This document shows positions 1-64,000 of a stretch of 64,000 nt of DNA, piece after piece. The stretch is taken from the NCBI RefSeq assembly GCF_000613125.1, contig NZ_HG964497.1:875207-939206 (forward strand), in the 5' to 3' direction. Every line of letters starts with the position of its first letter. Position 1 is the stretch's first letter. The notes under the pieces are model-generated. The model worked only from the letters and a program-made list of their open reading frames with translations. It was not told the DNA's origin and made no database searches. Origin of the DNA: Bacillus sp. EB01. Lineage in GTDB: Bacteria; Bacillota; Bacilli; Bacillales; Cytobacillaceae. The position numbers were made by a program, and so were the translations under genes.

Positions 1-400
1 GAAAAGAAAAGCTTACACTTAAACTATCAGGTTTCAGCATATTAAAATCACTTTCAGCAAAAATAGAATAAAGCGAAATCGCCTCGTGACTGGCAAAAGA
101 ACGGCCTCGAGCCAGGCAAAGAACCGCCTGTCTCTGCGATGTTAATTTCACAGATGCTTTCCTTTGTGTCCCTGCGATGATTATTCTGAGGAGCTTTCCT
201 TTGTGGTCATCGCCGTACAAAATGGAGGGACTTTGAGTGAGATAAAGTGAAACTTCCATCAGCGATTTTTGCTGATGGTTAGTCGCGCAAAGCCCGATTG
301 ATTTTTCTAAGGGCTGAAGCCCTAAGAAAAATCTTATTTCACGAATCGGACCTTTAGGATCTGTTGCCGACGGAGGAGGCTTACTGAGCCTTTTAAGAGT

Positions 401-493
401 GGGATAAAGGAATCACGAAGAGCGACAGCGCATTCGTGCGTGACTTATCGCAGGGAGGAGACCTGAAGTTTGCGCACGCGTAGGCGCTCCTGC
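401..493. repeat. Intergenic repeat family A, copy 1
   Basis: This shares a mosaic of blocks with 46020-46167: GATAAAGGAA followed by CACGA, then GTGACTTATCG or TTGACTTATCG, then GACC(T)GAAGT, then TAGGCGCT. It has no coding frame. Bacillaceae genomes carry multicopy intergenic elements of this kind. The two copies here differ at many positions, so the edges are approximate. Confidence 0.5.
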
Positions 494-540
494 TTTCCTT
501 GTGAAGCTACACTTAGACACACTCACCTTATCTACATAAA

Positions 541-577
541 ATGCATCGCGGACGACTGCCCGCGATGCTTTCTTTAT
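541..577. terminator. Strong hairpin, likely terminator
   Basis: GCATCGCGG pairs with CCGCGATGC across a short loop, followed by CTTTCTTTATA. It probably ends a transcript that begins to the left of the window. Confidence 0.6.
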
Positions 578-748
578 AGAAGAACCCAAAAGATCTCATC
601 ACACCTACTTACGATGATTATTTCCTTCCAAAAGGTTTGACGATTAGAGGTTCGCAAAAAATTTATTTGTTGCCAGCCCACATATGAAGGAGACTGTCTG
701 ATTTTGGCGAATTATTCTTTTACTGATATGTAAAGTTGGGGGATTTTC

Positions 749-2026
749 ATGAATGTTGCCATTCAGCATATATTGCTTCAAATTCTTATGGTTCTTTTTC
801 CAATCATCCTGTATCTTGCCTTAACAAGTGAACGGAACCAACCTGAAAAAGGAAATCTCCTTTGGGGTATCGCTTGTACTGCAAGTATAGCCCTATCCAT
901 GCTTTTCTCCATTAATATTCACGGTGTACTTCTGGATATTCGTCTGGTCCCTTTATTCCTCTCTTTTTTGTATGGTGGAACCCTTATTGGTGTTAGTGTA
1001 ACAGCGTTCACCGCGGGACTCCGCTTCATAGTTGGTGGTGCTGGAGCAGAGGAAAGTATCATTCTCCTGCTAATGTTAGCGTATATTATTTTCCAATTTA
1101 GCAAGACTTTTCATTCTTCTCCAATCAAAAAGAAACTATCCTTAAGTACTTTATTTTTTGTCATTGTAACATTTGCTTATTCAGTTGTATGGTCTGTTGC
1201 ATTCAAACAGGGGATCTATCCACTTGGAGTCTTTTATTTAGTTGTCTATATTTTTGCCAATGTCCTGACAGTCTGGCTTGCCATTCATTTATTGGAAACT
1301 TTCACGTTAAAAAGAAAACTGGTCGGAGAACTGCATAGAAAAGAAAAAATGGAAATTGTCGGTCAGCTTGCTGCAAGCGTTGCCCATGAAATCAGAAACC
1401 CCATGACGAGTGTGAGAGGCTTTATCCAAATCCTTCAGAATGCTGATAATATTACATCCGATCAAAAAAATTATCTTACTGTTTGTATTACAGAACTGGA
1501 TCGTGCCAATGAAATTATTTCAGATTATCTTTCGTTAGGAAAAAAAGAGATAAATGAGCATTCTCTGATTGAAATGAATCTTGGGGCAGAGGCAAGGCAT
1601 TCCGCTAAGTCATTAACCTCTTTTGCAGCACTTCAAAATGTTGCCCTTGTAGTGGACATAAACGAAGAAGCATACATCTTGGGCTTACCCGGCCGGATAA
1701 GGCAAATGTTCATAAATTTAATTAAAAATGGAATTGAAGCGTCGGATTCCGGTGGTACTGTTTCTATTAGCCTGCAAAAAAGCCATGATAAGGCTACCAT
1801 TTTTATTTCGGACAATGGTCAGGGAATGGATGAGGATCAGATAAAAAATCTGGGGCTTCCCTATTATTCCACAAAAGAAAAAGGCACAGGCCTCGGCCTG
1901 ATGGTCACCCTGCAAATCATTACGGAAATCGGCGGCACCTGGACCGTCAGAACCGAGAAAAATAAAGGAACTACCTTTGAATTGTCCTTTCCACTCTTTA
2001 TCCAGAAGTCAATATCATCGTCCTGA
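749..2026 (+). CDS. kinB: KinB-like membrane sensor histidine kinase
   Basis: Orphan histidine kinase of the KinB type; KinB feeds phosphate into the sporulation phosphorelay through Spo0F. Residues 1-185 hold about six hydrophobic segments and a 5TMR-LYT-like stretch (RLVPLFLSFLYGG, then RFIVGG). A kinase core follows: H-box HEIRNPMTSVRGFIQIL near residue 215, N-box NLIKNGIEA, G1 DNGQGM and G2 GTGLGL. The length (425 aa) is close to that of B. subtilis KinB. GGGGG lies just before the ATG. No response-regulator gene is adjacent, as expected for phosphorelay kinases. The general class is sure; the identity as KinB rests on domain layout and length. Confidence 0.8.
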   Translation: MNVAIQHILLQILMVLFPIILYLALTSERNQPEKGNLLWGIACTASIALSMLFSINIHGVLLDIRLVPLFLSFLYGGTLIGVSVTAFTAGLRFIVGGAGAEESIILLLMLAYIIFQFSKTFHSSPIKKKLSLSTLFFVIVTFAYSVVWSVAFKQGIYPLGVFYLVVYIFANVLTVWLAIHLLETFTLKRKLVGELHRKEKMEIVGQLAASVAHEIRNPMTSVRGFIQILQNADNITSDQKNYLTVCITELDRANEIISDYLSLGKKEINEHSLIEMNLGAEARHSAKSLTSFAALQNVALVVDINEEAYILGLPGRIRQMFINLIKNGIEASDSGGTVSISLQKSHDKATIFISDNGQGMDEDQIKNLGLPYYSTKEKGTGLGLMVTLQIITEIGGTWTVRTEKNKGTTFELSFPLFIQKSISSS

Positions 2027-2186
2027 TGAATAGGCCAGGCTTACCAACTACATTCGAAAAGCTGTCCATAACTATATCAAGAATTAACGATAGCTTGACT
2101 CCATACCGAAATTCTTAGGTTAGAAATATACATGTATTTATTTCTTTTTATTGCAAAGATTAAGAGTAAAAAGTGAGGGATATTAC

Positions 2187-2384
2187 ATGGGACTTTTCAA
2201 TGAATGGAGACGAGCAAGGAATGAAAAACATAAATTGAAGATGCGGGAGGATAACCGCTGCCCGATCTGTAACGGTAAGGGGTTCGTATTATACCGTGGA
2301 TTTGATTATGTTATGGATTCTTTTGACTGCGCGGGCTGCAACGGAACTGGTTTATTTTCAGAATGGGAAGATGTAGCGGAATAA
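2187..2384 (+). CDS. Small DnaJ-type zinc-ribbon protein
   Basis: A 65-residue protein with two cysteine pairs, CPICNGKG and CAGCNGTG, the CxxCxGxG pattern of the DnaJ central zinc domain. The rest is a short charged N-terminus, with no J-domain or membrane segment. The ATG at 2187 was chosen over an in-frame TTG at 2151 because GTGAGGG lies at good spacing before it. The protein probably binds one zinc ion; the function is unknown. Confidence 0.65.
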   Translation: MGLFNEWRRARNEKHKLKMREDNRCPICNGKGFVLYRGFDYVMDSFDCAGCNGTGLFSEWEDVAE

Positions 2385-2651
2385 TTAAGCCTCCCAACTT
2401 CTCCCTCTTATGTTATTGGCAAAAGGGAACGATATACTACCCTGTGGTCACCAAAACACGCTTTTGGTGACCTTTCGTTTTTATCATAAGAATAGCCTGC
2501 GAACGCAGTCGCAGTGCAGACTATTTTTTTGCCTATTAATCTAGTGATTCTAGGTTTTAGTGGATTTTTAGAAGAATAGGATACAAGCCCTGACAGCTTG
2601 TACGAAAGCGAATAGTATACAGTATCAAAAGAAGAGAGGAGGGAATAACAT

Positions 2652-2984
2652 ATGTTCTTTTCAAACGATGATATTGCAGGGCTTTTGGAAGCTTGCCGCA
2701 GAGGGTCTGATGTTGGCGGAGCCCAGGATGACCGCCGCAAAAGGCGAAATCGCGTTGGTGGCGCAGAGGATGACAGAAATGGCAAACGCCGGAATCGCTC
2801 CAATGAAGATGTTGCAGGAATATTCGATGAAAATTTCCGCGTAAGGGTCAACGCTTCCATTGATGGAGACGATTTCTGCCGTGCAGTCCGCCGCTGTTTG
2901 ATCAGGGATCTCGTTGGCGGCCTTCGGGACGACAATGATGACAATGACAACAGAGACCATCATAATTGCAAATGCAGGAGATAA
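2652..2984 (+). CDS. Hypothetical charged, low-complexity protein
   Basis: 110 residues preceded by a very strong GAGGAGGG site, so probably translated. Arginine-rich and aspartate-rich blocks alternate: GGAQDDRRKRRNR and GGAEDDRNGKRRNR are two imperfect copies of one unit (about residues 22-47). The tail is DDNDDNDNRDHH ending in CKCRR. No enzyme motif or membrane segment is seen. The composition resembles spore-coat or other structural proteins, but that is only a guess. A long open frame on the opposite strand is a shadow of this biased composition. Confidence 0.55.
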   Translation: MFFSNDDIAGLLEACRRGSDVGGAQDDRRKRRNRVGGAEDDRNGKRRNRSNEDVAGIFDENFRVRVNASIDGDDFCRAVRRCLIRDLVGGLRDDNDDNDNRDHHNCKCRR

Positions 2985-2999
2985 GTTTGGGCCAAAACG

Positions 3000-3033
3000 A
3001 GAAGCCGGGGCTGGCAGTTTGCCCCGGCTTCTT
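3000..3033. terminator. Bidirectional terminator between convergent genes
   Basis: GAAGCCGGGGC pairs with GCCCCGGCTTC, followed by TTGTTTCT. It separates the plus-strand gene ending at 2984 from selO, which converges on it. Confidence 0.8.
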
Positions 3034-3037
3034 GTTT

Positions 3038-4501
3038 CTATGTTCCGCAAAAAGTTCGATACGGCTGACTGGAAGCAGGTGCCAGCTTGCAGTACTCTTC
3101 CTGTTCCGGAGAATGTGCAAAGGGATTGGATAGTGCTATTAGCAGCCTTTCCATTACACTGAAGTCTTCCTCTTCCACAGCAGCTTCAAGCGCTTCCTCT
3201 ACTCGGTAGTTCCTCGGGATTACCGCCGGATTGCTGTTTCTCATCAGCTGATGGGATTCTTCCTTCGTCTGTTTCTGTCTTGTGCGCCTGGCCTCCCACC
3301 GCTCAAGCCATTCGGTAAAGTCCGGGTAGCCTTTTAGGACAGACTCGTCTGTTTTTCCAAAGGTCAGGGCCCGGAATGTATTTGTATAATCAGCCCAATA
3401 GTTTTTCATCATGCTTAGAAGTTCGTCGACTAGCATCTCGTCTTCCTCTTCTTCGTTAAACAATCCGAGTTTCTTCCGCATCCCTTCTATCCAATAGGAA
3501 TGGTGAAGCTTGATATACCCCGCAATCTCTTCCTGGGCAATATCGACAGCCTTTTCCGTGTCATCATGAAACAGCGGAAGCAAGGCCTCAGCAAGCCGTG
3601 CCAGATTCCAGCCGCCTATATATGGCTGGTTTCCATATGCATAACGGCCTTCCCTATCTATTGAGCTGAATACAGTTGCAGGGTCGTAGACATCCATAAA
3701 TGCACATGGCCCATAATCAATCGTTTCACCGCTAATTGTCATGTTGTCTGTATTCATAACACCGTGAATAAAACCGACTAGCTGCCACTGGGCGATAAGC
3801 GCCGCCTGGCGGTCAATCACCGCTCTCAAAAAAGCTAAGTATTTATTTTCACCATGTTCTAAATCTGGATAATGGCGATCTATAGCATAATCAGCCAGGG
3901 TGCGAATCTCATCCTTTTCTCCCGCCCCAGCAGCATATGTGAAAGTACCGACACGTAGATGGCTGGCAGCCACACGAGTAAGAATGGCGCCAGGAAGTTC
4001 AGTTTCCCTGTATACCGCCTCTCCTGTCGAAACTACAGCGAGGCTTCTTGTCGTTGGGATTCCGAGAGCGTGCAGTGCTTCGCTGATAATATACTCCCGA
4101 AGCATTGGCCCAAGCGCGGCACGGCCGTCACCCCCACGGGAATAAGGTGTCCGTCCAGAGCCCTTTAGCTGGATATCAAACCGTTCTCCATTGGGAGTAA
4201 GCTGTTCACCAAGCAATATCGCCCGGCCGTCCCCGAGCATGGCGAGATGCCCGAATTGATGGCCCGCATATGCCTGGGCAATGGGGTTAGCGCCAATGGG
4301 AAGCTTATTACCGGAAAAAACCTCAGCGTCTGTTTCAAGTTCCTTTGGATTGAGTCCGAGTTCTTCCGCCAGCTGCGGATTGAAAACAACAATTTTCGGA
4401 GCCTCAACCGGAGTTGGTTCCTGTTTTGTAAAAAAGAACTCAGGAAGGCGGGCATAGCTATTATCGAAGTTCCAGCCTTGATTTTGTGTTTGTTTAGTCA
4501 T
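3038..4501 (-). CDS. selO: Protein adenylyltransferase SelO (YdiU family)
   Basis: Pseudokinase-fold enzyme that transfers AMP from ATP to Ser/Thr/Tyr side chains of target proteins; in E. coli it links to redox stress. Visible motifs are [17 protein letters not shown] (about residues 78-94), [16 protein letters not shown], the loop HGVMNTDNM and DYGPC. The C-terminus YRTFCGT carries the family's cysteine where some SelO proteins have selenocysteine. At 487 aa it is full length. AGGAG precedes the ATG. It stands alone between a terminator and a long spacer. Confidence 0.92.
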
Positions 4502-4821
4502 CGTAACTCCTTTCAGATACTATGTGATCTACTACCAACCTTAAAGCAACCCAGGGACAAAATCACGTTTGACAAGAATAAGTTCTCCTTTGCAGAGGAA
4601 TTCAAGGCCAAATTACCTTTAAAAACAAGTCTCTGGCAAGAAGTTTAAGGCTCGCCTCTGAAAACCTGCATTAGTCCTGGCCAGACAGTTTAGGGACTTT
4701 CACCTCTCAAAACCACCATTGTCCTCTTAAAAAGTATATTAAACATCCCTTCTACCACATTAATACCCCCCACACACCTTTTTAGCAAATTGCTGTTACT
4801 TTTTCAGGCAGTTGTTGAACT

Positions 4822-4968
4822 TTAATTTTTCCTAACATCAGATGAATCATCGTAATCATAGCGGAACCCATCGTTCTGTGGAGAAACACTGTTGCCCATT
4901 TTTTTATTTTTGTTGTCATGTTTGTTTCCTCTGCCGGCTTTCCCAGCGGATTTATTATTTTTGTCCAT
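4822..4968 (-). CDS. Small hydrophilic ORF, 48 aa
   Basis: ATG at 4968 is preceded by GGAAGGGGCAGGA and opens 48 codons rich in Asn, Lys, Gly and Asp. It starts MDKNNKSAGKAGRGN and ends YDYDDSSDVRKN, with no cysteine or hydrophobic segment. The good ribosome site, the biased but non-repetitive composition and the lone position next to sporulation-type genes recall small spore or late-stationary peptides. No family is recognised. A longer open frame overlaps it in another phase but has no ribosome site. Confidence 0.45.
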   Translation of the reverse strand: MDKNNKSAGKAGRGNKHDNKNKKMGNSVSPQNDGFRYDYDDSSDVRKN

Positions 4969-5241
4969 ATTCCTGCCCCTTCCAAGTGAGGTTCTCCCTG
5001 ATAGCTTTCCCTTGCTGGCTAATTATCTATGTAATGGTCTTAGAGGATTAACGAAACAAAATTAAAATTCAAGAAGAAGCTTAAAGCTTACCAGGACCCT
5101 ATCAAAAATCGTTTGGGTGGCCACAAGAGCAAAACAGTTTCTAAGAAACTCAGGAAATGTAATTTGCTTTTGTTGGACAACATTTATTTTTCCGCCAAAG
5201 ACATATACATCTTAAGAAAACGTGTGCGGGAGGGATAAAGA
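4969..5241. other. Spacer upstream of the DUF2642 gene
   Basis: Together with 4502-4821 this forms the gap between selO and the DUF2642-catalase pair. Apart from the 48-codon ORF, no gene, clear hairpin or confident promoter is seen. Confidence 0.4.
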
Positions 5242-5466
5242 ATGGACAATATTGAATGGAAAGTCAGCGATCCATATGTGTTTCAAACGCTGTCCGGGAT
5301 TGTTGGCTCACAGATTGCAGTTGAGACAGTCAGAGGCTCAGTACGAGGCAGGCTTGCAAACGTCCAGCCTGACCATATTGTGGTGGAGTTCGGGGGAAAT
5401 GCTTTTTTCATTCGGACAGCCCAAATTATTTGGGTCGTGCCAAATCCACAACAGGTACTTGTATAA
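5242..5466 (+). CDS. DUF2642 (YuzF-like) small protein
   Basis: 74 residues containing the family core LSGIVGSQIAVETVRGSVRG and DHIVVEFGGNAFFIRTAQI, a small all-beta, Sm-like fold. DUF2642 proteins in bacilli are often spore- or coat-associated; the exact role is unknown. GGGAGGG precedes the ATG. It lies 51 bp before the Mn catalase on the same strand and is probably co-transcribed with it. Confidence 0.7.
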   Translation: MDNIEWKVSDPYVFQTLSGIVGSQIAVETVRGSVRGRLANVQPDHIVVEFGGNAFFIRTAQIIWVVPNPQQVLV

Positions 5467-5517
5467 AATGGCTCTTCTAAGTCCGACCGAAAAAATACTT
5501 ACTTGGGGGTGGCCCAC

Positions 5518-6408
5518 ATGATGAAACGCATCAACAAGCTCCAGATTGCATTACCGATCCCCGAACACGGTGATCCCAATGCAGCCGCGGCCGTACAGGA
5601 ACTGATGGGCGGAAAATTTGGTGAGATGTCGACGTTAAACAATTATATGTTCCAGTCATTCAACTTCCGTGGAAAAAAAAGATATAAACCCTTTTATGAC
5701 TTAATCGCAAGCATCTCTGCTGAAGAATTTGCCCACGTCGAACTTGTTGCCAATACAATCAACCTGCTCTCACATGGCAACACATATGCAACAGATCCAG
5801 ATCTGGCTCCACTACAGATTGGCAAGGATGCAAGATACTCGCTCCACTTTTTATTGACACCGCAGGCAGCCTATCCCGGAGATAGCATGGGACGGCCCTG
5901 GAATGGTGAATTTGTTACGAATACAGGGGTGCTTGTCCAAGACCTTCTCCATAATTATTTGCTGGAAATCGGCGCTCGGATACAGAAAATGCGCGTATAT
6001 GAAACGACAACAAATCCAGTTGCGCGTGAATTGACCGGCTTTTTGCTAGTGCGCGGCGGAACCCATATTATCGCCTATGCCAAGGCTCTAGAAATGGCAA
6101 CCGGAGTAGAAGTAGGTAAAATGCTGCCGGTGCCGGACCTTGATAATTATAAGTTTGACCATGCCAAAAAATACATGGAACAAGGACTGCATAATGTCCT
6201 ATATACATGGGGTGAATCGGAATATAGGGACATTGCTCAGATCTGGAAAGGTCCAAATCCTGAAACAGGGCAGCCGCTCCAGGTAATAGATGGATGCCCT
6301 GAAGGAGCCCCTATCCCCGACTTCGAAGAAAAACCGGAAGAATTTGCACCAGGAATCGACCAGGACGACTACCAGCGAATATTAAAAAGACTGTTAAGCA
6401 ATATGTAA
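5518..6408 (+). CDS. Manganese catalase
   Basis: Di-manganese catalase that breaks down hydrogen peroxide. Ligand motifs in order: GKFGEMSTLNNYMFQ (Glu), AEEFAHVEL (Glu and His), LLEIGARIQKM (Glu) and GGTHIIAYAKALE (His). These correspond to the Glu/Glu-His/Glu/His set of the family. At 296 aa it is full length. The ATG at 5518 follows GGGGGTGG at normal spacing; the TTG at 5503 would overlap that site. Relatives in bacilli include spore-coat CotJC-type and YdbD-type catalases. A spore role is plausible given the DUF2642 neighbour but not shown. Confidence 0.9.
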   Translation: MMKRINKLQIALPIPEHGDPNAAAAVQELMGGKFGEMSTLNNYMFQSFNFRGKKRYKPFYDLIASISAEEFAHVELVANTINLLSHGNTYATDPDLAPLQIGKDARYSLHFLLTPQAAYPGDSMGRPWNGEFVTNTGVLVQDLLHNYLLEIGARIQKMRVYETTTNPVARELTGFLLVRGGTHIIAYAKALEMATGVEVGKMLPVPDLDNYKFDHAKKYMEQGLHNVLYTWGESEYRDIAQIWKGPNPETGQPLQVIDGCPEGAPIPDFEEKPEEFAPGIDQDDYQRILKRLLSNM

Positions 6409-6430
6409 CTATTGTCTCCAGCCCAGCAGA

Positions 6431-6455
6431 CCCGAATGGATATTCCATTCGGGTT
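6431..6455 (+). terminator. Terminator after the Mn catalase
   Basis: CCCGAATGGA pairs perfectly with TCCATTCGGG across TAT, followed by TTGTTCACATTTTC. It stands 22 bp after the catalase stop and faces the converging hemolysin III gene. Confidence 0.75.
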
Positions 6456-6501
6456 GTTCACATTTTCACAAGGGGTCTGACCCCTTTGTGTAATTCTACA
6501 C

Positions 6502-7137
6502 TTAAGGCAACAAGGTGAGTACCGCGAAGAAGTGCATGATACTGCCTGCAAGTACGAATATATGCCATATTGCATGGTGGTAATGGAACGCTCGCCATAC
6601 GTAGAAGATGGCGCCCACTGTGTATAGGCCACCGCCAATAATTAAGAACTTAAGCCCTTCTGCTGTAAGATTGGCAACGAGCGGCTCCCAGGCAAACACG
6701 ATAAGCCAACCCATGACCACATACAAGACTGTCGACGGTATAACATACTTTTTAACAAAGAAAGATTTAAACACCGTACCAGCGATCGCTAGTCCCCAAA
6801 CAACTCCAAACAACGTCCAGCCAAGCGCTCCCTTGACCGCAAGGAACAGAAATGGCGTGTAGGTTCCTGCTATAAAAAAGTAAATGGACGAATGGTCCAG
6901 CACTTCAAATACATCCTTTGCCTTTCCCGGCGGAAAACTATGGAGCAGCGTAGATGAAGTATATAGAATCACCATTGTGACTCCAAAAATCGTAAAGCTG
7001 ACCACATGCCATGGGGTTCCTTCCATTGCTGAAAAAACAATCAAAATGGTTAGAGCCGCAATGCTTAATACAAAGCCAATCCCATGAATGATGGCATTTG
7101 CGATTTCCTCACCTTTAGTAAAAACATGGGTTTTCAA
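6502..7137 (-). CDS. Hemolysin III / YplQ family membrane protein
   Basis: Seven-helix membrane protein of the PAQR/hemolysin III family. Motifs include the N-terminal NAIIHGIG, SSTLLHSFP, LDHSSIYFFIAGTYTPF and the C-terminal FHYHHAIWHIFV; the conserved Ser, Asp and His residues form a metal site. The frame extends to a GTG at 7182. Homologues begin near FTKxEEIANA, and AAGGAGG lies 12 bases before the TTG at 7137, so that start is preferred. The role in bacilli is poorly known; hemolysis by these proteins is weak or indirect. Confidence 0.85.
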   Translation of the reverse strand: MKTHVFTKGEEIANAIIHGIGFVLSIAALTILIVFSAMEGTPWHVVSFTIFGVTMVILYTSSTLLHSFPPGKAKDVFEVLDHSSIYFFIAGTYTPFLFLAVKGALGWTLFGVVWGLAIAGTVFKSFFVKKYVIPSTVLYVVMGWLIVFAWEPLVANLTAEGLKFLIIGGGLYTVGAIFYVWRAFHYHHAIWHIFVLAGSIMHFFAVLTLLP

Positions 7138-7378
7138 TTTCTTGCCTAACCTCCTTGAAAAGTGCAATCTATAAAGTGCCACCTTTTCAGCCTCTAGTTA
7201 CTGGCATCACAAGTCCTTCATCGACCTGCCGGCGTTTCACTTTCCATATAATTTGTTACCCAAAACCTTGCCTGATTAGTTCATTCTTTTCTCATCGAAA
7301 CTGGAACAGCTGTCAGCTTCTATTATAATCATATAACAATTTTGTCGGTTAACCGAATGCTTTTTGTTACATATATGT
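7138..7378. other. Spacer upstream of hemolysin III
   Basis: This holds a possible GTG-started extension of hemolysin III (to 7182) and then AT-rich DNA. No other gene or hairpin is seen until the terminator at 7379. Confidence 0.4.
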
Positions 7379-7412
7379 AAAAGGGCAGCCGATTTTTGTA
7401 CGGCTGTCCCTT
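7379..7412 (-). terminator. Terminator of the 80-aa hypothetical gene
   Basis: AAGGGCAGCCG pairs with CGGCTGTCCCTT around GATTTTTGTA. In the minus direction it comes just after the stop at 7440 and is followed by TTTTAC. Confidence 0.7.
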
Positions 7413-7439
7413 TCCTGTTTGTCCACTTTTCGAATCTCC

Positions 7440-7682
7440 TTAGTAAAGTTCGGGCAAAATATCTTGGCCAGTTATTCCTCTGAATACCCGAAAATGAAAG
7501 ACAAAGTCATCAAATAAGACCGGCTTTTCCCTATCAAAGCTATACCAGGAGAAAAACGATTCCAGCAGGCTCCGGTCCACCTTGTCCAATTCGCCGGATA
7601 CAAAAAGTGGATATTTCAGCTTCTTATACAGTTCTCCATGCCCGTACAATGAAAACACATCCGCCATTTCCTCTTCTGTCAT
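7440..7682 (-). CDS. Hypothetical acidic protein, 80 aa
   Basis: Not recognised. The start MTEEEMADVF at 7682 was chosen because GGAGGGG lies just upstream, inside a longer open frame. The protein is soluble and rich in aromatic and acidic residues (FFSWYSFDREKPVLFDDFVFH is its densest part). It has its own terminator. Codon use and the good start suggest a real gene. Confidence 0.6.
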   Translation of the reverse strand: MTEEEMADVFSLYGHGELYKKLKYPLFVSGELDKVDRSLLESFFSWYSFDREKPVLFDDFVFHFRVFRGITGQDILPELY

Positions 7683-7747
7683 CCATGCCCCTCCTTCGTC
7701 AGTCATTCTCCATACGGTATGCAGTATGACTAAAAAGGGAGCGGTAC

Positions 7748-7885
7748 ATGCCTTTTTTTAAAAAAAATGGGTCGTTGCGGGAATTAAAGGACAGCGCGGA
7801 AACACTTTATAACTGGTTACAGTATAAATATAGTCGCTTTTCACTAACACTACTCAGACACTTACTAGTGAGTCAGCCAAATTAA
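7748..7885 (+). CDS. Possible small ORF, 45 aa
   Basis: ATG at 7748 follows AAAGGGAGC at proper spacing and opens 45 codons (start MPFFKKNGSLRELKDS, end LLVSQPN). It is basic, with an amphipathic middle. No family is recognised. It could be a short gene or a decayed fragment; the next 230 bp are AT-rich and empty. Confidence 0.3.
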   Translation: MPFFKKNGSLRELKDSAETLYNWLQYKYSRFSLTLLRHLLVSQPN

Positions 7886-8119
7886 ATGGCCGTTACTCAG
7901 ATTAGTACTAAAACACTTCGTTGCTATTCAAGAATTAAATTTAGCAACTTTTCAAGTCCTCGCACTAAATTTAATATGGTAACTTTTCACCAACTGGTCT
8001 AATGTCCACTAGTCCACGTCACACCTTTGAACAAGGGCTCTATCACCATTTTCCGCACACAAAAAGGACTGCTTGTTTATACTATTATGTACAACTCTCA
8101 AAGAAAGGAAAGATACCGA

Positions 8120-8496
8120 TGACTAAGAGACAACCGCCTAAGGATGTATATGAAGCAATCAGAAATGCCGGTTTCAAGGCAGAAATGCAAATCAACCAGG
8201 CAATCTTAAACAGCTTGAACAATGGAAGGCTCGTCAATACTGCAGCGGCCATTTCAAAAGCTCATAGAAAACTCAAGAATCTACTACAACAGCCACAGAC
8301 CCTTTTTACACAAACCACTACTCATCCATCACATACAGCCAACAAGGACGACAAACCCACAACTAACCAAACAACCACACAAGTTGCATCCACTCGTAGA
8401 AGAAAACGATCCAAGCAATCAAAAGCTGCACTACTCGCACAATTCAACAGAATGCTCGAAAATCAGACAATCCCTGGGAGGAGGCAGCCCCAGTGA
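8120..8496 (+). CDS. Small basic protein translationally coupled to the PhaC-like synthase
   Basis: 125 residues from the ATG at 8120, preceded by AAAGAAAGGAAAG. The N-terminal 60 residues look helical and amphipathic (DVYEAIRNAGFKAEMQINQ). A Thr/Gln/His-rich low-complexity linker follows, then a basic patch TRRRKRSKQSK. The stop overlaps the next start (GTGA). In Bacillus PHA loci a small protein (PhaR, or phasin PhaP) partners PhaC, so a partner or granule-associated role is inferred from position only; PhaR similarity cannot be shown by eye. Confidence 0.6.
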
Positions 8497-9530
8497 CAAA
8501 CTGGCCAGAAAAGGAATATAGGCGCTGGAAGAATTTGATCAGCGTCTGGACAACACCCGAACCCGAGGTGGGCCTAACTCCCAAAAGCGCTGTCTGGAAA
8601 AAAAACAAAGCCACACTCTGGTATTACCGTTCCCCCAAGAAACGCTATGCAACTCCTTTGTTTCTGGTCTATTCTCTCGTCAACAAAGCATTCGTTCTCG
8701 ATATGGCACCAGGCGGCAGCATGATTGAAAGCTTCATCGAGAATGGCTTTGATGTCTACTTGCTCGAATTCGGATCCCCTGACTACAGCGACAAGGATAT
8801 TACTGTTGATGAATATGTCATCGACTACATCCAGCAGGCCGTACGCAAGGCGCTGCACCACTCCCGGGCAAAGGACATAACTGTTATCGGCTACTGCCTA
8901 GGTGGCACACTAGCCGCTATTTATGCCTCCCTTGCCACTGAACCAATCCGAAACCTGATAATCTGCGTTGCTCCTCTCAACTTTGCCGAACCCCCTCTTT
9001 ATGATAAATGGGTCGACGCCATCAGGAGAGGAGACCTCGATGTCGACGGGCTTCTGCACGCGACTGGTTTCATTTCGCCTTCGATGATGAAATATGGCAT
9101 GCGCATGGCAAGTGCCCCCGTCTACTTCAGCCATTATTTGTCGTTATTAAACAAAGCGTACGATGATGAGTATGTTAATCGCTGGCGCCGCTTCAACAAT
9201 TGGACAAACGGGCACGTAGGGTTCTCCGGCGCAGCACTTAGGCAGCTGATGAACGACCTTGGCAAGGACAACAAATTCATCAACCGTAAACTGATGATTC
9301 AAGGTCGAAACGCAGACCCCGCCAATATTACAGCCAATCTGCTTGTCGTTGCCGGAAGCCAGGATCGGCTCGTTCCCGAAAACATGAGTAGGGACTTCAT
9401 CGATCTGGTCTCAAGCAAAGATAAAACCTATACCCTTGTCTCTGGCGGCCACACCACCCTCGCTGTCAAAGATAAAGGGCTCCCACAATTCCTGGAAGAT
9501 TGGCTCCCCAAGAGGTCCGGGGCAAAGTAG
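8493..9530 (+). CDS. phaC: PHA synthase-like alpha/beta hydrolase (PhaC, class III/IV type)
   Basis: Polymerises hydroxyacyl-CoA into polyhydroxyalkanoate at the granule surface. The lipase-like box GYCLGG contains nucleophile Cys135. Asp291 (AGSQDRLVP) and His320 (SGGHTTL) complete the triad, and the class-typical tryptophans lie in NRWRRFNNWTNG. At 345 aa it matches class III/IV PhaC subunits. GTG start inside the GTGA overlap, with GGGAGGAGG upstream. No phaA, phaB or phaJ genes are near, so monomer supply must come from elsewhere. Confidence 0.85.
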   Translation: MTNWPEKEYRRWKNLISVWTTPEPEVGLTPKSAVWKKNKATLWYYRSPKKRYATPLFLVYSLVNKAFVLDMAPGGSMIESFIENGFDVYLLEFGSPDYSDKDITVDEYVIDYIQQAVRKALHHSRAKDITVIGYCLGGTLAAIYASLATEPIRNLIICVAPLNFAEPPLYDKWVDAIRRGDLDVDGLLHATGFISPSMMKYGMRMASAPVYFSHYLSLLNKAYDDEYVNRWRRFNNWTNGHVGFSGAALRQLMNDLGKDNKFINRKLMIQGRNADPANITANLLVVAGSQDRLVPENMSRDFIDLVSSKDKTYTLVSGGHTTLAVKDKGLPQFLEDWLPKRSGAK

Positions 9531-9593
9531 GAACTGTTCACGTCTGCCGGGATAATCCTAAATCAGGGATGGTTCTAATTTACTAGAAAAATC

Positions 9594-9627
9594 AGGGACG
9601 GTTCTCCTCTGCAATAGAACCGTCCCT
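9594..9627 (+). terminator. Terminator after phaC
   Basis: AGGGACGGTTCT pairs with AGAACCGTCCCT, followed by TTGTATTTTTG. Confidence 0.85.
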
Positions 9628-9944
9628 TTGTATTTTTGTAACAAATCTCTAACGAAATTGTAACAAAACTGGCCATCTCAATCTGCCGTCAACCCCGATT
9701 TTCTTGAAAATTTTGGTTTGCTTGCTAGATTCCGAGAATAATACCACCGCAGTAAAATTATTCCAACCTATTACAAAATCCTTTTATACCAACTATTTTC
9801 CTCGAACTCTTCTGCGTGGGTAAAATTACCCATGAACCGTTTCTAGATTCTTCCTGAAATATGACAAAAAACCTATGTTACTATAAAGTTGCTTGCAGGA
9901 CATATGGCTTACACCAAGCAAATCATACTACAGGAGGAATCCCA
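9628..9944. promoter_or_regulatory. Upstream region of the CAP-domain gene
   Basis: The decamer TTGTAACAAA occurs twice (about 9636 and 9659). TGTAAC-N5-TCTAAC at 9637-9653 differs by one base from the WalR half-site pattern TGTWAH-N5-TGTWAH as I remember it. Near 9860, ATGACA and TATAAA form a poorly spaced promoter-like pair. No gene is seen. Confidence 0.3.
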
Positions 9945-10748
9945 ATGATAAACAAGAAAAAGGTAATTCTGTCCTTTGCAGTTGCTTCAGCTCTTTGGAT
10001 GAACGGTCAAGCACCAACAAAAACAGAAGCAGCATCGCTTAACCCAACAGTTCAAAAGCATGTTTACGTATATAAAAGCAGCGATATTAACGATATTAAT
10101 AATTTGATAGAAGATACCCTAAAGCGTTATGGCTTTACATCTTACCTTAAGCAGGCAGCTCCAGTACCAGCCGTACCTGCTCCAGCAAAAAAGGCTGAAA
10201 AAGCTCCAGCACCTGCAAAGCAGGCTGTAAAAACACCTGCAAAGCCAGCCGCACCTGCTCCAGCAAAGCCTAAAGCAGCACCAGCACCAGCTAAGGCTCC
10301 TGCAAAAGCAGCAGCGCCAGCACCAGCTAAACAGGCTGCTCCGGCTCCTACTAAGCAGGCATCAAGTGCATTGAGCGCATATGAGCAACAAGTTGTAACC
10401 CTAACTAACCAGGAACGTGCCAAAGCAGGCCTTCCAGCTCTTAAGATCGATGAAAACCTTAGCAAAGTGGCGCGCGAAAAATCACGCGACATGGGTGCGA
10501 AAAACTATTTTAGCCACACAAGCCCAACATACGGTTCACCATTTGATATGATGAAGCAATTTGGCATTAGCTATCGTACAGCTGGTGAGAACATTGCAAT
10601 GGGACAAAGGACTCCACAGGAAGTTGTCACAGCGTGGATGAACTCTGAAGGCCACCGCAAGAATATCATGAATGCAGACTTCACACATATCGGTGTTGGT
10701 CATATTGAAAATGGCAACTACTGGACACAAATGTTCATCGGAAAATAA
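9945..10748 (+). CDS. Secreted CAP (SCP/PR1-like) domain protein, YkwD type
   Basis: Signal peptide at residues 1-32 (KKK, hydrophobic core, cut near TEAAS). About residues 70-140 are a Pro/Ala/Lys linker made of repeated APAPAK units, which could cross or bind the cell wall. The CAP domain follows (about 145-267): LTNQERAKAGLPALKID, YFSHTSP, GENIAMG, WMNSEGHRKNIM. The ATG at 9945 follows CAGGAGGAATCC. CAP proteins in bacilli occur around spores and cell walls; the biochemical role is unsettled. It is monocistronic. Confidence 0.85.
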   Translation: MINKKKVILSFAVASALWMNGQAPTKTEAASLNPTVQKHVYVYKSSDINDINNLIEDTLKRYGFTSYLKQAAPVPAVPAPAKKAEKAPAPAKQAVKTPAKPAAPAPAKPKAAPAPAKAPAKAAAPAPAKQAAPAPTKQASSALSAYEQQVVTLTNQERAKAGLPALKIDENLSKVAREKSRDMGAKNYFSHTSPTYGSPFDMMKQFGISYRTAGENIAMGQRTPQEVVTAWMNSEGHRKNIMNADFTHIGVGHIENGNYWTQMFIGK

Positions 10749-10762
10749 TTATAAAGCAGAGA

Positions 10763-10788
10763 GGCTGTTTCCCACGACGGAAACAGCC
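10763..10788 (+). terminator. Terminator after the CAP gene
   Basis: GGCTGTTTCC pairs with GGAAACAGCC, followed by ATCTTTGTTT. Confidence 0.8.
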
Positions 10789-10904
10789 ATCTTTGTTTAC
10801 GTTTGAGCCCTTTAGCGCAATAAATAGCCAAAAGAAAGAGCCTTTACCTTTCCGGCAAACACTCTGATTATTGTATGTATAATAGATGAAAATAATAAAA
10901 TTGC

Positions 10905-11546
10905 TTATGTATCAATTAGGCCCAATTCCTGCGCTTTCACAACAGCTTCAACTCTAGTTTGTACGCCCAGCTTTTGAAAAAGATGTGTCAGGCTATATTC
11001 CAGAGAGCGCTGGCCAAGAAAAAGCGATTGTGCTATATCTTTGTTCGTCTTACCGCGAATGAGTTCCTTTAAAATCAATTTTTCTTTGTCACTGATGGAT
11101 ACCCGTTCCTTTTTAGTATCCTGCTTCTTTGATTGTTTTGCCCCATAATAGATTTCCCTTAATAATGAGGCTGGCATAACTGTTTCCTTATTTAACGCAC
11201 AGCGAATGGCTCTTATGACTTGATCCTTTGAGGCAGTTTTTGAAATATGACCGATTGCTCCCGATTCCATCAATAAGTCAAAATGAGGAAGAATTTCATA
11301 GCCTGAATAAATTAAGATATTTGCATCCGGAAGTTTAGCCAAAACCCTTTTACATAATTCAAATCCATCCATTTCTGGCATTTGCAGGTCAAAAAGCATT
11401 ACGTCGAACGAAAGCTTATCGACGATTTCCAATGCCTGGGAACACGAGGTTTCAATATGTACCTTCATATCTTTTTCTTTTTCAATGATTAGTTTAGTTC
11501 CCTCACTAACCAGTGGATGATCGTCAACAAGCAATATATGAATCAT
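10905..11546 (-). CDS. ComA-like NarL/LuxR response regulator
   Basis: Receiver domain at residues 1-120 (DDHP acidic pair, phospho-Asp in MLFDLQMPEMDGF, Lys in SKTASK) and a LuxR-type helix-turn-helix at 150-212. The recognition segment RSLEYSLTHLFQKLGV strongly resembles ComA of B. subtilis as remembered. It lies 27 bp after the kinase gene and is probably co-transcribed. ComA drives competence and surfactin genes; a competence role here is inference, since no comQ/comX is next to it. Confidence 0.8.
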   Translation of the reverse strand: MIHILLVDDHPLVSEGTKLIIEKEKDMKVHIETSCSQALEIVDKLSFDVMLFDLQMPEMDGFELCKRVLAKLPDANILIYSGYEILPHFDLLMESGAIGHISKTASKDQVIRAIRCALNKETVMPASLLREIYYGAKQSKKQDTKKERVSISDKEKLILKELIRGKTNKDIAQSLFLGQRSLEYSLTHLFQKLGVQTRVEAVVKAQELGLIDT

Positions 11547-11573
11547 TCAAACACCTCATACCATTCGCCTCTT

Positions 11574-13577
11574 CTAAACTTTTATGTTCCCAATCGGAAT
11601 TGATATCAACAAGTTGACACCTTTCCCAGGTGAAGAGTACAGTTCAATTTCACCGTTGATACTATCAACTCTTCTCTTTATTCCGGATAAACCAATATGG
11701 TCAAACGAATCCACCAAATTTTCAAACTTCATACCGACTCCATTATCACTGTAACTGAAGTAAACAGTCCTATCAATACTGGATATGCAAAATTCGACCT
11801 TTGTCGCATTCGAATGCTTTCTGGCATTTGCCAGCAACTCCTGGGCCACACGATATATCGTAATCATTTCTTCCTCATTTAAATCATGGTGCAGCCCCGT
11901 ATGATCAAACTCAATCACAAATTGGACATCTCTTTCAGTTTGTGAAAACAGGGTTTCGAGAGCTTTGATTAATCCAACTTCATTTAAATATGGAGGGCGG
12001 AGATTGTTGCATGTAACTCGAATTTGACGGATGACATCCAACATGCCTTCCTCTATTGTGTAAAGCTCATCTTCTAAATCGCCAGGAATGTCCCATTCAG
12101 AACGGAGGGATTGAAGTTTGCGGTACCAAAGAATTTGATTTTGTAATACAGAATCATGTAAGTCGGCCGAAAGCCGCGCTCGTTCCTTTTCTGCGAGAAG
12201 AAACAATAGCCTCATGATCCATCTCGGAGCCAGCTTATCCTTCGTTTTTCTCTCAAGTTCCTTAATCATTTCTTCAAGTGTATACAGATTTTCATACAGT
12301 ACACTGACATATCTCGAAATTGTTTGAAGCCAAATTTTTTTATCATAAATGGACGTTGCCGCCTTACTTTTTTCAATGCTTAAAACAATGATCCGTTCGT
12401 GGATTTCACCAATTTTAATAATCCAGCCCATTTCAAACTCAACAATACTCCCAATTTGCGCAGTTTCATCAAAGTCCTGTAGAACTGCTTCGTGTAAGTC
12501 GGCCGAACCACCTGTACAGCGGTAAAGATTTAGACGATCATCAATCTCCAGGATATGAATGCCCTCCTGAAGGCCTAAAATTTCCTGGAGTTCCAAAATA
12601 AGCCTGGACTCCAAATCTGAGATTTTCATTACTTTTGATAAATCCTTGGAAAAATGATCAAGGCTTTCCTGCAGGATGCGATAATGTTCTTCACTCTCTT
12701 TTAGCTTTTCCTCTGTTTGTTTTACATCGGTAATATCTACAAGAATCCCCATCATCTTGGGGGTATCCCCATTCTCCCCTAAGATTGGGGTGCTTGATAG
12801 GTGCAGCCAGCGAACTTCAGTCTTATTTTTAATAATCCGATAATCAAATTTTATTGGATTATGTCCAAAAGCTTTTACCTTTTCCTTCACAAACTCGATG
12901 TCTTCGGGATGAATAATTTCATCACGGAGCAATGCCCGATTTTGGAAAGCCTCTTCAGAATAGCCAAATATATTTTCCATGCCTAGGGAGACAACCAGTT
13001 CCCCTGTTTTACTGTCGCGAATCCATATTGCCGCATCGACATATGCCAGTAAATCTTGGAGCTGCTCTCTTGTCTGAAACAATTCTTGTTCGATTTGCTT
13101 CTTTCCTGTCGCATCTCGTGCCGCTATGATGACACAAGATTCTCCCAAATATTGAATAGGCGCAGTCGTAATTTCATATTCTATAAGTTTAGCAGTCCCT
13201 GTTTTAACTTTAAACGTGATACTCTTAAGCCTTTCACCGCTAAAAACTCTTTCTATCCGATTATGTACTTCTGATTTAGAAGGAGACAAAATAAAATCAA
13301 AAACGGATTTACCGATAATCTCATCTGAATTCTGCATACCGAGACCTGTAAGCATTGCCCGATTGGCATAAACTATTCTACTATGACTGTTTATGATTAA
13401 ATAAGGATCTGGTAAATGTTCAACAAGCAATGCCGTTTCATCTTTATTTTCTTCAGCCTTCTTCAACGTTTGGCATAGACTTCGATTCTGTTCTTTCAAT
13501 TTACCCATAGAAGAAGAGATAACTATAAGCAGAACAATAAGAATACAGATGATTACGATAAACCATATCTCGTTCAC
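11574..13577 (-). CDS. PAS-containing HisKA_3 sensor kinase, ComP-like core
   Basis: One membrane helix (residues 5-23), then a coiled coil, two PAS domains (about 45-160 and 175-295), a variable linker, the HisKA_3 dimerisation box LSADLHDSVLQNQILWYRKL with the phospho-His, and an HATPase domain (YSDNGVGM, GLSGIKRR). The kinase core resembles ComP, but the polytopic ComX-sensing N-terminus of ComP is replaced by cytoplasmic PAS domains. It is paired with the response regulator just downstream. The signal is therefore probably intracellular, such as redox state or a ligand. Confidence 0.8.
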   Translation of the reverse strand: MNEIWFIVIICILIVLLIVISSSMGKLKEQNRSLCQTLKKAEENKDETALLVEHLPDPYLIINSHSRIVYANRAMLTGLGMQNSDEIIGKSVFDFILSPSKSEVHNRIERVFSGERLKSITFKVKTGTAKLIEYEITTAPIQYLGESCVIIAARDATGKKQIEQELFQTREQLQDLLAYVDAAIWIRDSKTGELVVSLGMENIFGYSEEAFQNRALLRDEIIHPEDIEFVKEKVKAFGHNPIKFDYRIIKNKTEVRWLHLSSTPILGENGDTPKMMGILVDITDVKQTEEKLKESEEHYRILQESLDHFSKDLSKVMKISDLESRLILELQEILGLQEGIHILEIDDRLNLYRCTGGSADLHEAVLQDFDETAQIGSIVEFEMGWIIKIGEIHERIIVLSIEKSKAATSIYDKKIWLQTISRYVSVLYENLYTLEEMIKELERKTKDKLAPRWIMRLLFLLAEKERARLSADLHDSVLQNQILWYRKLQSLRSEWDIPGDLEDELYTIEEGMLDVIRQIRVTCNNLRPPYLNEVGLIKALETLFSQTERDVQFVIEFDHTGLHHDLNEEEMITIYRVAQELLANARKHSNATKVEFCISSIDRTVYFSYSDNGVGMKFENLVDSFDHIGLSGIKRRVDSINGEIELYSSPGKGVNLLISIPIGNIKV

Positions 13578-13706
13578 TGCCTACCCTCTCCTCTGCTAAT
13601 ACTATGCTGCAAAACCAAAAATACAAAATTCGACATCTCAGGTGCAATTATACGACATTTCCACCATTTAACCAAGATGATTAGGGCTTAAAAAATCTAA
13701 ATTAAG

Positions 13707-13735
13707 GAAAAATGCCCCCTTTTCGGAGGCATTTT
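13707..13735 (-). terminator. Terminator at the end of the fla operon
   Basis: AAAATGCC pairs with GGCATTTT around CCCTTTTCG, with T-rich flanks on both sides. It lies 30 bp beyond the sigD stop and also faces the comP-like gene start. Confidence 0.75.
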
Positions 13736-13765
13736 CAAAAAATTTATATATTTTTACCTAAGAAA

Positions 13766-14569
13766 TCAGATAAATGAATCCATCGAATATCCTTTTTCCT
13801 GAAAGCTTTTTCTCATACGTAAAATGGCTTGGGAATGGAGCTGGGAAATGCGTCCCTTTGTGAGGTCAAGCACTTCTGCTATTTCTACTTGCGAGAGTCC
13901 TTCATAATATAGAAGAGTGATGACCAATCTTTCCTTCTCAGGCATTTTATCTATGCTTGCGGCAATCAGTTTCCTGAACTCGGCCATTTGCAGCTGCTTT
14001 TCATGGGCAACTGAGTTTTCATCAACGATTTTTTCTAGTCTCGTTTCCTGCTTCCCAGCGCTATCATTTTCCTTTATTTGCTCATTTAATGAAAGAAGCA
14101 TCGTTAAAGACAGAACAGACATCGATTGATCAATTTCCTCAGCCGGCACCTGTAAATACTCGCTCAGTTCCTCCTGGCTCGGTGTCCTGAGTAAAGATTG
14201 CTCAAGGTCGCGCATGGCACTATTCATTTTTTTCGCCTTTTCCCTTACACCGCGCGGCACCCAATCCAATTTACGAAGCCCATCCAGCATCGCGCCTTTA
14301 ATTCTCCAAAGTCCATACGTTTCAAAATTATAGCCTTTTTGGTAATCAAATTTCCGAATCGCCTCAATTAGCCCAATATAACCCATTCCCATTAAGTCTT
14401 CCTTCGGTACAACTCTGTTGGGAATACTGGCACTGATTCGATTAGCCACTTTCTCTACCAAATACATGTACTTAACAACCAGTTGTTCCTGGGATAATGA
14501 ATCCTGCGTATCACGATATGATTTCCAAAGCGAATGATATTGCGCGGCTTCCTTCAAAGCGGATTTCAA
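13766..14569 (-). CDS. sigD: Flagellar sigma factor SigD (FliA)
   Basis: Sigma-28 family factor for late flagellar genes. Region 2 (LVEKVANRISASIPNRVVPKE, FETYGLWRIKGAMLDGLR), region 3, and region 4 helix-turn-helix (SQVEIAEVLDLTKGRISQLH) are all present. At 267 aa it is full length. The likely start is TTG at 14569, with GGGGGG about seven bases upstream. As in B. subtilis it is last in the fla/che operon. Its anti-sigma factor flgM lies at 36.5 kb. Confidence 0.95.
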   Translation of the reverse strand: MKSALKEAAQYHSLWKSYRDTQDSLSQEQLVVKYMYLVEKVANRISASIPNRVVPKEDLMGMGYIGLIEAIRKFDYQKGYNFETYGLWRIKGAMLDGLRKLDWVPRGVREKAKKMNSAMRDLEQSLLRTPSQEELSEYLQVPAEEIDQSMSVLSLTMLLSLNEQIKENDSAGKQETRLEKIVDENSVAHEKQLQMAEFRKLIAASIDKMPEKERLVITLLYYEGLSQVEIAEVLDLTKGRISQLHSQAILRMRKSFQEKGYSMDSFI

Positions 14570-14586
14570 TTGTCATCCCCCCTTAT

Positions 14587-14937
14587 CTATATCCCGGAAC
14601 GAAATGTTCCTGAGGCGTTTTCCATTTCGAGTTTTTCCTCTTTCCCGTGAAGCAGCTCCAATGGGATTCCAGTGAATGGTTGCTCTTCCTTTTGTTCTGC
14701 GATCTCACCCGGCAAAGGAACACTTTCATTTTCTAAAAGAGTCACTTGCCTCGTTTCCTTTTCTTCAACTTTCAATAAACCTAGGACAATCTGAGCAACC
14801 CATCCTGCCATGAAGAATAGTAAAAACCCTATTCCTGCCCGTGTCAGCGAAACATGCCACATATTATTCATGTAAGAAAAAAGAAATGAGGCAGTGCAAG
14901 CTACTAAACCCAGCAATATATTTACTTTCCACTTCAT
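14587..14937 (-). CDS. Hypothetical two-helix membrane protein between flhG and sigD
   Basis: 116 residues. Two hydrophobic segments (about 6-24 and 30-55) are followed by an acidic cytoplasmic tail rich in Glu and Pro. No family is recognised. B. subtilis swrB is also a small membrane protein next to sigD, but it lies on the other side of sigD and no sequence similarity is obvious. Gaps to its neighbours are 11 and 17 bp, so it is part of the operon. Confidence 0.65.
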   Translation of the reverse strand: MKWKVNILLGLVACTASFLFSYMNNMWHVSLTRAGIGFLLFFMAGWVAQIVLGLLKVEEKETRQVTLLENESVPLPGEIAEQKEEQPFTGIPLELLHGKEEKLEMENASGTFRSGI

Positions 14938-14948
14938 TTTATTGCCCC

Positions 14949-15848
14949 TTAAAATGCCTTGCCCAGCATCATGATTTTTTCAAAAAAGCCTTTTATCCCT
15001 GTCGCATGTGCCGACGAATTATTTTCTTCTTTCTCAGGGAAATAGGAATGGACGATTTGTTTTATATTTCTCGCGGCTTCACAGTTAGGGAAACTGATCA
15101 TAAAAGGTGTCTGCTGAAGGACAGATTCCCGGACTTTTCCATCCTCCATAATAAAACCAAGCGTATTTAGCTTTATCTTCAGAAAATGGCTGGACGCACT
15201 TTTAATTGCTCTTGATGTATCAACTGCCTCGCGATAAGATTGGGCACGGTTCACCACAAGCCGGAATACAGGAACATTTTTCCGATCGCGGACAGCAGTT
15301 TTCAGCACACCATAAGCATCAGCGATTGATGTCGGCTCGGGAGTTGTCACGAGGATGGTCTCATCTGATGCCAGAATAAAATGAACCAGTTCCTTTGATA
15401 GCCCTGCACCTGTATCAAGCAAAATAAAATCCGCGTAATGTTGCAGCTCTTGAATTTGGCTCCAAAAAAACTCCAGAAATACCTCATCAAACTTCAAAAG
15501 ATCCTTCATTTCAAATCCGCCAGAAATATACTCGATTCCGTCCGTACCTTTTTCAAGGACATCCCAAATATATTTTCGCTGGTAAAGCACATCCACTAAG
15601 CTATACAGAGGTGTAAGCCCCATCAGAATATCAAGGTTGGCAGTTGACAAGTCTAGATCAAGAACAATGACTTTCTTACCAGCAGCCTTTAAGCCAAGAG
15701 CAAAATTAAGAGTGAAATTTGATTTACCGACACCACCCTTTCCGCTTGTAATCGTGATGACACGCGCGGAATGCTCTGCATGCTGTTCGGCATTAAAGCG
15801 ATGCATATATTCTCTTAGACTCTGTGCCTGATCCATCTTCGACTTCAT
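14949..15848 (-). CDS. flhG: FlhG (YlxH) MinD-like ATPase
   Basis: ParA/MinD-type ATPase that sets flagellar number and placement with FlhF. Deviant Walker A TSGKGGVGKSNFTLNFALG (about residues 33-51), switch ILLDTGAGLS, and a DQAQSLR N-terminal motif of the FlhF-activating type. Length 299 aa. It overlaps the flhF 3' end by 56 bp if the first ATG is used. The basic/amphipathic C-terminus may bind membrane. Confidence 0.92.
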   Translation of the reverse strand: MKSKMDQAQSLREYMHRFNAEQHAEHSARVITITSGKGGVGKSNFTLNFALGLKAAGKKVIVLDLDLSTANLDILMGLTPLYSLVDVLYQRKYIWDVLEKGTDGIEYISGGFEMKDLLKFDEVFLEFFWSQIQELQHYADFILLDTGAGLSKELVHFILASDETILVTTPEPTSIADAYGVLKTAVRDRKNVPVFRLVVNRAQSYREAVDTSRAIKSASSHFLKIKLNTLGFIMEDGKVRESVLQQTPFMISFPNCEAARNIKQIVHSYFPEKEENNSSAHATGIKGFFEKIMMLGKAF

Positions 15849-17202
15849 CTCCTACTAAATATCCCGTTATCAGCTTCGCATCAATTGCTGTAATATCCTC
15901 GGGAACACTTTGGCCGTTGGTCATGTATGCTAATTCGTAAGGAAAGTGGTATGCAATATTGAGAATCGAGCCGTAGGTCGTCGTTTCATCGAATTTAGTC
16001 AAAATTAATTTCTTTACAGGACTTTCAAGGAATTCATTCAGAACAACAGCCATGTCTTCATATTTCGTTGTCAAACTTAAAGCAAGAAAGTTTTCGTTAT
16101 CCCCTGGATATTCCAGATACTTGCCGATTGCTTCTCTATGGATGAGTTCCCGGTAATTCCGGCCAGTCGTATCCATATAAATCAAGTCATATGGTGCAAG
16201 CCTTGCTAGGGCTGTTTCTAATTCATCTGCTGAACGGACGACTTCGATTGGCACATTCAGAATACCCGCATACGTCTTCAGCTGCTCAACTGCGCCAATT
16301 CGGTAAACATCCGTTGTTATCATCGCGACTCTTCGCTTTTGGCGCAATACCTGCTCGGTTGCCAGCTTGGCAATCGAGGTTGTTTTTCCAACACCAGTCG
16401 GGCCAATAATATTTACCATTCGGACATTCTTATTAATAGAAGTTGAATTTGGAATTCTCTTTTTTAGAATGCCTTCAATAATTCCCTTGATTTGCTCGTG
16501 AATAGAGGTATTATCCGTAGACACGTCAGGCTGGTTTTTAAGAAGTATGGTTGTAATATAATCGATTACCTCTTCTTCCACGCCTTGCTTTTTTAAGCGT
16601 TTGGCCCAATCAGCTAATTCTTCAGACAAAGGTGTCTCCTGATTTCGATCCCTCATCATGATCATCATCATTTTTCGCATGTCCTGGAGTTCTTCTAGGA
16701 GCTGCTCATTCCCTTGCGATACTGTTTTCTGCTCTACCGGTTCAGGTTTTGCTGCCTCAGTCTTTACCAGCTTGGGTTTTACCAGCTCCAGCTTTGCGAA
16801 TTCAGGTGTTGCTGGTTCGGGTTTTGCCAATTCTGGTGTTACTGCCTCAGGCTTTGCGGATTCAGGCTTCACAGCCGATCCTCCGTACTTTGAAGTTCCT
16901 TCCCTTTTTACAGGAAAAGATGGTTCTTCCGTCTGTTCAGGCCGTTCCCCAGCAATCAGCCGATTTAATTCAGCTCTATCTGGCTTTTGGGTGATATCAA
17001 GGGTAAGTGCGGGTTCCTGTTTTTTCGGTTCCCCATCCAGGGTGTAAGCAGTAACCTCATACTTTTGCTTTGAAAATAATCCGAAGATGCCGCCAGCTTT
17101 AATGGTTCTTGTGTTCACGATGATGGCATTGTCACCAAGCTCCTGTCGAACCATCTTCAATGCAAGGGGCATGGACTCCGCAACTATTTTTTTCGTTTTC
17201 AT
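15793..17202 (-). CDS. flhF: FlhF, SRP-type GTPase, with long pentapeptide-repeat linker
   Basis: Membrane-targeting GTPase of the Ffh/FtsY class that places the flagellar basal body. An N-terminal B domain (1-70) leads into a linker in which residues 112-156 are nine five-residue units of the form xKPEx. The NG domain follows: IGPTGVGKTTSIAKL (Walker A), DVYRIGAVEQL, DTTGRN and TKFDET. At 469 aa it is about 100 residues longer than I recall for B. subtilis FlhF; the linker explains the excess. It overlaps flhA by 4 bp. Confidence 0.93.
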   Translation of the reverse strand: MKTKKIVAESMPLALKMVRQELGDNAIIVNTRTIKAGGIFGLFSKQKYEVTAYTLDGEPKKQEPALTLDITQKPDRAELNRLIAGERPEQTEEPSFPVKREGTSKYGGSAVKPESAKPEAVTPELAKPEPATPEFAKLELVKPKLVKTEAAKPEPVEQKTVSQGNEQLLEELQDMRKMMMIMMRDRNQETPLSEELADWAKRLKKQGVEEEVIDYITTILLKNQPDVSTDNTSIHEQIKGIIEGILKKRIPNSTSINKNVRMVNIIGPTGVGKTTSIAKLATEQVLRQKRRVAMITTDVYRIGAVEQLKTYAGILNVPIEVVRSADELETALARLAPYDLIYMDTTGRNYRELIHREAIGKYLEYPGDNENFLALSLTTKYEDMAVVLNEFLESPVKKLILTKFDETTTYGSILNIAYHFPYELAYMTNGQSVPEDITAIDAKLITGYLVGDEVEDGSGTESKRIYASL

Positions 17203-19232
17203 ATATTCACGACTCCTATACTTTGAATCTCAATATCTTGTTCAAGCTCGGTGTAGGCAAGAACCGGGACCGTTGGCAGCACTTTATCAACAAGCTGTTT
17301 CATATACATTCTAATTGATGGGGAAGTCAAGAAAATTGGCTGGCCTCCCACTGTAGTCACCCGTGAAATCTGTTCCCTTAGTTCCTCGGTAATTCTTCTT
17401 GTCAATTGAGGGTCCATAGAAAGATAGTACATTCCCGCTTCAGTTTGCTGAATGGAGTCGGATATTCCTTTTTCAAGTGTTGCTCCTGCAGTGAGGACAT
17501 GGATGACACCTTCTTCTGCATATTGCTCGGTAATTTGACGTGTCAATGATTGTCGGACATATTCTGTTAGGACTCTTGGATCCTTCGTATAAACTGAATA
17601 ATCGGCAAGCGTTTCAAATATCGTAACCAAATCGCGGATTGAAATTTGTTCTCGAAGCAAATTTTGCAATACCTTTTGGATTTCTCCGACAGGGAGCAAA
17701 TTTGGAACAAGTTCCTCAACCAGATTTGGATGCGTTTCTTTGAGATTTTCGACGAGTTCCTTCGTTTCTTCCCTGCCTAGCAGCTGATACGCGAACCGCC
17801 TGAGCACTTCAGTTAAGTGTGTCGCAATAACTGAAGGAGGATCAACAATGATATAGCCCATTAATTCAGCACGCTGCTTTTCTTCTTTGCTGACCCATGT
17901 TGCCGGCATTCCAAAGGCAGGTTCAACGACATGTATTCCTTCAATTGGTTCGGCATCCGGGACTGAATTCATAGCCAGGAAGTGGTCAAGATATATCTCA
18001 CCAGAGGCAATCTTTGAGCCTCTATACTTTAATACATAATGGTTAGGCGGGACCTGCAGGTTATCACGGATTCTTATGGTCGGAATCACAAGCCCTAATT
18101 CTATTGCAAATTGCCTGCGGATCATGACAATCCGATCAAGGATATCTCCACCCTGTTTTTGATCAGCCAACGGGATAAGGGCATATCCGATTTCAAGCTC
18201 CAATGTATCGAGTTGAAGAAGATTGATCACTTTCTCGGGATTGCGGATATCTTCCTCCTGCTCTTCCGCGGTCGCAGCCACAAGTTCGGCTTCTTTATTC
18301 CGGGCAGCGTTATTCATCGTATAAGCACCAAAAGCAAGCAGGGCTGCAATTGGGAATGTCAGGAAGATGCCAATCGGTGTAAAGATACCGAACAACAGAA
18401 TTGTTCCCGCCACAAAATAGAGGAGCTTTGGATAATTGAATATTTGATTCATTATATCCGTGCCAAGGTTTCCCTCTGATGCGGCTCTTGTGACCGTAAT
18501 ACCTGTAGCTGTAGAGATTAGCAGGGCAGGAATCTGGCTGACGAGCCCGTCCCCGACAGAGAGCAATGTGAACGTACTTGCCGCTTCAGCAAACCCCATA
18601 CCATGTATCGCCATGCCAATTGCGAATCCGCCGATGACGTTAATAAGCAATATGATAATACCGGCAATAGCATCACCTTTAACGAATTTACTGGCACCAT
18701 CCATCGCTCCGTAGAAGTCTGCTTCCCGTTCAACCTTTCTCCGGCGGTCGCGTGCTTCCTGTTCCGTAAGCAGGCCGGCATTCATATCAGCATCAATACT
18801 CATTTGCTTACCAGGCATAGCATCCAGGGTAAACCGGGCGGCAACTTCCGCTACCCGTTCTGATCCTTTTGTAATAACGAGAAATTGGATAACAACGAGA
18901 ATTAAGAACACGACAAAACCTATTACAGGACTGCCGCCAATAACGAACGATCCGAACGTTTCAATCACTTCCCCGCCATCAGCATGTGTCAAAATCGACC
19001 GGGTTGTCGATACATTCAACGCAAGCCGAAAAAGGGTCGTAATCAGGATTGCTGTTGGGAAAATTGAAAAGTCTAATGGTTCCTTCGTATTCATTGCTAC
19101 AAGCAAAATCAATAGAGACAATGAAATATTAAAGATTAACAGAAAATCTAACAGTAAGGTTGGCATTGGAATAATCATCATTGCCACTATTAAGATAACA
19201 AGTATCAATACGGATAAGTCTGATTTTTTCAT
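17199..19232 (-). CDS. flhA: FlhA export gate protein
   Basis: Large subunit of the flagellar type III export gate. Eight membrane segments span about residues 1-310, including the loop RVAEVAARFTLDAMPGKQMS and DADMNAGLL (FHIPEP domain). The cytoplasmic ring domain follows (FLSFP/IRIRDNLQVPPNHY region). At 677 aa it is full length. It overlaps flhB and flhF by 4 bp each, so translation is coupled. Confidence 0.96.
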   Translation of the reverse strand: MKKSDLSVLILVILIVAMMIIPMPTLLLDFLLIFNISLSLLILLVAMNTKEPLDFSIFPTAILITTLFRLALNVSTTRSILTHADGGEVIETFGSFVIGGSPVIGFVVFLILVVIQFLVITKGSERVAEVAARFTLDAMPGKQMSIDADMNAGLLTEQEARDRRRKVEREADFYGAMDGASKFVKGDAIAGIIILLINVIGGFAIGMAIHGMGFAEAASTFTLLSVGDGLVSQIPALLISTATGITVTRAASEGNLGTDIMNQIFNYPKLLYFVAGTILLFGIFTPIGIFLTFPIAALLAFGAYTMNNAARNKEAELVAATAEEQEEDIRNPEKVINLLQLDTLELEIGYALIPLADQKQGGDILDRIVMIRRQFAIELGLVIPTIRIRDNLQVPPNHYVLKYRGSKIASGEIYLDHFLAMNSVPDAEPIEGIHVVEPAFGMPATWVSKEEKQRAELMGYIIVDPPSVIATHLTEVLRRFAYQLLGREETKELVENLKETHPNLVEELVPNLLPVGEIQKVLQNLLREQISIRDLVTIFETLADYSVYTKDPRVLTEYVRQSLTRQITEQYAEEGVIHVLTAGATLEKGISDSIQQTEAGMYYLSMDPQLTRRITEELREQISRVTTVGGQPIFLTSPSIRMYMKQLVDKVLPTVPVLAYTELEQDIEIQSIGVVNI

Positions 19233-20323
19233 GTAGCAATCCCCTTAAAGCGGCCTTCCTGAAAATACACATACGCCAATATTTCACCCACAGCATTGAA
19301 CAGTTCTTCCGGAATCGTTTCACCGATTTCCACCGAAGCAAACAGTGCACGTGCCAGTGGTTTGTTTTCGACCGTCATGATTTTGTTTTCTCTAGCAATT
19401 TCCTTAATTTTCAAAGCGACATGATCCTGTCCTTTTGCAATAACTTCCGGCGCTTCCATTGTTGTCACATCATAACGGATTGCAACCGCAAAGTGCGTTG
19501 GGTTTGTAATGACCACATCGGCTTTCGGGACCTCCTGCATCATCCGGTTCATCGACATTTGGCGCTGAATCGCCCTTCGCTGCCCTTTAACATGCGGATC
19601 CCCTTCCATCTTTTTGAACTCATCCTTTATATCCTGCTTTGACATCCTCAACTTCTTTTCATGCTCAAAGCGCTGGTAGAGGTAATCCGCACCAGCGATT
19701 ACCCCGAGGATCACTGCTATCGCAAGGCCCGCCTGCAGGGTAATCGAGCCTATAAACCTCATTGAGTCCCATAGTGGTTTCTCGCCCATGACGAGCAGCT
19801 CTTCTTTTTTCGGCCAGATGACCATATAGACAACAAAGGAGGTTATAACCATTTTCAAGATGGACTTGATCAGTTCAACAACCGCCCGCATCGAAAAAAT
19901 TTGCTTCGCACCCTGGATGGGATTGAGCTTGCCTAAATTGAATTTAATCGACTCGGTATTGAACATAAATCCGACCTGTGAATAATTTGAGATGATTCCG
20001 GCAAGCATCGCAACTCCCATGATCGGGCCGGCGATGGTGACCGCTTTAATCAAGAGCTGATTGAACATTAGCTGAATACTGGATGTAGAAACATCCCACA
20101 ACATGTATTCCTGAAAGCTTTGGCGCAAGAGCTGGAATAATCCCGATATCACTGACTCACCAAAAATGAACAAAAAAGAAAAGGTAAATAACAGCGTCAA
20201 TGCCGAGGATACTTCCTGGCTTTTTGCCACCTGGCCCTTATTCCTGGCTTCCCTGCGTTTATTCGGGGTGGCTTTTTCTGTTTTTTCACCGGCAAATAAC
20301 TGCAAATCCAAGCGCAACAGCAT
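19229..20323 (-). CDS. flhB: FlhB export-switch protein
   Basis: Export apparatus protein that changes substrate class from rod/hook to filament after self-cleavage. N-terminal EKTEKATPNKRREARNKGQ, four membrane helices, and the autocleavage site NPTH (in VVITNPTHFAVAIRY) followed by the conserved C-terminal domain. Length 364 aa. It partners FliK, encoded at 50 kb. Confidence 0.95.
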   Translation of the reverse strand: MLLRLDLQLFAGEKTEKATPNKRREARNKGQVAKSQEVSSALTLLFTFSFLFIFGESVISGLFQLLRQSFQEYMLWDVSTSSIQLMFNQLLIKAVTIAGPIMGVAMLAGIISNYSQVGFMFNTESIKFNLGKLNPIQGAKQIFSMRAVVELIKSILKMVITSFVVYMVIWPKKEELLVMGEKPLWDSMRFIGSITLQAGLAIAVILGVIAGADYLYQRFEHEKKLRMSKQDIKDEFKKMEGDPHVKGQRRAIQRQMSMNRMMQEVPKADVVITNPTHFAVAIRYDVTTMEAPEVIAKGQDHVALKIKEIARENKIMTVENKPLARALFASVEIGETIPEELFNAVGEILAYVYFQEGRFKGIAT

Positions 20324-20327
20324 AAGT

Positions 20328-21101
20328 CTAAGCCCCCATAATCTTCATGATTGAAGACATTGATTCGTACATCATTTCAAAAAGCTTTGCCAGCAAGTAA
20401 AAGAAGCTTGGCAGGATAAAAGTATAAATCGTAAAGTGCAGCAAAATTTTGACCGGAGGGAAGATGGCAATTAGGTTCATTTGTGGAACTGTTTTAGAAA
20501 TTATTCCAAGCGCCACATCCACGACAAACAGGGTACCGATAATTGGGACTGCCATCATGAAGCCTGCCATAAACATCTGAGAGACTGAATCCAGAATTTG
20601 CGAAGCCATCCGGCCATCACTCCAGGCGGGGACAAGCTCCTTCAGACCCACCCAGTCAAAGCTGGCCAGCACTCCTTGTATTAGGAGGTGATGGCCGTTG
20701 GTGGCCAACAATACGAGAATGGCCAGTACGTTTTTAAACTGTCCTGTCACCTGGGTATTCGTTTGAAAAGTTGGATCAAACATATTGGCCATAAAAAAAC
20801 CAATCTGGAAATCTATTAATGTTCCTGCAAACTGGACGGCGTAGAAAATGATATTTGCTATCATCCCCAGCACCGCACCAATTAGGAATTCTTTTAAAAT
20901 CAACAGGATGAGCATACCATCAGCCACAGGCTCCAAAGGTTCATTCACAACACTAATGCATACTAAGGTCAGAACAAAACTGAGGCCGATTTTATGCTGA
21001 GCCGGAATTTGTCTTCCTGAGAAAATTGGAGCTGTGACAATAAATGAAGAAATTCTTACAAACACGAGCAAAAATGCCCACCACGGTGAAAGATCAAACA
21101 T
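20328..21101 (-). CDS. fliR: FliR export-gate subunit
   Basis: Polytopic membrane subunit of the export gate (FliP5-FliQ4-FliR1). Family features are FVRISSFIVTAPIFSGRQIP near the N-terminus and FQIGFFMANMFDPTFQTN. The ATG at 21101 with TTAGGTGA upstream is preferred to the GTG nine bases earlier. It immediately follows fliQ. Confidence 0.93.
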   Translation of the reverse strand: MFDLSPWWAFLLVFVRISSFIVTAPIFSGRQIPAQHKIGLSFVLTLVCISVVNEPLEPVADGMLILLILKEFLIGAVLGMIANIIFYAVQFAGTLIDFQIGFFMANMFDPTFQTNTQVTGQFKNVLAILVLLATNGHHLLIQGVLASFDWVGLKELVPAWSDGRMASQILDSVSQMFMAGFMMAVPIIGTLFVVDVALGIISKTVPQMNLIAIFPPVKILLHFTIYTFILPSFFYLLAKLFEMMYESMSSIMKIMGA

Positions 21102-21110
21102 TGTCATCAC

Positions 21111-21380
21111 CTAACCGATAAACTGTGAAAGATTTCCGAGCAAGTTTTGTGTGAATTCAACCACATATCGGAGCATCCATGATCCAAAAAACAGAATGGC
21201 TACAAAAACGGCAACAATTTTAGGCACAAATGCCAGCGTCTGGTCCTGGATCTGTGTAGTTGCCTGAAAAATACTGACTAATAGGCCTACCAGCAATGCG
21301 ATTCCGCATGCAGGGGCAATAACGATTAGGATTGTATAAATTGCCTGCTGGGCAACTTGCAATACGACTTCTGGTGTCAA
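21111..21380 (-). CDS. fliQ: FliQ export-gate subunit
   Basis: 89 residues with two membrane helices, including GLLVSIFQATTQIQDQTL and the charged loop FVPKIVAVF typical of FliQ. AGGAG precedes the ATG. Operon order is fliP-fliQ-fliR. Confidence 0.94.
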   Translation of the reverse strand: MTPEVVLQVAQQAIYTILIVIAPACGIALLVGLLVSIFQATTQIQDQTLAFVPKIVAVFVAILFFGSWMLRYVVEFTQNLLGNLSQFIG

Positions 21381-21395
21381 TGGAAATACTCCTCC

Positions 21396-22133
21396 TTAAA
21401 AGCTCTTAAGCAAAGATTCTACGATTAAGTGCCACCCATCTACCAAAATGAAAAGTAGAATTTTAAAGGGTAGCGATATCATAACCGGAGGAAGCATCAT
21501 CATACCCATTGACATCAAAATGCTTGCTACAATCATGTCAATCACAAGAAAAGGTACGAATATCATGAAACCCATCTGAAAAGCTGTTTTTAGCTCACTA
21601 ATGGCAAACGCCGGGACAAGGGCTGTCAACGGAATATCCTCGATTGTTTTAGGCCTGTCCAAATTGGCATAATCAAGAAACAAAGCTAAATCCTTTTCAC
21701 GCGTATGCTTTGCCATGAATTCCTTCGCTGGCGAGGCTGCTTTATCAAAGGCCTCTTCCTGGCTCATCTCTCCTGCCATGAATGGCTGCAGCGCATCCTC
21801 ATTTATCTGTGAAAAAGTGGGTCCCATGATGAAAAACGTTAAAAACATTGCCAGGCCGATTAATACCTGATTCGGAGGCATATACTGTGTTCCAAGCGCA
21901 GTACGGACAAACCCCAGAACGATGACTAACCTCGTAAAACTCGTCATCATAATGAGAATGGCCGGTGCTATTGATAGGACGGTCAGAAGCAGGATAATCC
22001 GTACACTTGTCGATACATTTTCCGGACTATCCGATGTCTCAATGCCCGGAAGGAAACTTGCATTTGCCTCAGAGGTTAGGCTGAAAAAAAACAGAACTAA
22101 AAATGGAACGAGGATATAAAGCTTCTTTTTCAT
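21396..22133 (-). CDS. fliP: FliP export-gate subunit
   Basis: Signal peptide, then four helices. Diagnostic strings are MMTSFTRLVIVLGFVRTALG and TALVPAFAISELKTAFQMGF, and the methionine-rich gating stretch SILMSMGMMMLPPV. At 245 aa it is a little longer than usual. It overlaps fliO by 4 bp. Confidence 0.95.
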   Translation of the reverse strand: MKKKLYILVPFLVLFFFSLTSEANASFLPGIETSDSPENVSTSVRIILLLTVLSIAPAILIMMTSFTRLVIVLGFVRTALGTQYMPPNQVLIGLAMFLTFFIMGPTFSQINEDALQPFMAGEMSQEEAFDKAASPAKEFMAKHTREKDLALFLDYANLDRPKTIEDIPLTALVPAFAISELKTAFQMGFMIFVPFLVIDMIVASILMSMGMMMLPPVMISLPFKILLFILVDGWHLIVESLLKSF

Positions 22134-22705
22134 GAATCCCGCCCCTTTTGAAACTCTTGCTGAACCTTTTTAATATGTTTTTGAAAGGTCGCTGCCCAAG
22201 TTTGATTAGGTTCAAGGCCATGCCATTTTGCCGGCTGCCCATCAGCCTGGTTTTCAACACTTTCCAGTAACTGCTGATATTCTTCTTCTCCTTTGGAAAT
22301 GGAGCGAACTAATGTGACGTTTTCTCCAACCCCTAAAATGTAGATCGTTTGGCCAATCAGCACGACCTGCAGAGACTTGTTTTGCCCCATCATATGGCCA
22401 GCAAGCGACAGTACAGGCCCGTTACTTTGCAGGCGCCTGCCTTTTGTTGCGAGAAACCGGCCAAGGCCAATTAACAAGGCTATGACAACGATAAATGAAA
22501 ACAGGAATTTAATTACAAGTGAAGTAATCGAAGATGATTGACTTTCCGTTTTTTCTATTGAAACAGGAGTCGATTCACCTTCTTTGTCATTTTGGAGGTT
22601 ATCGTAGACAAAGGGATCGCCAGCCGCTTTGGACTCTGCAGCAAAGGCGGGGGATTGTATTGGTATAAGTAAAAATAGAATAATAGATAATAGAAAGTAT
22701 TTCAT
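22130..22705 (-). CDS. fliO: FliO (FliZ) export-gate assembly protein
   Basis: 191 residues: signal peptide, an extracytoplasmic acidic segment, one membrane helix (about 62-85), and a small cytoplasmic domain with LSLAGHMMGQNKSLQVVLIG and YILGVGENVTLV, as in FliO. It scaffolds FliP assembly. It is the first gene after the 22.8-kb repeat; in B. subtilis cheY precedes it. Confidence 0.88.
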   Translation of the reverse strand: MKYFLLSIILFLLIPIQSPAFAAESKAAGDPFVYDNLQNDKEGESTPVSIEKTESQSSSITSLVIKFLFSFIVVIALLIGLGRFLATKGRRLQSNGPVLSLAGHMMGQNKSLQVVLIGQTIYILGVGENVTLVRSISKGEEEYQQLLESVENQADGQPAKWHGLEPNQTWAATFQKHIKKVQQEFQKGRDS

Positions 22706-22760
22706 GATGTTCTCCTTCCATGGAGCTCTTGCTTCTTTTTATAAGCTTTTTATATAGGTT

Positions 22761-22887
22761 TGTTGATTCCGCTCCAGGCGCTTCGCTTTCCGCGGGCGGC
22801 CTGGGAGCCTCCTCGGCGCGAGCGCCTGTGGGGTCTCCCACTGTCCTTTTCTCCCGCAGGAGTCTACGCGCCTTCCGCTCCATCAAC
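22761..22887. repeat. Intergenic repeat family B, copy 1
   Basis: GC-rich partly palindromic element with blocks GCGCTTCGCTTTCCG, GCGCCTGTGGGGTCT and TTTTCTCCCGCAGGAGTCTACGCG, close to 31540-31670 and, inverted, to 54418-54531. It separates fliJ from fliO, exactly where fliK...cheY is missing compared with B. subtilis. Confidence 0.85.
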
Positions 22888-22976
22888 ACTATTAATAATT
22901 GGTCAGCATCCTATAGTAATTAAGGAAAACTTCTCTGCTCAATTAGGATGCTGGAGGCTTGGGATGATACTAGAAT

Positions 22977-23411
22977 TTATATTTTTCTTGAGTAGCGAAT
23001 GACCGCCATTTCATCGAGCATTGCCTGCTCTTTTTGATCCATTTCCTTTATGAAGGAGGCGCGGGATTTAGCTTTCCATTTGTTCCAAATCTTGGCTTCC
23101 TGTGACCTCTCAAGCAATACTTGCTGTTTGGCCTCGAGCTCTTTATGAACTTCAACGGTCTTGTGTTCCAGCTGGCGCTTAATATGATGAACATGTTTGA
23201 TCCCAGCCTGGATTTCGAGAATGTCGGCAACCTTTTTTTGATGGACTTGATTGTACTCATCAAAGATACCTTGCTCTCTCGATTGCAGGCCTTCAAGCTC
23301 CTGCTCTAATTCAAATTGCTTTTGTTTTACCACTCCAAATTCCTGTTCGGCCAGATCCTGCTGCTTCTCTTTATACTCAAGTACTTTTTGATAAGGAAAC
23401 TTATAGTTCAT
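22977..23411 (-). CDS. fliJ: FliJ export chaperone/escort
   Basis: 144-residue, almost wholly helical coiled-coil protein starting MNYKFPYQKVLEYKEKQQD, the usual FliJ opening. It links the FliI ATPase ring to FlhA. It overlaps fliI by 4 bp and ends the flgB operon block. Confidence 0.9.
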   Translation of the reverse strand: MNYKFPYQKVLEYKEKQQDLAEQEFGVVKQKQFELEQELEGLQSREQGIFDEYNQVHQKKVADILEIQAGIKHVHHIKRQLEHKTVEVHKELEAKQQVLLERSQEAKIWNKWKAKSRASFIKEMDQKEQAMLDEMAVIRYSRKI

Positions 23412-24730
23412 CGGTACGATTCTCCAAATTGTGATAGTAGGAAGGTTTGTGCTTCCTCAAGGGTGGAGCTTTCATAGATGCCCTGCCGCAGGAATTGGTC
23501 CATGAGCGGTTTTTGCCTAAGGGCTAAATCAATATCGCGGTTGGAGCCTTTTTTATATGCACCAATATTAATTAAATCTTCAGCTTCGTTAAAAGAAGCC
23601 AACAATTTCTTAAACTGCACTGCCGCTTTTTGATGTTCCGCAGTGGTGATTTCGGTCATAACACGGCTTGCGCTATTTAACACATCGATTGCCGGAAAAA
23701 TTCCTTTCGCGCCTATCCCACGGTTCAGGACAATATGGCCATCCAAAATGCCCCGGACAGCATCGGCAATCGGCTCATTCATATCATCCCCGTCTACCAG
23801 GACCGTATAGATGGCGGAAATCGTCCCCTTAGGACCGGTTCCCGATCTCTCAAGCAATTGAGGAAGCATCGCAAAAACGGAAGGTGTATATCCCTTTGTT
23901 GTCGGCGGTTCCCCAATAGCAAGCCCTACCTCTCTCTGTGCCATCGCAAAGCGGGTCACAGAGTCCATGACGAGCAGCACATCCTTGCCCTGGTCACGGA
24001 AATATTCCGCAATAGCTGTAGCTGTCAGCGCCCCTTTTATCCTGATAAGCGCCGGCTGATCCGATGTCGCAACAATGACAACAGATTTCGCAAGCCCTTC
24101 AGGACCAAGGTTTTGTTCGATAAAATCGAGAACCTCACGTCCACGTTCACCAATAAGTGCAATTACGTTGACTTCAGCAGTCGTATTTCTCGATATCATG
24201 CCTAAAAGCGTACTCTTCCCGACGCCGCTTCCAGCAAAGATCCCGACCCGCTGCCCTTTTCCCATCGTCAGCAAACCATCAATTGTTTTGACCCCTGTGC
24301 CAAGTGCCTCATGAATTCTCGGCCTTGTCAGCGGGTTTGGTGGTGTTGCATGTGCGGATACCTCTTCAAGACCGAGTGGGAGCGGCTTTCCGTCAATCGG
24401 ATTCCCGAGCCCGTCAAGAATTCTTCCAAGCAACTGTGTGCCGGCCTTAACGACCATGTTTTTCCCGCTTGCAACCACATCACATCCGGGACCAATTGCT
24501 CTTACTTCACCAAGGGGCATGAGCAACACTTTATTTTCTTTAATCCCAACAACCTCAGCCTGAATTGGCTTTTGTGAATGGGACGGATAAATCGAGCAAA
24601 TTTCGCCAATCCTTACATCCGGTCCCTCTGACTCGATTGTAAGCCCGATGATTTGAGTGATTTTCCCATTAACCCGGACTGGATCGATACTGCGTATCAG
24701 CTTCACATAGTTCTCTGTGGCTAAAATCAT
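23408..24730 (-). CDS. fliI: FliI flagellar export ATPase
   Basis: F1-beta-like ATPase. Walker A GIFAGSGVGKSTLLGMI, IGERGREV, Walker B LLVMDSVTRFAMAQRE and the AIYTVLVDGDDMNEP loop. Length 440 aa. It acts with FliH and FliJ at the export gate. It overlaps both neighbours by 4 bp. Confidence 0.97.
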   Translation of the reverse strand: MILATENYVKLIRSIDPVRVNGKITQIIGLTIESEGPDVRIGEICSIYPSHSQKPIQAEVVGIKENKVLLMPLGEVRAIGPGCDVVASGKNMVVKAGTQLLGRILDGLGNPIDGKPLPLGLEEVSAHATPPNPLTRPRIHEALGTGVKTIDGLLTMGKGQRVGIFAGSGVGKSTLLGMISRNTTAEVNVIALIGERGREVLDFIEQNLGPEGLAKSVVIVATSDQPALIRIKGALTATAIAEYFRDQGKDVLLVMDSVTRFAMAQREVGLAIGEPPTTKGYTPSVFAMLPQLLERSGTGPKGTISAIYTVLVDGDDMNEPIADAVRGILDGHIVLNRGIGAKGIFPAIDVLNSASRVMTEITTAEHQKAAVQFKKLLASFNEAEDLINIGAYKKGSNRDIDLALRQKPLMDQFLRQGIYESSTLEEAQTFLLSQFGESYR

Positions 24731-25524
24731 TCTTCTGCACCTCTTCTAGCCTCAAGAATGACTTTTTTGATTTCTTCAATCTGTGTATCAATCCTGGCGT
24801 CGACGCTTCCATAGGCGGTACGGATAACACATCCTTTTTCACCTACAGAATGGTCTGGAACAATTTTAATTTCGGTTTCCCCATTAACAACTGCTATTAA
24901 GTGGCCGCGCTGTGAATTGATAAACTCAAAATCCTCAGGATGGACGCAGACTGTAATATATTCCTTTTCCTTAAAACGAAGGATATGCTGCTTGATCAGC
25001 TCAATCATCCACTCGGGTGATGTTTCTAGCTCGTGCTTAACAATTTGCTCGGCTATTACGGTACTTAGTTCGAGAAGGAACGGTTCTGCCTCGGTTATAA
25101 TTGACTCTTTTTGCTGGAAGGCATCATCGAGTACTGCTTGAGCCTGCTCCAGCTTAAGTGCATATTCCATCCTGGCTTCCTCTTCACCCTGGCGCTTTCC
25201 AGCCAGGAAACCTTCTTCATAGCCGAGCTGTCTGGCATCAATTGAGATAACTTCAAGCTCAGATTGTTTTTCTGCCCACCATTGTTTGATGCTTTCCTCT
25301 GCTTCCACCTGGATGGCCAAAGCATTTTGCCTGGCTTCTTCCAGGATTTCTTCAGCCCGCTCAGCCGCTTTCGCTAATTGAGTTGATTCAGCAACCGGCG
25401 AAGCTTCTTCGCTGTTTGATGACTGAGGCTGCTTGACCGGGCGAAATGGTTCTTTCAATACCTTAATTTCATCGCTTACGGACAGCCCGGAAGCTTTAAA
25501 AACCTTAGAGTAGGATACCATCAT
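24727..25524 (-). CDS. fliH: FliH export ATPase regulator
   Basis: Glu/Gln/Ala-rich helical stalk (about residues 50-150, including GYEEGFLAGKRQGEEEA) and a C-terminal V-ATPase-E-like domain (CVHPEDFEFI, IRTAYGSVDARID). GGGGTGAAA precedes ATGATG at 25524, which overlaps the fliG end by 20 bp. Confidence 0.9.
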   Translation of the reverse strand: MMVSYSKVFKASGLSVSDEIKVLKEPFRPVKQPQSSNSEEASPVAESTQLAKAAERAEEILEEARQNALAIQVEAEESIKQWWAEKQSELEVISIDARQLGYEEGFLAGKRQGEEEARMEYALKLEQAQAVLDDAFQQKESIITEAEPFLLELSTVIAEQIVKHELETSPEWMIELIKQHILRFKEKEYITVCVHPEDFEFINSQRGHLIAVVNGETEIKIVPDHSVGEKGCVIRTAYGSVDARIDTQIEEIKKVILEARRGAEE

Positions 25525-26515
25525 TTTCACCCCGGGCAATCACAATCTCGCCGGCATCTTCAAGGCGCCTAATGACAGATACAATCCGTCCTTGTGCCTC
25601 TTCAACATCCTTGACCCTAACAGGCCCCATATATTGCATTTCTTCCTCGAAGGTTTCCACCATCCGGGAGGACATATTTTCGTATATAACCTTCTTGACT
25701 TCCTCGCTCGCCGCCTTCAAGGAGAGCATCAAATCCTGATTATCAACTTCCTGAATAACACGCTGAATAGCCCGGCGGTCGAGTGTAATAATATCCTCGA
25801 ACACAAACATCCGTTTTTTGATTTCCTCGGCCAAATCCTGGTCCCTGAGCTTGAGCTCTTCGAGAATTCCCTTTTCTGTGCTTCGGTCGACGCCGTTCAG
25901 AATAGTAACAATTGATTCGATTCCTCCGACTACGGTGAAGTCCTGGCGAATTGTTGCGGACAGGTTCTGTTCAAGAATTTTCTCGACTTCCTTTATGACT
26001 TCAGGTGATGTTTGTTCCAATAAAGCAATCCGTCTTGCAACATCGGACTGGAGGTCACCGGTCAACGATGACAAGATAACCGAAGCCTGCTGCGGCTCCA
26101 AATGCGCAAGAACAAGCGCAATAGTTTGCGGGTGCTCACTTTGCAGGAAGTTATAGATTTGCATTGGGTCAATCCGGCGCGCAAAATCAAAAGGTTTAAC
26201 TTGGAGCTCTGAGGTAAGCTTCTGTATGATTTTAGTTGCCTTGTCCCTTCCTAGTGCTTCTTCGAGAACCTCTTTTGCATATCCGATTCCGCCCATTGCC
26301 AGGTAATCCTGGGCAATGCACATTTCGTGGAACTCGTTGAACACTTCTTCCTTCTCTTTGGAATCCACCTTTTGAATGCCCGCAATGGCTAGTGTCAGCT
26401 TCTCAATCTCTTGATCATCCAGATGCTTGAACACCTTTGAAGAAGCATCTTTCCCCATTGTAATCAGCAAAATTGCTGCTTTTTGCTTGCCATTCAATCT
26501 TAATGCTGTCGCCAC
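25505..26515 (-). CDS. fliG: FliG rotor/switch protein
   Basis: Torque-generating C-ring protein that meets MotA. The three FliG domains are visible: N-terminal (LNGKQKAAILLITMG), middle (EHPQTIALVLAHLEP, an EHPQR-like motif) and C-terminal charged helix (KRMFVFEDIITLDRRAIQ). Length 336 aa. Confidence 0.97.
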   Translation of the reverse strand: MATALRLNGKQKAAILLITMGKDASSKVFKHLDDQEIEKLTLAIAGIQKVDSKEKEEVFNEFHEMCIAQDYLAMGGIGYAKEVLEEALGRDKATKIIQKLTSELQVKPFDFARRIDPMQIYNFLQSEHPQTIALVLAHLEPQQASVILSSLTGDLQSDVARRIALLEQTSPEVIKEVEKILEQNLSATIRQDFTVVGGIESIVTILNGVDRSTEKGILEELKLRDQDLAEEIKKRMFVFEDIITLDRRAIQRVIQEVDNQDLMLSLKAASEEVKKVIYENMSSRMVETFEEEMQYMGPVRVKDVEEAQGRIVSVIRRLEDAGEIVIARGENDGILL

Positions 26516-26520
26516 AATGA

Positions 26521-28125
26521 TCAGACCTCCTCTTCATGCAGCCATGTTCGGACGATTTTTGCAAAATCCTCCGGCCTTTGTTCAAGCAGCCGCTTCAATT
26601 GGCTTTCGACCGTTAAATCATGTTCGGCAAAGTATTCCTGTTCGTTCAATGGAATAGGCTGCTGCTGCTCAAATGCCGCTTGGATTTCTTCGTCTTCTTT
26701 TTTGCTTCTTCTCACAAACATCCATATCAGTAAGCCAGCTAGGAGAAGCGTTGCTGCAGCAACCGCGATCCCGCCAATCAGGAACCAATTTTGTTCTGCT
26801 TCAGCCGCAACCGGCGTTTCTTCCGAAAATTGATGCGGAACGACTGTTACCCGCTGTGCGATTTGTTCTGCTGTCAACTCCGGATGTCCCAGTGCAGTTC
26901 GTACAATATTCGCTGCTATATTATGAATATTTTCCTGGACACCTTCGGGGACGAGACCGGGTTTTCCCGGGACTGACGGAACGCCAACGTTTATCGTGAT
27001 ATCTTCAATTTCATAAGGGCTTTTTACAATTTCATTTGTAATCCGATTAACTTCATAATTGACGCGCTCCTGCGCTTCTTCATAATCCCCAGTTCCATTA
27101 GCTGTATTGCCTGTATAACCAGGTACATCTGTTTCACCCGTACCGACAACTCCACCCGCGTTCTCGGCATCGGTGCCCGTGTAGGACTTTGAGCTTTCTT
27201 CAGAACTGATAACCAGTCCCTGCTCAGAGCCATCCGCAGGTTTTACAAGATTTTCCTGGGTCTTCACTTTGTCAAAGTTCATTTTCACAAAAGTATGGAC
27301 GGATACCTTATCGCTGCCTAGCACACCACCTAATAGCTTTTGTAGGTTTTGCTGGATATCCCGCTCAATATCCTGCTGAACTTTTCTTTGTTCGTCATAA
27401 TTCTCCAAAGCCATTCCTTCTGTGCCCGTTTCATCGAGCAGCAAGGTTTCGCTATATTGATTCATGACCGTGATGTTTTCCATCGGCAGGTTTTTAACAC
27501 TTCTGGCAATAAGCGTATACAGAGCTTTAACCTGTTCTGCATTCAGCTTTGCACCCGGTTCAATTTCTACCATGACAGAAGCACTTGCAGCCTGCTCATC
27601 ACCTGGCCTGATAAAGACAGACTCCTCAGGCAAATTCAAAATGACCTCTGCGTTTTTGATTCCATCAATATGGGTAATTACCTTAGCCAGCTGGTTTTGC
27701 ATCGCTTCCCGCTCAAGAATGTCAAACTGGCGGTCTGTGGCCCCAAACGATAAATTCTGACTGAAAATATCATAGTTAATATTGGTGTCCTTCGGATAAC
27801 CCGCCGAAGCAAGGGTGACTAATAAATCGGCTGCATCTTTTTGCGGCACAAGCAGCATTGTTCCGTTATCGGAAAGTTTATAGTCGGTGTATCCCTGGCT
27901 GTCCAGCTCTGCTTTAATATCTCCTACTTCACGGGTGCTTAGCTGGCCCGTATAAAGCGGGACATACTGTGGCCGTGACGCAAAAACAACAAATGCGGAT
28001 AAGGCAAACATCAGAAATAAAAAAGTTCCAATGATGAGCCATTTTTGTTTTGAACTCCGCGCTCCCCAATACTGGCTAAAAAGTTCTGTTGACTTTTTTA
28101 TTTGATCTTTCCATGATCCTCTCAT
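26521..28125 (-). CDS. fliF: FliF MS-ring protein
   Basis: Two membrane helices (about 28-48 and 440-462) flank ring-building motifs (VPLYTGQLSTREVGDI, EREAMQNQLAKVI, ASVMVEIEPGAKL). The acidic C-terminal tail (LEQRPEDFAKIVRTWLHE) binds FliG. Length 534 aa. Confidence 0.96.
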   Translation of the reverse strand: MRGSWKDQIKKSTELFSQYWGARSSKQKWLIIGTFLFLMFALSAFVVFASRPQYVPLYTGQLSTREVGDIKAELDSQGYTDYKLSDNGTMLLVPQKDAADLLVTLASAGYPKDTNINYDIFSQNLSFGATDRQFDILEREAMQNQLAKVITHIDGIKNAEVILNLPEESVFIRPGDEQAASASVMVEIEPGAKLNAEQVKALYTLIARSVKNLPMENITVMNQYSETLLLDETGTEGMALENYDEQRKVQQDIERDIQQNLQKLLGGVLGSDKVSVHTFVKMNFDKVKTQENLVKPADGSEQGLVISSEESSKSYTGTDAENAGGVVGTGETDVPGYTGNTANGTGDYEEAQERVNYEVNRITNEIVKSPYEIEDITINVGVPSVPGKPGLVPEGVQENIHNIAANIVRTALGHPELTAEQIAQRVTVVPHQFSEETPVAAEAEQNWFLIGGIAVAAATLLLAGLLIWMFVRRSKKEDEEIQAAFEQQQPIPLNEQEYFAEHDLTVESQLKRLLEQRPEDFAKIVRTWLHEEEV

Positions 28126-28153
28126 TTCTCACCCTGCCCAGCATCTTTCTAAA

Positions 28154-28453
28154 TTACATTTGCATTCTCATGATTTCTTGATACGTTTCAACCGCTTTGT
28201 CCCTTACAGCTACTGTGAGCTCAAGGGCAAGCTTTGCCTTTTGAGAGGCTATCGTCACATCGTGTACATTCTCTGCCGTCCCGGCTGCTGCCTGAACAGA
28301 CATTTCCGAAGCCTGCTTAACCGTGGTGTCGACATTTTCCATATAAGTTTTAAGTACATTCGAAAACGACACTGTTGGCTTCGCTGCTTCTGCCTTTTGA
28401 AAAGGATTTTGATTTATTTTGATGAAATCACCATTTAATCGTGAAATATCCAT
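28154..28453 (-). CDS. fliE: FliE rod-MS-ring adaptor
   Basis: 99 residues ending in the conserved helix AKLALELTVAVRDKAVETYQ followed by EIMRMQM. It links FliF to the FlgB rod. Gaps of 11 and 28 bp separate it from flgC and fliF. Confidence 0.93.
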   Translation of the reverse strand: MDISRLNGDFIKINQNPFQKAEAAKPTVSFSNVLKTYMENVDTTVKQASEMSVQAAAGTAENVHDVTIASQKAKLALELTVAVRDKAVETYQEIMRMQM

Positions 28454-28464
28454 CCCTTATTCTC

Positions 28465-28905
28465 CTAACGTCCCAATTCAAGCGCTTTTAGCATTAGGGA
28501 CTTTCCTGTATTGAACGCTGTTACATTTGCTTCATACGACCTTGAGGAGGCCATCAAATCAATCATTTCCCTGGACAAGTCTACGTTCGGAAGTCTTACG
28601 TAGCCTTCCGGATTTGCATCTGGATGACTTGGATCAAAAACTAGTTTAAATGGTGTCTGGTCTTCCGCAATTCTTGTAACTCTGACACCCTGCCCAGCCT
28701 GCTTGCTCATTTCAGTTTGAAAAATGCCAGCAAACTGGCTTTGCCTTGATTCCATTTCGACCATCTTCCGGCGATAGGGTTCCCATTCGCCATTGACAAA
28801 CCTTCCGCGTGTTGAATTTGCATTTGCAATATTCGAAGAGACCACATCCATGCGCAGGCGCTGAGCTGTAAGCGCCGATGCATTGATATTTAATGAATCA
28901 AACAA
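28465..28905 (-). CDS. flgC: FlgC proximal rod protein
   Basis: 146 residues. N-terminal LRMDVVSSNIANANSTRG and C-terminal NVDLSREMIDLMASSRSYEAN are rod-protein signatures. It stands 2 bp after flgB. Confidence 0.95.
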   Translation of the reverse strand: MFDSLNINASALTAQRLRMDVVSSNIANANSTRGRFVNGEWEPYRRKMVEMESRQSQFAGIFQTEMSKQAGQGVRVTRIAEDQTPFKLVFDPSHPDANPEGYVRLPNVDLSREMIDLMASSRSYEANVTAFNTGKSLMLKALELGR

Positions 28906-28907
28906 CC

Positions 28908-29300
28908 TTAGACCCTCCCTTTAATGGCAATCGACAGTTTTTGAAATTCACTTGAAAGCTGACTTGTGAGCGTGTTATACCACAAAGCATTTTTACTTAA
29001 GGAACTCATCTGTTCATCAAGATCAACGTTATTTTCATTGTTTTGCATGGTCGTTCCTCTGTTTTCCACCGCAAAAGGCTGCGGTATGCCAGAACTATTG
29101 CCAATGATGACATGCCTGGAATCCGACCTGTTCCCAACAAAATTTGTTTGATTGTTCAATTTTTGTTTCAAAATATCTTCAAATACGACACTTTTGGATT
29201 TAAAGCCCGGAGTCTCTGCATTGGCGATATTGTTGGAAATTACATTCTGGCGCATGCTTGAAGCATTTAATGCAGAATGAAGGAGATTGATATTAGTCAA
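28908..29300 (-). CDS. flgB: FlgB proximal rod protein
   Basis: 130 residues from a TTG at 29300 (GATAGGAGTG upstream); the longer frame to 29360 lacks a ribosome site. The rod signature SSMRQNVISNNIANAETPGF and the C-terminal helix are present. It is the first gene of the canonical basal-body block. A hairpin (29374-29397) separates it from the glucosaminidase-like gene. Confidence 0.92.
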   Translation of the reverse strand: MTNINLLHSALNASSMRQNVISNNIANAETPGFKSKSVVFEDILKQKLNNQTNFVGNRSDSRHVIIGNSSGIPQPFAVENRGTTMQNNENNVDLDEQMSSLSKNALWYNTLTSQLSSEFQKLSIAIKGRV

Positions 29301-29373
29301 AAACGACACTCCTATCCCTGGAATAGTTTGATATCTATCAAAATAAAAACTAGTAAACAATTGCAGGCGAAAA

Positions 29374-29397
29374 GAGGCACCTCAAGCGCCTCAAGCA
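29374..29397 (-). terminator. Hairpin after the glucosaminidase-like gene
   Basis: In the minus direction TTGAGGC, CTTGAG and GCCTC form a short stem followed by TTTTCG. It is weak; it may attenuate rather than stop transcription into flgB. Confidence 0.45.
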
Positions 29398-29399
29398 AC

Positions 29400-30134
29400 T
29401 TATCCTCGGACTTTTTCAAAATGATTTGTAACACCCGTTACCCAGTGGTTGTTCAAACCTGTTGGATCATTGGCCGCGCCAATTGGAGCGTATTTGCCAG
29501 CAATTTTTGCAATGCTGGTAAAACCTGAATCAAGATAGTTCTTACTTAGGTTTCGTGCCATATCCATGATGCTTTCGTCAACTGTGTTATACGACCTTAA
29601 GCCATTTTTCCCCATCATACCGGCTATATTATTTTTTTCCGCCGCTGCCCTTGATTTGCCATTCCCTGTTTCATGTTGGGAAATTGCAACGAGCAAGGCT
29701 GGATCGATGTTGTACCGTTTTCCCGCCTCAATAAACACCTCACCCCTGCCAGCAAGCTTGCCGCCAAGAAGTTGATTGACTTTTTCACTATTAATCTCTT
29801 TAAATCTTAGTGAACCGGGCTGTTCAGAAGGTCCCATTTCAGGTAAGGAATTATTTTTTTCGGAAAAAGTAATATTTTTTTCAGAAAGAAGGTTTATCTG
29901 ATTTAAACCCTGGGTATACGTATAAACGGGTTGGTTCGGCTGCGAATTTATTTGCGGGGCCGTTTGTGCCTGCTGCATCATCATGTATTGTTGCAGTACC
30001 TCAGAAAATAGAGCAGCCGCATTGGTTTCGGTCTTTTGGCTGCCAGCGCTTAGTGCCCGTGAAAGCGTGTCAATGAGCATTGACCTGATAAACCAATCAT
30101 CACCTATTAACAAAAGCTTCATCCTCTCTGGCAT
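29400..30134 (-). CDS. Flagellar-cluster glucosaminidase-like / SLT-fold muramidase
   Basis: The N-terminal half is a linker rich in Gln, Asn and Ser. The C-terminal domain (about 115-244) has FIEAGKRYNIDPALLVAISQ, then HETGNGKS, and NNIAGMMG and a YNTVDESI block, resembling bacillar glucosaminidase/transglycosylase domains with catalytic Glu in HETG. It may open peptidoglycan for the rod, like FlgJ of other bacteria; B. subtilis uses other enzymes. No signal peptide is visible, fitting flagellar export. The start is uncertain (several in-frame ATGs between 30134 and 30100). Confidence 0.75.
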   Translation of the reverse strand: MPERMKLLLIGDDWFIRSMLIDTLSRALSAGSQKTETNAAALFSEVLQQYMMMQQAQTAPQINSQPNQPVYTYTQGLNQINLLSEKNITFSEKNNSLPEMGPSEQPGSLRFKEINSEKVNQLLGGKLAGRGEVFIEAGKRYNIDPALLVAISQHETGNGKSRAAAEKNNIAGMMGKNGLRSYNTVDESIMDMARNLSKNYLDSGFTSIAKIAGKYAPIGAANDPTGLNNHWVTGVTNHFEKVRG

Positions 30135-30142
30135 GAACTTTA

Positions 30143-30454
30143 TTAAATGGATTCTCTTAGTAATCCAGATATATCGCCAATTATTTCGTCTGGAAGCATT
30201 GAAATATTCTTCAGCCTTCCATCTACTATCTTTGCTTCAACCAGGATGATACGAAGCGGATCATGGGCCCGTTTCAATACAAGAATCTGCTTTTCCCCGT
30301 AAACCAGATTCCGTATCATATCAAAGGAGTCGTTGATAGGATGTCCGACAGTTAATTTAATTGGTTTTGTAAAGAATGGCTTCTTCTTTTTATAATCAAA
30401 AAAATTATAGAGTTTGCTTGCCGGTTTTTTGTTTTGCAGTGTTTGCTCGATCAT
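30143..30454 (-). CDS. Hypothetical protein, 103 aa, ahead of the glucosaminidase gene
   Basis: Not recognised. The start MIEQTLQNKKP at 30454 was chosen for the GGAGGG upstream. A basic N-terminus (FFDYKKKKPFFTKPIKLTVG) precedes a small mixed domain ending LLRESI. It is soluble. It lies 8 bp before the next gene and just downstream of a sigma-A-like promoter, so it is probably the first gene of the flgB transcript. Confidence 0.6.
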   Translation of the reverse strand: MIEQTLQNKKPASKLYNFFDYKKKKPFFTKPIKLTVGHPINDSFDMIRNLVYGEKQILVLKRAHDPLRIILVEAKIVDGRLKNISMLPDEIIGDISGLLRESI

Positions 30455-30570
30455 TCCATTCTTCCCTCCGCCAACCTGGTGAATAATATCGAATATACTC
30501 ACTGTCTGTTGAATCATGGCAACCGACAATGAATATAAAGGATGTCCTCCGACAAAAAAGTGCAAATTTC

Positions 30571-30598
30571 TTTATACTGTTATTCTAATGGATAACAA
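30571..30598 (-). promoter_or_regulatory. Sigma-A-like promoter of the flgB transcript
   Basis: In the minus direction TTGTTA, 16 bases, TATAAA. It is placed about 115 bp before the first gene of the basal-body block and after the fliS-fliT block. Confidence 0.5.
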
Positions 30599-30606
30599 AT
30601 TTTAAC

Positions 30607-30708
30607 TGTACCGAAAAAAACATGCGTGAGTACGCAAAAAAAATTGCGACGGACATAAAAAAATGCGCGGTCACGCAAGGATTTTTGCGGACCAACGCAT
30701 ATTTTGCT
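30607..30708 (-). repeat. Three tandem GCGT-type mini-hairpins with T tracts
   Basis: In the minus direction three similar units follow one another: TGCGTTGGTCCGCA, TTGCGTGACCGCGCA and TTGCGTACTCACGCA. The last two are followed by runs of seven to eight Ts. They lie right after the fliT stop and probably serve as stacked terminators. Confidence 0.5.
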
Positions 30709-30712
30709 AGGA

Positions 30713-31060
30713 CTATTTGAATGTGTCGACAAACGCACCGTTCGTCAAACTTTGATAATTTCCGTATTTTTTTGAGGCACGGTTGCGGTCCTTCAATTGC
30801 CCCCGCAACTGGATATTCTCTGACATTTTTACTTTTAAGACTCTTTCCAACTCCTGATCGAGCCCCAGTACTTCCTTCAATTTCTCTTTATCATTTTGTG
30901 ATAGTTTAGTCCCAGGATTAGTTGCTTTCCATTCATCTACCTTGTCCATAAGAATGTGACGAATTTTCAACAATTCATTTAGCTCGTCAAACTCTTCATG
31001 TTCGATTGCCTTTTTCATTTCCACTGAGATTTTAGTTAGTTCCTCAATCCAAGTTTCCAT
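30713..31060 (-). CDS. fliT: FliT-like chaperone
   Basis: 115-residue helical protein (WIEELTKISVEMKKAIEHEE start) directly after fliS, the canonical place of FliT, the FliD chaperone. The sequence is weakly conserved in the family, so position carries much of the call. Confidence 0.8.
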   Translation of the reverse strand: METWIEELTKISVEMKKAIEHEEFDELNELLKIRHILMDKVDEWKATNPGTKLSQNDKEKLKEVLGLDQELERVLKVKMSENIQLRGQLKDRNRASKKYGNYQSLTNGAFVDTFK

Positions 31061-31061
31061 T

Positions 31062-31430
31062 CTATTTTCTCTTCACAGCTTCTGACCAAGTTTCGGCCAA
31101 TTCAACAGCAAAGGCTTCAACCTCGACCAGCAGCTCCTGATCCTTTTTCATATTCGCCTCAATTAAACGCGTTTTCATAAAATCATACATCGCCTTAAGC
31201 GATTTTGAAACTTCGTATTCAGGCTTTAAGGTGACCATTAATTCGGTTAAAATATCCTGAGCCCTAAGGTTATGGGTATGGGCATCTTGTATTTTATTTT
31301 GATCAAGGGCAAGCTTGGAAAGACGAATAAATTTAACGAGACCCTGATATAACATCAAGGTGAGGTCTTCGGGTTTCGAAGTGGAAACAGCTTGTTTTTG
31401 GTAGGTTTGGTATGGATTTTTTAGAGTCAT
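31062..31430 (-). CDS. fliS: FliS flagellin chaperone
   Basis: 122 residues with family motifs NPYQTYQKQAVSTSKPEDLT, LMLYQGLVKFI and LKAMYDFMKTRLIEAN. It binds the flagellin C-terminus, the very part that is split by introns at 40 kb. It has its own sigma-D promoter; hag and fliD are 10-12 kb away rather than adjacent. Confidence 0.95.
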   Translation of the reverse strand: MTLKNPYQTYQKQAVSTSKPEDLTLMLYQGLVKFIRLSKLALDQNKIQDAHTHNLRAQDILTELMVTLKPEYEVSKSLKAMYDFMKTRLIEANMKKDQELLVEVEAFAVELAETWSEAVKRK

Positions 31431-31470
31431 AGGATACTCCCTTCAATTCCTAAAAGATCGGTTATTTCTA

Positions 31471-31497
31471 TTATCGGTAAAAATGTGGGAAAGTTAA
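31471..31497 (-). promoter_or_regulatory. Sigma-D promoter of fliS-fliT
   Basis: In the minus direction TTAA, 15 bases, ACCGATAAT; one base off TAAA at -35. Confidence 0.7.
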
Positions 31498-31539
31498 GGA
31501 TTAATTTAAATAAATTAGTACAAGCTGCGTTAGACAGGT

Positions 31540-31670
31540 TTGTTGATTTTCGCTACGGACGCTTCGCTTTCCGAGGGTGGTCTGGAAGCCTCTTCGGCGC
31601 TATGCGCCTGTGGGGTCTTCCACTGACCTTTTCTCCCGCAGGAGTCTACGCGTCCTCCGCTCCAATCAAC
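31540..31670. repeat. Intergenic repeat family B, copy 2
   Basis: Same orientation as the 22.8-kb copy: GCTTCGCTTTCCG, GCGCCTGTGGGGTCTTCCAC, CTCCCGCAGGAGTCTACGCG. It fills most of the 325-bp gap between fliS and the Myb-like gene. Confidence 0.85.
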
Positions 31671-31755
31671 ATCTTATATATCAACTTAGTCATTAACTCT
31701 GTTCTATTAAAATATAAAAAGCCACCCTTTTCAGAGTAGCTTTTATAGGCTAGTT

Positions 31756-32652
31756 TTAGCTGCCGACTTGATGGACGACGCCGGAGCTGTCAATGAGGTA
31801 GTTAAGCCTTTGGTTGTAGGATTTCAAGTTCTGTATTTTTGCTGCATCGCCAAGCTGGCTGAATGCGTGGATTTCCCTTGCCAGTCTGGAAACTTCATTT
31901 TGCAGCTCGATGTTGCGCTGACGTTCTTGATTGAGTTGCTGTTCTTGCTTCTTAAGCTTATTCCGGAGAACTTCTTTCTCGGAGTTGATTTCTGACTTCA
32001 TGTTCTCAATTTCAGTGGCTGCTTGCTGATTGAGCAGCGCCATATTGGTTAGCTGGTACAGGCTGCGCAGCATCTCATGCAAATTTATCCCCGGAAGCTG
32101 TTCCACGTTAGAGATAAGCCCCGATAGGATATCAATCAGGTCGCCGTCCTGAGAAGGTTTTTTAGCCATGCTTCCAGCTGGTGCGTTTATCGGCTCGATG
32201 AACTCCGTAGAAACAACAGGCACGTCATTTTCAGAGATCGTAACGAATTCAACCTGAGGCTGTTCAACCTTTTGCGTCTTCTGCTGTTTTTTTGCCAGAG
32301 TGTAATACTTATAGCTTACAGATTGGTAGCCGCGGCCCAACAGATTCGCTGCCTCATCCAATAGTTCTGTAATATTTCTCGCGCCTTCTTCCTGGCGTTC
32401 TTTAAGATACAGGAACAAAAAGTCGATTTCGGCTTTTGACCATTTACGGTTCACTTTTTTTGATTCACCCTGGTCTTGTGTTTGATTAAGGCCAAGCATC
32501 ATTAAATTGTTATAGTAGAAAATTAGTGAATCTTTACTTAATCCGTACTTTGTTTCAAGCTGATGGATTTCTTCCTCTCCTACCTGCGCCTGATGGGGCT
32601 GGAGCATCATTTCTTTCAATTCAGAAAGAGCCAATTTTAAGCTCATCGTCAT
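31756..32652 (-). CDS. Myb/SANT-like coiled-coil protein
   Basis: 298 residues. About 68-115 form a Myb/SANT-like three-helix region (RKWSKAEIDFLFLYLKER, then YQSVSYKYYTLAKKQQ). About 210-270 is a long heptad coiled coil (EVLRNKLKKQEQQLNQERQ). RsfA-type prespore regulators share this layout, but similarity is not close enough to name it. GGAGGTATGACG precedes the start. It may be a DNA-binding regulator inside the motility island; the function is unknown. Confidence 0.6.
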   Translation of the reverse strand: MTMSLKLALSELKEMMLQPHQAQVGEEEIHQLETKYGLSKDSLIFYYNNLMMLGLNQTQDQGESKKVNRKWSKAEIDFLFLYLKERQEEGARNITELLDEAANLLGRGYQSVSYKYYTLAKKQQKTQKVEQPQVEFVTISENDVPVVSTEFIEPINAPAGSMAKKPSQDGDLIDILSGLISNVEQLPGINLHEMLRSLYQLTNMALLNQQAATEIENMKSEINSEKEVLRNKLKKQEQQLNQERQRNIELQNEVSRLAREIHAFSQLGDAAKIQNLKSYNQRLNYLIDSSGVVHQVGS

Positions 32653-32852
32653 ACCTCCTATTTCAAAGCATCCCTATTATCTTATATATAAAAAAGTTTA
32701 TAGTTTGTTTGGGGTAATTTACTATATAGTACGAATGTTAGAATCGTTTTTTGGGGAGTATCTGTGTATTTTTTGATGAAGGTATCAAACAAAACAACAC
32801 TATATTCCTACTTGTATTATAAGGGGTCAGTAAGTTTTTGTAAAAAGAAATG

Positions 32853-32886
32853 AGAAAAACATGCCGGTCAGGAGGCATGTTTTTCA
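32853..32886 (-). terminator. Terminator after the PilZ gene
   Basis: AAAAACATGCC pairs with GGCATGTTTTT around GGTCAGGA. Confidence 0.85.
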
Positions 32887-32904
32887 AGGGGATATTCTTG
32901 GTTT

Positions 32905-33528
32905 TTACCGTTGTTTTAAGCGCATTTGCCTTTGCTTTTCAAAACAGAATTGCAGGATTTTCATTTGGTCGGATTGACCTAGGTGTACAAACTTAAGTGC
33001 TACAGTTTGCCTTTGCCCATCCTCACTTGGCGAAGTTCGAATTACCTGGGCATCAAAATCTATTTTTGAAATCACTTTGTTTACCGATGGAAGCATGAAG
33101 GTTCCAGTAAAAATTTCTTCAGTTGGAAGTTCTGCTTGCGGGCTGCAGGAAAGCAAAATGCCACCACTGCTGATGTTGATGGAAGTACAGTTCTGGCCAT
33201 TTAATGTGACTGGCAAACTCGCACTTACTCGAAAATCCTCTCTTCGCTGAATCTTAATAACATCCTGTTCACGTGGCTTTTTTAACCGGTATAAAAGAAT
33301 TGCGTCTTTCTTTACTCCGAGTACTTCTGTTCCAAATCGATACTGATTATCGTTGGTGACAAAAGATATTCTCAATGGAGTACCCGCCACCAGTTCTCCA
33401 ATCACATTCGCATCTGAAGGAGAACTAATCATTACTTCTTTTTCAGTTATGTCGGCAATAATTGAACGGCAAGAATGCTCTTGATCCACAATATCAATAA
33501 AAATATTTTGATTTACTTTTGGAAACAT
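32905..33528 (-). CDS. PilZ-domain c-di-GMP receptor (YcgR/DgrA-like)
   Basis: 207 residues: an N-terminal YcgR-like beta domain (1-95) and a PilZ domain (about 98-205) with the c-di-GMP ligands QRREDFR (RxxxR) and NISSGG (NxSxxG). Proteins of this layout slow the motor by binding MotA. It lies just downstream of flgL but behind a terminator. The likely c-di-GMP source or sink is the GGDEF-EAL protein at 61-63 kb. Confidence 0.88.
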   Translation of the reverse strand: MFPKVNQNIFIDIVDQEHSCRSIIADITEKEVMISSPSDANVIGELVAGTPLRISFVTNDNQYRFGTEVLGVKKDAILLYRLKKPREQDVIKIQRREDFRVSASLPVTLNGQNCTSINISSGGILLSCSPQAELPTEEIFTGTFMLPSVNKVISKIDFDAQVIRTSPSEDGQRQTVALKFVHLGQSDQMKILQFCFEKQRQMRLKQR

Positions 33529-33587
33529 GTGATCCCCTCTAATATATTAGTTTTCTTTACAAATTTTACCTATGCGTAAAGCTAAAA

Positions 33588-33613
33588 AAAGAGGATGAAT
33601 TGGCTTCATCCTG
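33588..33613 (-). terminator. Terminator after flgL
   Basis: In the minus direction GGATGAA pairs with TTCATCC, followed by CTTTTTTT. Confidence 0.8.
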
Positions 33614-33621
33614 TTTACTAC

Positions 33622-34518
33622 TTATCTTAAAAAGTCTACGAGAGATGGCTGAATGATTCGTGCTCCGGCAGATAATGCAGCTCTTTGCACATTTTCTTGA
33701 GCTTTCAGGTCAATGATAACTTTAGTTAAATCAACATCTTCCTCTTGGGAAAGCATTCGGGTCGTTGACAGCTCAAGCCCGTCAATTCGTGACATGCTGA
33801 GCTCCATCCGGTTCATTCTTGCCCCCACCTCAGCACGCTGCCTGAGAAGATTATCAATTTGCCCATCAAGCTTTGTTAAGGCATCAGCGGATGTTTGTCC
33901 ACCAGCACTAAAGCCTGAAACAATATCCTCAAGAACCTTGAATACTCCACCATTACCGTCGTTATTGAAAACGTCAGTACCAAGAATATTGATTTGAACA
34001 ATATTCGTCTGGCCAACCCGAAGCTCAAGCAGTTCAGTGTTGTTATTCATGAATTCTTTTGCAGTGCCTGGAGCGGATTCTCGGTAAGGCGGAGTTTTCA
34101 CATCTGTGCCGGCAAAAATAAACTTTCCGGCCAACTGGGTGTTTGCTACCTCACCTAGATGTTCCTTCAGCTGGGCAATTTCCTGTGCTATGGCCTCTTT
34201 GGCTGTATCAGGGTTTGTCCCATTCGTACCCTGCAGTGTCAGTTCACGAACCCTTTGCAGAACTGAAGTCACTTCGTCGAGGGCTTCATCAGTTGCTGTC
34301 ATCCACGAAAGCCCGTCATCGCTGTTCCGCTTATATTGTTCAATTTCATTTAATGACGATCTGTAAAACATGCCTCTTACCGCTACGACAGGATCGTCCG
34401 ATGGCTTATCGATTTTTTTACCAGTGGATAATTGCTGCTGATATTTCTCCATCGCCTGGTTGCTTCTATTTAAATTCGCAAGCATGTTCTGGTTCAGCAT
34501 GCTCTGAGTGACCCGCAT
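33622..34518 (-). CDS. flgL: FlgL hook-filament junction protein
   Basis: 298 residues starting MRVTQSMLNQNMLANLNRSN, with GKKIDKPSDDP and a flagellin-like C-terminal helix (NVQRAALSAGARIIQPSLVD). It follows flgK by 15 bp. Confidence 0.96.
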   Translation of the reverse strand: MRVTQSMLNQNMLANLNRSNQAMEKYQQQLSTGKKIDKPSDDPVVAVRGMFYRSSLNEIEQYKRNSDDGLSWMTATDEALDEVTSVLQRVRELTLQGTNGTNPDTAKEAIAQEIAQLKEHLGEVANTQLAGKFIFAGTDVKTPPYRESAPGTAKEFMNNNTELLELRVGQTNIVQINILGTDVFNNDGNGGVFKVLEDIVSGFSAGGQTSADALTKLDGQIDNLLRQRAEVGARMNRMELSMSRIDGLELSTTRMLSQEEDVDLTKVIIDLKAQENVQRAALSAGARIIQPSLVDFLR

Positions 34519-34533
34519 AGCTTATCTCTCCTT

Positions 34534-35994
34534 CTACAATCCGACTCTGCCCATGCCGTTGATGACTTTATCTAACAACTGGTCCATGACAGTCACATAT
34601 CTGGCAGCAGCATTATATGCCTGCTGGAATTTAATCATGTTTGCCATTTCCTCATCCAGGGATACACCGGAAACAGATTGGCGGCGGTTTTCTACCTGCT
34701 GGATAATCACTTCTGAGTTATCCTTCATCCGCTGGGCTTCGTTTGAATCAATCCCCAACTGGCCGATGATGTTCCGGTAAAAATCGTCTGCTGTTGAATT
34801 CGCACTTCCAAAGGTTACACCAACAAACTTTGCATTGGCGATTTCCTGTGCATTCTGGCCGTTACCAGTGGATGACGTGCCAGCAGATTCTTCCTTGCCT
34901 GCTGCAATCATGTTCAACGAGGCGATAATATCCCCATGGACTTCTATATCCGCGGCTGTTGAACCTGTAAAGAAAGGAACTCTTTCTTGCGAACTTCCAT
35001 TAATATTATTCAAATTATAGCCGTTTAGGTGGATGGAGTTAATTTGAGTTGTAAATGCTGCTGCCAGTTCATCCATTTTTCCTTTTAAGCCAGGAATGAT
35101 GGAAGACGCTTCAGAGCCTTTCAAACCATATGACTCCATATGGCCAAGCAATTCGCCTGAAGCGAAAGATACTTTTTGGTCGTCTATTTGGATTTCATCC
35201 GGATCCACGAGCCCTGTGGCTGGATCATAGCCAATTGTTAACTTGCCGGGTGTATGGCCTGAAACCAATACGCCATTGCCTGCCGAGACATTGACCATAC
35301 CGTTTGCTCCTGGAGTAACATTAACATTGACAAGCTTGGAGAGCCGGTCAATCAGGACATCGCGCTGGTCATAAAGGTCATTCGGCTGATAATTGTTCGG
35401 CACAAGACTAGAAATCTGCTTATTCAGACTTGCAATCTGTGAAGAAAGAGAATTAATTTCGCTTTCTTTTGTTTTGATGACATTTTTCAAATCACCTTGG
35501 ATTTGATCCAGTGTGTTGGATATGTGCTGAAAGGTTTCAGCTACAGCCACACCTCTTTGCCTTACAACCGCACGGGCGGCTGCACTGTCTGGATTTTTGG
35601 AAAGCTCTTCCCAACCCTTCCAGAACTCGTCCATTGTCGCAGCAAGCCCGGAATCGGATGGTTCGTTCAAAAGCTCCTCAATCCGGGTGAAAGTATTGGT
35701 TTTTGCTTCCCAATAGCCGAGATTTTTGCTCTCGCCGCGAATCTGGACATCCAGGTATTCTTCGCGGAGGCGGACGATTTTGCTAACCTCAACACCTGTC
35801 CCCAATTGGGCAGGAGACTGGTCATTGTGCATGCCAGGACTAGGGATCGCTTTTGAGGCCTGCATTTCTGCCCGCTGCCGTGTATATCCTGTTGTATTTG
35901 CATTTGCTATATTATGGCCAGTGACGGACAATGCAGTTTGCTGGGCATAAAGCCCTCTTTTCCCCACTTCCAAGCCGTGAAAAGTTGAAGCCAT
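34534..35994 (-). CDS. flgK: FlgK hook-associated protein 1
   Basis: 486 residues. N-terminal LSVTGHNIANANTTGYTRQR and C-terminal SGVSLDEEMANMIKFQQAYN are FlgK signatures. It is the first hook-filament junction layer. Confidence 0.96.
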   Translation of the reverse strand: MASTFHGLEVGKRGLYAQQTALSVTGHNIANANTTGYTRQRAEMQASKAIPSPGMHNDQSPAQLGTGVEVSKIVRLREEYLDVQIRGESKNLGYWEAKTNTFTRIEELLNEPSDSGLAATMDEFWKGWEELSKNPDSAAARAVVRQRGVAVAETFQHISNTLDQIQGDLKNVIKTKESEINSLSSQIASLNKQISSLVPNNYQPNDLYDQRDVLIDRLSKLVNVNVTPGANGMVNVSAGNGVLVSGHTPGKLTIGYDPATGLVDPDEIQIDDQKVSFASGELLGHMESYGLKGSEASSIIPGLKGKMDELAAAFTTQINSIHLNGYNLNNINGSSQERVPFFTGSTAADIEVHGDIIASLNMIAAGKEESAGTSSTGNGQNAQEIANAKFVGVTFGSANSTADDFYRNIIGQLGIDSNEAQRMKDNSEVIIQQVENRRQSVSGVSLDEEMANMIKFQQAYNAAARYVTVMDQLLDKVINGMGRVGL

Positions 35995-36026
35995 TCCCTA
36001 ACCCTCTCCTTGCCTAAAACTTCGAT

Positions 36027-36512
36027 CTATATTTTTGCATCTAGCAGACTTGAATATCGTTTCTTTACATTTGGCCCGTACCCGGTCGTCTGTTCCTTTC
36101 CAGCAAACAAACCGATTGAGTAGTGCAAATAGGACAACGACGTTTGAATTAATTGCTGGTTATCCTTGTTTGCCTGGCTTAACTCCTGAATAACATTCCG
36201 GAGTTTAGAGGCTGCGGCAGTAATACGATTTTTCAAGAAAGGTTGATGAACATGTCCAACAAGTTCATCCAGTGTGTAAGATGTACCTTCCAGTCCATTG
36301 TTGGTTTGATAATCCTTAACAAACTGTTCCCTTTCACGTTCGAGAACCCCAACTGCTTCTAAAAATCGCGCTTCTCTAGACAGCAGGCTCTGAAGCATTT
36401 CAGTATCCCCTGAGATCAGAACTTCCCGCTTCTCTTTAGCCAGTTCCAACAGCTGCCGATGCTCTTCATGCATCTTTTCCAATATATCTATTAAATTCGT
36501 AAGAGGCGCCAT
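36027..36512 (-). CDS. flgN: FlgN export chaperone
   Basis: 161-residue helical protein between flgM and flgK, the usual place for FlgN, the chaperone of FlgK and FlgL. The ATG at 36512 with AGGAGTGA upstream is preferred to the GTG nine bases earlier. Confidence 0.85.
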   Translation of the reverse strand: MAPLTNLIDILEKMHEEHRQLLELAKEKREVLISGDTEMLQSLLSREARFLEAVGVLEREREQFVKDYQTNNGLEGTSYTLDELVGHVHQPFLKNRITAAASKLRNVIQELSQANKDNQQLIQTSLSYLHYSIGLFAGKEQTTGYGPNVKKRYSSLLDAKI

Positions 36513-36523
36513 CTGCGTCACTC

Positions 36524-36799
36524 CTATTCTCCTTCATTTGCCCAAAAGCCAAGTAGTTTGTCTGCCACTTTGGAGCTATCGACATTATAGGTACCGTTTG
36601 CGATTTGTGCTTTTAGTTCCTGAATGCGTGCCTGGCGCTCTGCCTGGCCAGTAGCCATTGCTTTGGAAATCTCAAGTCCCTTCGCAGAAATCTTAACGTC
36701 TGCAGAAGGAGATGACTTCCTATCTGTATTGTTTATAGTTGAACGGTTCTGTTGACTCTGGTAGGAATGGAACCCATATTTCATGTCATTGATCCGCAT
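36524..36799 (-). CDS. flgM: Anti-sigma factor FlgM
   Basis: 91 residues with VKISAKGLEISKAM, then RIQELKAQIANGTYNVDSSK and VADKLLGFW, the SigD-binding C-terminal half. The ATG at 36799 follows AGGAGGGATTACT. It has its own sigma-D promoter, giving feedback on SigD, and heads flgM-flgN-flgK-flgL. Confidence 0.94.
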   Translation of the reverse strand: MRINDMKYGFHSYQSQQNRSTINNTDRKSSPSADVKISAKGLEISKAMATGQAERQARIQELKAQIANGTYNVDSSKVADKLLGFWANEGE

Positions 36800-36827
36800 A
36801 GTAATCCCTCCTATCACTTCCTTTCTA

Positions 36828-36855
36828 TTATCGGACATTTAGGAATGAATGTTTA
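36828..36855 (-). promoter_or_regulatory. Sigma-D promoter of flgM
   Basis: In the minus direction TAAA, 15 bases, GTCCGATAAT, about 28 bp before the flgM ATG. Confidence 0.85.
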
Positions 36856-36880
36856 GTGTTTTTTACAAAAAAACGTAAAA

Positions 36881-36913
36881 AAGCAGAGTTCCAAAGTTGG
36901 AACGCTGCTTTTT
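36881..36913 (-). terminator. Terminator after yviE
   Basis: In the minus direction AAAGCAG, GTTCCAA and TTGGAAC, CTGCTTTTTT form a long stem. It insulates flgM from yviE. Confidence 0.9.
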
Positions 36914-36916
36914 GCA

Positions 36917-37498
36917 TTAAGATTTGCTGTTAACATTCAGCCCAACAAAGTCAATCTCAAGCTGCTGTTTTTGCCTTACGTAGACTTCAACTTTACCAGG
37001 TGTGTAATTATGGATTGTTTCAAAAGGAGTATAGTCTGCCTGGACGCCGCCCCGCTCCCAGTTGATTTTAAGCTCAGTCGGAGTAAAATTTAATTTTACC
37101 GAACCATGGCTCGGAATGAACTTTATCGTTGTGTCTGCAGCTGGCGGGTTCACTTTGCTAGTTATAATATTGTTTAGTGCATCCGTTTTTTGCTCAATCG
37201 CAGCCAGCTGATCGCCTTCCTGCGAAATCTCGGCAACCGCTTCTAACGCAGCTTGTCTTGCTTCTGAAACCATGTCGGCATGAAAAGTGGCACGATTTTT
37301 CATATTCAGGTCATATCGTGCCTGCTCCTGATCGATTTCAAGCACTGAGGCTTGGCGGTCAATTGACATTCGGGCTGGCTGCTGATTTAAAGACAGCTGG
37401 GCTGGTTTTTGCTCAAGTTCCTGTATCGGCTCTGTCTTGCGTAAACCTATTTGCGCGTGTGTTTGGGTGATGCGTATTTGAGGGAACAACGTGTTCAC
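36917..37498 (-). CDS. yviE: YviE-like protein (DUF6470)
   Basis: 193 residues. The N-terminus IRITQTHAQIGLRKTEPIQ and repeated QPARMSIDRQ/LSLNQQ blocks, then WERGGVQADYTP, match the YviE family found in Gram-positive flagellar regions; the function is unknown. In B. subtilis it is followed by fliW and csrA; here a terminator and flgM follow instead. It lies 51 bp after flaG in the same transcript. Confidence 0.85.
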   Translation of the reverse strand: MNTLFPQIRITQTHAQIGLRKTEPIQELEQKPAQLSLNQQPARMSIDRQASVLEIDQEQARYDLNMKNRATFHADMVSEARQAALEAVAEISQEGDQLAAIEQKTDALNNIITSKVNPPAADTTIKFIPSHGSVKLNFTPTELKINWERGGVQADYTPFETIHNYTPGKVEVYVRQKQQLEIDFVGLNVNSKS

Positions 37499-37549
37499 TT
37501 CCTGAATTTATAGGATTATGTTGTATTCTAAGATGAAAGGTTCCCGATA

Positions 37550-37897
37550 TTATGCTTTACGGTCGATCAAATGGCCAAGATACTCGGACATCGCTGCATA
37601 CATATCGAGCAGCTTCTTTGAAGGAATTTCTCTGAGGACCTGGTTGGTGTTATCATCAATGAGTGTCACAAAGTACTCTTCCAAACCTTCGTGGTATTCA
37701 AATTTCAAATGCGATTGAGAGCTTGTTAAAAAATCATTCATGCTATTAATGACTTTTTCAGTTTGTTTCTTTGATGGGTGTTGCTCTGGAAGTTCTTCCT
37801 TAATAGGTATTACTTCTCTAACCTTTGGTACATCTACTTCCTGTTTAATATTCGTGTCCATCCGCAGTTGGTTGTGAAGCGTTATTTTATCCAGCAT
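37550..37897 (-). CDS. flaG: FlaG family protein (YvyC)
   Basis: 115 residues with the conserved C-terminal block LKFEYHEGLEEYFVTLIDD and REIPSKKLLDMYAAM. FlaG proteins influence filament length. GGAGGGG precedes the ATG, and a consensus sigma-D promoter lies upstream. Confidence 0.92.
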   Translation of the reverse strand: MLDKITLHNQLRMDTNIKQEVDVPKVREVIPIKEELPEQHPSKKQTEKVINSMNDFLTSSQSHLKFEYHEGLEEYFVTLIDDNTNQVLREIPSKKLLDMYAAMSEYLGHLIDRKA

Positions 37898-37933
37898 GGT
37901 ATCCCCTCCATGGCATAGTAGTGGCTATTTGCA

Positions 37934-37960
37934 ATATCGGATAAAACGAGGGGAAGTTTA
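37934..37960 (-). promoter_or_regulatory. Sigma-D promoter of flaG-yviE
   Basis: In the minus direction TAAA, 15 bases, TCCGATATT, nearly perfect. Confidence 0.88.
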
Positions 37961-38009
37961 GGAGTTTTTTTTTGACCAAAAAGAACCATTGTAAAAACTC
38001 TGAGAAAAC

Positions 38010-39593
38010 CTACTGCATTATCATTATCCCTGCTTGGTGCAATTTATTAGACACTCTATCAAATCCTTTCTCTTTTAATTCTTCCGGAAATATCCCTATA
38101 AAAGCGTATTCCTCAAGTAATTTATAGAAAAGCATTTTCCGAGTTGTCTTTTCAGAATAATGGGGATAGCGAGTAGAACCAAATAACCCAAAATATTCAA
38201 CTATATATTTCTGTCCATTCTGTTCAATGATCCAATCAGGAATATACGTTTCATTAGCATTCTCATTGTGGAAAAAGGCCGCCTCACGTTCAATTATTGC
38301 ATTGGTTAATAACTTGATAAATAAGTTATGAAGGATAAGCTCTTCTTTTGAATCACAGATTTGGCCATCATCCCCAACAAGCAATTGGAACTCTTGTAAT
38401 GAAAATGTATACTCTGGAAAACTTTCAATAATCCATCTATAAAATTTGCTATCATAGTGGCGGTCAGCAACACTAATAAATCGAGGGAAGTATTTACGAA
38501 AATAAGCCCGGTTTAAAAGTGGCAATTGATCACGCTTTATGTTTTCCTTTCTACAGTAATCCCTCAATGCCTGTATTCTATGCTCTTTTTTATACCAATA
38601 TTTATTCGGTACCCGCTGGAAGTCCGTTAGCGAGAACCTCCCTGGATAAAGAGCCTGGACAATTTCAATCGGTGATCCATGAAATCGGTCAAGCAAGCCA
38701 CCGAGTTTCGCTTCTGTAAGCTTTTTCTTTGTGAGAAAAGATGGTATATCTTGTTCTAACACACCTTCCTTTCCCAATAGCTTCTCAATCACATCCTTTG
38801 CATTTTGCAAATCATCCCAATAGCGATTTGGCTTTACGGGAAAATCTTCTATTGAAAAATGCTCAGGAAACAATGAACTCACTAGTTTTGAAACTGAACT
38901 AGAAAAAGAAGAAAGTACACCAGAAAGGCGATAGCGATAAAGAAGATCGCGATTTACCAGTTTTGGTACATCGTCCATTTGAATTTTTTCCTTTTCCAAT
39001 ATTTCAAGAAATTGTTGTTTTAAATTAGCCGTATCTTTTCGATAACCTTGGGGTGTCTTTTTAAAATCAGTTTCCTTGAAGCGATTGGGATAAAGTGAGC
39101 TTAATAACCTATAAGGAGAATCACCGTAACGCTTAAGTGGATTAGCAAAACCCCACTTAATGAGTAAATCGTAATTAATAGACGGAACGTCAGCAATTGT
39201 CAGCCCCTCCTGCTGAAGTCGCCATTCAAAACGTTCCTTTATGTTCCCTAGATTTGACCAATAATCTACCGGAACTTTACTAAACTCACATTCATGATAT
39301 TCGCCTGGATAAACAAAATGAATCAACTTACGAATTGATTTAAAACGATTCAAGGCACCCCAGAGCTTATTTTCTTTAATATGAGTGCGTGTAATTTTAG
39401 AAATCTCATCCCTTGTTAAACCAAGCTTAATTTCCAAAACATATCGAATAAGAACAATCGCGTTCTCATCCTTCTGCCACGTTCCTCTTGGCAGAGCACG
39501 TATTTGATTAGAAAGTAACTCATTATAAGGTTTTAAAGCTGGATGTTTGAGTAACTCATGATGTGATAGCCTTTGGAATTGTTCCAATTTCAT
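38010..39593 (-). CDS. Repeat protein with PD-(D/E)XK-like nuclease C-terminus
   Basis: About 527 residues (the frame extends three codons further up). Residues counted from the upstream codon: five tandem units of about 74 aa at 38-104, 110-180, 184-254, 258-328 and 332-405. Each begins P-x-x-YW or a variant, has a middle DxPxL and ends LYPxxF-x4-DF. Such units recall Firmicutes repeat proteins of unknown function (DUF4046-like, from memory). The tail has SKEEL (418-422), PDW (455-457), VEYFG (468-472) and a Lys-rich KTTRKMLFYK, the D...E...K order of restriction-endonuclease-like folds. The gene is AT-rich, lacks a clear ribosome site and has TATAAT only about 15 bases before the ATG, so the mRNA may be nearly leaderless. 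It is foreign-looking in the flagellar island. Confidence 0.6.
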   Translation of the reverse strand: MKLEQFQRLSHHELLKHPALKPYNELLSNQIRALPRGTWQKDENAIVLIRYVLEIKLGLTRDEISKITRTHIKENKLWGALNRFKSIRKLIHFVYPGEYHECEFSKVPVDYWSNLGNIKERFEWRLQQEGLTIADVPSINYDLLIKWGFANPLKRYGDSPYRLLSSLYPNRFKETDFKKTPQGYRKDTANLKQQFLEILEKEKIQMDDVPKLVNRDLLYRYRLSGVLSSFSSSVSKLVSSLFPEHFSIEDFPVKPNRYWDDLQNAKDVIEKLLGKEGVLEQDIPSFLTKKKLTEAKLGGLLDRFHGSPIEIVQALYPGRFSLTDFQRVPNKYWYKKEHRIQALRDYCRKENIKRDQLPLLNRAYFRKYFPRFISVADRHYDSKFYRWIIESFPEYTFSLQEFQLLVGDDGQICDSKEELILHNLFIKLLTNAIIEREAAFFHNENANETYIPDWIIEQNGQKYIVEYFGLFGSTRYPHYSEKTTRKMLFYKLLEEYAFIGIFPEELKEKGFDRVSNKLHQAGIMIMQ

Positions 39594-39856
39594 ATGTATC
39601 ACACTATTTGATTATACACAAAAAAGGAACGTATGTTTGTACATAAAAGCTATCTTAATAAATCTTTTTTCAGTGCCTTTTTTAATGTTAAAGGCCATGG
39701 ATAGTTCCGCGATTGCACTACTGGTAAGCCCTTAAATAGGGTCTCTACAAGAAATTCAAAAGTATGTTATTTGTTCCTGGATTTCTACATAGAAATTCAT
39801 TAATTTCGGATATCAGTTCCTGTTTTTTCATCCGCATACCCTTTAAAAATGCATGT
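39594..39856. other. Gap between flagellin and the repeat-nuclease gene
   Basis: It holds the TATAAT-type -10 element of the nuclease gene (about 39611-39616, minus strand) and no gene. Confidence 0.4.
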
Positions 39857-39893
39857 AAAAAAACACGGCTGATTGCTCAGACCGTGTTTTTTA
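39857..39893 (-). terminator. Terminator of the flagellin transcript
   Basis: AAAACACGG pairs with CCGTGTTTT, with a T run in the minus direction. It lies after the last C-terminal coding segment, so both introns are inside the hag transcript. Confidence 0.9.
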
Positions 39894-39900
39894 TTGTTTA

Positions 39901-39951
39901 TTAACGAAGAAGTTGAAGAACTCCTTGTGGCTGTTGGTTGGCTTGCTTTGC
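39901..39951 (-). CDS. hag: Flagellin C-terminal exon 3 (second C-terminus)
   Basis: Codes AKQANQQPQGVLQLLR and a stop, the classic Bacillus flagellin end, in an open frame beyond intron 2. It shares the protein sequence PQGVLQLLR with the end of exon 2 but differs at many third codon positions, so it is not a recent copy. It can be read only if intron 2 is spliced, or it is a relic of a second flagellin gene. Confidence 0.7.
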   Translation of the reverse strand, partial: AKQANQQPQGVLQLLR

Positions 39952-40298
39952 CGCTATGCCTTTCGGTCATAGAATAGACTATATCTTCATCCATACTATT
40001 ATGGAGCTGGGCACTTCGAACAGCTTATGCTGCCCTACGAGATTCATAGCCATAGCTTTTGCCGTAGACCGTATTCTCTAGTCGTTGAACCTTCTCCAGA
40101 GTTTCCTCACAGGAGCTTGGCTGCTGATTATCCATTGGTTCATCTTCATCATTTTCATGCCATCACGCTTACCGTTTCCAGTTGCGTTGTGGCTGATGAA
40201 GCTTTAGGAAGTTCCAGCAATTCACCCAGTTATCCTCTAGCTCGTTGCCAAGCTAGACGCCCTTCTAATCATTATCTCAAAAGTTGTAAAACCCCTTG
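39946..40298 (-). ncRNA. Group I intron 2 (no ORF)
   Basis: Conserved core elements on the minus strand: P (GAATTGCTGGAA, 40212-40223), Q (AATCAGCAGCCAAGCTCCT, 40110-40129), R (GTTCAACGACTAGA, 40077-40090) and S (GAAGATATAGTCT, 39976-39988). P2 is CTAGCT/AGCTAG. P9 is a GAAA-capped stem. The proposed 5' splice site follows ATGCCT, which pairs with GGGCGT just before P2 with a U-G pair at the cut. The 3' site is set at a G eight bases after P9, as in intron 1; GCG (39952) or CAG (39931) are alternatives. The first 27 bases encode QGVLQLLR and a stop in frame with exon 2. Confidence 0.85.
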
Positions 40299-40385
40299 AG
40301 GCATCTGATTGGATTGAGCCAGCATTGCTTGTGCTGCCTGAGAAAGAATTGAATTCTTAGTTTGTGCCATCATCTCTTTCGCCAT
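40272..40385 (-). CDS. hag: Flagellin exon 2 with a complete C-terminus
   Basis: Codes MAKEMMAQTKNSILSQ, then AAQAMLAQSNQMP and QGVLQLLR with a stop: the whole C-terminal D0 helix of flagellin. Joined to exon 1 it restores the family string RDVDMAKEMM. Its last nine codons overlap the proposed start of intron 2, so a full flagellin of 279 aa results if intron 1 is removed and intron 2 is kept. Confidence 0.85.
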   Translation of the reverse strand: MAKEMMAQTKNSILSQAAQAMLAQSNQMPQGVLQLLR

Positions 40386-40748
40386 CGTGCGAACATTTAC
40401 TTTCATAAATGACCAGACTATATCTTCACCCTCTAGTAATCTAGTAGGGGCTGGGCACTTCGGATCCACAATGCTGATGGACATTGTTTCACCTATGGAT
40501 TTCATCACCATAGCTTTTCGCCTTAGATGGTATATCCTAGTCGTTGAACCTTCTCCACTCTTTCGAGACAGGAGCTTGGCTGCTGATTGCCCAATCTTTT
40601 CTTTTTTCAAACCGTCACGTCTGTCGTTTCCAACTACGTTGTGGCAAGAAAAGCTCTAAGGGTTTTCCAGCAATTCACCCAATTATACTCGCTAGCCGTT
40701 ACCAGCTAGGACGACTGTGCTTGTTACTGCTTAAGCAGCTAAAGCATA
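40386..40748 (-). ncRNA. Group I intron 1 in the flagellin gene (no ORF)
   Basis: 363 nt. Core elements on the minus strand: P (GAATTGCTGGAAA, about 40664-40676), Q (AATCAGCAGCCAAGCTCCTG, 40569-40588), R (GTTCAACGACTAG, 40537-40549) and S (GAAGATATAGTCT, 40415-40427). P9 is CATTTAT-GAAA-GTAAATG. The exon ends in T (codon GAT) and the intron ends in G (CACG), as the class requires; removal joins RDVD to MAKEMM exactly. Pairing of the exon end with the guide sequence is weaker than in intron 2. No homing endonuclease frame is inside. Confidence 0.9.
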
Positions 40749-41474
40749 ATCTACGTCACGGATACGAGATTCCGCTGCAGTTGTGTTCTGTGCAGCATTA
40801 TCTAAGTTATTGATAGTATGTTCTAATCTATTTTGATATGCTCCTAATTTAGAGCGTTGGGCAGAGACTGAATCTAAAGCTGTTTGGAAAGTTGTAATCT
40901 GAGTCTGAGCTTTTCCATTATCTGATACATCAATATCACCAATAGTAGTAATAATACCTGCTAAGTCGATGCCTGTAGCAGCTGTAAAGTCTAATGTCAT
41001 GGACTCAGTTGCATTGGCACCAACTTGTAATGTAACAGTGCCAGCATTACCAGCTGAAGTACCGTCTAAAAGTTTCTGGTTATTAAACTGTGTAGTATCT
41101 TTTATACGTGTAAGTTCAGTCTTCAATTCCCCTAATTCATCAGCAATCGCAGTTCTATCTTCAGTATAATTTGTATCGTTCGCTGCCTGAACAGACAATT
41201 CACGCATACGTTGTAGAATATCTTGAGCTTCAGCTAAAGCTCCTTCGGCTACCTGAATCATTGATATACCGTCCTGGGCATTCTGAGATGCTTTTTCTAA
41301 CCCTCTAATTTGTCCACGCATTTTCTCTGAAATTGAAAGACCTGCTGCATCATCTCCAGCCTTGTTAATACGAAGACCTGAAGATAACTTCTCCATTGAA
41401 CTTTGTTGTGCATTATTCGCTGCACTCAATTGACGGTGAGTGTTAAGTGCTGCGATGTTATGGTTAATACGCAT
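40749..41474 (-). CDS. hag: Flagellin exon 1 (Hag)
   Basis: 242 codons: N-terminal D0/D1 (MRINHNIAALNTHRQLSAAN, LSSGLRINKAGDDAAGLSIS, RMRELSVQAANDT), a short variable centre and the start of the C-terminal coiled coil (LGAYQNRLEHTINNL, ESRIRDVD). Without splicing, five more codons (YALAA) and a stop follow, giving a protein without the export- and polymerisation-critical last helix. AGGAGG precedes the ATG. FliS binds the missing C-terminus, so unspliced product should be unable to use the chaperone. Confidence 0.95.
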
Positions 41475-41560
41475 TTCATTTTCCTCCTAAATGTATGTTT
41501 ATATTTTTAAAAGGATGATCCTTTTAAAGATGATTTATGATAAACCAATTCGGTTTATTA
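41475..41560 (-). promoter_or_regulatory. hag leader with two hairpins, candidate CsrA target
   Basis: In the minus direction TTTAAAAGGA pairs perfectly with TCCTTTTAAA around TCA (41506-41528), placing GGA at the stem tip about 17 bases before the AGGAGG ribosome site (41483-41488). A second stem TAAACC/GGTTTA lies at 41541-41557. B. subtilis CsrA binds two GGA sites in the hag leader, one overlapping the ribosome site; the layout here is similar. Confidence 0.55.
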
Positions 41561-41600
41561 TCCCGGTGTGTTAAATAAGTTTCTTATGAATCTATTATTT

Positions 41601-41627
41601 TTATCGGAGAGTGTGAAAAAGAGTTTA
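41601..41627 (-). promoter_or_regulatory. Sigma-D promoter of hag
   Basis: In the minus direction TAAA, 15 bases, TCCGATAA. It lies in the csrA-hag gap, giving hag its own start about 127 bp before the ATG. Confidence 0.9.
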
Positions 41628-41665
41628 GTGGTTTATTTAAATTTATTTTCACTACCTTTTTTGTG

Positions 41666-41989
41666 CTAAGAGATTTGTATTTCTTCCTGCAAATACAATT
41701 CTTCACGATAAACCCTGATCTCTCTCGGTGCATCAATTGCGAGCCGCAATAATCCTGTTTCTGTCAGGAGAATGGTCACTTTAATAGAATCGCCAATTTG
41801 AACGGTTTCACTAATTGATTTAAGTTTTTTCTTAAAAATTCTAGCAGGTTCAGGCTTGGACCTAGTCACCTGGATGTTTTCCGGTGCATCAACTGTCAGG
41901 CGGAGTTTTGAAGCAAATTGGACAGCTGTTACTTTCACATCTCCATCAATGATGACGGATTGTCCAATTTCCCTCCCAATAATCAACAT
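41666..41989 (-). CDS. csrA: Tandem double-CsrA protein
   Basis: 107 residues holding two CsrA units; ordinary CsrA is about 60-75. Unit 1 (1-45): MLIIGREIGQSVIIDGDVKV, LRLTVDAPENIQVTR with Arg43 at the place of the RNA-binding Arg44. Unit 2 (about 52-104): ISETVQIGDSIKVTILL, LRLAIDAPREIRVYREELYL with Arg95. The first strand of unit 2 is degenerate (IFKKKLK) and unit 1 lacks the E-E after Arg. CsrA normally works as a dimer with shared strands, so this chain could fold as a built-in pseudo-dimer with one good and one altered RNA site. GGGGAGG precedes the ATG. Confidence 0.9.
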   Translation of the reverse strand: MLIIGREIGQSVIIDGDVKVTAVQFASKLRLTVDAPENIQVTRSKPEPARIFKKKLKSISETVQIGDSIKVTILLTETGLLRLAIDAPREIRVYREELYLQEEIQIS

Positions 41990-42089
41990 TTATCGAACCT
42001 CCCCGGTTACCTCCTATTATTTTATTGTTAAAGAGATACAATAGTTTTCCTTATTTATTGATGAAAATAGTTCAAACTATCTATTATAC

Positions 42090-42116
42090 TTATCGTCAAG
42101 AAGCCGAAGTTGTTTA
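42090..42116 (-). promoter_or_regulatory. Sigma-D-like promoter of csrA
   Basis: In the minus direction TAAA, 15 bases, GACGATAA; one base off in the -10. Confidence 0.65.
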
Positions 42117-42142
42117 GTGAGAAAGTAAATTTTTATAAATAA

Positions 42143-42183
42143 AAAAACTGCCTTACGAAGTTTTCCCATAAGACAGTTTTTTT
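42143..42183 (-). terminator. Terminator after fliD
   Basis: AAAAAACTGCCTTACGAAG pairs imperfectly with CTTATGGG... AGACAGTTTTTTT, overlapping the fliD end region. Confidence 0.85.
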
Positions 42184-42186
42184 GAA

Positions 42187-43668
42187 TTACATCCCTAATT
42201 GCGAAGAAAGCCAGGAGCTTTGCGAATTCATTTGCTGGAGGGCCTTTTCCATCGCACTGAACTGCTTCCATAGCCTGTTTTCATAGGCATGGACCTTATC
42301 CTGCTCCCTAACAATATTTTGATCGAGCGTTTTAAGTTGCTTACCAATGAAGCTTTTTGTATCAACAGTGGAGTTTGGTGAACCCGCTAAAGAGCCCATC
42401 TGTAATACAGTTGTGTTCAGACGGTCATAAATTCGCCAAGCGAATCCACTCTTTTGGTGCAGAGTTGAATTCGTTACAGTTGTTCCAGTTAAATCCGGGT
42501 CTTTTGCTGCAAACATATTTTTGACATCTACAAGATTGGTTTGAAGTACACCTTTCAGCTTCGCTTCATCAAGAATTAATTTACCGTTATCACGATAATT
42601 AGTAGAAAAATTGATTCCAATATCTCTTAATGATTTAAAGCCATCTGGCATGCCTTCTATTGCTGAATTGAGACTGTTCCTCATTTCCGTCAAAAAAGAG
42701 CGGATGGTTGAGTCTCCAGTTAATAAACCGCTTTTCGCCTTCTCATCCCAAAGCTTGGTTTCATTTTCTTTCATATCTTTTCGCTGTTCATCCAGAAGTG
42801 GCGGATAGTCCCGATACTTCTTCTCTGATAGGCGGCCATTCAGGTCAGCAATCAGTTCGTTGTATTTGTCAACAAATGTCTTAATCCCAGTAAAGATTCC
42901 CTCAGTGTCACTGCCTATTTGAACGGTAACATTTTTAGAAATATCATTCTTTAGATTGATAGTTACTCCCTCATACGTAAAAGTATTGGTGGAAATCATT
43001 ATGGGTGTGCCATTAATTGTTACTGCACCTGACTTCCCTGCTTCACCTGTTTTTGGAGTACTTAAAGTAGTTGCCATTCCCCAGGGATCAAGCCCGGTTA
43101 TGTTGGAAACTCTAATCTCTGCTTCCGGACCTGTACCAGTTGAGGTAAGGACAAGGCTTCCACCCACGTTTGCTGCTTTTACCAGAGTTTTATCAGACAA
43201 TTTATTAATTGCAGCAACAGCCTGATCTAAAGTTCCTTTTGGAACCACAATTGCTGTATCAGAATTATTTAAGGTAAAGCTGAATTGTTCAGCAATATCT
43301 TTTCCTTGTGTATTGAAACTAACAATTGCCGGTTTGTCAGCTGTTGCAAGAGTGGCGCTGTTGATGATAATTTCCGATTTTGAACTAATCCCTGCAGAAG
43401 ATACCGCTACATTAGGATCACTGGAGCTGACTGTTTGCTTATTAAATGTGGATTGCAAACGTAAGCCTTCCATAGCCTTCCTGAATTCATCAACCTTCTT
43501 ATTCACATCACGATAGGCATCGGACTTCCAGCCCATTGAGATTTTCGATTGCTGCATCTTATGAAGACGGCTGCTTTGGACATTTACTAGATTGGCGACA
43601 ATCTCATCGGTATTCATTCCGGAAGCCAAGCCGCTGATTCTTAATGTTGTACTATTACTATTAATCAT
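42187..43668 (-). CDS. fliD: FliD filament cap protein
   Basis: 493 residues. RISGLASGMNTDEIVANLV at the start, FliD_N, then FliD_C with STFNKQTVSSSDPNVA and a helical end (ALQQMNSQSSWLSSQL). It caps the growing filament. It stands alone with its own sigma-D promoter; fliS and fliT are not downstream as in B. subtilis. Confidence 0.95.
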   Translation of the reverse strand: MINSNSTTLRISGLASGMNTDEIVANLVNVQSSRLHKMQQSKISMGWKSDAYRDVNKKVDEFRKAMEGLRLQSTFNKQTVSSSDPNVAVSSAGISSKSEIIINSATLATADKPAIVSFNTQGKDIAEQFSFTLNNSDTAIVVPKGTLDQAVAAINKLSDKTLVKAANVGGSLVLTSTGTGPEAEIRVSNITGLDPWGMATTLSTPKTGEAGKSGAVTINGTPIMISTNTFTYEGVTINLKNDISKNVTVQIGSDTEGIFTGIKTFVDKYNELIADLNGRLSEKKYRDYPPLLDEQRKDMKENETKLWDEKAKSGLLTGDSTIRSFLTEMRNSLNSAIEGMPDGFKSLRDIGINFSTNYRDNGKLILDEAKLKGVLQTNLVDVKNMFAAKDPDLTGTTVTNSTLHQKSGFAWRIYDRLNTTVLQMGSLAGSPNSTVDTKSFIGKQLKTLDQNIVREQDKVHAYENRLWKQFSAMEKALQQMNSQSSWLSSQLGM

Positions 43669-43722
43669 TGGGTCATACCCCCTTCCATGCTTTTTGTAAA
43701 ATGACGACCCTTTTATCGAAGT

Positions 43723-43749
43723 CTATCGGCTATAACAAATTAAAGTTTA
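43723..43749 (-). promoter_or_regulatory. Sigma-D promoter of fliD
   Basis: In the minus direction TAAA, 15 bases, GCCGATAG; a nearly perfect consensus. Confidence 0.9.
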
Positions 43750-43762
43750 GAGATATGAAAAA

Positions 43763-43794
43763 ATCGGGACAGCTTGCCCAGTGTCCCGATTCAA
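43763..43794 (-). terminator. Terminator after flgG (flhP)
   Basis: AATCGGGACA pairs with TGTCCCGATT, followed in the minus direction by TTTT. Confidence 0.85.
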
Positions 43795-43795
43795 T

Positions 43796-44638
43796 CTACC
43801 TCATAATATTATTAGCTACCCCCATCATTTGGTCGGCATAGGAAACTGCCCGTGAGTTCATTTGATAGCTCCGCTGGGAAGTCATCAAGTCGGCCATTTC
43901 CTTTGTAATATCAACATTGGATCCTTCCAAAAACCCAGTCGATACTTTGAATTCCCCTGCTTCCATTGCTCGCACAAAGTTGCCAATGACAGCTCCTTGA
44001 GGGAGAGCTGCTTCATCAATCACGAATTGGTTGTCTCCTGTATTTTGCAATAGCGAAGGATTCGGAATATCAACAACACCAACCTGTTGCTGGGAAAGTG
44101 AGTTTTGCCCAGTCTGCTTGTTTCTAAGCTGAATCTGACCATTTTCCATGATTTTTACTTCATCAGCACCACTCAGTTCAATAGGATTGCCTGTTTGGTC
44201 AAGCAATAGCGCACCATTAGCATGTGCAAGATGGTAGCTTCCTGGATTATCAGGATTAGGGCTTAAATGAAAGCTTCCGTCCCTTGTATAACGAACTTCA
44301 CCAGCTCCTGTTCTCACCTGAAAAAAGCCCTTGCCAGAAAGCATCAGATCAAACGGACTTCCTGTTTCAATTGCCTGTCCCTGTGCCATGTCCAACTGAG
44401 TCATCCCAGCAACCGTTCCATAGCCAACCCGGAGACCCATCGGAGTCAACCTGCCCTGTTCCTGATCGCCTCTAACCTGGTTATTCAGCTGTGAAGCAAG
44501 AATTTCCGAGAAGCTTTGCTCACGGCGCTTAAATCCTGGTGTATTGATATTTGCCAGGTTGTTTGCCGACGTATCCAGCTTTTGCTGATAGGCGTGCAGC
44601 GCACCTGAAGAAATATATAATGACGTATTCACGTGCAT
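43796..44638 (-). CDS. flhP: FlgG-type rod protein (FlhP)
   Basis: 280 residues with rod signatures LDTSANNLANINTPGFKRRE and GSNVDITKEMADLMTSQRSYQ. In B. subtilis flhO-flhP lie outside the main operon next to mbl; here they are inside the island after yaaR. Confidence 0.93.
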   Translation of the reverse strand: MHVNTSLYISSGALHAYQQKLDTSANNLANINTPGFKRREQSFSEILASQLNNQVRGDQEQGRLTPMGLRVGYGTVAGMTQLDMAQGQAIETGSPFDLMLSGKGFFQVRTGAGEVRYTRDGSFHLSPNPDNPGSYHLAHANGALLLDQTGNPIELSGADEVKIMENGQIQLRNKQTGQNSLSQQQVGVVDIPNPSLLQNTGDNQFVIDEAALPQGAVIGNFVRAMEAGEFKVSTGFLEGSNVDITKEMADLMTSQRSYQMNSRAVSYADQMMGVANNIMR

Positions 44639-44659
44639 GTTCTCCTTTTAAAAAAGATA

Positions 44660-45538
44660 TTAGCCATTGACCCTGCCGATTGTGTTCAGCTGCTCAAGTG
44701 AGCGATCATATGCACCGACTACCTTCTGATTTGCCTCGTAGCTCCGCACTACTGTCATCATGTCTGTCATCGTTTGGCCAAGGTCGACATTGGATTGTTC
44801 AATGAAGCCCTGGTTCAGCGAAAAGCCTGGATTATTACCGCCATCGATTACCTGCAAGGGCGCATCTGCCAGGAACACACTGCCGCCAAAGCGGCGAAGT
44901 TCATTTGGATTATTTGCAACAGCAACACCAACTTGTCCCCCATCCGTGGTTAGCTCAGGACGCCCGGGATAAAGAGTGATCTGGCCATCGGGGTTAATTC
45001 GGATATCTTCTTTCGTAAGACCTGCATTCAGCCGAATCGGCTGGCCATCAGATCCGAGAATTCTATAACCTTCCGATGTGACAAGCTGACCGTTTGCATC
45101 GACGTCCCACTTGCCATTCCGTGTATATCCAACCGTTCCATCGGATAGCTGGACAGTGAAAAAGGCAGCAGGTTTAACCTGCCGGCCGTTAACCGTTCCG
45201 ACAGGCAATGATTGATCATTAATTGCCACATCAAGCGGCAAGCCAGTTTCCACAAGTGAACCTTGCAAAAAGCTTGGCACCCGCTCCTGGGCATAAACAC
45301 CGTTGGAAAGCTCGCCAATCAAAGCTGGCTGGCCAGGAATTTTAATCCCTGTAGCACCGGCTTGGATTTGTTCATAATCACGGATCCTGGAAATTAGCAT
45401 ATTTGGAAATGAACGAAGAGTGGCATCGTCTTTCTTGAAGCCTGGTGTCTGGGCATTTGCCAGGTTATTGGACAGTGCTTCCTGCTTCCGCTCCATCGCG
45501 AACATCCCTGATGCTGCCGAGTACAATCCTCTTATCAT
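44660..45538 (-). CDS. flhO: FlgF-type rod protein (FlhO)
   Basis: 292 residues: MERKQEALSNNLANAQTPGF at the N-terminus and QSNVDLGQTMTDMMTVVRSY at the C-terminus. Distal rod component, paired with flhP 21 bp downstream. Confidence 0.92.
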   Translation of the reverse strand: MIRGLYSAASGMFAMERKQEALSNNLANAQTPGFKKDDATLRSFPNMLISRIRDYEQIQAGATGIKIPGQPALIGELSNGVYAQERVPSFLQGSLVETGLPLDVAINDQSLPVGTVNGRQVKPAAFFTVQLSDGTVGYTRNGKWDVDANGQLVTSEGYRILGSDGQPIRLNAGLTKEDIRINPDGQITLYPGRPELTTDGGQVGVAVANNPNELRRFGGSVFLADAPLQVIDGGNNPGFSLNQGFIEQSNVDLGQTMTDMMTVVRSYEANQKVVGAYDRSLEQLNTIGRVNG

Positions 45539-45555
45539 CTTTCTCCCCCTTTCTT

Positions 45556-45999
45556 TTACGTGTATAAGTTAACTAATATCCCTTTTATTTCACCGATTCG
45601 CTCCAAAATAGAAAGCTGGTCATGCTGCTGATTAAGAATTTGGTCGGTTAACTCCACCATTTTCTTATCGATCACTTGGACAGTCTTCAAGACTTTGTTT
45701 CCGCCGTATAAATCCCAGCTTTCTGTCTGGTAGAGGCCGACGCCGTTTTTTGTAACATCATCCATGAATCGCTTGACAAGGTTTTTGTATTTATTGAGTT
45801 CTTGAAACGTTGGGTTTTCACTCAGTTTTTGCCCCTGGCTGTCGATATCCTGCAGAAGCTGATGAAGGTGTTCCTTTGTCAGTTCCTTTGAATATGTGTT
45901 GAAAATTGATTGAAAGGCTGGGGATTGGACTGCGCCGCGTTCTTGTGTAGGAAAGCGTTGCTCACCAAAGTTTAATCGTATTGAGTCCTGTACTTTCAC
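45556..45999 (-). CDS. yaaR: YaaR-like DUF327 protein
   Basis: 147 residues from a GTG at 45999 (AAGAAAGGGGA upstream). Features FQSIFNTYSKELTKEHLHQL, FMDDVTKNGVGLYQT and LTDQILNQQHDQL match the DUF327 family, which often neighbours flagellar or yaaQ genes; the function is unknown. It leads yaaR-flhO-flhP. Repeat A lies directly upstream, so the promoter must lie in or beyond it. Confidence 0.85.
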   Translation of the reverse strand: MKVQDSIRLNFGEQRFPTQERGAVQSPAFQSIFNTYSKELTKEHLHQLLQDIDSQGQKLSENPTFQELNKYKNLVKRFMDDVTKNGVGLYQTESWDLYGGNKVLKTVQVIDKKMVELTDQILNQQHDQLSILERIGEIKGILVNLYT

Positions 46000-46019
46000 A
46001 CGCGTGTCCCCTTTCTTAG

Positions 46020-46167
46020 AAAAGCGCAAGCGCCTTGGTCAGCGCCGTATGGACTGGAGGGCCTCGAAGGAGATAAAGGAAACACGATAAGCGTAAGCGA
46101 ATCGATGTTGACTTATCGTAACGAGGGGACCGAAGTACACTAGGCGCTAGGCGCTGGAGCTAGACAG
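46020..46167. repeat. Intergenic repeat family A, copy 2
   Basis: Starts AAGCGCAAGCGCCTTGGTCAG and ends GGCGCTGGAGCTAGACAG, a pattern widespread between Bacillus genes, with the internal blocks shared with 401-493. It separates cheY from yaaR. Confidence 0.75.
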
Positions 46168-46201
46168 TTCTCTAGTAAAATATACTTTTTATCTTTTTAA
46201 A

Positions 46202-46224
46202 AAGGACCCTCTAGCAGGGTCCTT
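46202..46224 (-). terminator. Terminator after cheY
   Basis: AAGGACCCT pairs with AGGGTCCTT, with T-rich sequence following in the minus direction. It ends the fliK...cheY transcript. Confidence 0.9.
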
Positions 46225-46260
46225 GTAAAATGTAGACTTGCTCAGTAAGGTTCGTCCTGC

Positions 46261-46620
46261 TTAACCGATCACTTTACGGATTGATTCCATAACGCGGTCA
46301 GCCTGGAACGGCTTAACAACGAAATCCTTTGCGCCAGCCTGGATAGCTTCCAATACCATTGGCTGCTGACCCATAGCCGAGCACATAATAATGCTGGCCT
46401 GCGGGTTTAACGCCCTGATTTGTTTCACTGCCGTAATACCGTCCATTTCCGGCATCGTGATGTCCATAGTTACAACATCAGGATTCAGTTCCTGAAATTT
46501 TTCGATAGCGTCTGCTCCATTGACAGCTTCGCCAACAACTTCAAGTCCATTTTTAGTTAGTATATCTTTCAGCATCATGCGCATAAACGCGGCATCATCA
46601 ACGATTAATACCCTTGCCAT
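46261..46620 (-). CDS. cheY: CheY chemotaxis response regulator
   Basis: 119-residue single receiver domain: acidic pair VDDAAFMR, phospho-Asp in VVTMDITMPEMDG, Thr/Ser switch CSAMGQ, Lys in VVKPFQ. It is the last gene of the fliK block. CheY-P binds FliM and FliY. Confidence 0.96.
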   Translation of the reverse strand: MARVLIVDDAAFMRMMLKDILTKNGLEVVGEAVNGADAIEKFQELNPDVVTMDITMPEMDGITAVKQIRALNPQASIIMCSAMGQQPMVLEAIQAGAKDFVVKPFQADRVMESIRKVIG

Positions 46621-46650
46621 AATCTTCTTCCTCCTATTGTCTATCGGTGT

Positions 46651-47766
46651 TTAATTAGTCATTTTGCTTATACGGTCAATAGGGCTGACAATATCCGTAA
46701 TCCGGACACCGAAGTTTTCCTCAATGACAACAACTTCTCCTTTTGCGATCAGCTTGTTGTTTGCCAGTATGTCAACAGGTTCTCCTGCCAATTTATCAAG
46801 CTGAATGACAGAACCTGGTCCAAGTTCAAGAATTTTTTTAATCGGCATTTGCGTACGGCCCAACTCTACGGTAATAGCCAATGGGATATCGTACAGTAAA
46901 TCAATATTAGCTTTGCTTGCGTGTCCAACCGAATGTTCAGCAAATGTCGCATATTCCACTCTTTGGACATTCGTATTAGGTGGAACCATTGCAGCAGGTG
47001 CTGGTTCTGGCTGCATGACCGGAGCAACAGGCGCCGTATTCATGATTGGCTGAATCTGAGGCTGCACTTGCTGCTGAACCGTAGCCGGTTCAGGCACAGG
47101 AGCTTCCCCCGGATTAAGCAGCTTATGAATCATTTCTTTTCCGACTGATAGCGGTATGAATTGAACCATATTGGAATCTATTAAACTGCCAACCTTCAGT
47201 TTGAAGGACACCTCAATAATAATTTCCTCATTTAAATCCTCGACCTTCTTTGGAGGGACTCCAAGTACATCAACCGTCGGTGGTGAAATATCCACCTTTT
47301 GATTAAAGAGGGTAGACATCGATGTAGCAGCTGACCCCATCATCTGGTTCATTGCTTCCTGGACTGCACTAAGATGCAGTTCTGAAAGATTTCCTTCAGC
47401 AGGAATGCCTTCGCCGCCCATCATCAAATCAGCTATGATTTTGGCATCTTTTTCTTTAATCATGAGCAGATTCTTGCCTCGAATGCCGGAAGTATAGTCA
47501 ACATGGACTGCTACCTGGTTTTCTTTGATCGACTCTTCCATCCGCTCCCACTCAATCACCGCAAGAGTAGGGGTTGTAATTTCAACCCTTTGATTCAGGA
47601 GTGTCGAGAGGGCAGTCGTTGAACTTCCAAGTGAGATATTACCGAGTTCACCTAGGGCATCTTGCTCCAAAGGGCTTAGGAAATCCTTTATGGACAAAAC
47701 TGTAGTGGAATCAATTTGATTAAATAACGCATTAATTTCTTCTTGAGATAATGAACCTTCACCCAT
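46651..47766 (-). CDS. fliY: FliY switch protein / CheY-P phosphatase
   Basis: Bacillus-type FliY: N-terminal CheY-binding segment (MGEGSLSQEEINALFNQ), a CheC-like domain with both phosphatase signatures (LGELGNISLGSSTTAL and LSAVQEAMNQMMGSAATS), and a C-terminal SpoA/FliN domain (PLAITVELGRTQMPIKKIL). AAGGAG lies 11 bases before the ATG at 47766; an ATG at 47778 overlaps the fliM stop. With no cheC seen here, FliY may be the main CheY-P phosphatase. Confidence 0.94.
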   Translation of the reverse strand: MGEGSLSQEEINALFNQIDSTTVLSIKDFLSPLEQDALGELGNISLGSSTTALSTLLNQRVEITTPTLAVIEWERMEESIKENQVAVHVDYTSGIRGKNLLMIKEKDAKIIADLMMGGEGIPAEGNLSELHLSAVQEAMNQMMGSAATSMSTLFNQKVDISPPTVDVLGVPPKKVEDLNEEIIIEVSFKLKVGSLIDSNMVQFIPLSVGKEMIHKLLNPGEAPVPEPATVQQQVQPQIQPIMNTAPVAPVMQPEPAPAAMVPPNTNVQRVEYATFAEHSVGHASKANIDLLYDIPLAITVELGRTQMPIKKILELGPGSVIQLDKLAGEPVDILANNKLIAKGEVVVIEENFGVRITDIVSPIDRISKMTN

Positions 47767-47770
47767 TAAT

Positions 47771-48745
47771 TCATTCATCTCCTTCCATTGTAACTGCATG
47801 ATCGATTTGGACCGCATAGCGCCCTTTTTGGACACCCGGGTTTCCAAGATATCTTGTTGATTGGCCGACTTTTACAAGCAGCTTACCTGCGTCAATGCCG
47901 ATTACATCTCCAATTTGCAGATTCATTAAATCAGAAACGGATAATGTCGCCTTGCCAACTTCGGCAATGACCGGAACATTGACTGTGTTTAAGTTCTGGA
48001 CAATTTTATCCTGCTGTGGAGGATTTTTTCTCGTTGTCATTGATGAATACAGCTGTTGTGTCGACAGTTTCGGAAGAATAGGCTCGACAATTAAATGCGG
48101 AATGCATAATGTCAATCTTCCGGTAACCTCACCAATGGTCGCACGCAGTGCAACGATAATCACGGTGTCATTCTGGGATGCAATTTGAATGAATTGAGGA
48201 TTGGATTCGATTGCTTCCCAATGAACCTCTACATTCTCAATACCTTTCCAAACATCCTGGTACATCTCTGCTACTTTGACGAAAATTTTCTTGATGAGCA
48301 CTGTTTCAATCTCAGTCAAAGCTTCACTTCGGGCAGAGGAAACCCCTACCCCTCCCATCAACCGTTCCAGCATTGCAGTGGCAATCTGGGGATTTGTTTC
48401 AATCACCATTTTTCCATCCATCGGTTTCACGTCGTAAAGATTCAAAATCGTCTTGGACGGAATAGATGCAATGAATTCCTGGTAGTTTACCTGGTCGACG
48501 AGATCAATTTCAATTTGGACAAATGTCCTTAACTGAGCTGAAAGATAGGAAGTGAACATCCTCGTGAAATTTTCATGAATGCGCATAATGCTGCGAAGCT
48601 GATCCTTCGAGTATCGCATCGCACGTTTGAAATCATATACTTTCACTTTATCTTTTGGTTCGTTTATATCGGAGGCTTGAAAATCTCCGCTGTGCAGAGC
48701 TGATAACAGGGCATCTATTTCCTGTTGAGATAAAACATCTGCCAA
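47771..48745 (-). CDS. fliM: FliM switch protein
   Basis: 324 residues: CheY-binding peptide LSQQEIDALLSAL at the N-terminus, the CheX-like middle domain and the C-terminal SpoA domain (GKATLSVSDLMNLQIGDVIG). Direct neighbour of fliY. No fliL lies between flgE and fliM. Confidence 0.96.
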   Translation of the reverse strand: MADVLSQQEIDALLSALHSGDFQASDINEPKDKVKVYDFKRAMRYSKDQLRSIMRIHENFTRMFTSYLSAQLRTFVQIEIDLVDQVNYQEFIASIPSKTILNLYDVKPMDGKMVIETNPQIATAMLERLMGGVGVSSARSEALTEIETVLIKKIFVKVAEMYQDVWKGIENVEVHWEAIESNPQFIQIASQNDTVIIVALRATIGEVTGRLTLCIPHLIVEPILPKLSTQQLYSSMTTRKNPPQQDKIVQNLNTVNVPVIAEVGKATLSVSDLMNLQIGDVIGIDAGKLLVKVGQSTRYLGNPGVQKGRYAVQIDHAVTMEGDE

Positions 48746-48815
48746 ATGCCTTCCCCCTAACTCTTCCCTGAGTTATATAACCATTCATGGCCTCTTATCA
48801 TAAAAGGGAGAACGG

Positions 48816-49688
48816 TTAACGCTTAAGGTTGATAATTTCTTCAAGGATGGAGTCTGATGTTGTGATTGTCCTGGCGTTTGCCTGGAATCCACGCTGAGCA
48901 ACAATCAGCTCAGTAAATTCTTCGGTCAGATCAACATTCGACATCTCAAGGATACCCGAATTGATTTGTCCGCCTCGGTTGTCTTCAATTCTGCCTGCGA
49001 AGACATCACCGGAGTTTCCTGTTTCTTCAAATAATGTGCTGCCAACTTTGCTAAGGCCCCCTGGATTAGGTACAACTGCAGTCGCAAGCGAAATATTTTC
49101 GCCGGCGCGAGTATCGTCATTATTCATATAATAGTTCGTACCGTCATAGGCAAGCTTGCCGCTTTGGCCATTTTTATCAACAACGTTAATATAGCCATAG
49201 GCATCAATTGAAAAAGACGTATAATCTGCGCTTGATAGCTTAATGTCAACCAGGCCTGTATCAGTTGTACCTTTTACAAAAAAGCCGTTGGAATTGACAA
49301 GATTTCCACTTGCATCAACCGTGAAGTTGCCTGCTTTTGTCAAATACGGTGTTGCATTCGCGCCAGCCTCTGACGTGACAACGAAAAATGCATCTCCATC
49401 AATGGCAAGGTCTGTCCCTACATTCGTAGTCATTGGGCTTCCAGGTGTGTGGAGGGTATCAATCGATGAAATCCTTGTACCTAGACCGACTTGCTTAGGG
49501 TTTATTCCGCCTGTTTGATTATTTGGACCAGTGGCACCAGCAATATTTTGGCTGATAATATCCTGGAACATGACACGGCCTTTTTTAAATCCGACAGTAT
49601 TTACGTTTGCGATGTTATTACCGATTACATCCAGTTTTGTTTGAAACCCTTTCATCCCTGAAACACCGGAGTATAGAGACTTTAACAT
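48816..49688 (-). CDS. flgE: FlgE hook protein
   Basis: 290 residues. N-terminal KLDVIGNNIANVNTVGFKKG and C-terminal SNVDLTEEFTELIVAQRGFQ with INLKR end. Next to its cap gene flgD, so it is the hook protein rather than a rod FlgG. Confidence 0.92.
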   Translation of the reverse strand: MLKSLYSGVSGMKGFQTKLDVIGNNIANVNTVGFKKGRVMFQDIISQNIAGATGPNNQTGGINPKQVGLGTRISSIDTLHTPGSPMTTNVGTDLAIDGDAFFVVTSEAGANATPYLTKAGNFTVDASGNLVNSNGFFVKGTTDTGLVDIKLSSADYTSFSIDAYGYINVVDKNGQSGKLAYDGTNYYMNNDDTRAGENISLATAVVPNPGGLSKVGSTLFEETGNSGDVFAGRIEDNRGGQINSGILEMSNVDLTEEFTELIVAQRGFQANARTITTSDSILEEIINLKR

Positions 49689-49713
49689 TCATTTCCCTCC
49701 TAAATTCTTGGTT

Positions 49714-50139
49714 TTATTTCACTTCTTTAATTTCTGTAACATACTCCAAAGGAATTTTTTGCTCGCCAACAAGATAATAATAATTTCCATCAATTGTGGA
49801 AATCCCTTTTACAGTACCACTGGCAGTAGCTCCGGATGAATCCGTCACCCAAGTAATCTCTTTTCCAATAACCGAAGCATGCTGGCTGATTTGCAAATTG
49901 GCAAACTGTTCAAAGGACTGGTTCAGGTTGGTCATCTGCTCCAGAGAACTGAATGTCGCCATTTGCGCGATAAAATCGCGGTCCTGAAGCGGATTGGATG
50001 GATCCTGATTCGATAGCTGGGTAGTTAATATTTTCAGAAAGTCGTCTTTCCCCAGTTTGCTTTTTTCCTCAAAAGGGGTGGCGTTCCGAAAAATTGAGGC
50101 CGTATTTGCAGCGTTGCTGACATTGACCCAATTGCTCAT
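49714..50139 (-). CDS. flgD: FlgD hook cap protein
   Basis: 141 residues from the ATG at 50139 (AAAGGAGAGAC upstream). KLGKDDFLKILTTQLSNQDP and PLQDRDFIAQMATFSSLEQM are FlgD signatures. It is shorter than enterobacterial FlgD but normal for bacilli. Confidence 0.95.
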   Translation of the reverse strand: MSNWVNVSNAANTASIFRNATPFEEKSKLGKDDFLKILTTQLSNQDPSNPLQDRDFIAQMATFSSLEQMTNLNQSFEQFANLQISQHASVIGKEITWVTDSSGATASGTVKGISTIDGNYYYLVGEQKIPLEYVTEIKEVK

Positions 50140-50155
50140 AAGTGAGTCTCTCCTT

Positions 50156-51469
50156 TTATGCGGTGAAATCAATACTAGAAACCGATCTCTTTGAGTTACT
50201 TCCATATGTATAAGAAGTTATCTCTTTCTCAATATCTGCTTCTTCGAGTGTGATTGATTTAGTACGTTTGCCGGATGGATGCTCTTGTGACTGAAAGGCC
50301 TTCTGTTCCTGGGGAGAATTGAATCCCCCTTGTGTAAAAGAAAAGCCCTGTGCGGTTGAGTCTGAAGCAAGTACAGGCTGCTGGACCACATCGACCTTAT
50401 TCACGACAATCCCTTGCTGCTGTAATGCTTGTTTCAAACTGGACAACTGCCCCTCAAGTACATCCCGGGCAGCTAAAGTTTCCGTTATAATTTCAGCGGT
50501 TACCTGTCCATCCTGAAGCATAACCTGGATTTGAACCTTGCCAAGATGCTCGGGAGAAAGTAAAAATCGGGCAACGGTTTTGTCAGGAAGTCCATTGACA
50601 TTTGCCGTAATTTGACCAAGGATCCGGGTTGCTTCCGGAACAAATGATTGAACATGCACTGTTTTAGGAGGAGCGGTTGGCTCACTCCAGCTTCCATTGC
50701 TTTGTACGTTTATCGCTCCTGAAGGGAATAAGGAAGGATTGGCCGTACCTTGAATTCCTTCTTCTTTTATTTGCAATGGCTTGGTTGCTCCGCTTGAAGC
50801 GGATAAGAACAATTGATTTTTATCTAGATCCAGAGGCAATTTTGCGTCGGTTGGTTTGTATTCCGGAGACTGTGGTTCGGAAATGGAAGGCTTCCGCGAA
50901 TCTTGAGCATCTTTAACCAGCTTGTCCTGTCTTGCCTGTAAACCGGCAATTAGAGGCTCGATAGCTTCCGCCAATTCTGTTAATACTCCTGTATTAGCTG
51001 CTGGGCCGGATTCAAGGAGGCTTACTGCTTTTTGAAGCAGGTCACGAATGCCTGGTATCTCATAAATCTCCTGAATCGAACTTAAATCAAGCTGTCCTTT
51101 TACTGCTTCAATTTTTCCAGCAAGCTGCATAACTCCAGAGTTTGTTGAATCGGAAGGATCGCCTTGAGCGTTTTCACCTGAAGCGGAAGCAGTCAGCACG
51201 TTCTGAAGCTCTTTGAACAACCCAAGCAATCCCGCTAACAGTGCTGCAACTTCTTCTTCTTTTTCCTCGGAAGGGATGACCCCTGTTTCTTCAGTGGAAG
51301 ATTCCACTGTTAAAAGTGAGTCCTGCCCATCTTCATTTACATTAACCTGGAACATTTGTAAAATCTGGTCAAATGAAGTAAGAGTATCAGGTTGCTTAAG
51401 CGACTTCTTTATTGGAGATTCCCAATTGTTTGTTTGATTGTTTTTGATAGTTACTTGAAGGTTATTCAA
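50156..51469 (-). CDS. fliK: FliK hook-length protein
   Basis: 437 residues: a low-complexity N-terminal ruler part and a C-terminal Flg_hook domain (RFLLSPEHLGKVQIQVMLQD, ARDVLEGQLSSLKQALQQQG). It signals FlhB to switch substrate. First gene of its transcript here, whereas in B. subtilis it follows fliJ and ylxF. Confidence 0.92.
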   Translation of the reverse strand: MNNLQVTIKNNQTNNWESPIKKSLKQPDTLTSFDQILQMFQVNVNEDGQDSLLTVESSTEETGVIPSEEKEEEVAALLAGLLGLFKELQNVLTASASGENAQGDPSDSTNSGVMQLAGKIEAVKGQLDLSSIQEIYEIPGIRDLLQKAVSLLESGPAANTGVLTELAEAIEPLIAGLQARQDKLVKDAQDSRKPSISEPQSPEYKPTDAKLPLDLDKNQLFLSASSGATKPLQIKEEGIQGTANPSLFPSGAINVQSNGSWSEPTAPPKTVHVQSFVPEATRILGQITANVNGLPDKTVARFLLSPEHLGKVQIQVMLQDGQVTAEIITETLAARDVLEGQLSSLKQALQQQGIVVNKVDVVQQPVLASDSTAQGFSFTQGGFNSPQEQKAFQSQEHPSGKRTKSITLEEADIEKEITSYTYGSNSKRSVSSIDFTA

Positions 51470-51513
51470 ATAAAAACCCCCTGCAAAACGGTTAAAGTTT
51501 ACGTTTAACCCTT

Positions 51514-51542
51514 ATTATACCTGACCTTCCAAAGATAGTCAT
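51514..51542 (-). promoter_or_regulatory. Sigma-A-like promoter of the fliK block
   Basis: In the minus direction ATGACT, 17 bases, TATAAT. An inverted repeat GTTAAA/TTTAAC (51491-51509) lies just downstream of the -10 and could be an operator. Confidence 0.6.
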
Positions 51543-51599
51543 GACATTTTTTGATATAATCAAAGTTTTTGATACTATTGGACTATTTTGATGCGTAAA

Positions 51600-52379
51600 T
51601 TAAACTCTTTCCCTCTTTTGGAAAAAGAAAGAATTCAACTTAATCAGTCCATAGTGTTCAGGCTCAGGAATGCTATCCCTGCTTCCAACAACAAGAATCC
51701 CGCCTGGACACATGGCACTACTTAATCTCGACAGAAGATAATGGTTTGCCTCCTCTGTCAAATACATTATGACATTGCGGCAAAGAATAAGATCAAATCC
51801 GGATTCTAACCGGCCATGCAGCAGGTTCTGACGTTCAAAGCTGACTGCTTTTTTCATGTCCTTGTGCACTGAATAATGAGTTCCGAATTTCCTCAAATAC
51901 TTCAGCTTTAGTCCTGATGGCAGGCTTCCCAGGGCTTTCTCTCGGTATAAACCTTGTTTGGCCTTCGTTAAGAGACTATCGTTTAGGTCCGAGGCGACAA
52001 TGGAATAAGTCTCTATATCCATCTCTTCAAGAATCATTGCCAGGGTATATGCTTCCTCCCCCGTAGAGCAACCTGCACTCCAACAGTTCAGGCTTGCTCT
52101 CTTTTGCAAAAGCCCGGGAAGTGCAGAGTGATGCAAGTACTCCCACACTTCCGGGTTTCGATAGAATTCCGTTATATGGGCGGTTATTTGGCCGGTAATC
52201 TCTTGAACAAATCCAGAATTGAAAAGAAGAGAATCCGAGTCACCTATGGAATGAAAGCTGCCTTTATGATAAAGCAGCGCCAGCCGCTTTCGAATTTGTT
52301 CTTGTTTATAGTTGCCCAAATCTATTCCGGTTTGGAGTGTAAATTGTTGTGTGAAATCAACATATTCAAGGTCGGTCAT
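51600..52379 (-). CDS. CheR-type methyltransferase, second copy
   Basis: SAM-dependent MCP glutamate methyltransferase. SAM motif SAGCSTGEEAYTLAMIL, then ILCRNVIMYL and VGSRDSIPEPEHYGL. The ATG at 52379 follows AGGTGG. 259 aa. It diverges from motAB and is separate from the cheA operon, which has its own cheR; the two proteins differ widely, so this is not a recent duplicate. Confidence 0.9.
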   Translation of the reverse strand: MTDLEYVDFTQQFTLQTGIDLGNYKQEQIRKRLALLYHKGSFHSIGDSDSLLFNSGFVQEITGQITAHITEFYRNPEVWEYLHHSALPGLLQKRASLNCWSAGCSTGEEAYTLAMILEEMDIETYSIVASDLNDSLLTKAKQGLYREKALGSLPSGLKLKYLRKFGTHYSVHKDMKKAVSFERQNLLHGRLESGFDLILCRNVIMYLTEEANHYLLSRLSSAMCPGGILVVGSRDSIPEPEHYGLIKLNSFFFQKRERV

Positions 52380-52430
52380 CTTATCCACCTATTCGTAAGG
52401 TATTGTCACTTTCATCTGCTTCAATCCAAT

Positions 52431-52458
52431 TAAACTATTAATAAATAAAGACGATATA
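52431..52458 (+). promoter_or_regulatory. Sigma-D-like promoter upstream of motAB
   Basis: TAAA, 15 bases, GACGATATA. It lies about 267 bp before the motA ATG. The 345-bp gap also must hold the cheR2 promoter; no gene is seen in it. Confidence 0.6.
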
Positions 52459-52724
52459 GAATAATGAGATGTTTGCCCTTATAGCAGATAGAAAGTGTGT
52501 GTGTGGCACCTTTCTGTATGGGTGTTCTTCCTTGAACATGCCTATTCAAAATACTGGTAAAATCATCTCTTCCTTTTACAAAATACGAGATTGGCTACCT
52601 CATCGTCAATAACTTCTTTAATATTGTCGAAAACTTTTTGATTTTGTTTGATTGCTTGTTGTTGATTTTTTTTGATTCTATTAAAATAGTTTTATAACTA
52701 AGTCCGTACGAAAAGGAGAAAGTG

Positions 52725-53525
52725 ATGTCTAGTATTATCGGAATTTTAATAGCTCTTGTTGCAATTGGAGTAGGGATGGTTTTAAAAGGGGCTTCGCTTT
52801 CAGCGTTGAATAACCCGGCGGCCTTCCTGATTATCTTTGGCGGGACGCTAGCGACTCTTTTAATTGCCTTCCCCTTTCGTGAAGCAAAAAAGTTTCCTGT
52901 CCTTCTAAAAATCGCGCTTTTCGAGCCCAAGCTCCCTTCCAAGTCAGAGCAAATTTCTAACATTATTAACTGTGCCGAAATTGCTAAAAGAGAAGGAATC
53001 CTTGCATTGGAGGAAGTATCAACAGATACACAGGATCCGTTTTTTAAAAAGGGCCTTGAATTGTTGATAGATGGCTACAATTATGATTTTATTGAAGAAT
53101 TATTGCACGAAGAACTAGAGGAAATTGATAAGAGGCATAAAACAGGGGCGCTTATGTTCACACAGATAGGTTCCTACGCTCCATCTCTAGGGGTTCTTGG
53201 AGCGGTTGTCGGATTGGTCGCTTCACTTGGCAATCTTAATGATGTGGATAAGCTTGGCCATTCAATCGCTGCTGCTTTCATTGCCACCTTGCTGGGGATT
53301 TTTTGCGGGTATGTATTATGGAATCCGATTGCAAATAAATTAAAGCGAATTTCAAAACAGGAACAGGAATTAAAGTTTGTTACCATTCAAGGTATCCTGG
53401 GAATATGCAACGGACTCACCCCAAGTGCTCTTGAAAAAAAGCTTTCTGTGTATGTAACACCAAAGGAACGCCTCAAGTATGAAAGTAAAAATGGAGCAAA
53501 AGACGATGAGCAGCAGACGGCGTAG
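52725..53525 (+). CDS. motA: MotA stator protein
   Basis: 266 residues, four membrane helices. LNNPAAFLIIFGGTLATLL, the cytoplasmic loop with charged residues contacting FliG, and the helix pair SYAPSLGVLGAVVGLVASL and AAFIATLLGIFCGYV with the conserved prolines. AAAAGGAG precedes the ATG. It overlaps motB by about 20 bp. It lacks the Na-type PomA look; proton drive is likely but not certain. Confidence 0.94.
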   Translation: MSSIIGILIALVAIGVGMVLKGASLSALNNPAAFLIIFGGTLATLLIAFPFREAKKFPVLLKIALFEPKLPSKSEQISNIINCAEIAKREGILALEEVSTDTQDPFFKKGLELLIDGYNYDFIEELLHEELEEIDKRHKTGALMFTQIGSYAPSLGVLGAVVGLVASLGNLNDVDKLGHSIAAAFIATLLGIFCGYVLWNPIANKLKRISKQEQELKFVTIQGILGICNGLTPSALEKKLSVYVTPKERLKYESKNGAKDDEQQTA

Positions 53526-54285
53526 GCGACCTGAAGAACACGAGGAGCATGTTGATGAGTCCTGGCTGCTTCCGTATGCTGATATCCTGACCCTGTTACT
53601 CGCACTTTTTATTGTCCTGTTTGCTTCGAGTAGTATCAATATATCAAAATATGAAGCGATTATGAATTCCTTCAAGACCGAATTTACCGGAACCAATGTC
53701 GATAGCAGCAAACAGGGATTATCGACAGAGCCGCCCGAAACACCTACTGATCACGCACAGGAGGAAGAACCTCCAAAAGAAGAACAACCTCCTGATGAAG
53801 GTGAAACCGAGGATCCGGAGCTTGACGAATTAAAAAGAAGAATGGAATCGTATATTAAAAATAACGACCTTGATGCGGTTGTCACCCTGTCCGAATCAAA
53901 ACGCGGGGTTGAAATTACGCTGAAAGACGTTATCTTGTTCGATCCTGGACAGGCGATTCTAAAAGAACACTCTTTTAAAACGCTCAATGCGATTATCGGA
54001 CTTCTGAAAGCTTTGCCAAATCCAATAAGTATCGAGGGCCACACAGACAACGTCCCAATCGGGAACGCGCCATACCGCTCGAATTGGGAGCTCTCTTCCG
54101 CCAGGGCAAGCAGCGTCCTTCATTACTTTGCTTCAAAAAATATTCAAGAGAGCAGGCTTCAATTTACTGGTTATGGTGAATTCAAGCCATTAGTTCCTAA
54201 CAATACTGTAGATAACCGCCAATCAAACCGGCGAGTTAACATCGTAATCTTGCGAAATTCAGAAGCTAACAATCAGACCAATTAA
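53506..54285 (+). CDS. motB: MotB stator protein
   Basis: About 259 residues: basic N-terminus, one membrane helix with the ion-binding Asp in LLPYADILTLLLALFIVLF, a plug/linker rich in Pro and Glu (about 75-105), and an OmpA-like peptidoglycan-binding domain (IEGHTDNVPIG, NWELSSARASSVLHYF). The start at 53506 is preferred over upstream ATGs for the GGAG spacing. Confidence 0.94.
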   Translation: MSSRRRRRPEEHEEHVDESWLLPYADILTLLLALFIVLFASSSINISKYEAIMNSFKTEFTGTNVDSSKQGLSTEPPETPTDHAQEEEPPKEEQPPDEGETEDPELDELKRRMESYIKNNDLDAVVTLSESKRGVEITLKDVILFDPGQAILKEHSFKTLNAIIGLLKALPNPISIEGHTDNVPIGNAPYRSNWELSSARASSVLHYFASKNIQESRLQFTGYGEFKPLVPNNTVDNRQSNRRVNIVILRNSEANNQTN

Positions 54286-54290
54286 AAATG

Positions 54291-54320
54291 AGGGTGTCCC
54301 AAAAGAAAATGGGATACCCT
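54291..54320 (+). terminator. Terminator after motB
   Basis: AGGGTGTCCC pairs with GGGATACCCT, followed by TTCC. Confidence 0.85.
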
Positions 54321-54417
54321 TTCCTATTTGTTGAATTGACTAATTACTCCAAATGGAAGTTTTTATTATTCATGTGGATCCAAAACAGCTAGTAAGATAG
54401 AATTCGGTATTAATTGT

Positions 54418-54531
54418 AGCGGAAGGCGCGAAGACTCCTACGGGAGAAAAGGTCAGTGGGAGACCCCACAGGCGCTCGCGCCGAGGAGGCTCCCAGGCCG
54501 CCCGTGGAAAGCGAAGCGCCTGAAGCGGAAA
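54418..54531. repeat. Intergenic repeat family B, copy 3 (inverted)
   Basis: Reverse complement of the copies at 22.8 and 31.6 kb: AAGACTCCTACGGGAGAAAA, then GACCCCACAGGCGC, then GGAAAGCGAAGCGCC. It lies between the convergent motB and cheB. Confidence 0.85.
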
Positions 54532-54570
54532 TTACTATAGTAGCCTAAGATTAAAAATATCAATAAAAAA

Positions 54571-54614
54571 ACTGTCCCATAAGAGTCGTTTTTCAACAAC
54601 CCTTTGAGACAGCC
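54571..54614 (-). terminator. Terminator after cheB
   Basis: In the minus direction GGCTGTCTC pairs with GGGACAGTT over a long loop, followed by a T run. Confidence 0.65.
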
Positions 54615-54623
54615 CAATTTTTT

Positions 54624-55661
54624 TTATGATTTCCCACTAACAGTCGAATAGATCAGCTGTGGGATTTTTGTTAACGATGCCTGTTTTTCTACAGCACCGA
54701 TATTAAAGGCTGCCATTGGCATTCCATATACAACGGAAGATGCTTCATCTTGCCCAATGGTTCTGGCTCCCTTTCTTCTCATCGCAAGCAATCCTTTCGC
54801 CCCATCATAGCCCATTCCTGTTAAGATCAGTCCTAATGCATCCTTGCCTGCCTCTTTGGCGACTGAGTCAAATAATACATCTACAGATGGGCAATGGCCG
54901 TTGACTCTTTCCCCCTGGCTGCATACTACTTTGTAGCTTGAACCAGCTTTTTTGATTTTCATATGCATTTCCCCCGGTGCGATGAGAATCTTTCCGGGTT
55001 CAACGATATCACCAGTTTGGGCCTCCTTAACGGTAAAACCTGTGGCCTGGTTCAGCCGCTCGGCAAACATCCGCGAAAAAACTGGTGGTATGTGCTGGAC
55101 AATAACAATTCCAGGCATGCCTGCCGTTGGTAAGGCAGAAATGATTTTTGTCAGGGCATCGGTACCGCCTGTCGAAGCGCCAATGGCAATCAATTTGATT
55201 TTGGATTTAGTTACTTTCGTTTGATCGATGACTGGACTTAAGATGGTTGTTTCTTCTGCTTTTGCACCACGAACAGCTTTCTTTACCTTTTGAACCATCT
55301 CTATAATGAATTTTTTCACATCTTCGGCCGAATTTGTATTAGGCTTCGGAATAAACTCGACAGCGCCTGCATTTAGCGCGTCATTCTCAGTATAATTAGC
55401 CGAGCTGATCAGCAATACAGGCATCGGATACTGAGGCAGCAGTCTACGGACAAAATCGAGTCCATTCATTTTCGGCATTTCAATATCGCAAATCATTACA
55501 TCGGGTTCATATTTTAAAATATAATCGCGCGCTTCAAGAGGATCCCCTGCTTTGGCAATCACTTGAATCATAGGGTCTGATTCAATCCCCCGGGAGATTA
55601 TCTCCCTGAATAAAGGCGAGTCATCGACAACCAGCACTTTTATTTTCTTATGCGTAAGCAT
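54624..55661 (-). CDS. cheB: CheB MCP methylesterase/deamidase
   Basis: 345 residues from the ATG at 55661 (AAGGGTGG upstream); the open frame to 55814 lies inside cheR. Receiver domain (phospho-Asp in VMICDIEMPKMNG) and esterase domain with Ser-His-Asp: IGASTGGTDA, IVQHIPPVFS, LTGMGYDGAKG. It acts against CheR on receptor methylation. Confidence 0.95.
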   Translation of the reverse strand: MLTHKKIKVLVVDDSPLFREIISRGIESDPMIQVIAKAGDPLEARDYILKYEPDVMICDIEMPKMNGLDFVRRLLPQYPMPVLLISSANYTENDALNAGAVEFIPKPNTNSAEDVKKFIIEMVQKVKKAVRGAKAEETTILSPVIDQTKVTKSKIKLIAIGASTGGTDALTKIISALPTAGMPGIVIVQHIPPVFSRMFAERLNQATGFTVKEAQTGDIVEPGKILIAPGEMHMKIKKAGSSYKVVCSQGERVNGHCPSVDVLFDSVAKEAGKDALGLILTGMGYDGAKGLLAMRRKGARTIGQDEASSVVYGMPMAAFNIGAVEKQASLTKIPQLIYSTVSGKS

Positions 55662-55671
55662 TGAACCACCC

Positions 55672-56487
55672 TTATTCTTTTCTATATACAGAAGGCATGA
55701 CATACTTGAATTGGCAGGCCTCCCTATCAATCGTTTCTGATTGGCCGATAAATAAATAGCCTCCTGGCTCCAAAAGATTATAAAACTTATTAACCAATTC
55801 CATTTTTGTGTCATGATCGAAGTAAATCATCACATTGCGGCAAAATATCACATGGAACCTCTTTTTAAAAGGGAAGGTCCTCTCCATCAGATTGAATCGC
55901 CTGAAAATGACCTCGTTTTTAATTCGGGCTGCAATCTCTGAATACCCTTCACCTTTGGCTTTAAAATACAGCTGTCTCCAAATCTTTGGCATGGCCGCGA
56001 GCCCTGTATTCGGATATACTCCCTTTGCCGCTGTTTCCAGTACTTTCGGCGAAAGGTCTGTTGCAAGAATTTTTGCATCCCAATACATCTTTTGAGTTCC
56101 AAAAAATTCATCCAGCACCATTGCAAGCATATAGGGCTCTTCCCCTGTTGAACAGCCGGCACTCCAAATTCTTAAATCCCGGTTATGAACCGTTTGGGAT
56201 AAATACGGCAATACATTGTTCTGAAGAAAACGAAAATGCTCCATTTCCCTCATAAAATAGGTATGATTCGTTGTGATTTTCTCCACAAGTGTAGAGGCCG
56301 CACGGTCCGTCTTATCTTCAAGAACATAACGGAAGTAATCAGTATAGTTATCAAAATTGAGCTGCTGGAGAACTTGAAACAATCGTCCCTCAATAATGAC
56401 CTTCTTTTCTCCCTTTAGGTTTATTCCATAGTTTGCTTTAATAAAGTCGGATAGCTGTTTAAATTCTTTGTCTGTTATACTGATCAT
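55672..56487 (-). CDS. cheR: CheR MCP methyltransferase
   Basis: 271 residues: helical N-domain, SAM motif WSAGCSTGEEPYMLAMVL, VIFCRNVMIYFD and LFIGQSETI. It lies 10 bp upstream of cheB and downstream of the mcp, forming an adaptation pair. Confidence 0.95.
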   Translation of the reverse strand: MISITDKEFKQLSDFIKANYGINLKGEKKVIIEGRLFQVLQQLNFDNYTDYFRYVLEDKTDRAASTLVEKITTNHTYFMREMEHFRFLQNNVLPYLSQTVHNRDLRIWSAGCSTGEEPYMLAMVLDEFFGTQKMYWDAKILATDLSPKVLETAAKGVYPNTGLAAMPKIWRQLYFKAKGEGYSEIAARIKNEVIFRRFNLMERTFPFKKRFHVIFCRNVMIYFDHDTKMELVNKFYNLLEPGGYLFIGQSETIDREACQFKYVMPSVYRKE

Positions 56488-56543
56488 CTTTTCACCCGCT
56501 TAAAGAAAGAGAGAGTCATAGACCCTCTCCCTCAATTTTGCCT

Positions 56544-58271
56544 TTAATACTTTCCAAATTCATTATCACTTAACACAATTCTTTTTTGGCCAGAAGCGGC
56601 CACCTCGGACAGCGAGCTTTCGATTTCTTGCCTTTGCTGCTGGTTCAATTGTTCCAGCATGCTAAGGACTTCCGGGTTTAATCCGCTCAATCCGCTTAAA
56701 GAAGAAGAAGAGTACTGCGTGCTTCTTAGCTTGAATTGGGCAACCTTGCTCTTCAGAATGCTAGCCTGGCTTGATAATTCTTCACTTGCTGCAGCAGTTT
56801 GTTCTGATGTTGCAGAGTTGGCCTGTACCACTTGGGATACTTGCATAATCCCCTGGTTAATTTGGCTAATCCCAACAGCTTGTTCGCTGGATGCAGTCGC
56901 AATATCTTTTACTAAATCAGCAACTTTTGCGACATCTTCAACAATTTTTTCTAATGCAGTGGCGGTTTCATTGGCAATTTTAGTTCCGCCGCCTACCTTT
57001 TTGATAGAACCTTCAATTAGTTCAGTTGTTTCCTTTGCGGCATTTGCTGAACGGGCGGCAAGATTACGTACTTCCTCAGCAACAACCGCGAAGCCTTTGC
57101 CATGCTGGCCGGCCCTGGCGGCTTCAACGGCAGCGTTCAATGCTAGAATATTCGTTTGGAAAGCAATTTCATCAATGACTTTAATAATTTTTGATATATT
57201 CTCTGATGCAAGATTAATATCATCCATTGCTTTGAGCATTGCGTTCATCTGGCCATTTCCATGAACCGCATTTTCCTTGGCAACCTCGGCCAGTTTATTA
57301 GCCTCAACCGCATAATCAGCGTTCTGCCTTGTTTGCGATGAAATTTCTTCAACCGTAGCAGATAGTTCTTCAATGGAGCTTGCCTGTTCCGTAGCGCCCT
57401 GGGAAAGGGTAACACTTGTCTCAGACGCCTGTTTGGAACCGACCGCCACCTGTTCAGTCGCATGCTTGATTTCATTCATAACTTCATTCAAATTGGCAAC
57501 CGCCTCGCGAAAAGCATTCCCAACCTGGCCAATTTCGTCTTTACCTTCGATTTGAACTTCAAAGTCCAAATCGCCGTTTGCAATCTGGCGGGCATTATCG
57601 ACAATCATTTGAAGTGGCACTCTAATTGTTTTCGCCATGAAAACGCCCATTCCGATAGCTGCTAATGTTGCGATTGAAAGAACAATAATGACAACAGTAA
57701 CCGTTTCGCTTGTAAGCTTTGTCAATTCCTCTGACTTAGCCGCACCATGTTCCCTCTTTTGGTCAAACAATTTATTAATATACAGTTCAGCCTCTACTGC
57801 TGGCGGCACTCCATCGGATTGGAGCATAGCAAGCGCCTCGGCATCCTTATTGGCATAAGCCAGTGCAATAATTTGTTCCCTTGCCGAGAAATATTTATCG
57901 ATGGAATTGTTCAGCATATTGAAGGTCTCGCGTACTTCGTCGGTACGGATAGTTTTTTCAAACGCTTTACTTTCTTCAAAAAGCTCATCAGCCAATATTT
58001 CTAGCTTCGCATTATATTCGTCCATTTTGTCAACATCATTGGCAATGATTAAGTCACGCAGGATAGCCCGGGAATTTTGGAAATTGATTCCGACCTTGCC
58101 AATGTCTCCAACAGCTACGCCATAATCCTCGTAAAGCTTTTTGTAATCCCGGTCGATTTGCCTCATATTAATAATCTGATAGACACCTATTGCTGCTGTG
58201 AAAATAGCAACAGATAAAAAGCCAAAGAGAAGTTTTTTGCCTATTTTCATATTGATATACCATTTCATCAT
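56544..58271 (-). CDS. Methyl-accepting chemotaxis protein
   Basis: 575 residues. TM1 about 10-32, four-helix-bundle ligand domain 33-190 (4HB_MCP type), TM2 about 192-213, HAMP, and the signalling domain with hairpin tip EIAFQTNILALNAAVEAARA and GKGFAVVAEEVRNLA. No CheR-binding pentapeptide at the C-terminus (ends DNEFGKY). Encoded between cheW and cheR, so it is likely the main partner of this array. Ligand unknown. Confidence 0.93.
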   Translation of the reverse strand: MMKWYINMKIGKKLLFGFLSVAIFTAAIGVYQIINMRQIDRDYKKLYEDYGVAVGDIGKVGINFQNSRAILRDLIIANDVDKMDEYNAKLEILADELFEESKAFEKTIRTDEVRETFNMLNNSIDKYFSAREQIIALAYANKDAEALAMLQSDGVPPAVEAELYINKLFDQKREHGAAKSEELTKLTSETVTVVIIVLSIATLAAIGMGVFMAKTIRVPLQMIVDNARQIANGDLDFEVQIEGKDEIGQVGNAFREAVANLNEVMNEIKHATEQVAVGSKQASETSVTLSQGATEQASSIEELSATVEEISSQTRQNADYAVEANKLAEVAKENAVHGNGQMNAMLKAMDDINLASENISKIIKVIDEIAFQTNILALNAAVEAARAGQHGKGFAVVAEEVRNLAARSANAAKETTELIEGSIKKVGGGTKIANETATALEKIVEDVAKVADLVKDIATASSEQAVGISQINQGIMQVSQVVQANSATSEQTAAASEELSSQASILKSKVAQFKLRSTQYSSSSLSGLSGLNPEVLSMLEQLNQQQRQEIESSLSEVAASGQKRIVLSDNEFGKY

Positions 58272-58290
58272 GGTTCAATTAACCCCCTGC

Positions 58291-58770
58291 TTAAATATGT
58301 CCTATCTGTTCTGCTATGTCTTCATGCAGCAACGTATCACAGTTTAAAAGCAATTTAACATCATCGCCAACCTTGCCAATGCCTTTCACATACCGATTTA
58401 CACCCTGGCTAATATCTGGAGGCAGTACAATATTTTCAGGGGAAATTGTCAATACCTCTGAAACACTGTCCACTATCAGACCGACAGAAACCTCATGAAC
58501 TTCGATAACAATGATACACGTCCTGTCGTTATACTCTTTCGGTTGCTTTTTAAATCGCACCCGGACATCCATAACAGGGATTATTTTTCCGCGGAGATTG
58601 ATAATTCCCCGAATATATTCCGGCATTTCCGGTACCTCAGTAATTTGCTGAATACCGATAATCTCGATGACATGGCGAATATCAATTCCGTAAAATTCAT
58701 TTTCAAGATTGAATGTTAAAAATTTATCCGCCAGGCTGTCTTCAAATTCTTCCTCTATGATCTGAGCCAT
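58291..58770 (-). CDS. cheW: CheW adaptor
   Basis: 159 residues: FYGIDIRHVIEIIGIQQITE, IRGIINLRGKIIPVMDVR and GLIVDSVSEVLTI are CheW signatures. It bridges MCP and CheA. Confidence 0.95.
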   Translation of the reverse strand: MAQIIEEEFEDSLADKFLTFNLENEFYGIDIRHVIEIIGIQQITEVPEMPEYIRGIINLRGKIIPVMDVRVRFKKQPKEYNDRTCIIVIEVHEVSVGLIVDSVSEVLTISPENIVLPPDISQGVNRYVKGIGKVGDDVKLLLNCDTLLHEDIAEQIGHI

Positions 58771-58796
58771 CTCACCTGCTCCTTTCTAGTAATCTG

Positions 58797-60821
58797 TTAG
58801 CTTGATAACCCTGTAACATCCAAGATCAAGCTGATGCTACCATCACCCAAAAGCGTACAGCCGGTTATCCCTTTTACATTTCCTATTCTCTTTAAATAAG
58901 CCGGCAGGGATTTTACGACAACCTGTTGCTGGCCAAGGAGCTCATCGGCAAAAATGCACACTTGTCTTGAATTATGGTCTGCCATGATGAGGATGCCTTC
59001 TTCCAAATTGGTTATATCCGTTTGTATGCTGAGCTTTTTGTGAAGACGGATGATTGGGTAGCATTGCCCCCTGACCATGATCATTTCATTTCCATCCGGA
59101 TCAGTAATGACATTCCTTTTATCAGGGCGGAATGATTCCTTTATTGAAGTAGTAGGCAATGTAAACCTTGAGTTGCCGGTTTTTAAATTCATACCATCGA
59201 TAATTGCCAATGTCAGTGGAATCCGGATGATTATGGTCGTTCCTTTCCCCCACTGGCTCTCGATAGAAACAGTGCCACCGACAGACCCAATGTTCTTCAT
59301 AACAACATCCATCCCAACACCGCGACCGCTAAACTCCGTGACTTTATCCTTTGTAGAGAACCCTGGCAGGAAGATAAGATTATAGATTTCACTGTCTGTC
59401 ATTTCTGATTCATTTTTATAGAGGATTCCATTTTCCCTGGCCCTCTTAAGAAGTTTTTGCTTATTAAGCCCGCGTCCATCATCCTTGACCAGAATGACAA
59501 CCTCGTTTCCGGCATTCTTCGCTTCAAGAATTAATGTCCCAGCTAATGGTTTTCCAGCCGCGATCCGGTCCTCAACTGGCTCCAATCCATGATCAATCGA
59601 ATTGCGAACAATGTGCATTAATGGATCTGAGATATGTTCAATAATGTTCTTATCGACTTCGGTGTCTTCACCAATAAGCTGCAAATGAACCTCTTTCCCT
59701 AGCTTTTTACTCATATCCCGTACAATCCGGTTCATTTTTTTGAACGTGTTTGCGAGCGGAAGCATTCGGATCGACATTACCTTGTCTTGAATATCATCGA
59801 TGATTTTTTTCAAATGCCTGGATGCTTTAGTAAATTGGTCAAGCTCAAGCCCTTGCAGGTCTGGATTTTGGGTAACCATTGCCTCAGCAATAACAAGCTC
59901 CCCGACAATGTCCATCAGCTCGTCCAATTTCACAACATTTACACTAATAAAACTTGATTGGCTGGAGGTTTGTTTAGTTGCCGTTGGTCCTGCTAGTTTC
60001 GTTTCGGTGGTTTCTGTGATTTCCTGAACATTCTGCTCAGAAACAAATTCGGAAACTTCCTTCTCGATTTGCCTAAATTCAAAAGACTCCACATAGGTGA
60101 CAAAGTTAAAGATGTTTTCGACTTCATCAAACGCCTTTTCAGTATTGATAAAAATTTTGAAGCCATGATCGCGAATATGAGTGGCAGTATCAAAATTCGT
60201 TTCCAAATCGCTAGGTTCAAAGCGGAGATCCTCGATATCCTCCTTAAAACGCTGTATGATTTGAAACGCCCGGACACTTTCCATACCGCCACAATCCTCA
60301 AGGCGGACAGTTGCTTCATATTGATTCATCCCAGAGGCATCCGGTAGTGGCGATGCTTGTTCTTGAGCATTTTGCACAACTTCCGCTTCTTTCCCGGCTT
60401 TACCTGAAATCCTGTAGGTCATGATGCTCAAATATTTCTTTGCTTGTTCGATTAATAAGCTGGAATCCCCATCAACAGGGTCTCTGTTTTTGATTTTTTC
60501 CAGCTCGACTTTGATAAAATCGACTCCTTCAAGCATAAGATCTGTAAGCTTCGAGTAATCATCGAGCCTCATTGTATCCTGGCGCAGCAAAGAAAACAGA
60601 TCCTCCAAAACATGTGCCAATGTCGCGATATTATGATAGGCCATCATGCTTGAAGATCCTTTTATCGTATGCATGATCCGGAAAATATCATTTACCATTT
60701 CAGGTGAATAAACACCTGCCTGGTCACAGCTCAAAATGACTGTTTCAAGCTGTTCAACCATTTGCGATAATTCAAAAATATAAACCTCTAAAATCGCATC
60801 ATCTACTACCTGACCTGACAT
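58797..60821 (-). CDS. cheA: CheA chemotaxis histidine kinase
   Basis: 674 residues: HPt domain with HTIKGSSSMMAY (phospho-His about 52), P2 CheY-binding domain (about 175-265), dimerisation domain (VVKLDELMDIVGELVIAEAM), HATPase (HIVRNSIDHGLEP, GRGLNKQKL, GRGVGMDVV) and a C-terminal CheW-like domain. GGAGGAG precedes the ATG. First gene of cheA-cheW-mcp-cheR-cheB. In B. subtilis cheA and cheW lie in the fla/che operon, so this cluster is organised differently. Confidence 0.95.
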   Translation of the reverse strand: MSGQVVDDAILEVYIFELSQMVEQLETVILSCDQAGVYSPEMVNDIFRIMHTIKGSSSMMAYHNIATLAHVLEDLFSLLRQDTMRLDDYSKLTDLMLEGVDFIKVELEKIKNRDPVDGDSSLLIEQAKKYLSIMTYRISGKAGKEAEVVQNAQEQASPLPDASGMNQYEATVRLEDCGGMESVRAFQIIQRFKEDIEDLRFEPSDLETNFDTATHIRDHGFKIFINTEKAFDEVENIFNFVTYVESFEFRQIEKEVSEFVSEQNVQEITETTETKLAGPTATKQTSSQSSFISVNVVKLDELMDIVGELVIAEAMVTQNPDLQGLELDQFTKASRHLKKIIDDIQDKVMSIRMLPLANTFKKMNRIVRDMSKKLGKEVHLQLIGEDTEVDKNIIEHISDPLMHIVRNSIDHGLEPVEDRIAAGKPLAGTLILEAKNAGNEVVILVKDDGRGLNKQKLLKRARENGILYKNESEMTDSEIYNLIFLPGFSTKDKVTEFSGRGVGMDVVMKNIGSVGGTVSIESQWGKGTTIIIRIPLTLAIIDGMNLKTGNSRFTLPTTSIKESFRPDKRNVITDPDGNEMIMVRGQCYPIIRLHKKLSIQTDITNLEEGILIMADHNSRQVCIFADELLGQQQVVVKSLPAYLKRIGNVKGITGCTLLGDGSISLILDVTGLSS

Positions 60822-60867
60822 ATTCTCCTCCCTCGTTTCTATCAGTTACCATATCCATTTGAGTTGT

Positions 60868-60910
60868 AAGGCGGCATGAATCAAAAAGTTTTTGTTTCAT
60901 CCGCCTTTTG
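60868..60910 (-). terminator. Inverted repeat between the GGDEF-EAL gene and cheA
   Basis: AAGGCGG and TTCAT pair with ATGAA(C) and CCGCCTT. The T run is on the plus-strand side, so it is a weak terminator for the minus-strand GGDEF-EAL gene. Confidence 0.45.
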
Positions 60911-60960
60911 TAAGTTTAGTAGAATTGTTGACCTCAAACGGAAAAATGTCACAGATTAAG

Positions 60961-63054
60961 TTAAGTTGTGTATTGTTCCAAAGCACTTTTCTCAAGCAAC
61001 CCAGGGATCAGGTCATACGGTACTGGTTTGCTAAAAATGAAGCCTTGCAGATTATAACAGCCATGGTTTTCCAGAAAGGAAATTTGGCTCTCCAATTCAA
61101 CGCCTTCAGCAATAATTCCCAAACCAAGACTATTAGCCATCGCAATGATAGTTCTAATAATTGTTTCCTGGCCAGAATTATTATCAATACTTTGTACATA
61201 CGACTTATCAATTTTCATCAGATTGATAGGGAGCCTTTGCAAGTAATATAAAGAGGAATAGCCTTTTCCAAAATCATCAAGGAATACTTTGACTCCCAGC
61301 TCCTCGAGAACCTTGAGCTTGACGACAATGTCCTCAATATCCTTCATCATGACACTCTCAGTAATTTCTACTTTAAGCAGAGTAGGATTAAAATTTGTTT
61401 CCTCAAGGACCCCTTCAACAAATGAGACAAAATTACCGCCTTCAAACTGCTTGGTGGAAACATTCACTGAAACATACGTATCAGGATGACCTCCCTTATG
61501 CAGCTCTTTAAACTGCATGCACGCCGTCCGAAGCACCCACTCTCCTATTGGGATAATAAGCCCCGATTCTTCTGCTATAGGAATGAATTCAGCAGGCGAG
61601 ATGAATCCGTGCTTTGGGTGAATCCAGCGCAGCAGGGCCTCAAATCCGATAATTTTCTTGGAGCGAATATCGACCACAGGCTGATAGTATATAGTCAATT
61701 CATTTTCCTTCAAGGCCTGTCTTAAATCCTGTTCCAATTCGAGCCTTCTTGATAGATTGATTGACATGCTCGACTGGTAATATTGATACGAACTATTGCC
61801 GTTTTCCTTCGCATGATACATTGCCTGGTCAGCTTGTTTAATTAAGCTGTGCGGGTCTTCAGTATCATCTGGATAAATACTTATTCCCAGGCTAGTTGTG
61901 ATAACGTACTCCCGATCTGCAAGCCGCAGCGGTTCGGTTACTGTATCAATTAGCCTTTTGGCCACTATGTCTAATTGTTTCACATCCGTGAAGCCATCCA
62001 GCAGAATCGCAAACTCGTCCCCGCCTTGACGGGAAATGATATCGGTAGAGCGCAAGCATTTCCTCAGCCGGGCGGCGATAATTTGCAGTAATTCATCTCC
62101 TGCATGATGGCCAAGTGTATCGTTGATTAATTTAAAATGGTCTAGATCGAGATAAAAGATCGCCAGTTTCGATTTCTTGCTATAAGCATCGTCAACAGCA
62201 CTCTGCACCATTTTTTCAAACATGCTCCGATTAGGCAGCTCGGTCAGAAGGTCATGGTTTGCCAGGAACTTTAAATCTTCTTCCACCTTGCGCCGGTCGC
62301 TAATATCGGTAATGACACTTTCAAATTTAGTCAATATCCCAGATTCATCAAAAATTGGTGTCGTCTGTTCCTTGACCCATTTGACTGTACCCTTAACATC
62401 TTTAATCCGATATTCCATTTCTGCCCGTTTGCCATTATGTATATTGATAAGGCCAGTTCGGACTATATCAATATCATCCGGATGGACGGCTTCTTTCCAA
62501 AAAAAAGAAGGCTTTTGAAGCAAGTCCTCCGGCATACGCCCATATAGCTTATAGCAGCCTGGAGAAATATCCAGGATATATCCACGGTTGACATCCGTGG
62601 TAACAACGCAAATATCGAGATTATTGAACAAATTTTCGAGCTGGTTTTTTGATAAATCCAACTCTCTCTGAATCGTATTTCTTTCGGTTAAATCTTTCGT
62701 CATCCCCGCAATACCGATGATTTGCTGACCGATAAAAATAGGCACTGTTGTAATACTTAAATCAATCAAAGCCCCGGATTTATGATAAATGGAAACTTCA
62801 AAGCTTTTCTTTTTTCCGCCTAATAGTTCAATAAAGGTTTCGGTCACCGTATCACTATACTTCTCATGAACGATGGAAGTGAGGGATAACTGCAGTAATT
62901 CCTCTCTTGTATAACCCGTCAAGTGTATGGCCATTTCATTGACCAGCACAAATTTGCCATTTGTGTTCAATGCAAAAATGACGTTTGGATTATACTTGTA
63001 AAAAGATTTATAAATCTCTAAAAGCGAGGATGATTGATTTATATTTTGTACCAT
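60961..63054 (-). CDS. PAS-PAS-GGDEF-EAL c-di-GMP protein
   Basis: 697 residues without membrane helices: two PAS domains (about 15-130 and 140-255), GGDEF (SRQGGDEFAIL, about 345) and EAL (GFEALLRWIHP, NVSTKQFEGG, ITESVMM, LDDFGKGYSSLYYL). Both catalytic motifs look intact, so the protein could make and break c-di-GMP, with PAS ligands setting the balance. Next to chemotaxis genes and in the same window as a PilZ receptor, it may control the swim-to-stick switch. Confidence 0.92.
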   Translation of the reverse strand: MVQNINQSSSLLEIYKSFYKYNPNVIFALNTNGKFVLVNEMAIHLTGYTREELLQLSLTSIVHEKYSDTVTETFIELLGGKKKSFEVSIYHKSGALIDLSITTVPIFIGQQIIGIAGMTKDLTERNTIQRELDLSKNQLENLFNNLDICVVTTDVNRGYILDISPGCYKLYGRMPEDLLQKPSFFWKEAVHPDDIDIVRTGLINIHNGKRAEMEYRIKDVKGTVKWVKEQTTPIFDESGILTKFESVITDISDRRKVEEDLKFLANHDLLTELPNRSMFEKMVQSAVDDAYSKKSKLAIFYLDLDHFKLINDTLGHHAGDELLQIIAARLRKCLRSTDIISRQGGDEFAILLDGFTDVKQLDIVAKRLIDTVTEPLRLADREYVITTSLGISIYPDDTEDPHSLIKQADQAMYHAKENGNSSYQYYQSSMSINLSRRLELEQDLRQALKENELTIYYQPVVDIRSKKIIGFEALLRWIHPKHGFISPAEFIPIAEESGLIIPIGEWVLRTACMQFKELHKGGHPDTYVSVNVSTKQFEGGNFVSFVEGVLEETNFNPTLLKVEITESVMMKDIEDIVVKLKVLEELGVKVFLDDFGKGYSSLYYLQRLPINLMKIDKSYVQSIDNNSGQETIIRTIIAMANSLGLGIIAEGVELESQISFLENHGCYNLQGFIFSKPVPYDLIPGLLEKSALEQYTT

Positions 63055-63352
63055 AAATTATGTAACCTCACTTCAACCCAAATTGAAATTACCCTCGGAT
63101 AATTCCATAAAGTCTTTACTTTATATAATCGGCAAGGAGCAGCCAATAGATTAGGATATTTCGTTATTTTTTTGCTTTTTATTTCATTTAACCACATAAA
63201 TTCACAGCTTTGTAAAAAATATACATGAATTACCACGATTTTTGTCGATATCACGGACTGTCTTCCCGTACCTCGAATTGCAATCCTTTTAAATGCTATA
63301 ATAGAGCCATATTCTTACTAAATTTGGCAACGACTTGAATAGGAGCTTTCAT

Positions 63353-64000
63353 ATGGAGAAACAAAAGACAGATTTCAAACCATTTATTTCATTATTATTA
63401 TCAACCAATATACCAAAAGCAGCGCTCCTCGCCGGACTGACTGCTAGCATAATGACCACGCTGGCCGGGCTGGTGGTGCCACTTTTAACAAAAAATCTTG
63501 TAGACGGTTTCTCTGTTGAATCGTTGAGTGTCCCGTTAATTATTGGAATTGGTGCAGCATTTATCATCCAGGCTGTCATTAGCGGAATCTCCATCTACCT
63601 GCTCAGCTATACCGGGCAAAAAGTCGTGGCACGATTGCGTGAGCGGATGTGGTCAAAGCTATTGCGGTTACCGGTCGGTTTTTTTGACAAACAGTCTACC
63701 GGAGAAACTGTCAGCCGGGTCATCAATGATACGAGCGTCGTTCGCGAATTAATTACAAATCATTTTTCAAATTTTGTTACCGGAATTATTTCCATCATCG
63801 GGGCAATTGCCATTCTGCTTTTTATGGATTGGAAAATGACGCTGCTCATGCTGGTGTCAGTCCCGCTCACAATGGCTATCATGTTTCCGCTTGGGCGGAA
63901 AATGGCTGCAATATCCCGCGGGCTGCAAAACGAAACTGCAACGTTTACGGGCCAAATCACCCAGACTCTTGGAGAAATCCGGTTAATGAAGGCTTCGACT
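63353..64000 (+). CDS. ABC multidrug exporter, BmrA-like (partial)
   Basis: Open from the ATG at 63353 (AGGAG upstream) to the window edge, 216 codons. Transmembrane domain of a type I ABC exporter: several helices and the intracellular-loop motif LPVGFFDKQSTGETVSRVIND. The nucleotide-binding domain lies beyond the window. The sequence resembles BmrA/YvcC half-transporters, which work as homodimers. Confidence 0.85.
   Translation, partial: MEKQKTDFKPFISLLLSTNIPKAALLAGLTASIMTTLAGLVVPLLTKNLVDGFSVESLSVPLIIGIGAAFIIQAVISGISIYLLSYTGQKVVARLRERMWSKLLRLPVGFFDKQSTGETVSRVINDTSVVRELITNHFSNFVTGIISIIGAIAILLFMDWKMTLLMLVSVPLTMAIMFPLGRKMAAISRGLQNETATFTGQITQTLGEIRLMKAST

Follow-up and report, generated by a model that had tools for sequence, protein, structure and literature searches.

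A group I intron in the flagellin gene of Bacillus sp. EB01 and its relatives begins with a conserved copy of the exon it displaces

Abstract

The flagellin gene hag of Bacillus sp. EB01 contains two group I introns, the second of which opens with an in-frame copy of the displaced 3' end of the gene, complete with a stop codon. Here we report this architecture, its conservation, the selection that acts on the copy (the exon mimic) at the level of the protein, and compensatory change within the intron. The comparative data make it likely that the element as a whole serves as a spare exon, that is, a mimic-bearing group I intron with both flagellin ends under selection and with intron retention tolerated. 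Exact splice sites, splicing in cells, and the production and assembly of both proteins are what we infer from the same sequence comparisons.

Introduction

Group I introns are usually thought to persist in protein genes only with near-perfect splicing. Failed splicing should be cheap for a gene whose intron supplies a replacement for the interrupted sequence, and the arrangement reported here is a different solution to intron survival, one in which both copies have been kept by evolution in many lineages. It allows the coexistence of coupled translation and self-splicing to be tested, naturally occurring alleles without introns, with intron 1, with intron 2, with both or with a lost mimic serving as controls. 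Hayakawa and Ishizuka reportedly described flagellin genes with group I introns in thermophilic Bacillus and Geobacillus in 2009 and 2012.

The comparisons with known systems that follow draw on excerpts of the papers cited. The thermophile flagellin introns are reported to be self-splicing in a temperature-dependent manner (cited in PMC3984707 and PMC4853749) and, like hag intron 2, are group I ribozymes in a flagellin gene; the excerpts that cite them are silent on an exon mimic, on a second intron with a spare end and on cross-family conservation. The conserved mimic is what is new here, flagellin group I introns and temperature-dependent splicing being already known, and earlier flagellin work may have noticed some of this. 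The literature searched, in which subscription journals were thinly covered, yielded no account of a self-splicing intron with a copy of the displaced exon maintained by selection. An in-frame stop near the start of an intron is a recognised device (excerpt of PMC3984707); the unusual step would be the turning of such an early-stop segment into a full substitute end.

Mobile insertions with a diverged in-frame copy of the host 3' end, as in hag intron 2, are found in the mitochondrial gene hybrids with C-terminal duplication of Glomus (atp6, atp9, cox2 and nad3) and Allomyces (atp6), the Glomus atp6 copies being 63.5% identical in nucleotides and 91% in amino acids (PMC3630166). With its in-frame copy of the host 3' end, hag intron 2 shares this feature of the C-terminal duplication elements. 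The fungal inserts carry an endonuclease gene, and the excerpt describes the native atp6 and cox2 ends as not found in mRNA (PMC3630166), whereas hag intron 2 is a group I intron without an endonuclease gene and has both ends under selection; no listed open reading frame longer than 90 aa lies within the 371-nt intron 2 studied here. Mitochondrial introns of Tremella also carry a copy of host coding sequence, but their duplications are N-terminal and the model proposed for them is host gene fragment exchange (PMC7315562). The IStrons of Clostridioides and others are bacterial group I introns (PMC4227781) whose alternative splice sites could give protein variants (PMC4853749). IStrons carry a transposon; hag intron 2 measures 342-421 nt over 90 loci, too short for a transposase or IS element, and is therefore not an IStron.

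Sequence data and methods

The window is the whole stretch of DNA that was analysed, 64,000 nt of a genome of one contig (5.28 Mb), and positions refer to it unless another locus is named. Searches of the window's family and order gave 106 distinct places, of which 96 (window included) were analysed and 10 left out; 91 of the 96 are complete and five are relics, which were set aside. Fisher and binomial p-values ignore shared ancestry throughout. A slash within a sequence marks a putative cut.

Organization of the hag locus

The hag gene lies on the minus strand within a flagellar gene cluster, whose members were named by eye (Table 1). On the frame 40734-41474, Pfam reports PF00669 (E 4.6e-47) and PF00700 (E 1.7e-14). 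Both introns match the group I model RF00028 above its cut-off of 50 bits: intron 1 at 40394-40743 with 89.5 bits, and intron 2 at 39954-40291 with 74.1 bits (E 6.8e-18, full model 1-253). The matches end at 39954 and 40394, a few bases inside the putative intron ends, and in an alignment of the two introns 227 of 340 positions are identical. An earlier note on this DNA had proposed that the frame of exon 2 stays open as far as PQGVLQLLR and then stops, that a second group I intron follows, and that QANQQPQGVLQLLR, another stop and a terminator stand behind it; each of these elements was found as described, the last as a terminator-like hairpin.

Table 1. Features of the hag locus in the window; splice sites and guides are predicted
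Feature	Position	Strand	Description
hag exon 1	40749..41474	-	726 nt, ends ..ESRIRDVD; Flagellin_N and start of Flagellin_C
Group I intron 1	40386..40748	-	363 nt; putative sites GAT/TATGC .. TTCGCACG/ATGGCG
Intron 1 guide AGTC	40713..40716	-	predicted to pair with GAT/T, U.G at the cut
hag exon 2	40317..40385	-	69 nt, 23 codons, MAKEMM..AMLA
Group I intron 2	39946..40316	-	371 nt; putative sites GCT/CAATC .. GCAAAG/CAAGC
Exon mimic	40272..40316	-	first 45 nt of intron 2; QSNQMPQGVLQLLR and stop in the frame of exon 2
Mimic stop codon	40272-40274	-	ends the read-through of exon 2
Intron 2 guide GGGC	40259..40262	-	predicted to pair with exon GCT/ and intron base +1, C; U.G at the cut
Possible small hairpin spanning the 3' splice site of intron 2	39940..39952	-	GGC-AAAG/CAA-GCC, cut in the loop
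hag exon 3 (displaced real end)	39901..39945	-	QANQQPQGVLQLLR and stop; stop ends at 39901
Terminator-like hairpin behind the real end	39857..39892	-	by eye
C-terminal tryptic peptides of the two flagellin ends			predicted; ..AMLAQANQQPQGVLQLLR and ..AMLAQSNQMPQGVLQLLR

Retention of intron 1 is predicted to give a truncated flagellin of 247 aa that ends ..DVDYALAA. For intron 2, the spliced and the retained form are both predicted to encode 279 aa and to differ at residues 267 (A when spliced, S when retained) and 270 (Q and M, respectively).

Two neighbouring frames were also noticed. Beside hag, at 41666-41989 on the minus strand, the csrA product has 107 residues with two CsrA stretches (PF02599). 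Downstream of hag, at 38010-39602 on the same strand, lies a frame of 530 residues that matches DUF4046 weakly (PF13255, 26.7 bits).

Distribution of intron 2 and its mimic

An exact pattern spanning the end of intron 2 and the beginning of the real end was used to search relatives, and the counts it gives are lower bounds: 38 of 193 genomes of the window's family matched, as did 63 of 397 genomes in an even draw of the order, with 32 of 136 genera represented. In a draw of the phylum, 2 of 398 genomes matched, both of the window's family and one of them the window's own genome, and the pattern was absent from the 391 genomes outside the order. An intact mimic, defined by a length of 14 codons and a VLQLL ending, is present in 88 of the 91 complete loci (window included), only three failing the definition. 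The arrangement is thus not a product of chance, and the proposal of the earlier note that intron 2 starts with an exon mimic holds well beyond the window. By a tally of family labels, the 88 mimic loci spread over 19 families.

The two introns occur in all combinations. Among 61 loci of the family, which were picked for a group I match or a hag gene there and are not a random sample, the 59 that were classed comprise 19 with both introns, 19 with intron 1 alone, 17 with intron 2 alone and four with neither. A further set of 80 named loci holds 10 with an intron by pattern: intron 2 in Mesobacillus subterraneus and Peribacillus muralis, both introns in Priestia koreensis, and intron 1 only in the remaining seven. 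Since the unspliced frame of an allele with intron 2 alone looks like a flagellin of normal length, annotation may miss the element.

The five relics (L244, L258, L279, L281 and L282) either are without the 5' half of the intron or lie behind an intact hag. L282 and L244 consist of an intact hag lacking intron 2, followed by a 5'-truncated fragment of intron 2 and a second flagellin ending, and may show how introns or endings are lost. Two loci from different families, L196 and L234 (G125, G445), are identical in mimic, spacer and guide region, which may reflect recent transfer or a contaminating contig.

Evolution of the mimic as protein

An MLAQ-type start is present in 90 loci, and in 88 of them the frame first meets a stop at codon 15 of the intron. 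All 88 mimics read VLQLL and then R, K or Q. Their codons vary, with four in use for V, five for each of the three L positions and two for Q, and the stop is TAA in 84, TGA in three and TAG in one; a spacer of 6 to 12 nt follows the stop. On a tree built from the part of the intron behind the guide (87 loci), parsimony counts 273 synonymous and 84 nonsynonymous changes over the whole mimic, where about 22% synonymous would be expected by chance. For the last eight codons the ratio is 181:17 (dN/dS-like value 0.031), and for the real end it is 148:12 (0.025). The mimic tolerates more change than the real end, most of all at its fifth residue (M, L, I, T, S, A, R, V or Y), and the two C-termini differ in that the real end has ANQQP and the mimic mostly SNQ, then M, L or I, then P.

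Mimic and host also agree in their variants. A mimic ending in Q occurs in 5 of 5 hosts with LLQ and in 1 of 82 hosts with LLR (87 loci; Fisher 1.6e-7, shared ancestry ignored), and L270 and L271 have A for G in the real end and likewise A in the mimic. Preservation of the mimic as an RNA structure, or through gene conversion from exon 3, rather than as protein, is extremely improbable on these data. The first codons of the mimic can indeed pair with the spacer behind the stop, at least four consecutive pairs being possible in 88 of 88 loci when many offsets are searched without a chance control. The changes nevertheless concentrate at third positions (248 of 357), and the shifted reading frames, with ratios of 0.87 and 3.9, are under no comparable constraint. 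Nucleotide identity between mimic and real end is 0.679 within a locus and 0.680 between shuffled partners (p 0.70), so the conservation is not attributable to gene conversion. Taken as tests of the two readings, these results largely refute them.

The real end and natural alleles

All 90 complete loci in which the real end could be evaluated have it intact (L196 is cut off by the end of its contig), a count biased toward loci with an intact real end because the pattern demanded CAAGC after the intron. This native end is under strong purifying selection, which speaks against its having been replaced and silenced. It is also intact in the three complete loci whose mimic is broken or absent: L225 has two stop codons in the mimic, with GVLQLLQ still readable behind them, and in L227 and L273 unrelated short frames take its place. 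The opposite case is L084 (Ureibacillus terrenus), where the flagellin, at 4708-4846 of that locus, ends exactly in SNQMPQGVLQLLR with a terminator-like repeat behind it (by eye). No intron match was found downstream of that end, so the mimic end seems to suffice alone.

Both ends would accordingly appear to be needed, at least sometimes. Simultaneous selection on mimic and exon 3, together with the compensated intron pairs, is best explained if both RNA forms make flagellin, and the comparative data in this way support the suggestion of the earlier note that spliced and unspliced RNA each give a complete flagellin end and that retention should be harmless. In a PDB search that matched 46 sequences, the five alignments shown end in ANQQPQGVLQLL or ANQQPQNVLQLLR and are uninformative on the mimic peptide.

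Splice sites

We place intron 2 between the codons for MLA and QANQQPQGVLQLLR, where the putative sites GCT/CAA and AAG/CAA would restore the canonical MLA/QANQQPQGVLQLLR. GCT/C can form all four pairs with GGGC, with U.G at the cut, in 88 of 88 mimic-bearing loci, the guide having been located by a search for GGGCG and intron base +1 set to C by extraction. The P1 helix of intron 2 has three exon-side pairs only and shows no covariation among intron-2 copies. Its counterpart in intron 1 is GAT/T with AGTC (65 distinct loci); compared between the introns, two of the four pairs have thus changed in a compensatory way. The codon at the site is GCT in all 90 intron-2 loci, compared with 61 of 94 flagellin ends that lack the intron (possible duplicate loci included), which is an enrichment (Fisher 1e-11, shared ancestry ignored).

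The earlier note had instead proposed a 5' cut within the mimic, behind ATGCCT and before QGVLQLLR, on the strength of a pairing with GGGCGT, and had expected a spliced flagellin seven residues longer. In the window these two sequences can form six pairs, with U.G at the cut. Over the 88 mimic loci, however, the guide is constant and its partner at this site varies at third codon positions (CCT, CCG, CCA, TCT), so that six pairs are possible in only 51 loci and fewer in 37, and U stands at the cut in only 77. The incomplete pairing argues that this site is wrong, and we regard a cut there as very improbable; the cut that fits all 88 loci is GCT/CAA, 42 nt upstream of the mimic stop codon, which leaves the two predicted products equal in length. 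The longer end would also exceed the listed flagellin ends of intronless relatives, a weak argument in that the list came from a fixed-length pattern. Single-sequence folds of the 5' region contain all four GCT/C pairs with GGGC in 46 of 90 loci, with half of P2 included and competing, and at least four pairs of ATGCCT with GGGCGT in 2 of 90; the mean probability of the U.G pair is 0.58 for the former site and 0.016 for the latter. Two further cuts were rejected by eye: a cut after ATGYT can pair with GGCGT but gave no frame-keeping 3' site ending in G, and for a cut after CAAT no pairing with the guide was found. An apparent covariation between the window and L163 at the ATGCCT helix was ruled out, the guide of L163 being identical.

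The putative 3' cuts, AAG/CAA in intron 2 and ACG/ATG in intron 1, were chosen because the intron then ends in G, the frame is kept and the protein of intronless relatives is restored (DVD/MAKEMM and MLA/QANQQP); a last intron base G in 90 of 90 loci is built into the search pattern. Around each cut a small hairpin may form, with the cut in its loop (40379-40394 for intron 1, and 39940-39952 for intron 2); in these hairpins the last intron bases covary with the first exon bases across the window and its relatives. At the intron 2 hairpin, pair (-7,+6) is C-G in 60, G-C in 28 and G-U in two of 90 loci. The intron 1 hairpin is TTCGC with GCGAA in 61 of 63 loci, with TTTGC in one and GCCGC with GCGGC in another.

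Structure prediction for the intron finds compensatory change in 52 of 97 predicted pairs (44 sequences). The consensus fold of 44 sequences shows neither the P1 formed by GCT/C and GGGC nor the 3' hairpin, and in it exon GCT pairs with AG/C across the 3' cut. Folded alone, the P1 region of the window does pair GCUC with GGGC, but not better than shuffles (z -0.73), and the predicted fold of the isolated 3' piece of the window lacks the hairpin at the 3' splice site.

Proposed working of the two introns

In the mechanism that we propose, the long P1 loop of intron 2, between the 5' splice site and the guide, would house the in-frame copy of the displaced exon. As transcription and translation are coupled, leading ribosomes would arrive at an intron before its ribozyme is complete. 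At intron 1 these early ribosomes would stop soon, usually after YALAA, and leave a truncated protein; in all 65 distinct loci that the 5'-side pattern retrieved, the in-frame stop occupies one and the same codon position, and it directly follows YALAA in 55 of them. At intron 2 early ribosomes, or those on RNA that is never spliced, would complete the flagellin and terminate ahead of the ribozyme core, which could then fold. Once intron 2 is spliced, later rounds of translation would use exon 3 and yield the canonical end at the same protein length. Because both ends are kept by selection, retention would be tolerated, and both RNA forms probably supply flagellin.

A more speculative extension, to which we give only a small chance, is that the two endings form a regulated pair: temperature or physiology would set the extent of intron 2 splicing and hence the share of each C-terminus, and the two would differ in export, chaperone binding or filament properties. 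If true, a ribozyme would here govern alternative splicing for a structural protein of bacteria, and at least 19 families would have retained the system.

Alternative explanations

Intron 2 might no longer splice in cells, or have done so only in an ancestor, with the mimic as the sole end in use and the ribozyme left in the 3' untranslated region. Three points favour this: the mimic is by itself a complete end, such an end occurs in one species where no intron was found downstream, and the P1 proposed here is missing from the consensus fold. Such a loss of splicing nonetheless seems unlikely, given the excess of synonymous change in the real end, the compensated intron pairs, and the three loci that keep an intact real end with a broken or absent mimic. 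Conversely, splicing could be practically complete and the mimic only a safe stop that keeps ribosomes off the ribozyme; in-frame stops near the starts of group I introns are thought to help folding (excerpt of PMC3984707), and intron 1 has such a stop in every one of its 65 loci. A stop, however, needs no VLQLL, as intron 1 usually manages with YALAA, and the mimic residues are conserved through synonymous change, so we hold this to be quite unlikely. If splicing were complete, only ribosomes arriving ahead of it would expose the mimic to selection.

The earlier note had also considered that a second flagellin gene, now decayed, was fused to the end of the first, and two flagellin endings do stand in tandem. 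In the window this is refuted by the RF00028 match that fills the gap between the endings, about 370 nt of group I intron with the compensated pairs described above. The same element lies between the endings in the other complete loci, alleles exist with no intron, with either one alone and with both, and the relics L244 and L282, where an intact hag, an intron fragment and a second end follow one another, are a different arrangement. We give the fused-gene account almost no credence, and the mimic-bearing intron with two selected ends remains the reading that we prefer.

Other group I matches

Two more group I introns, about 1.5 kb apart, were met in passing at L003 and L004 (G000:C1:3418537-3418825 and 3420311-3420611), in a gene that we take, by eye, to be a ribonucleotide reductase, with a possible small nuclease-like frame at the edge. 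L005 has a weak group I match at 1501-1775 (35 bits, below the cut-off) behind an smpB-like frame (by eye); ARAGORN found no tmRNA gene on L005. Similar weak matches of 273-277 nt occur in 6 of 8 genomes of the genus, and the L005 match is perhaps an intron in a tmRNA gene.
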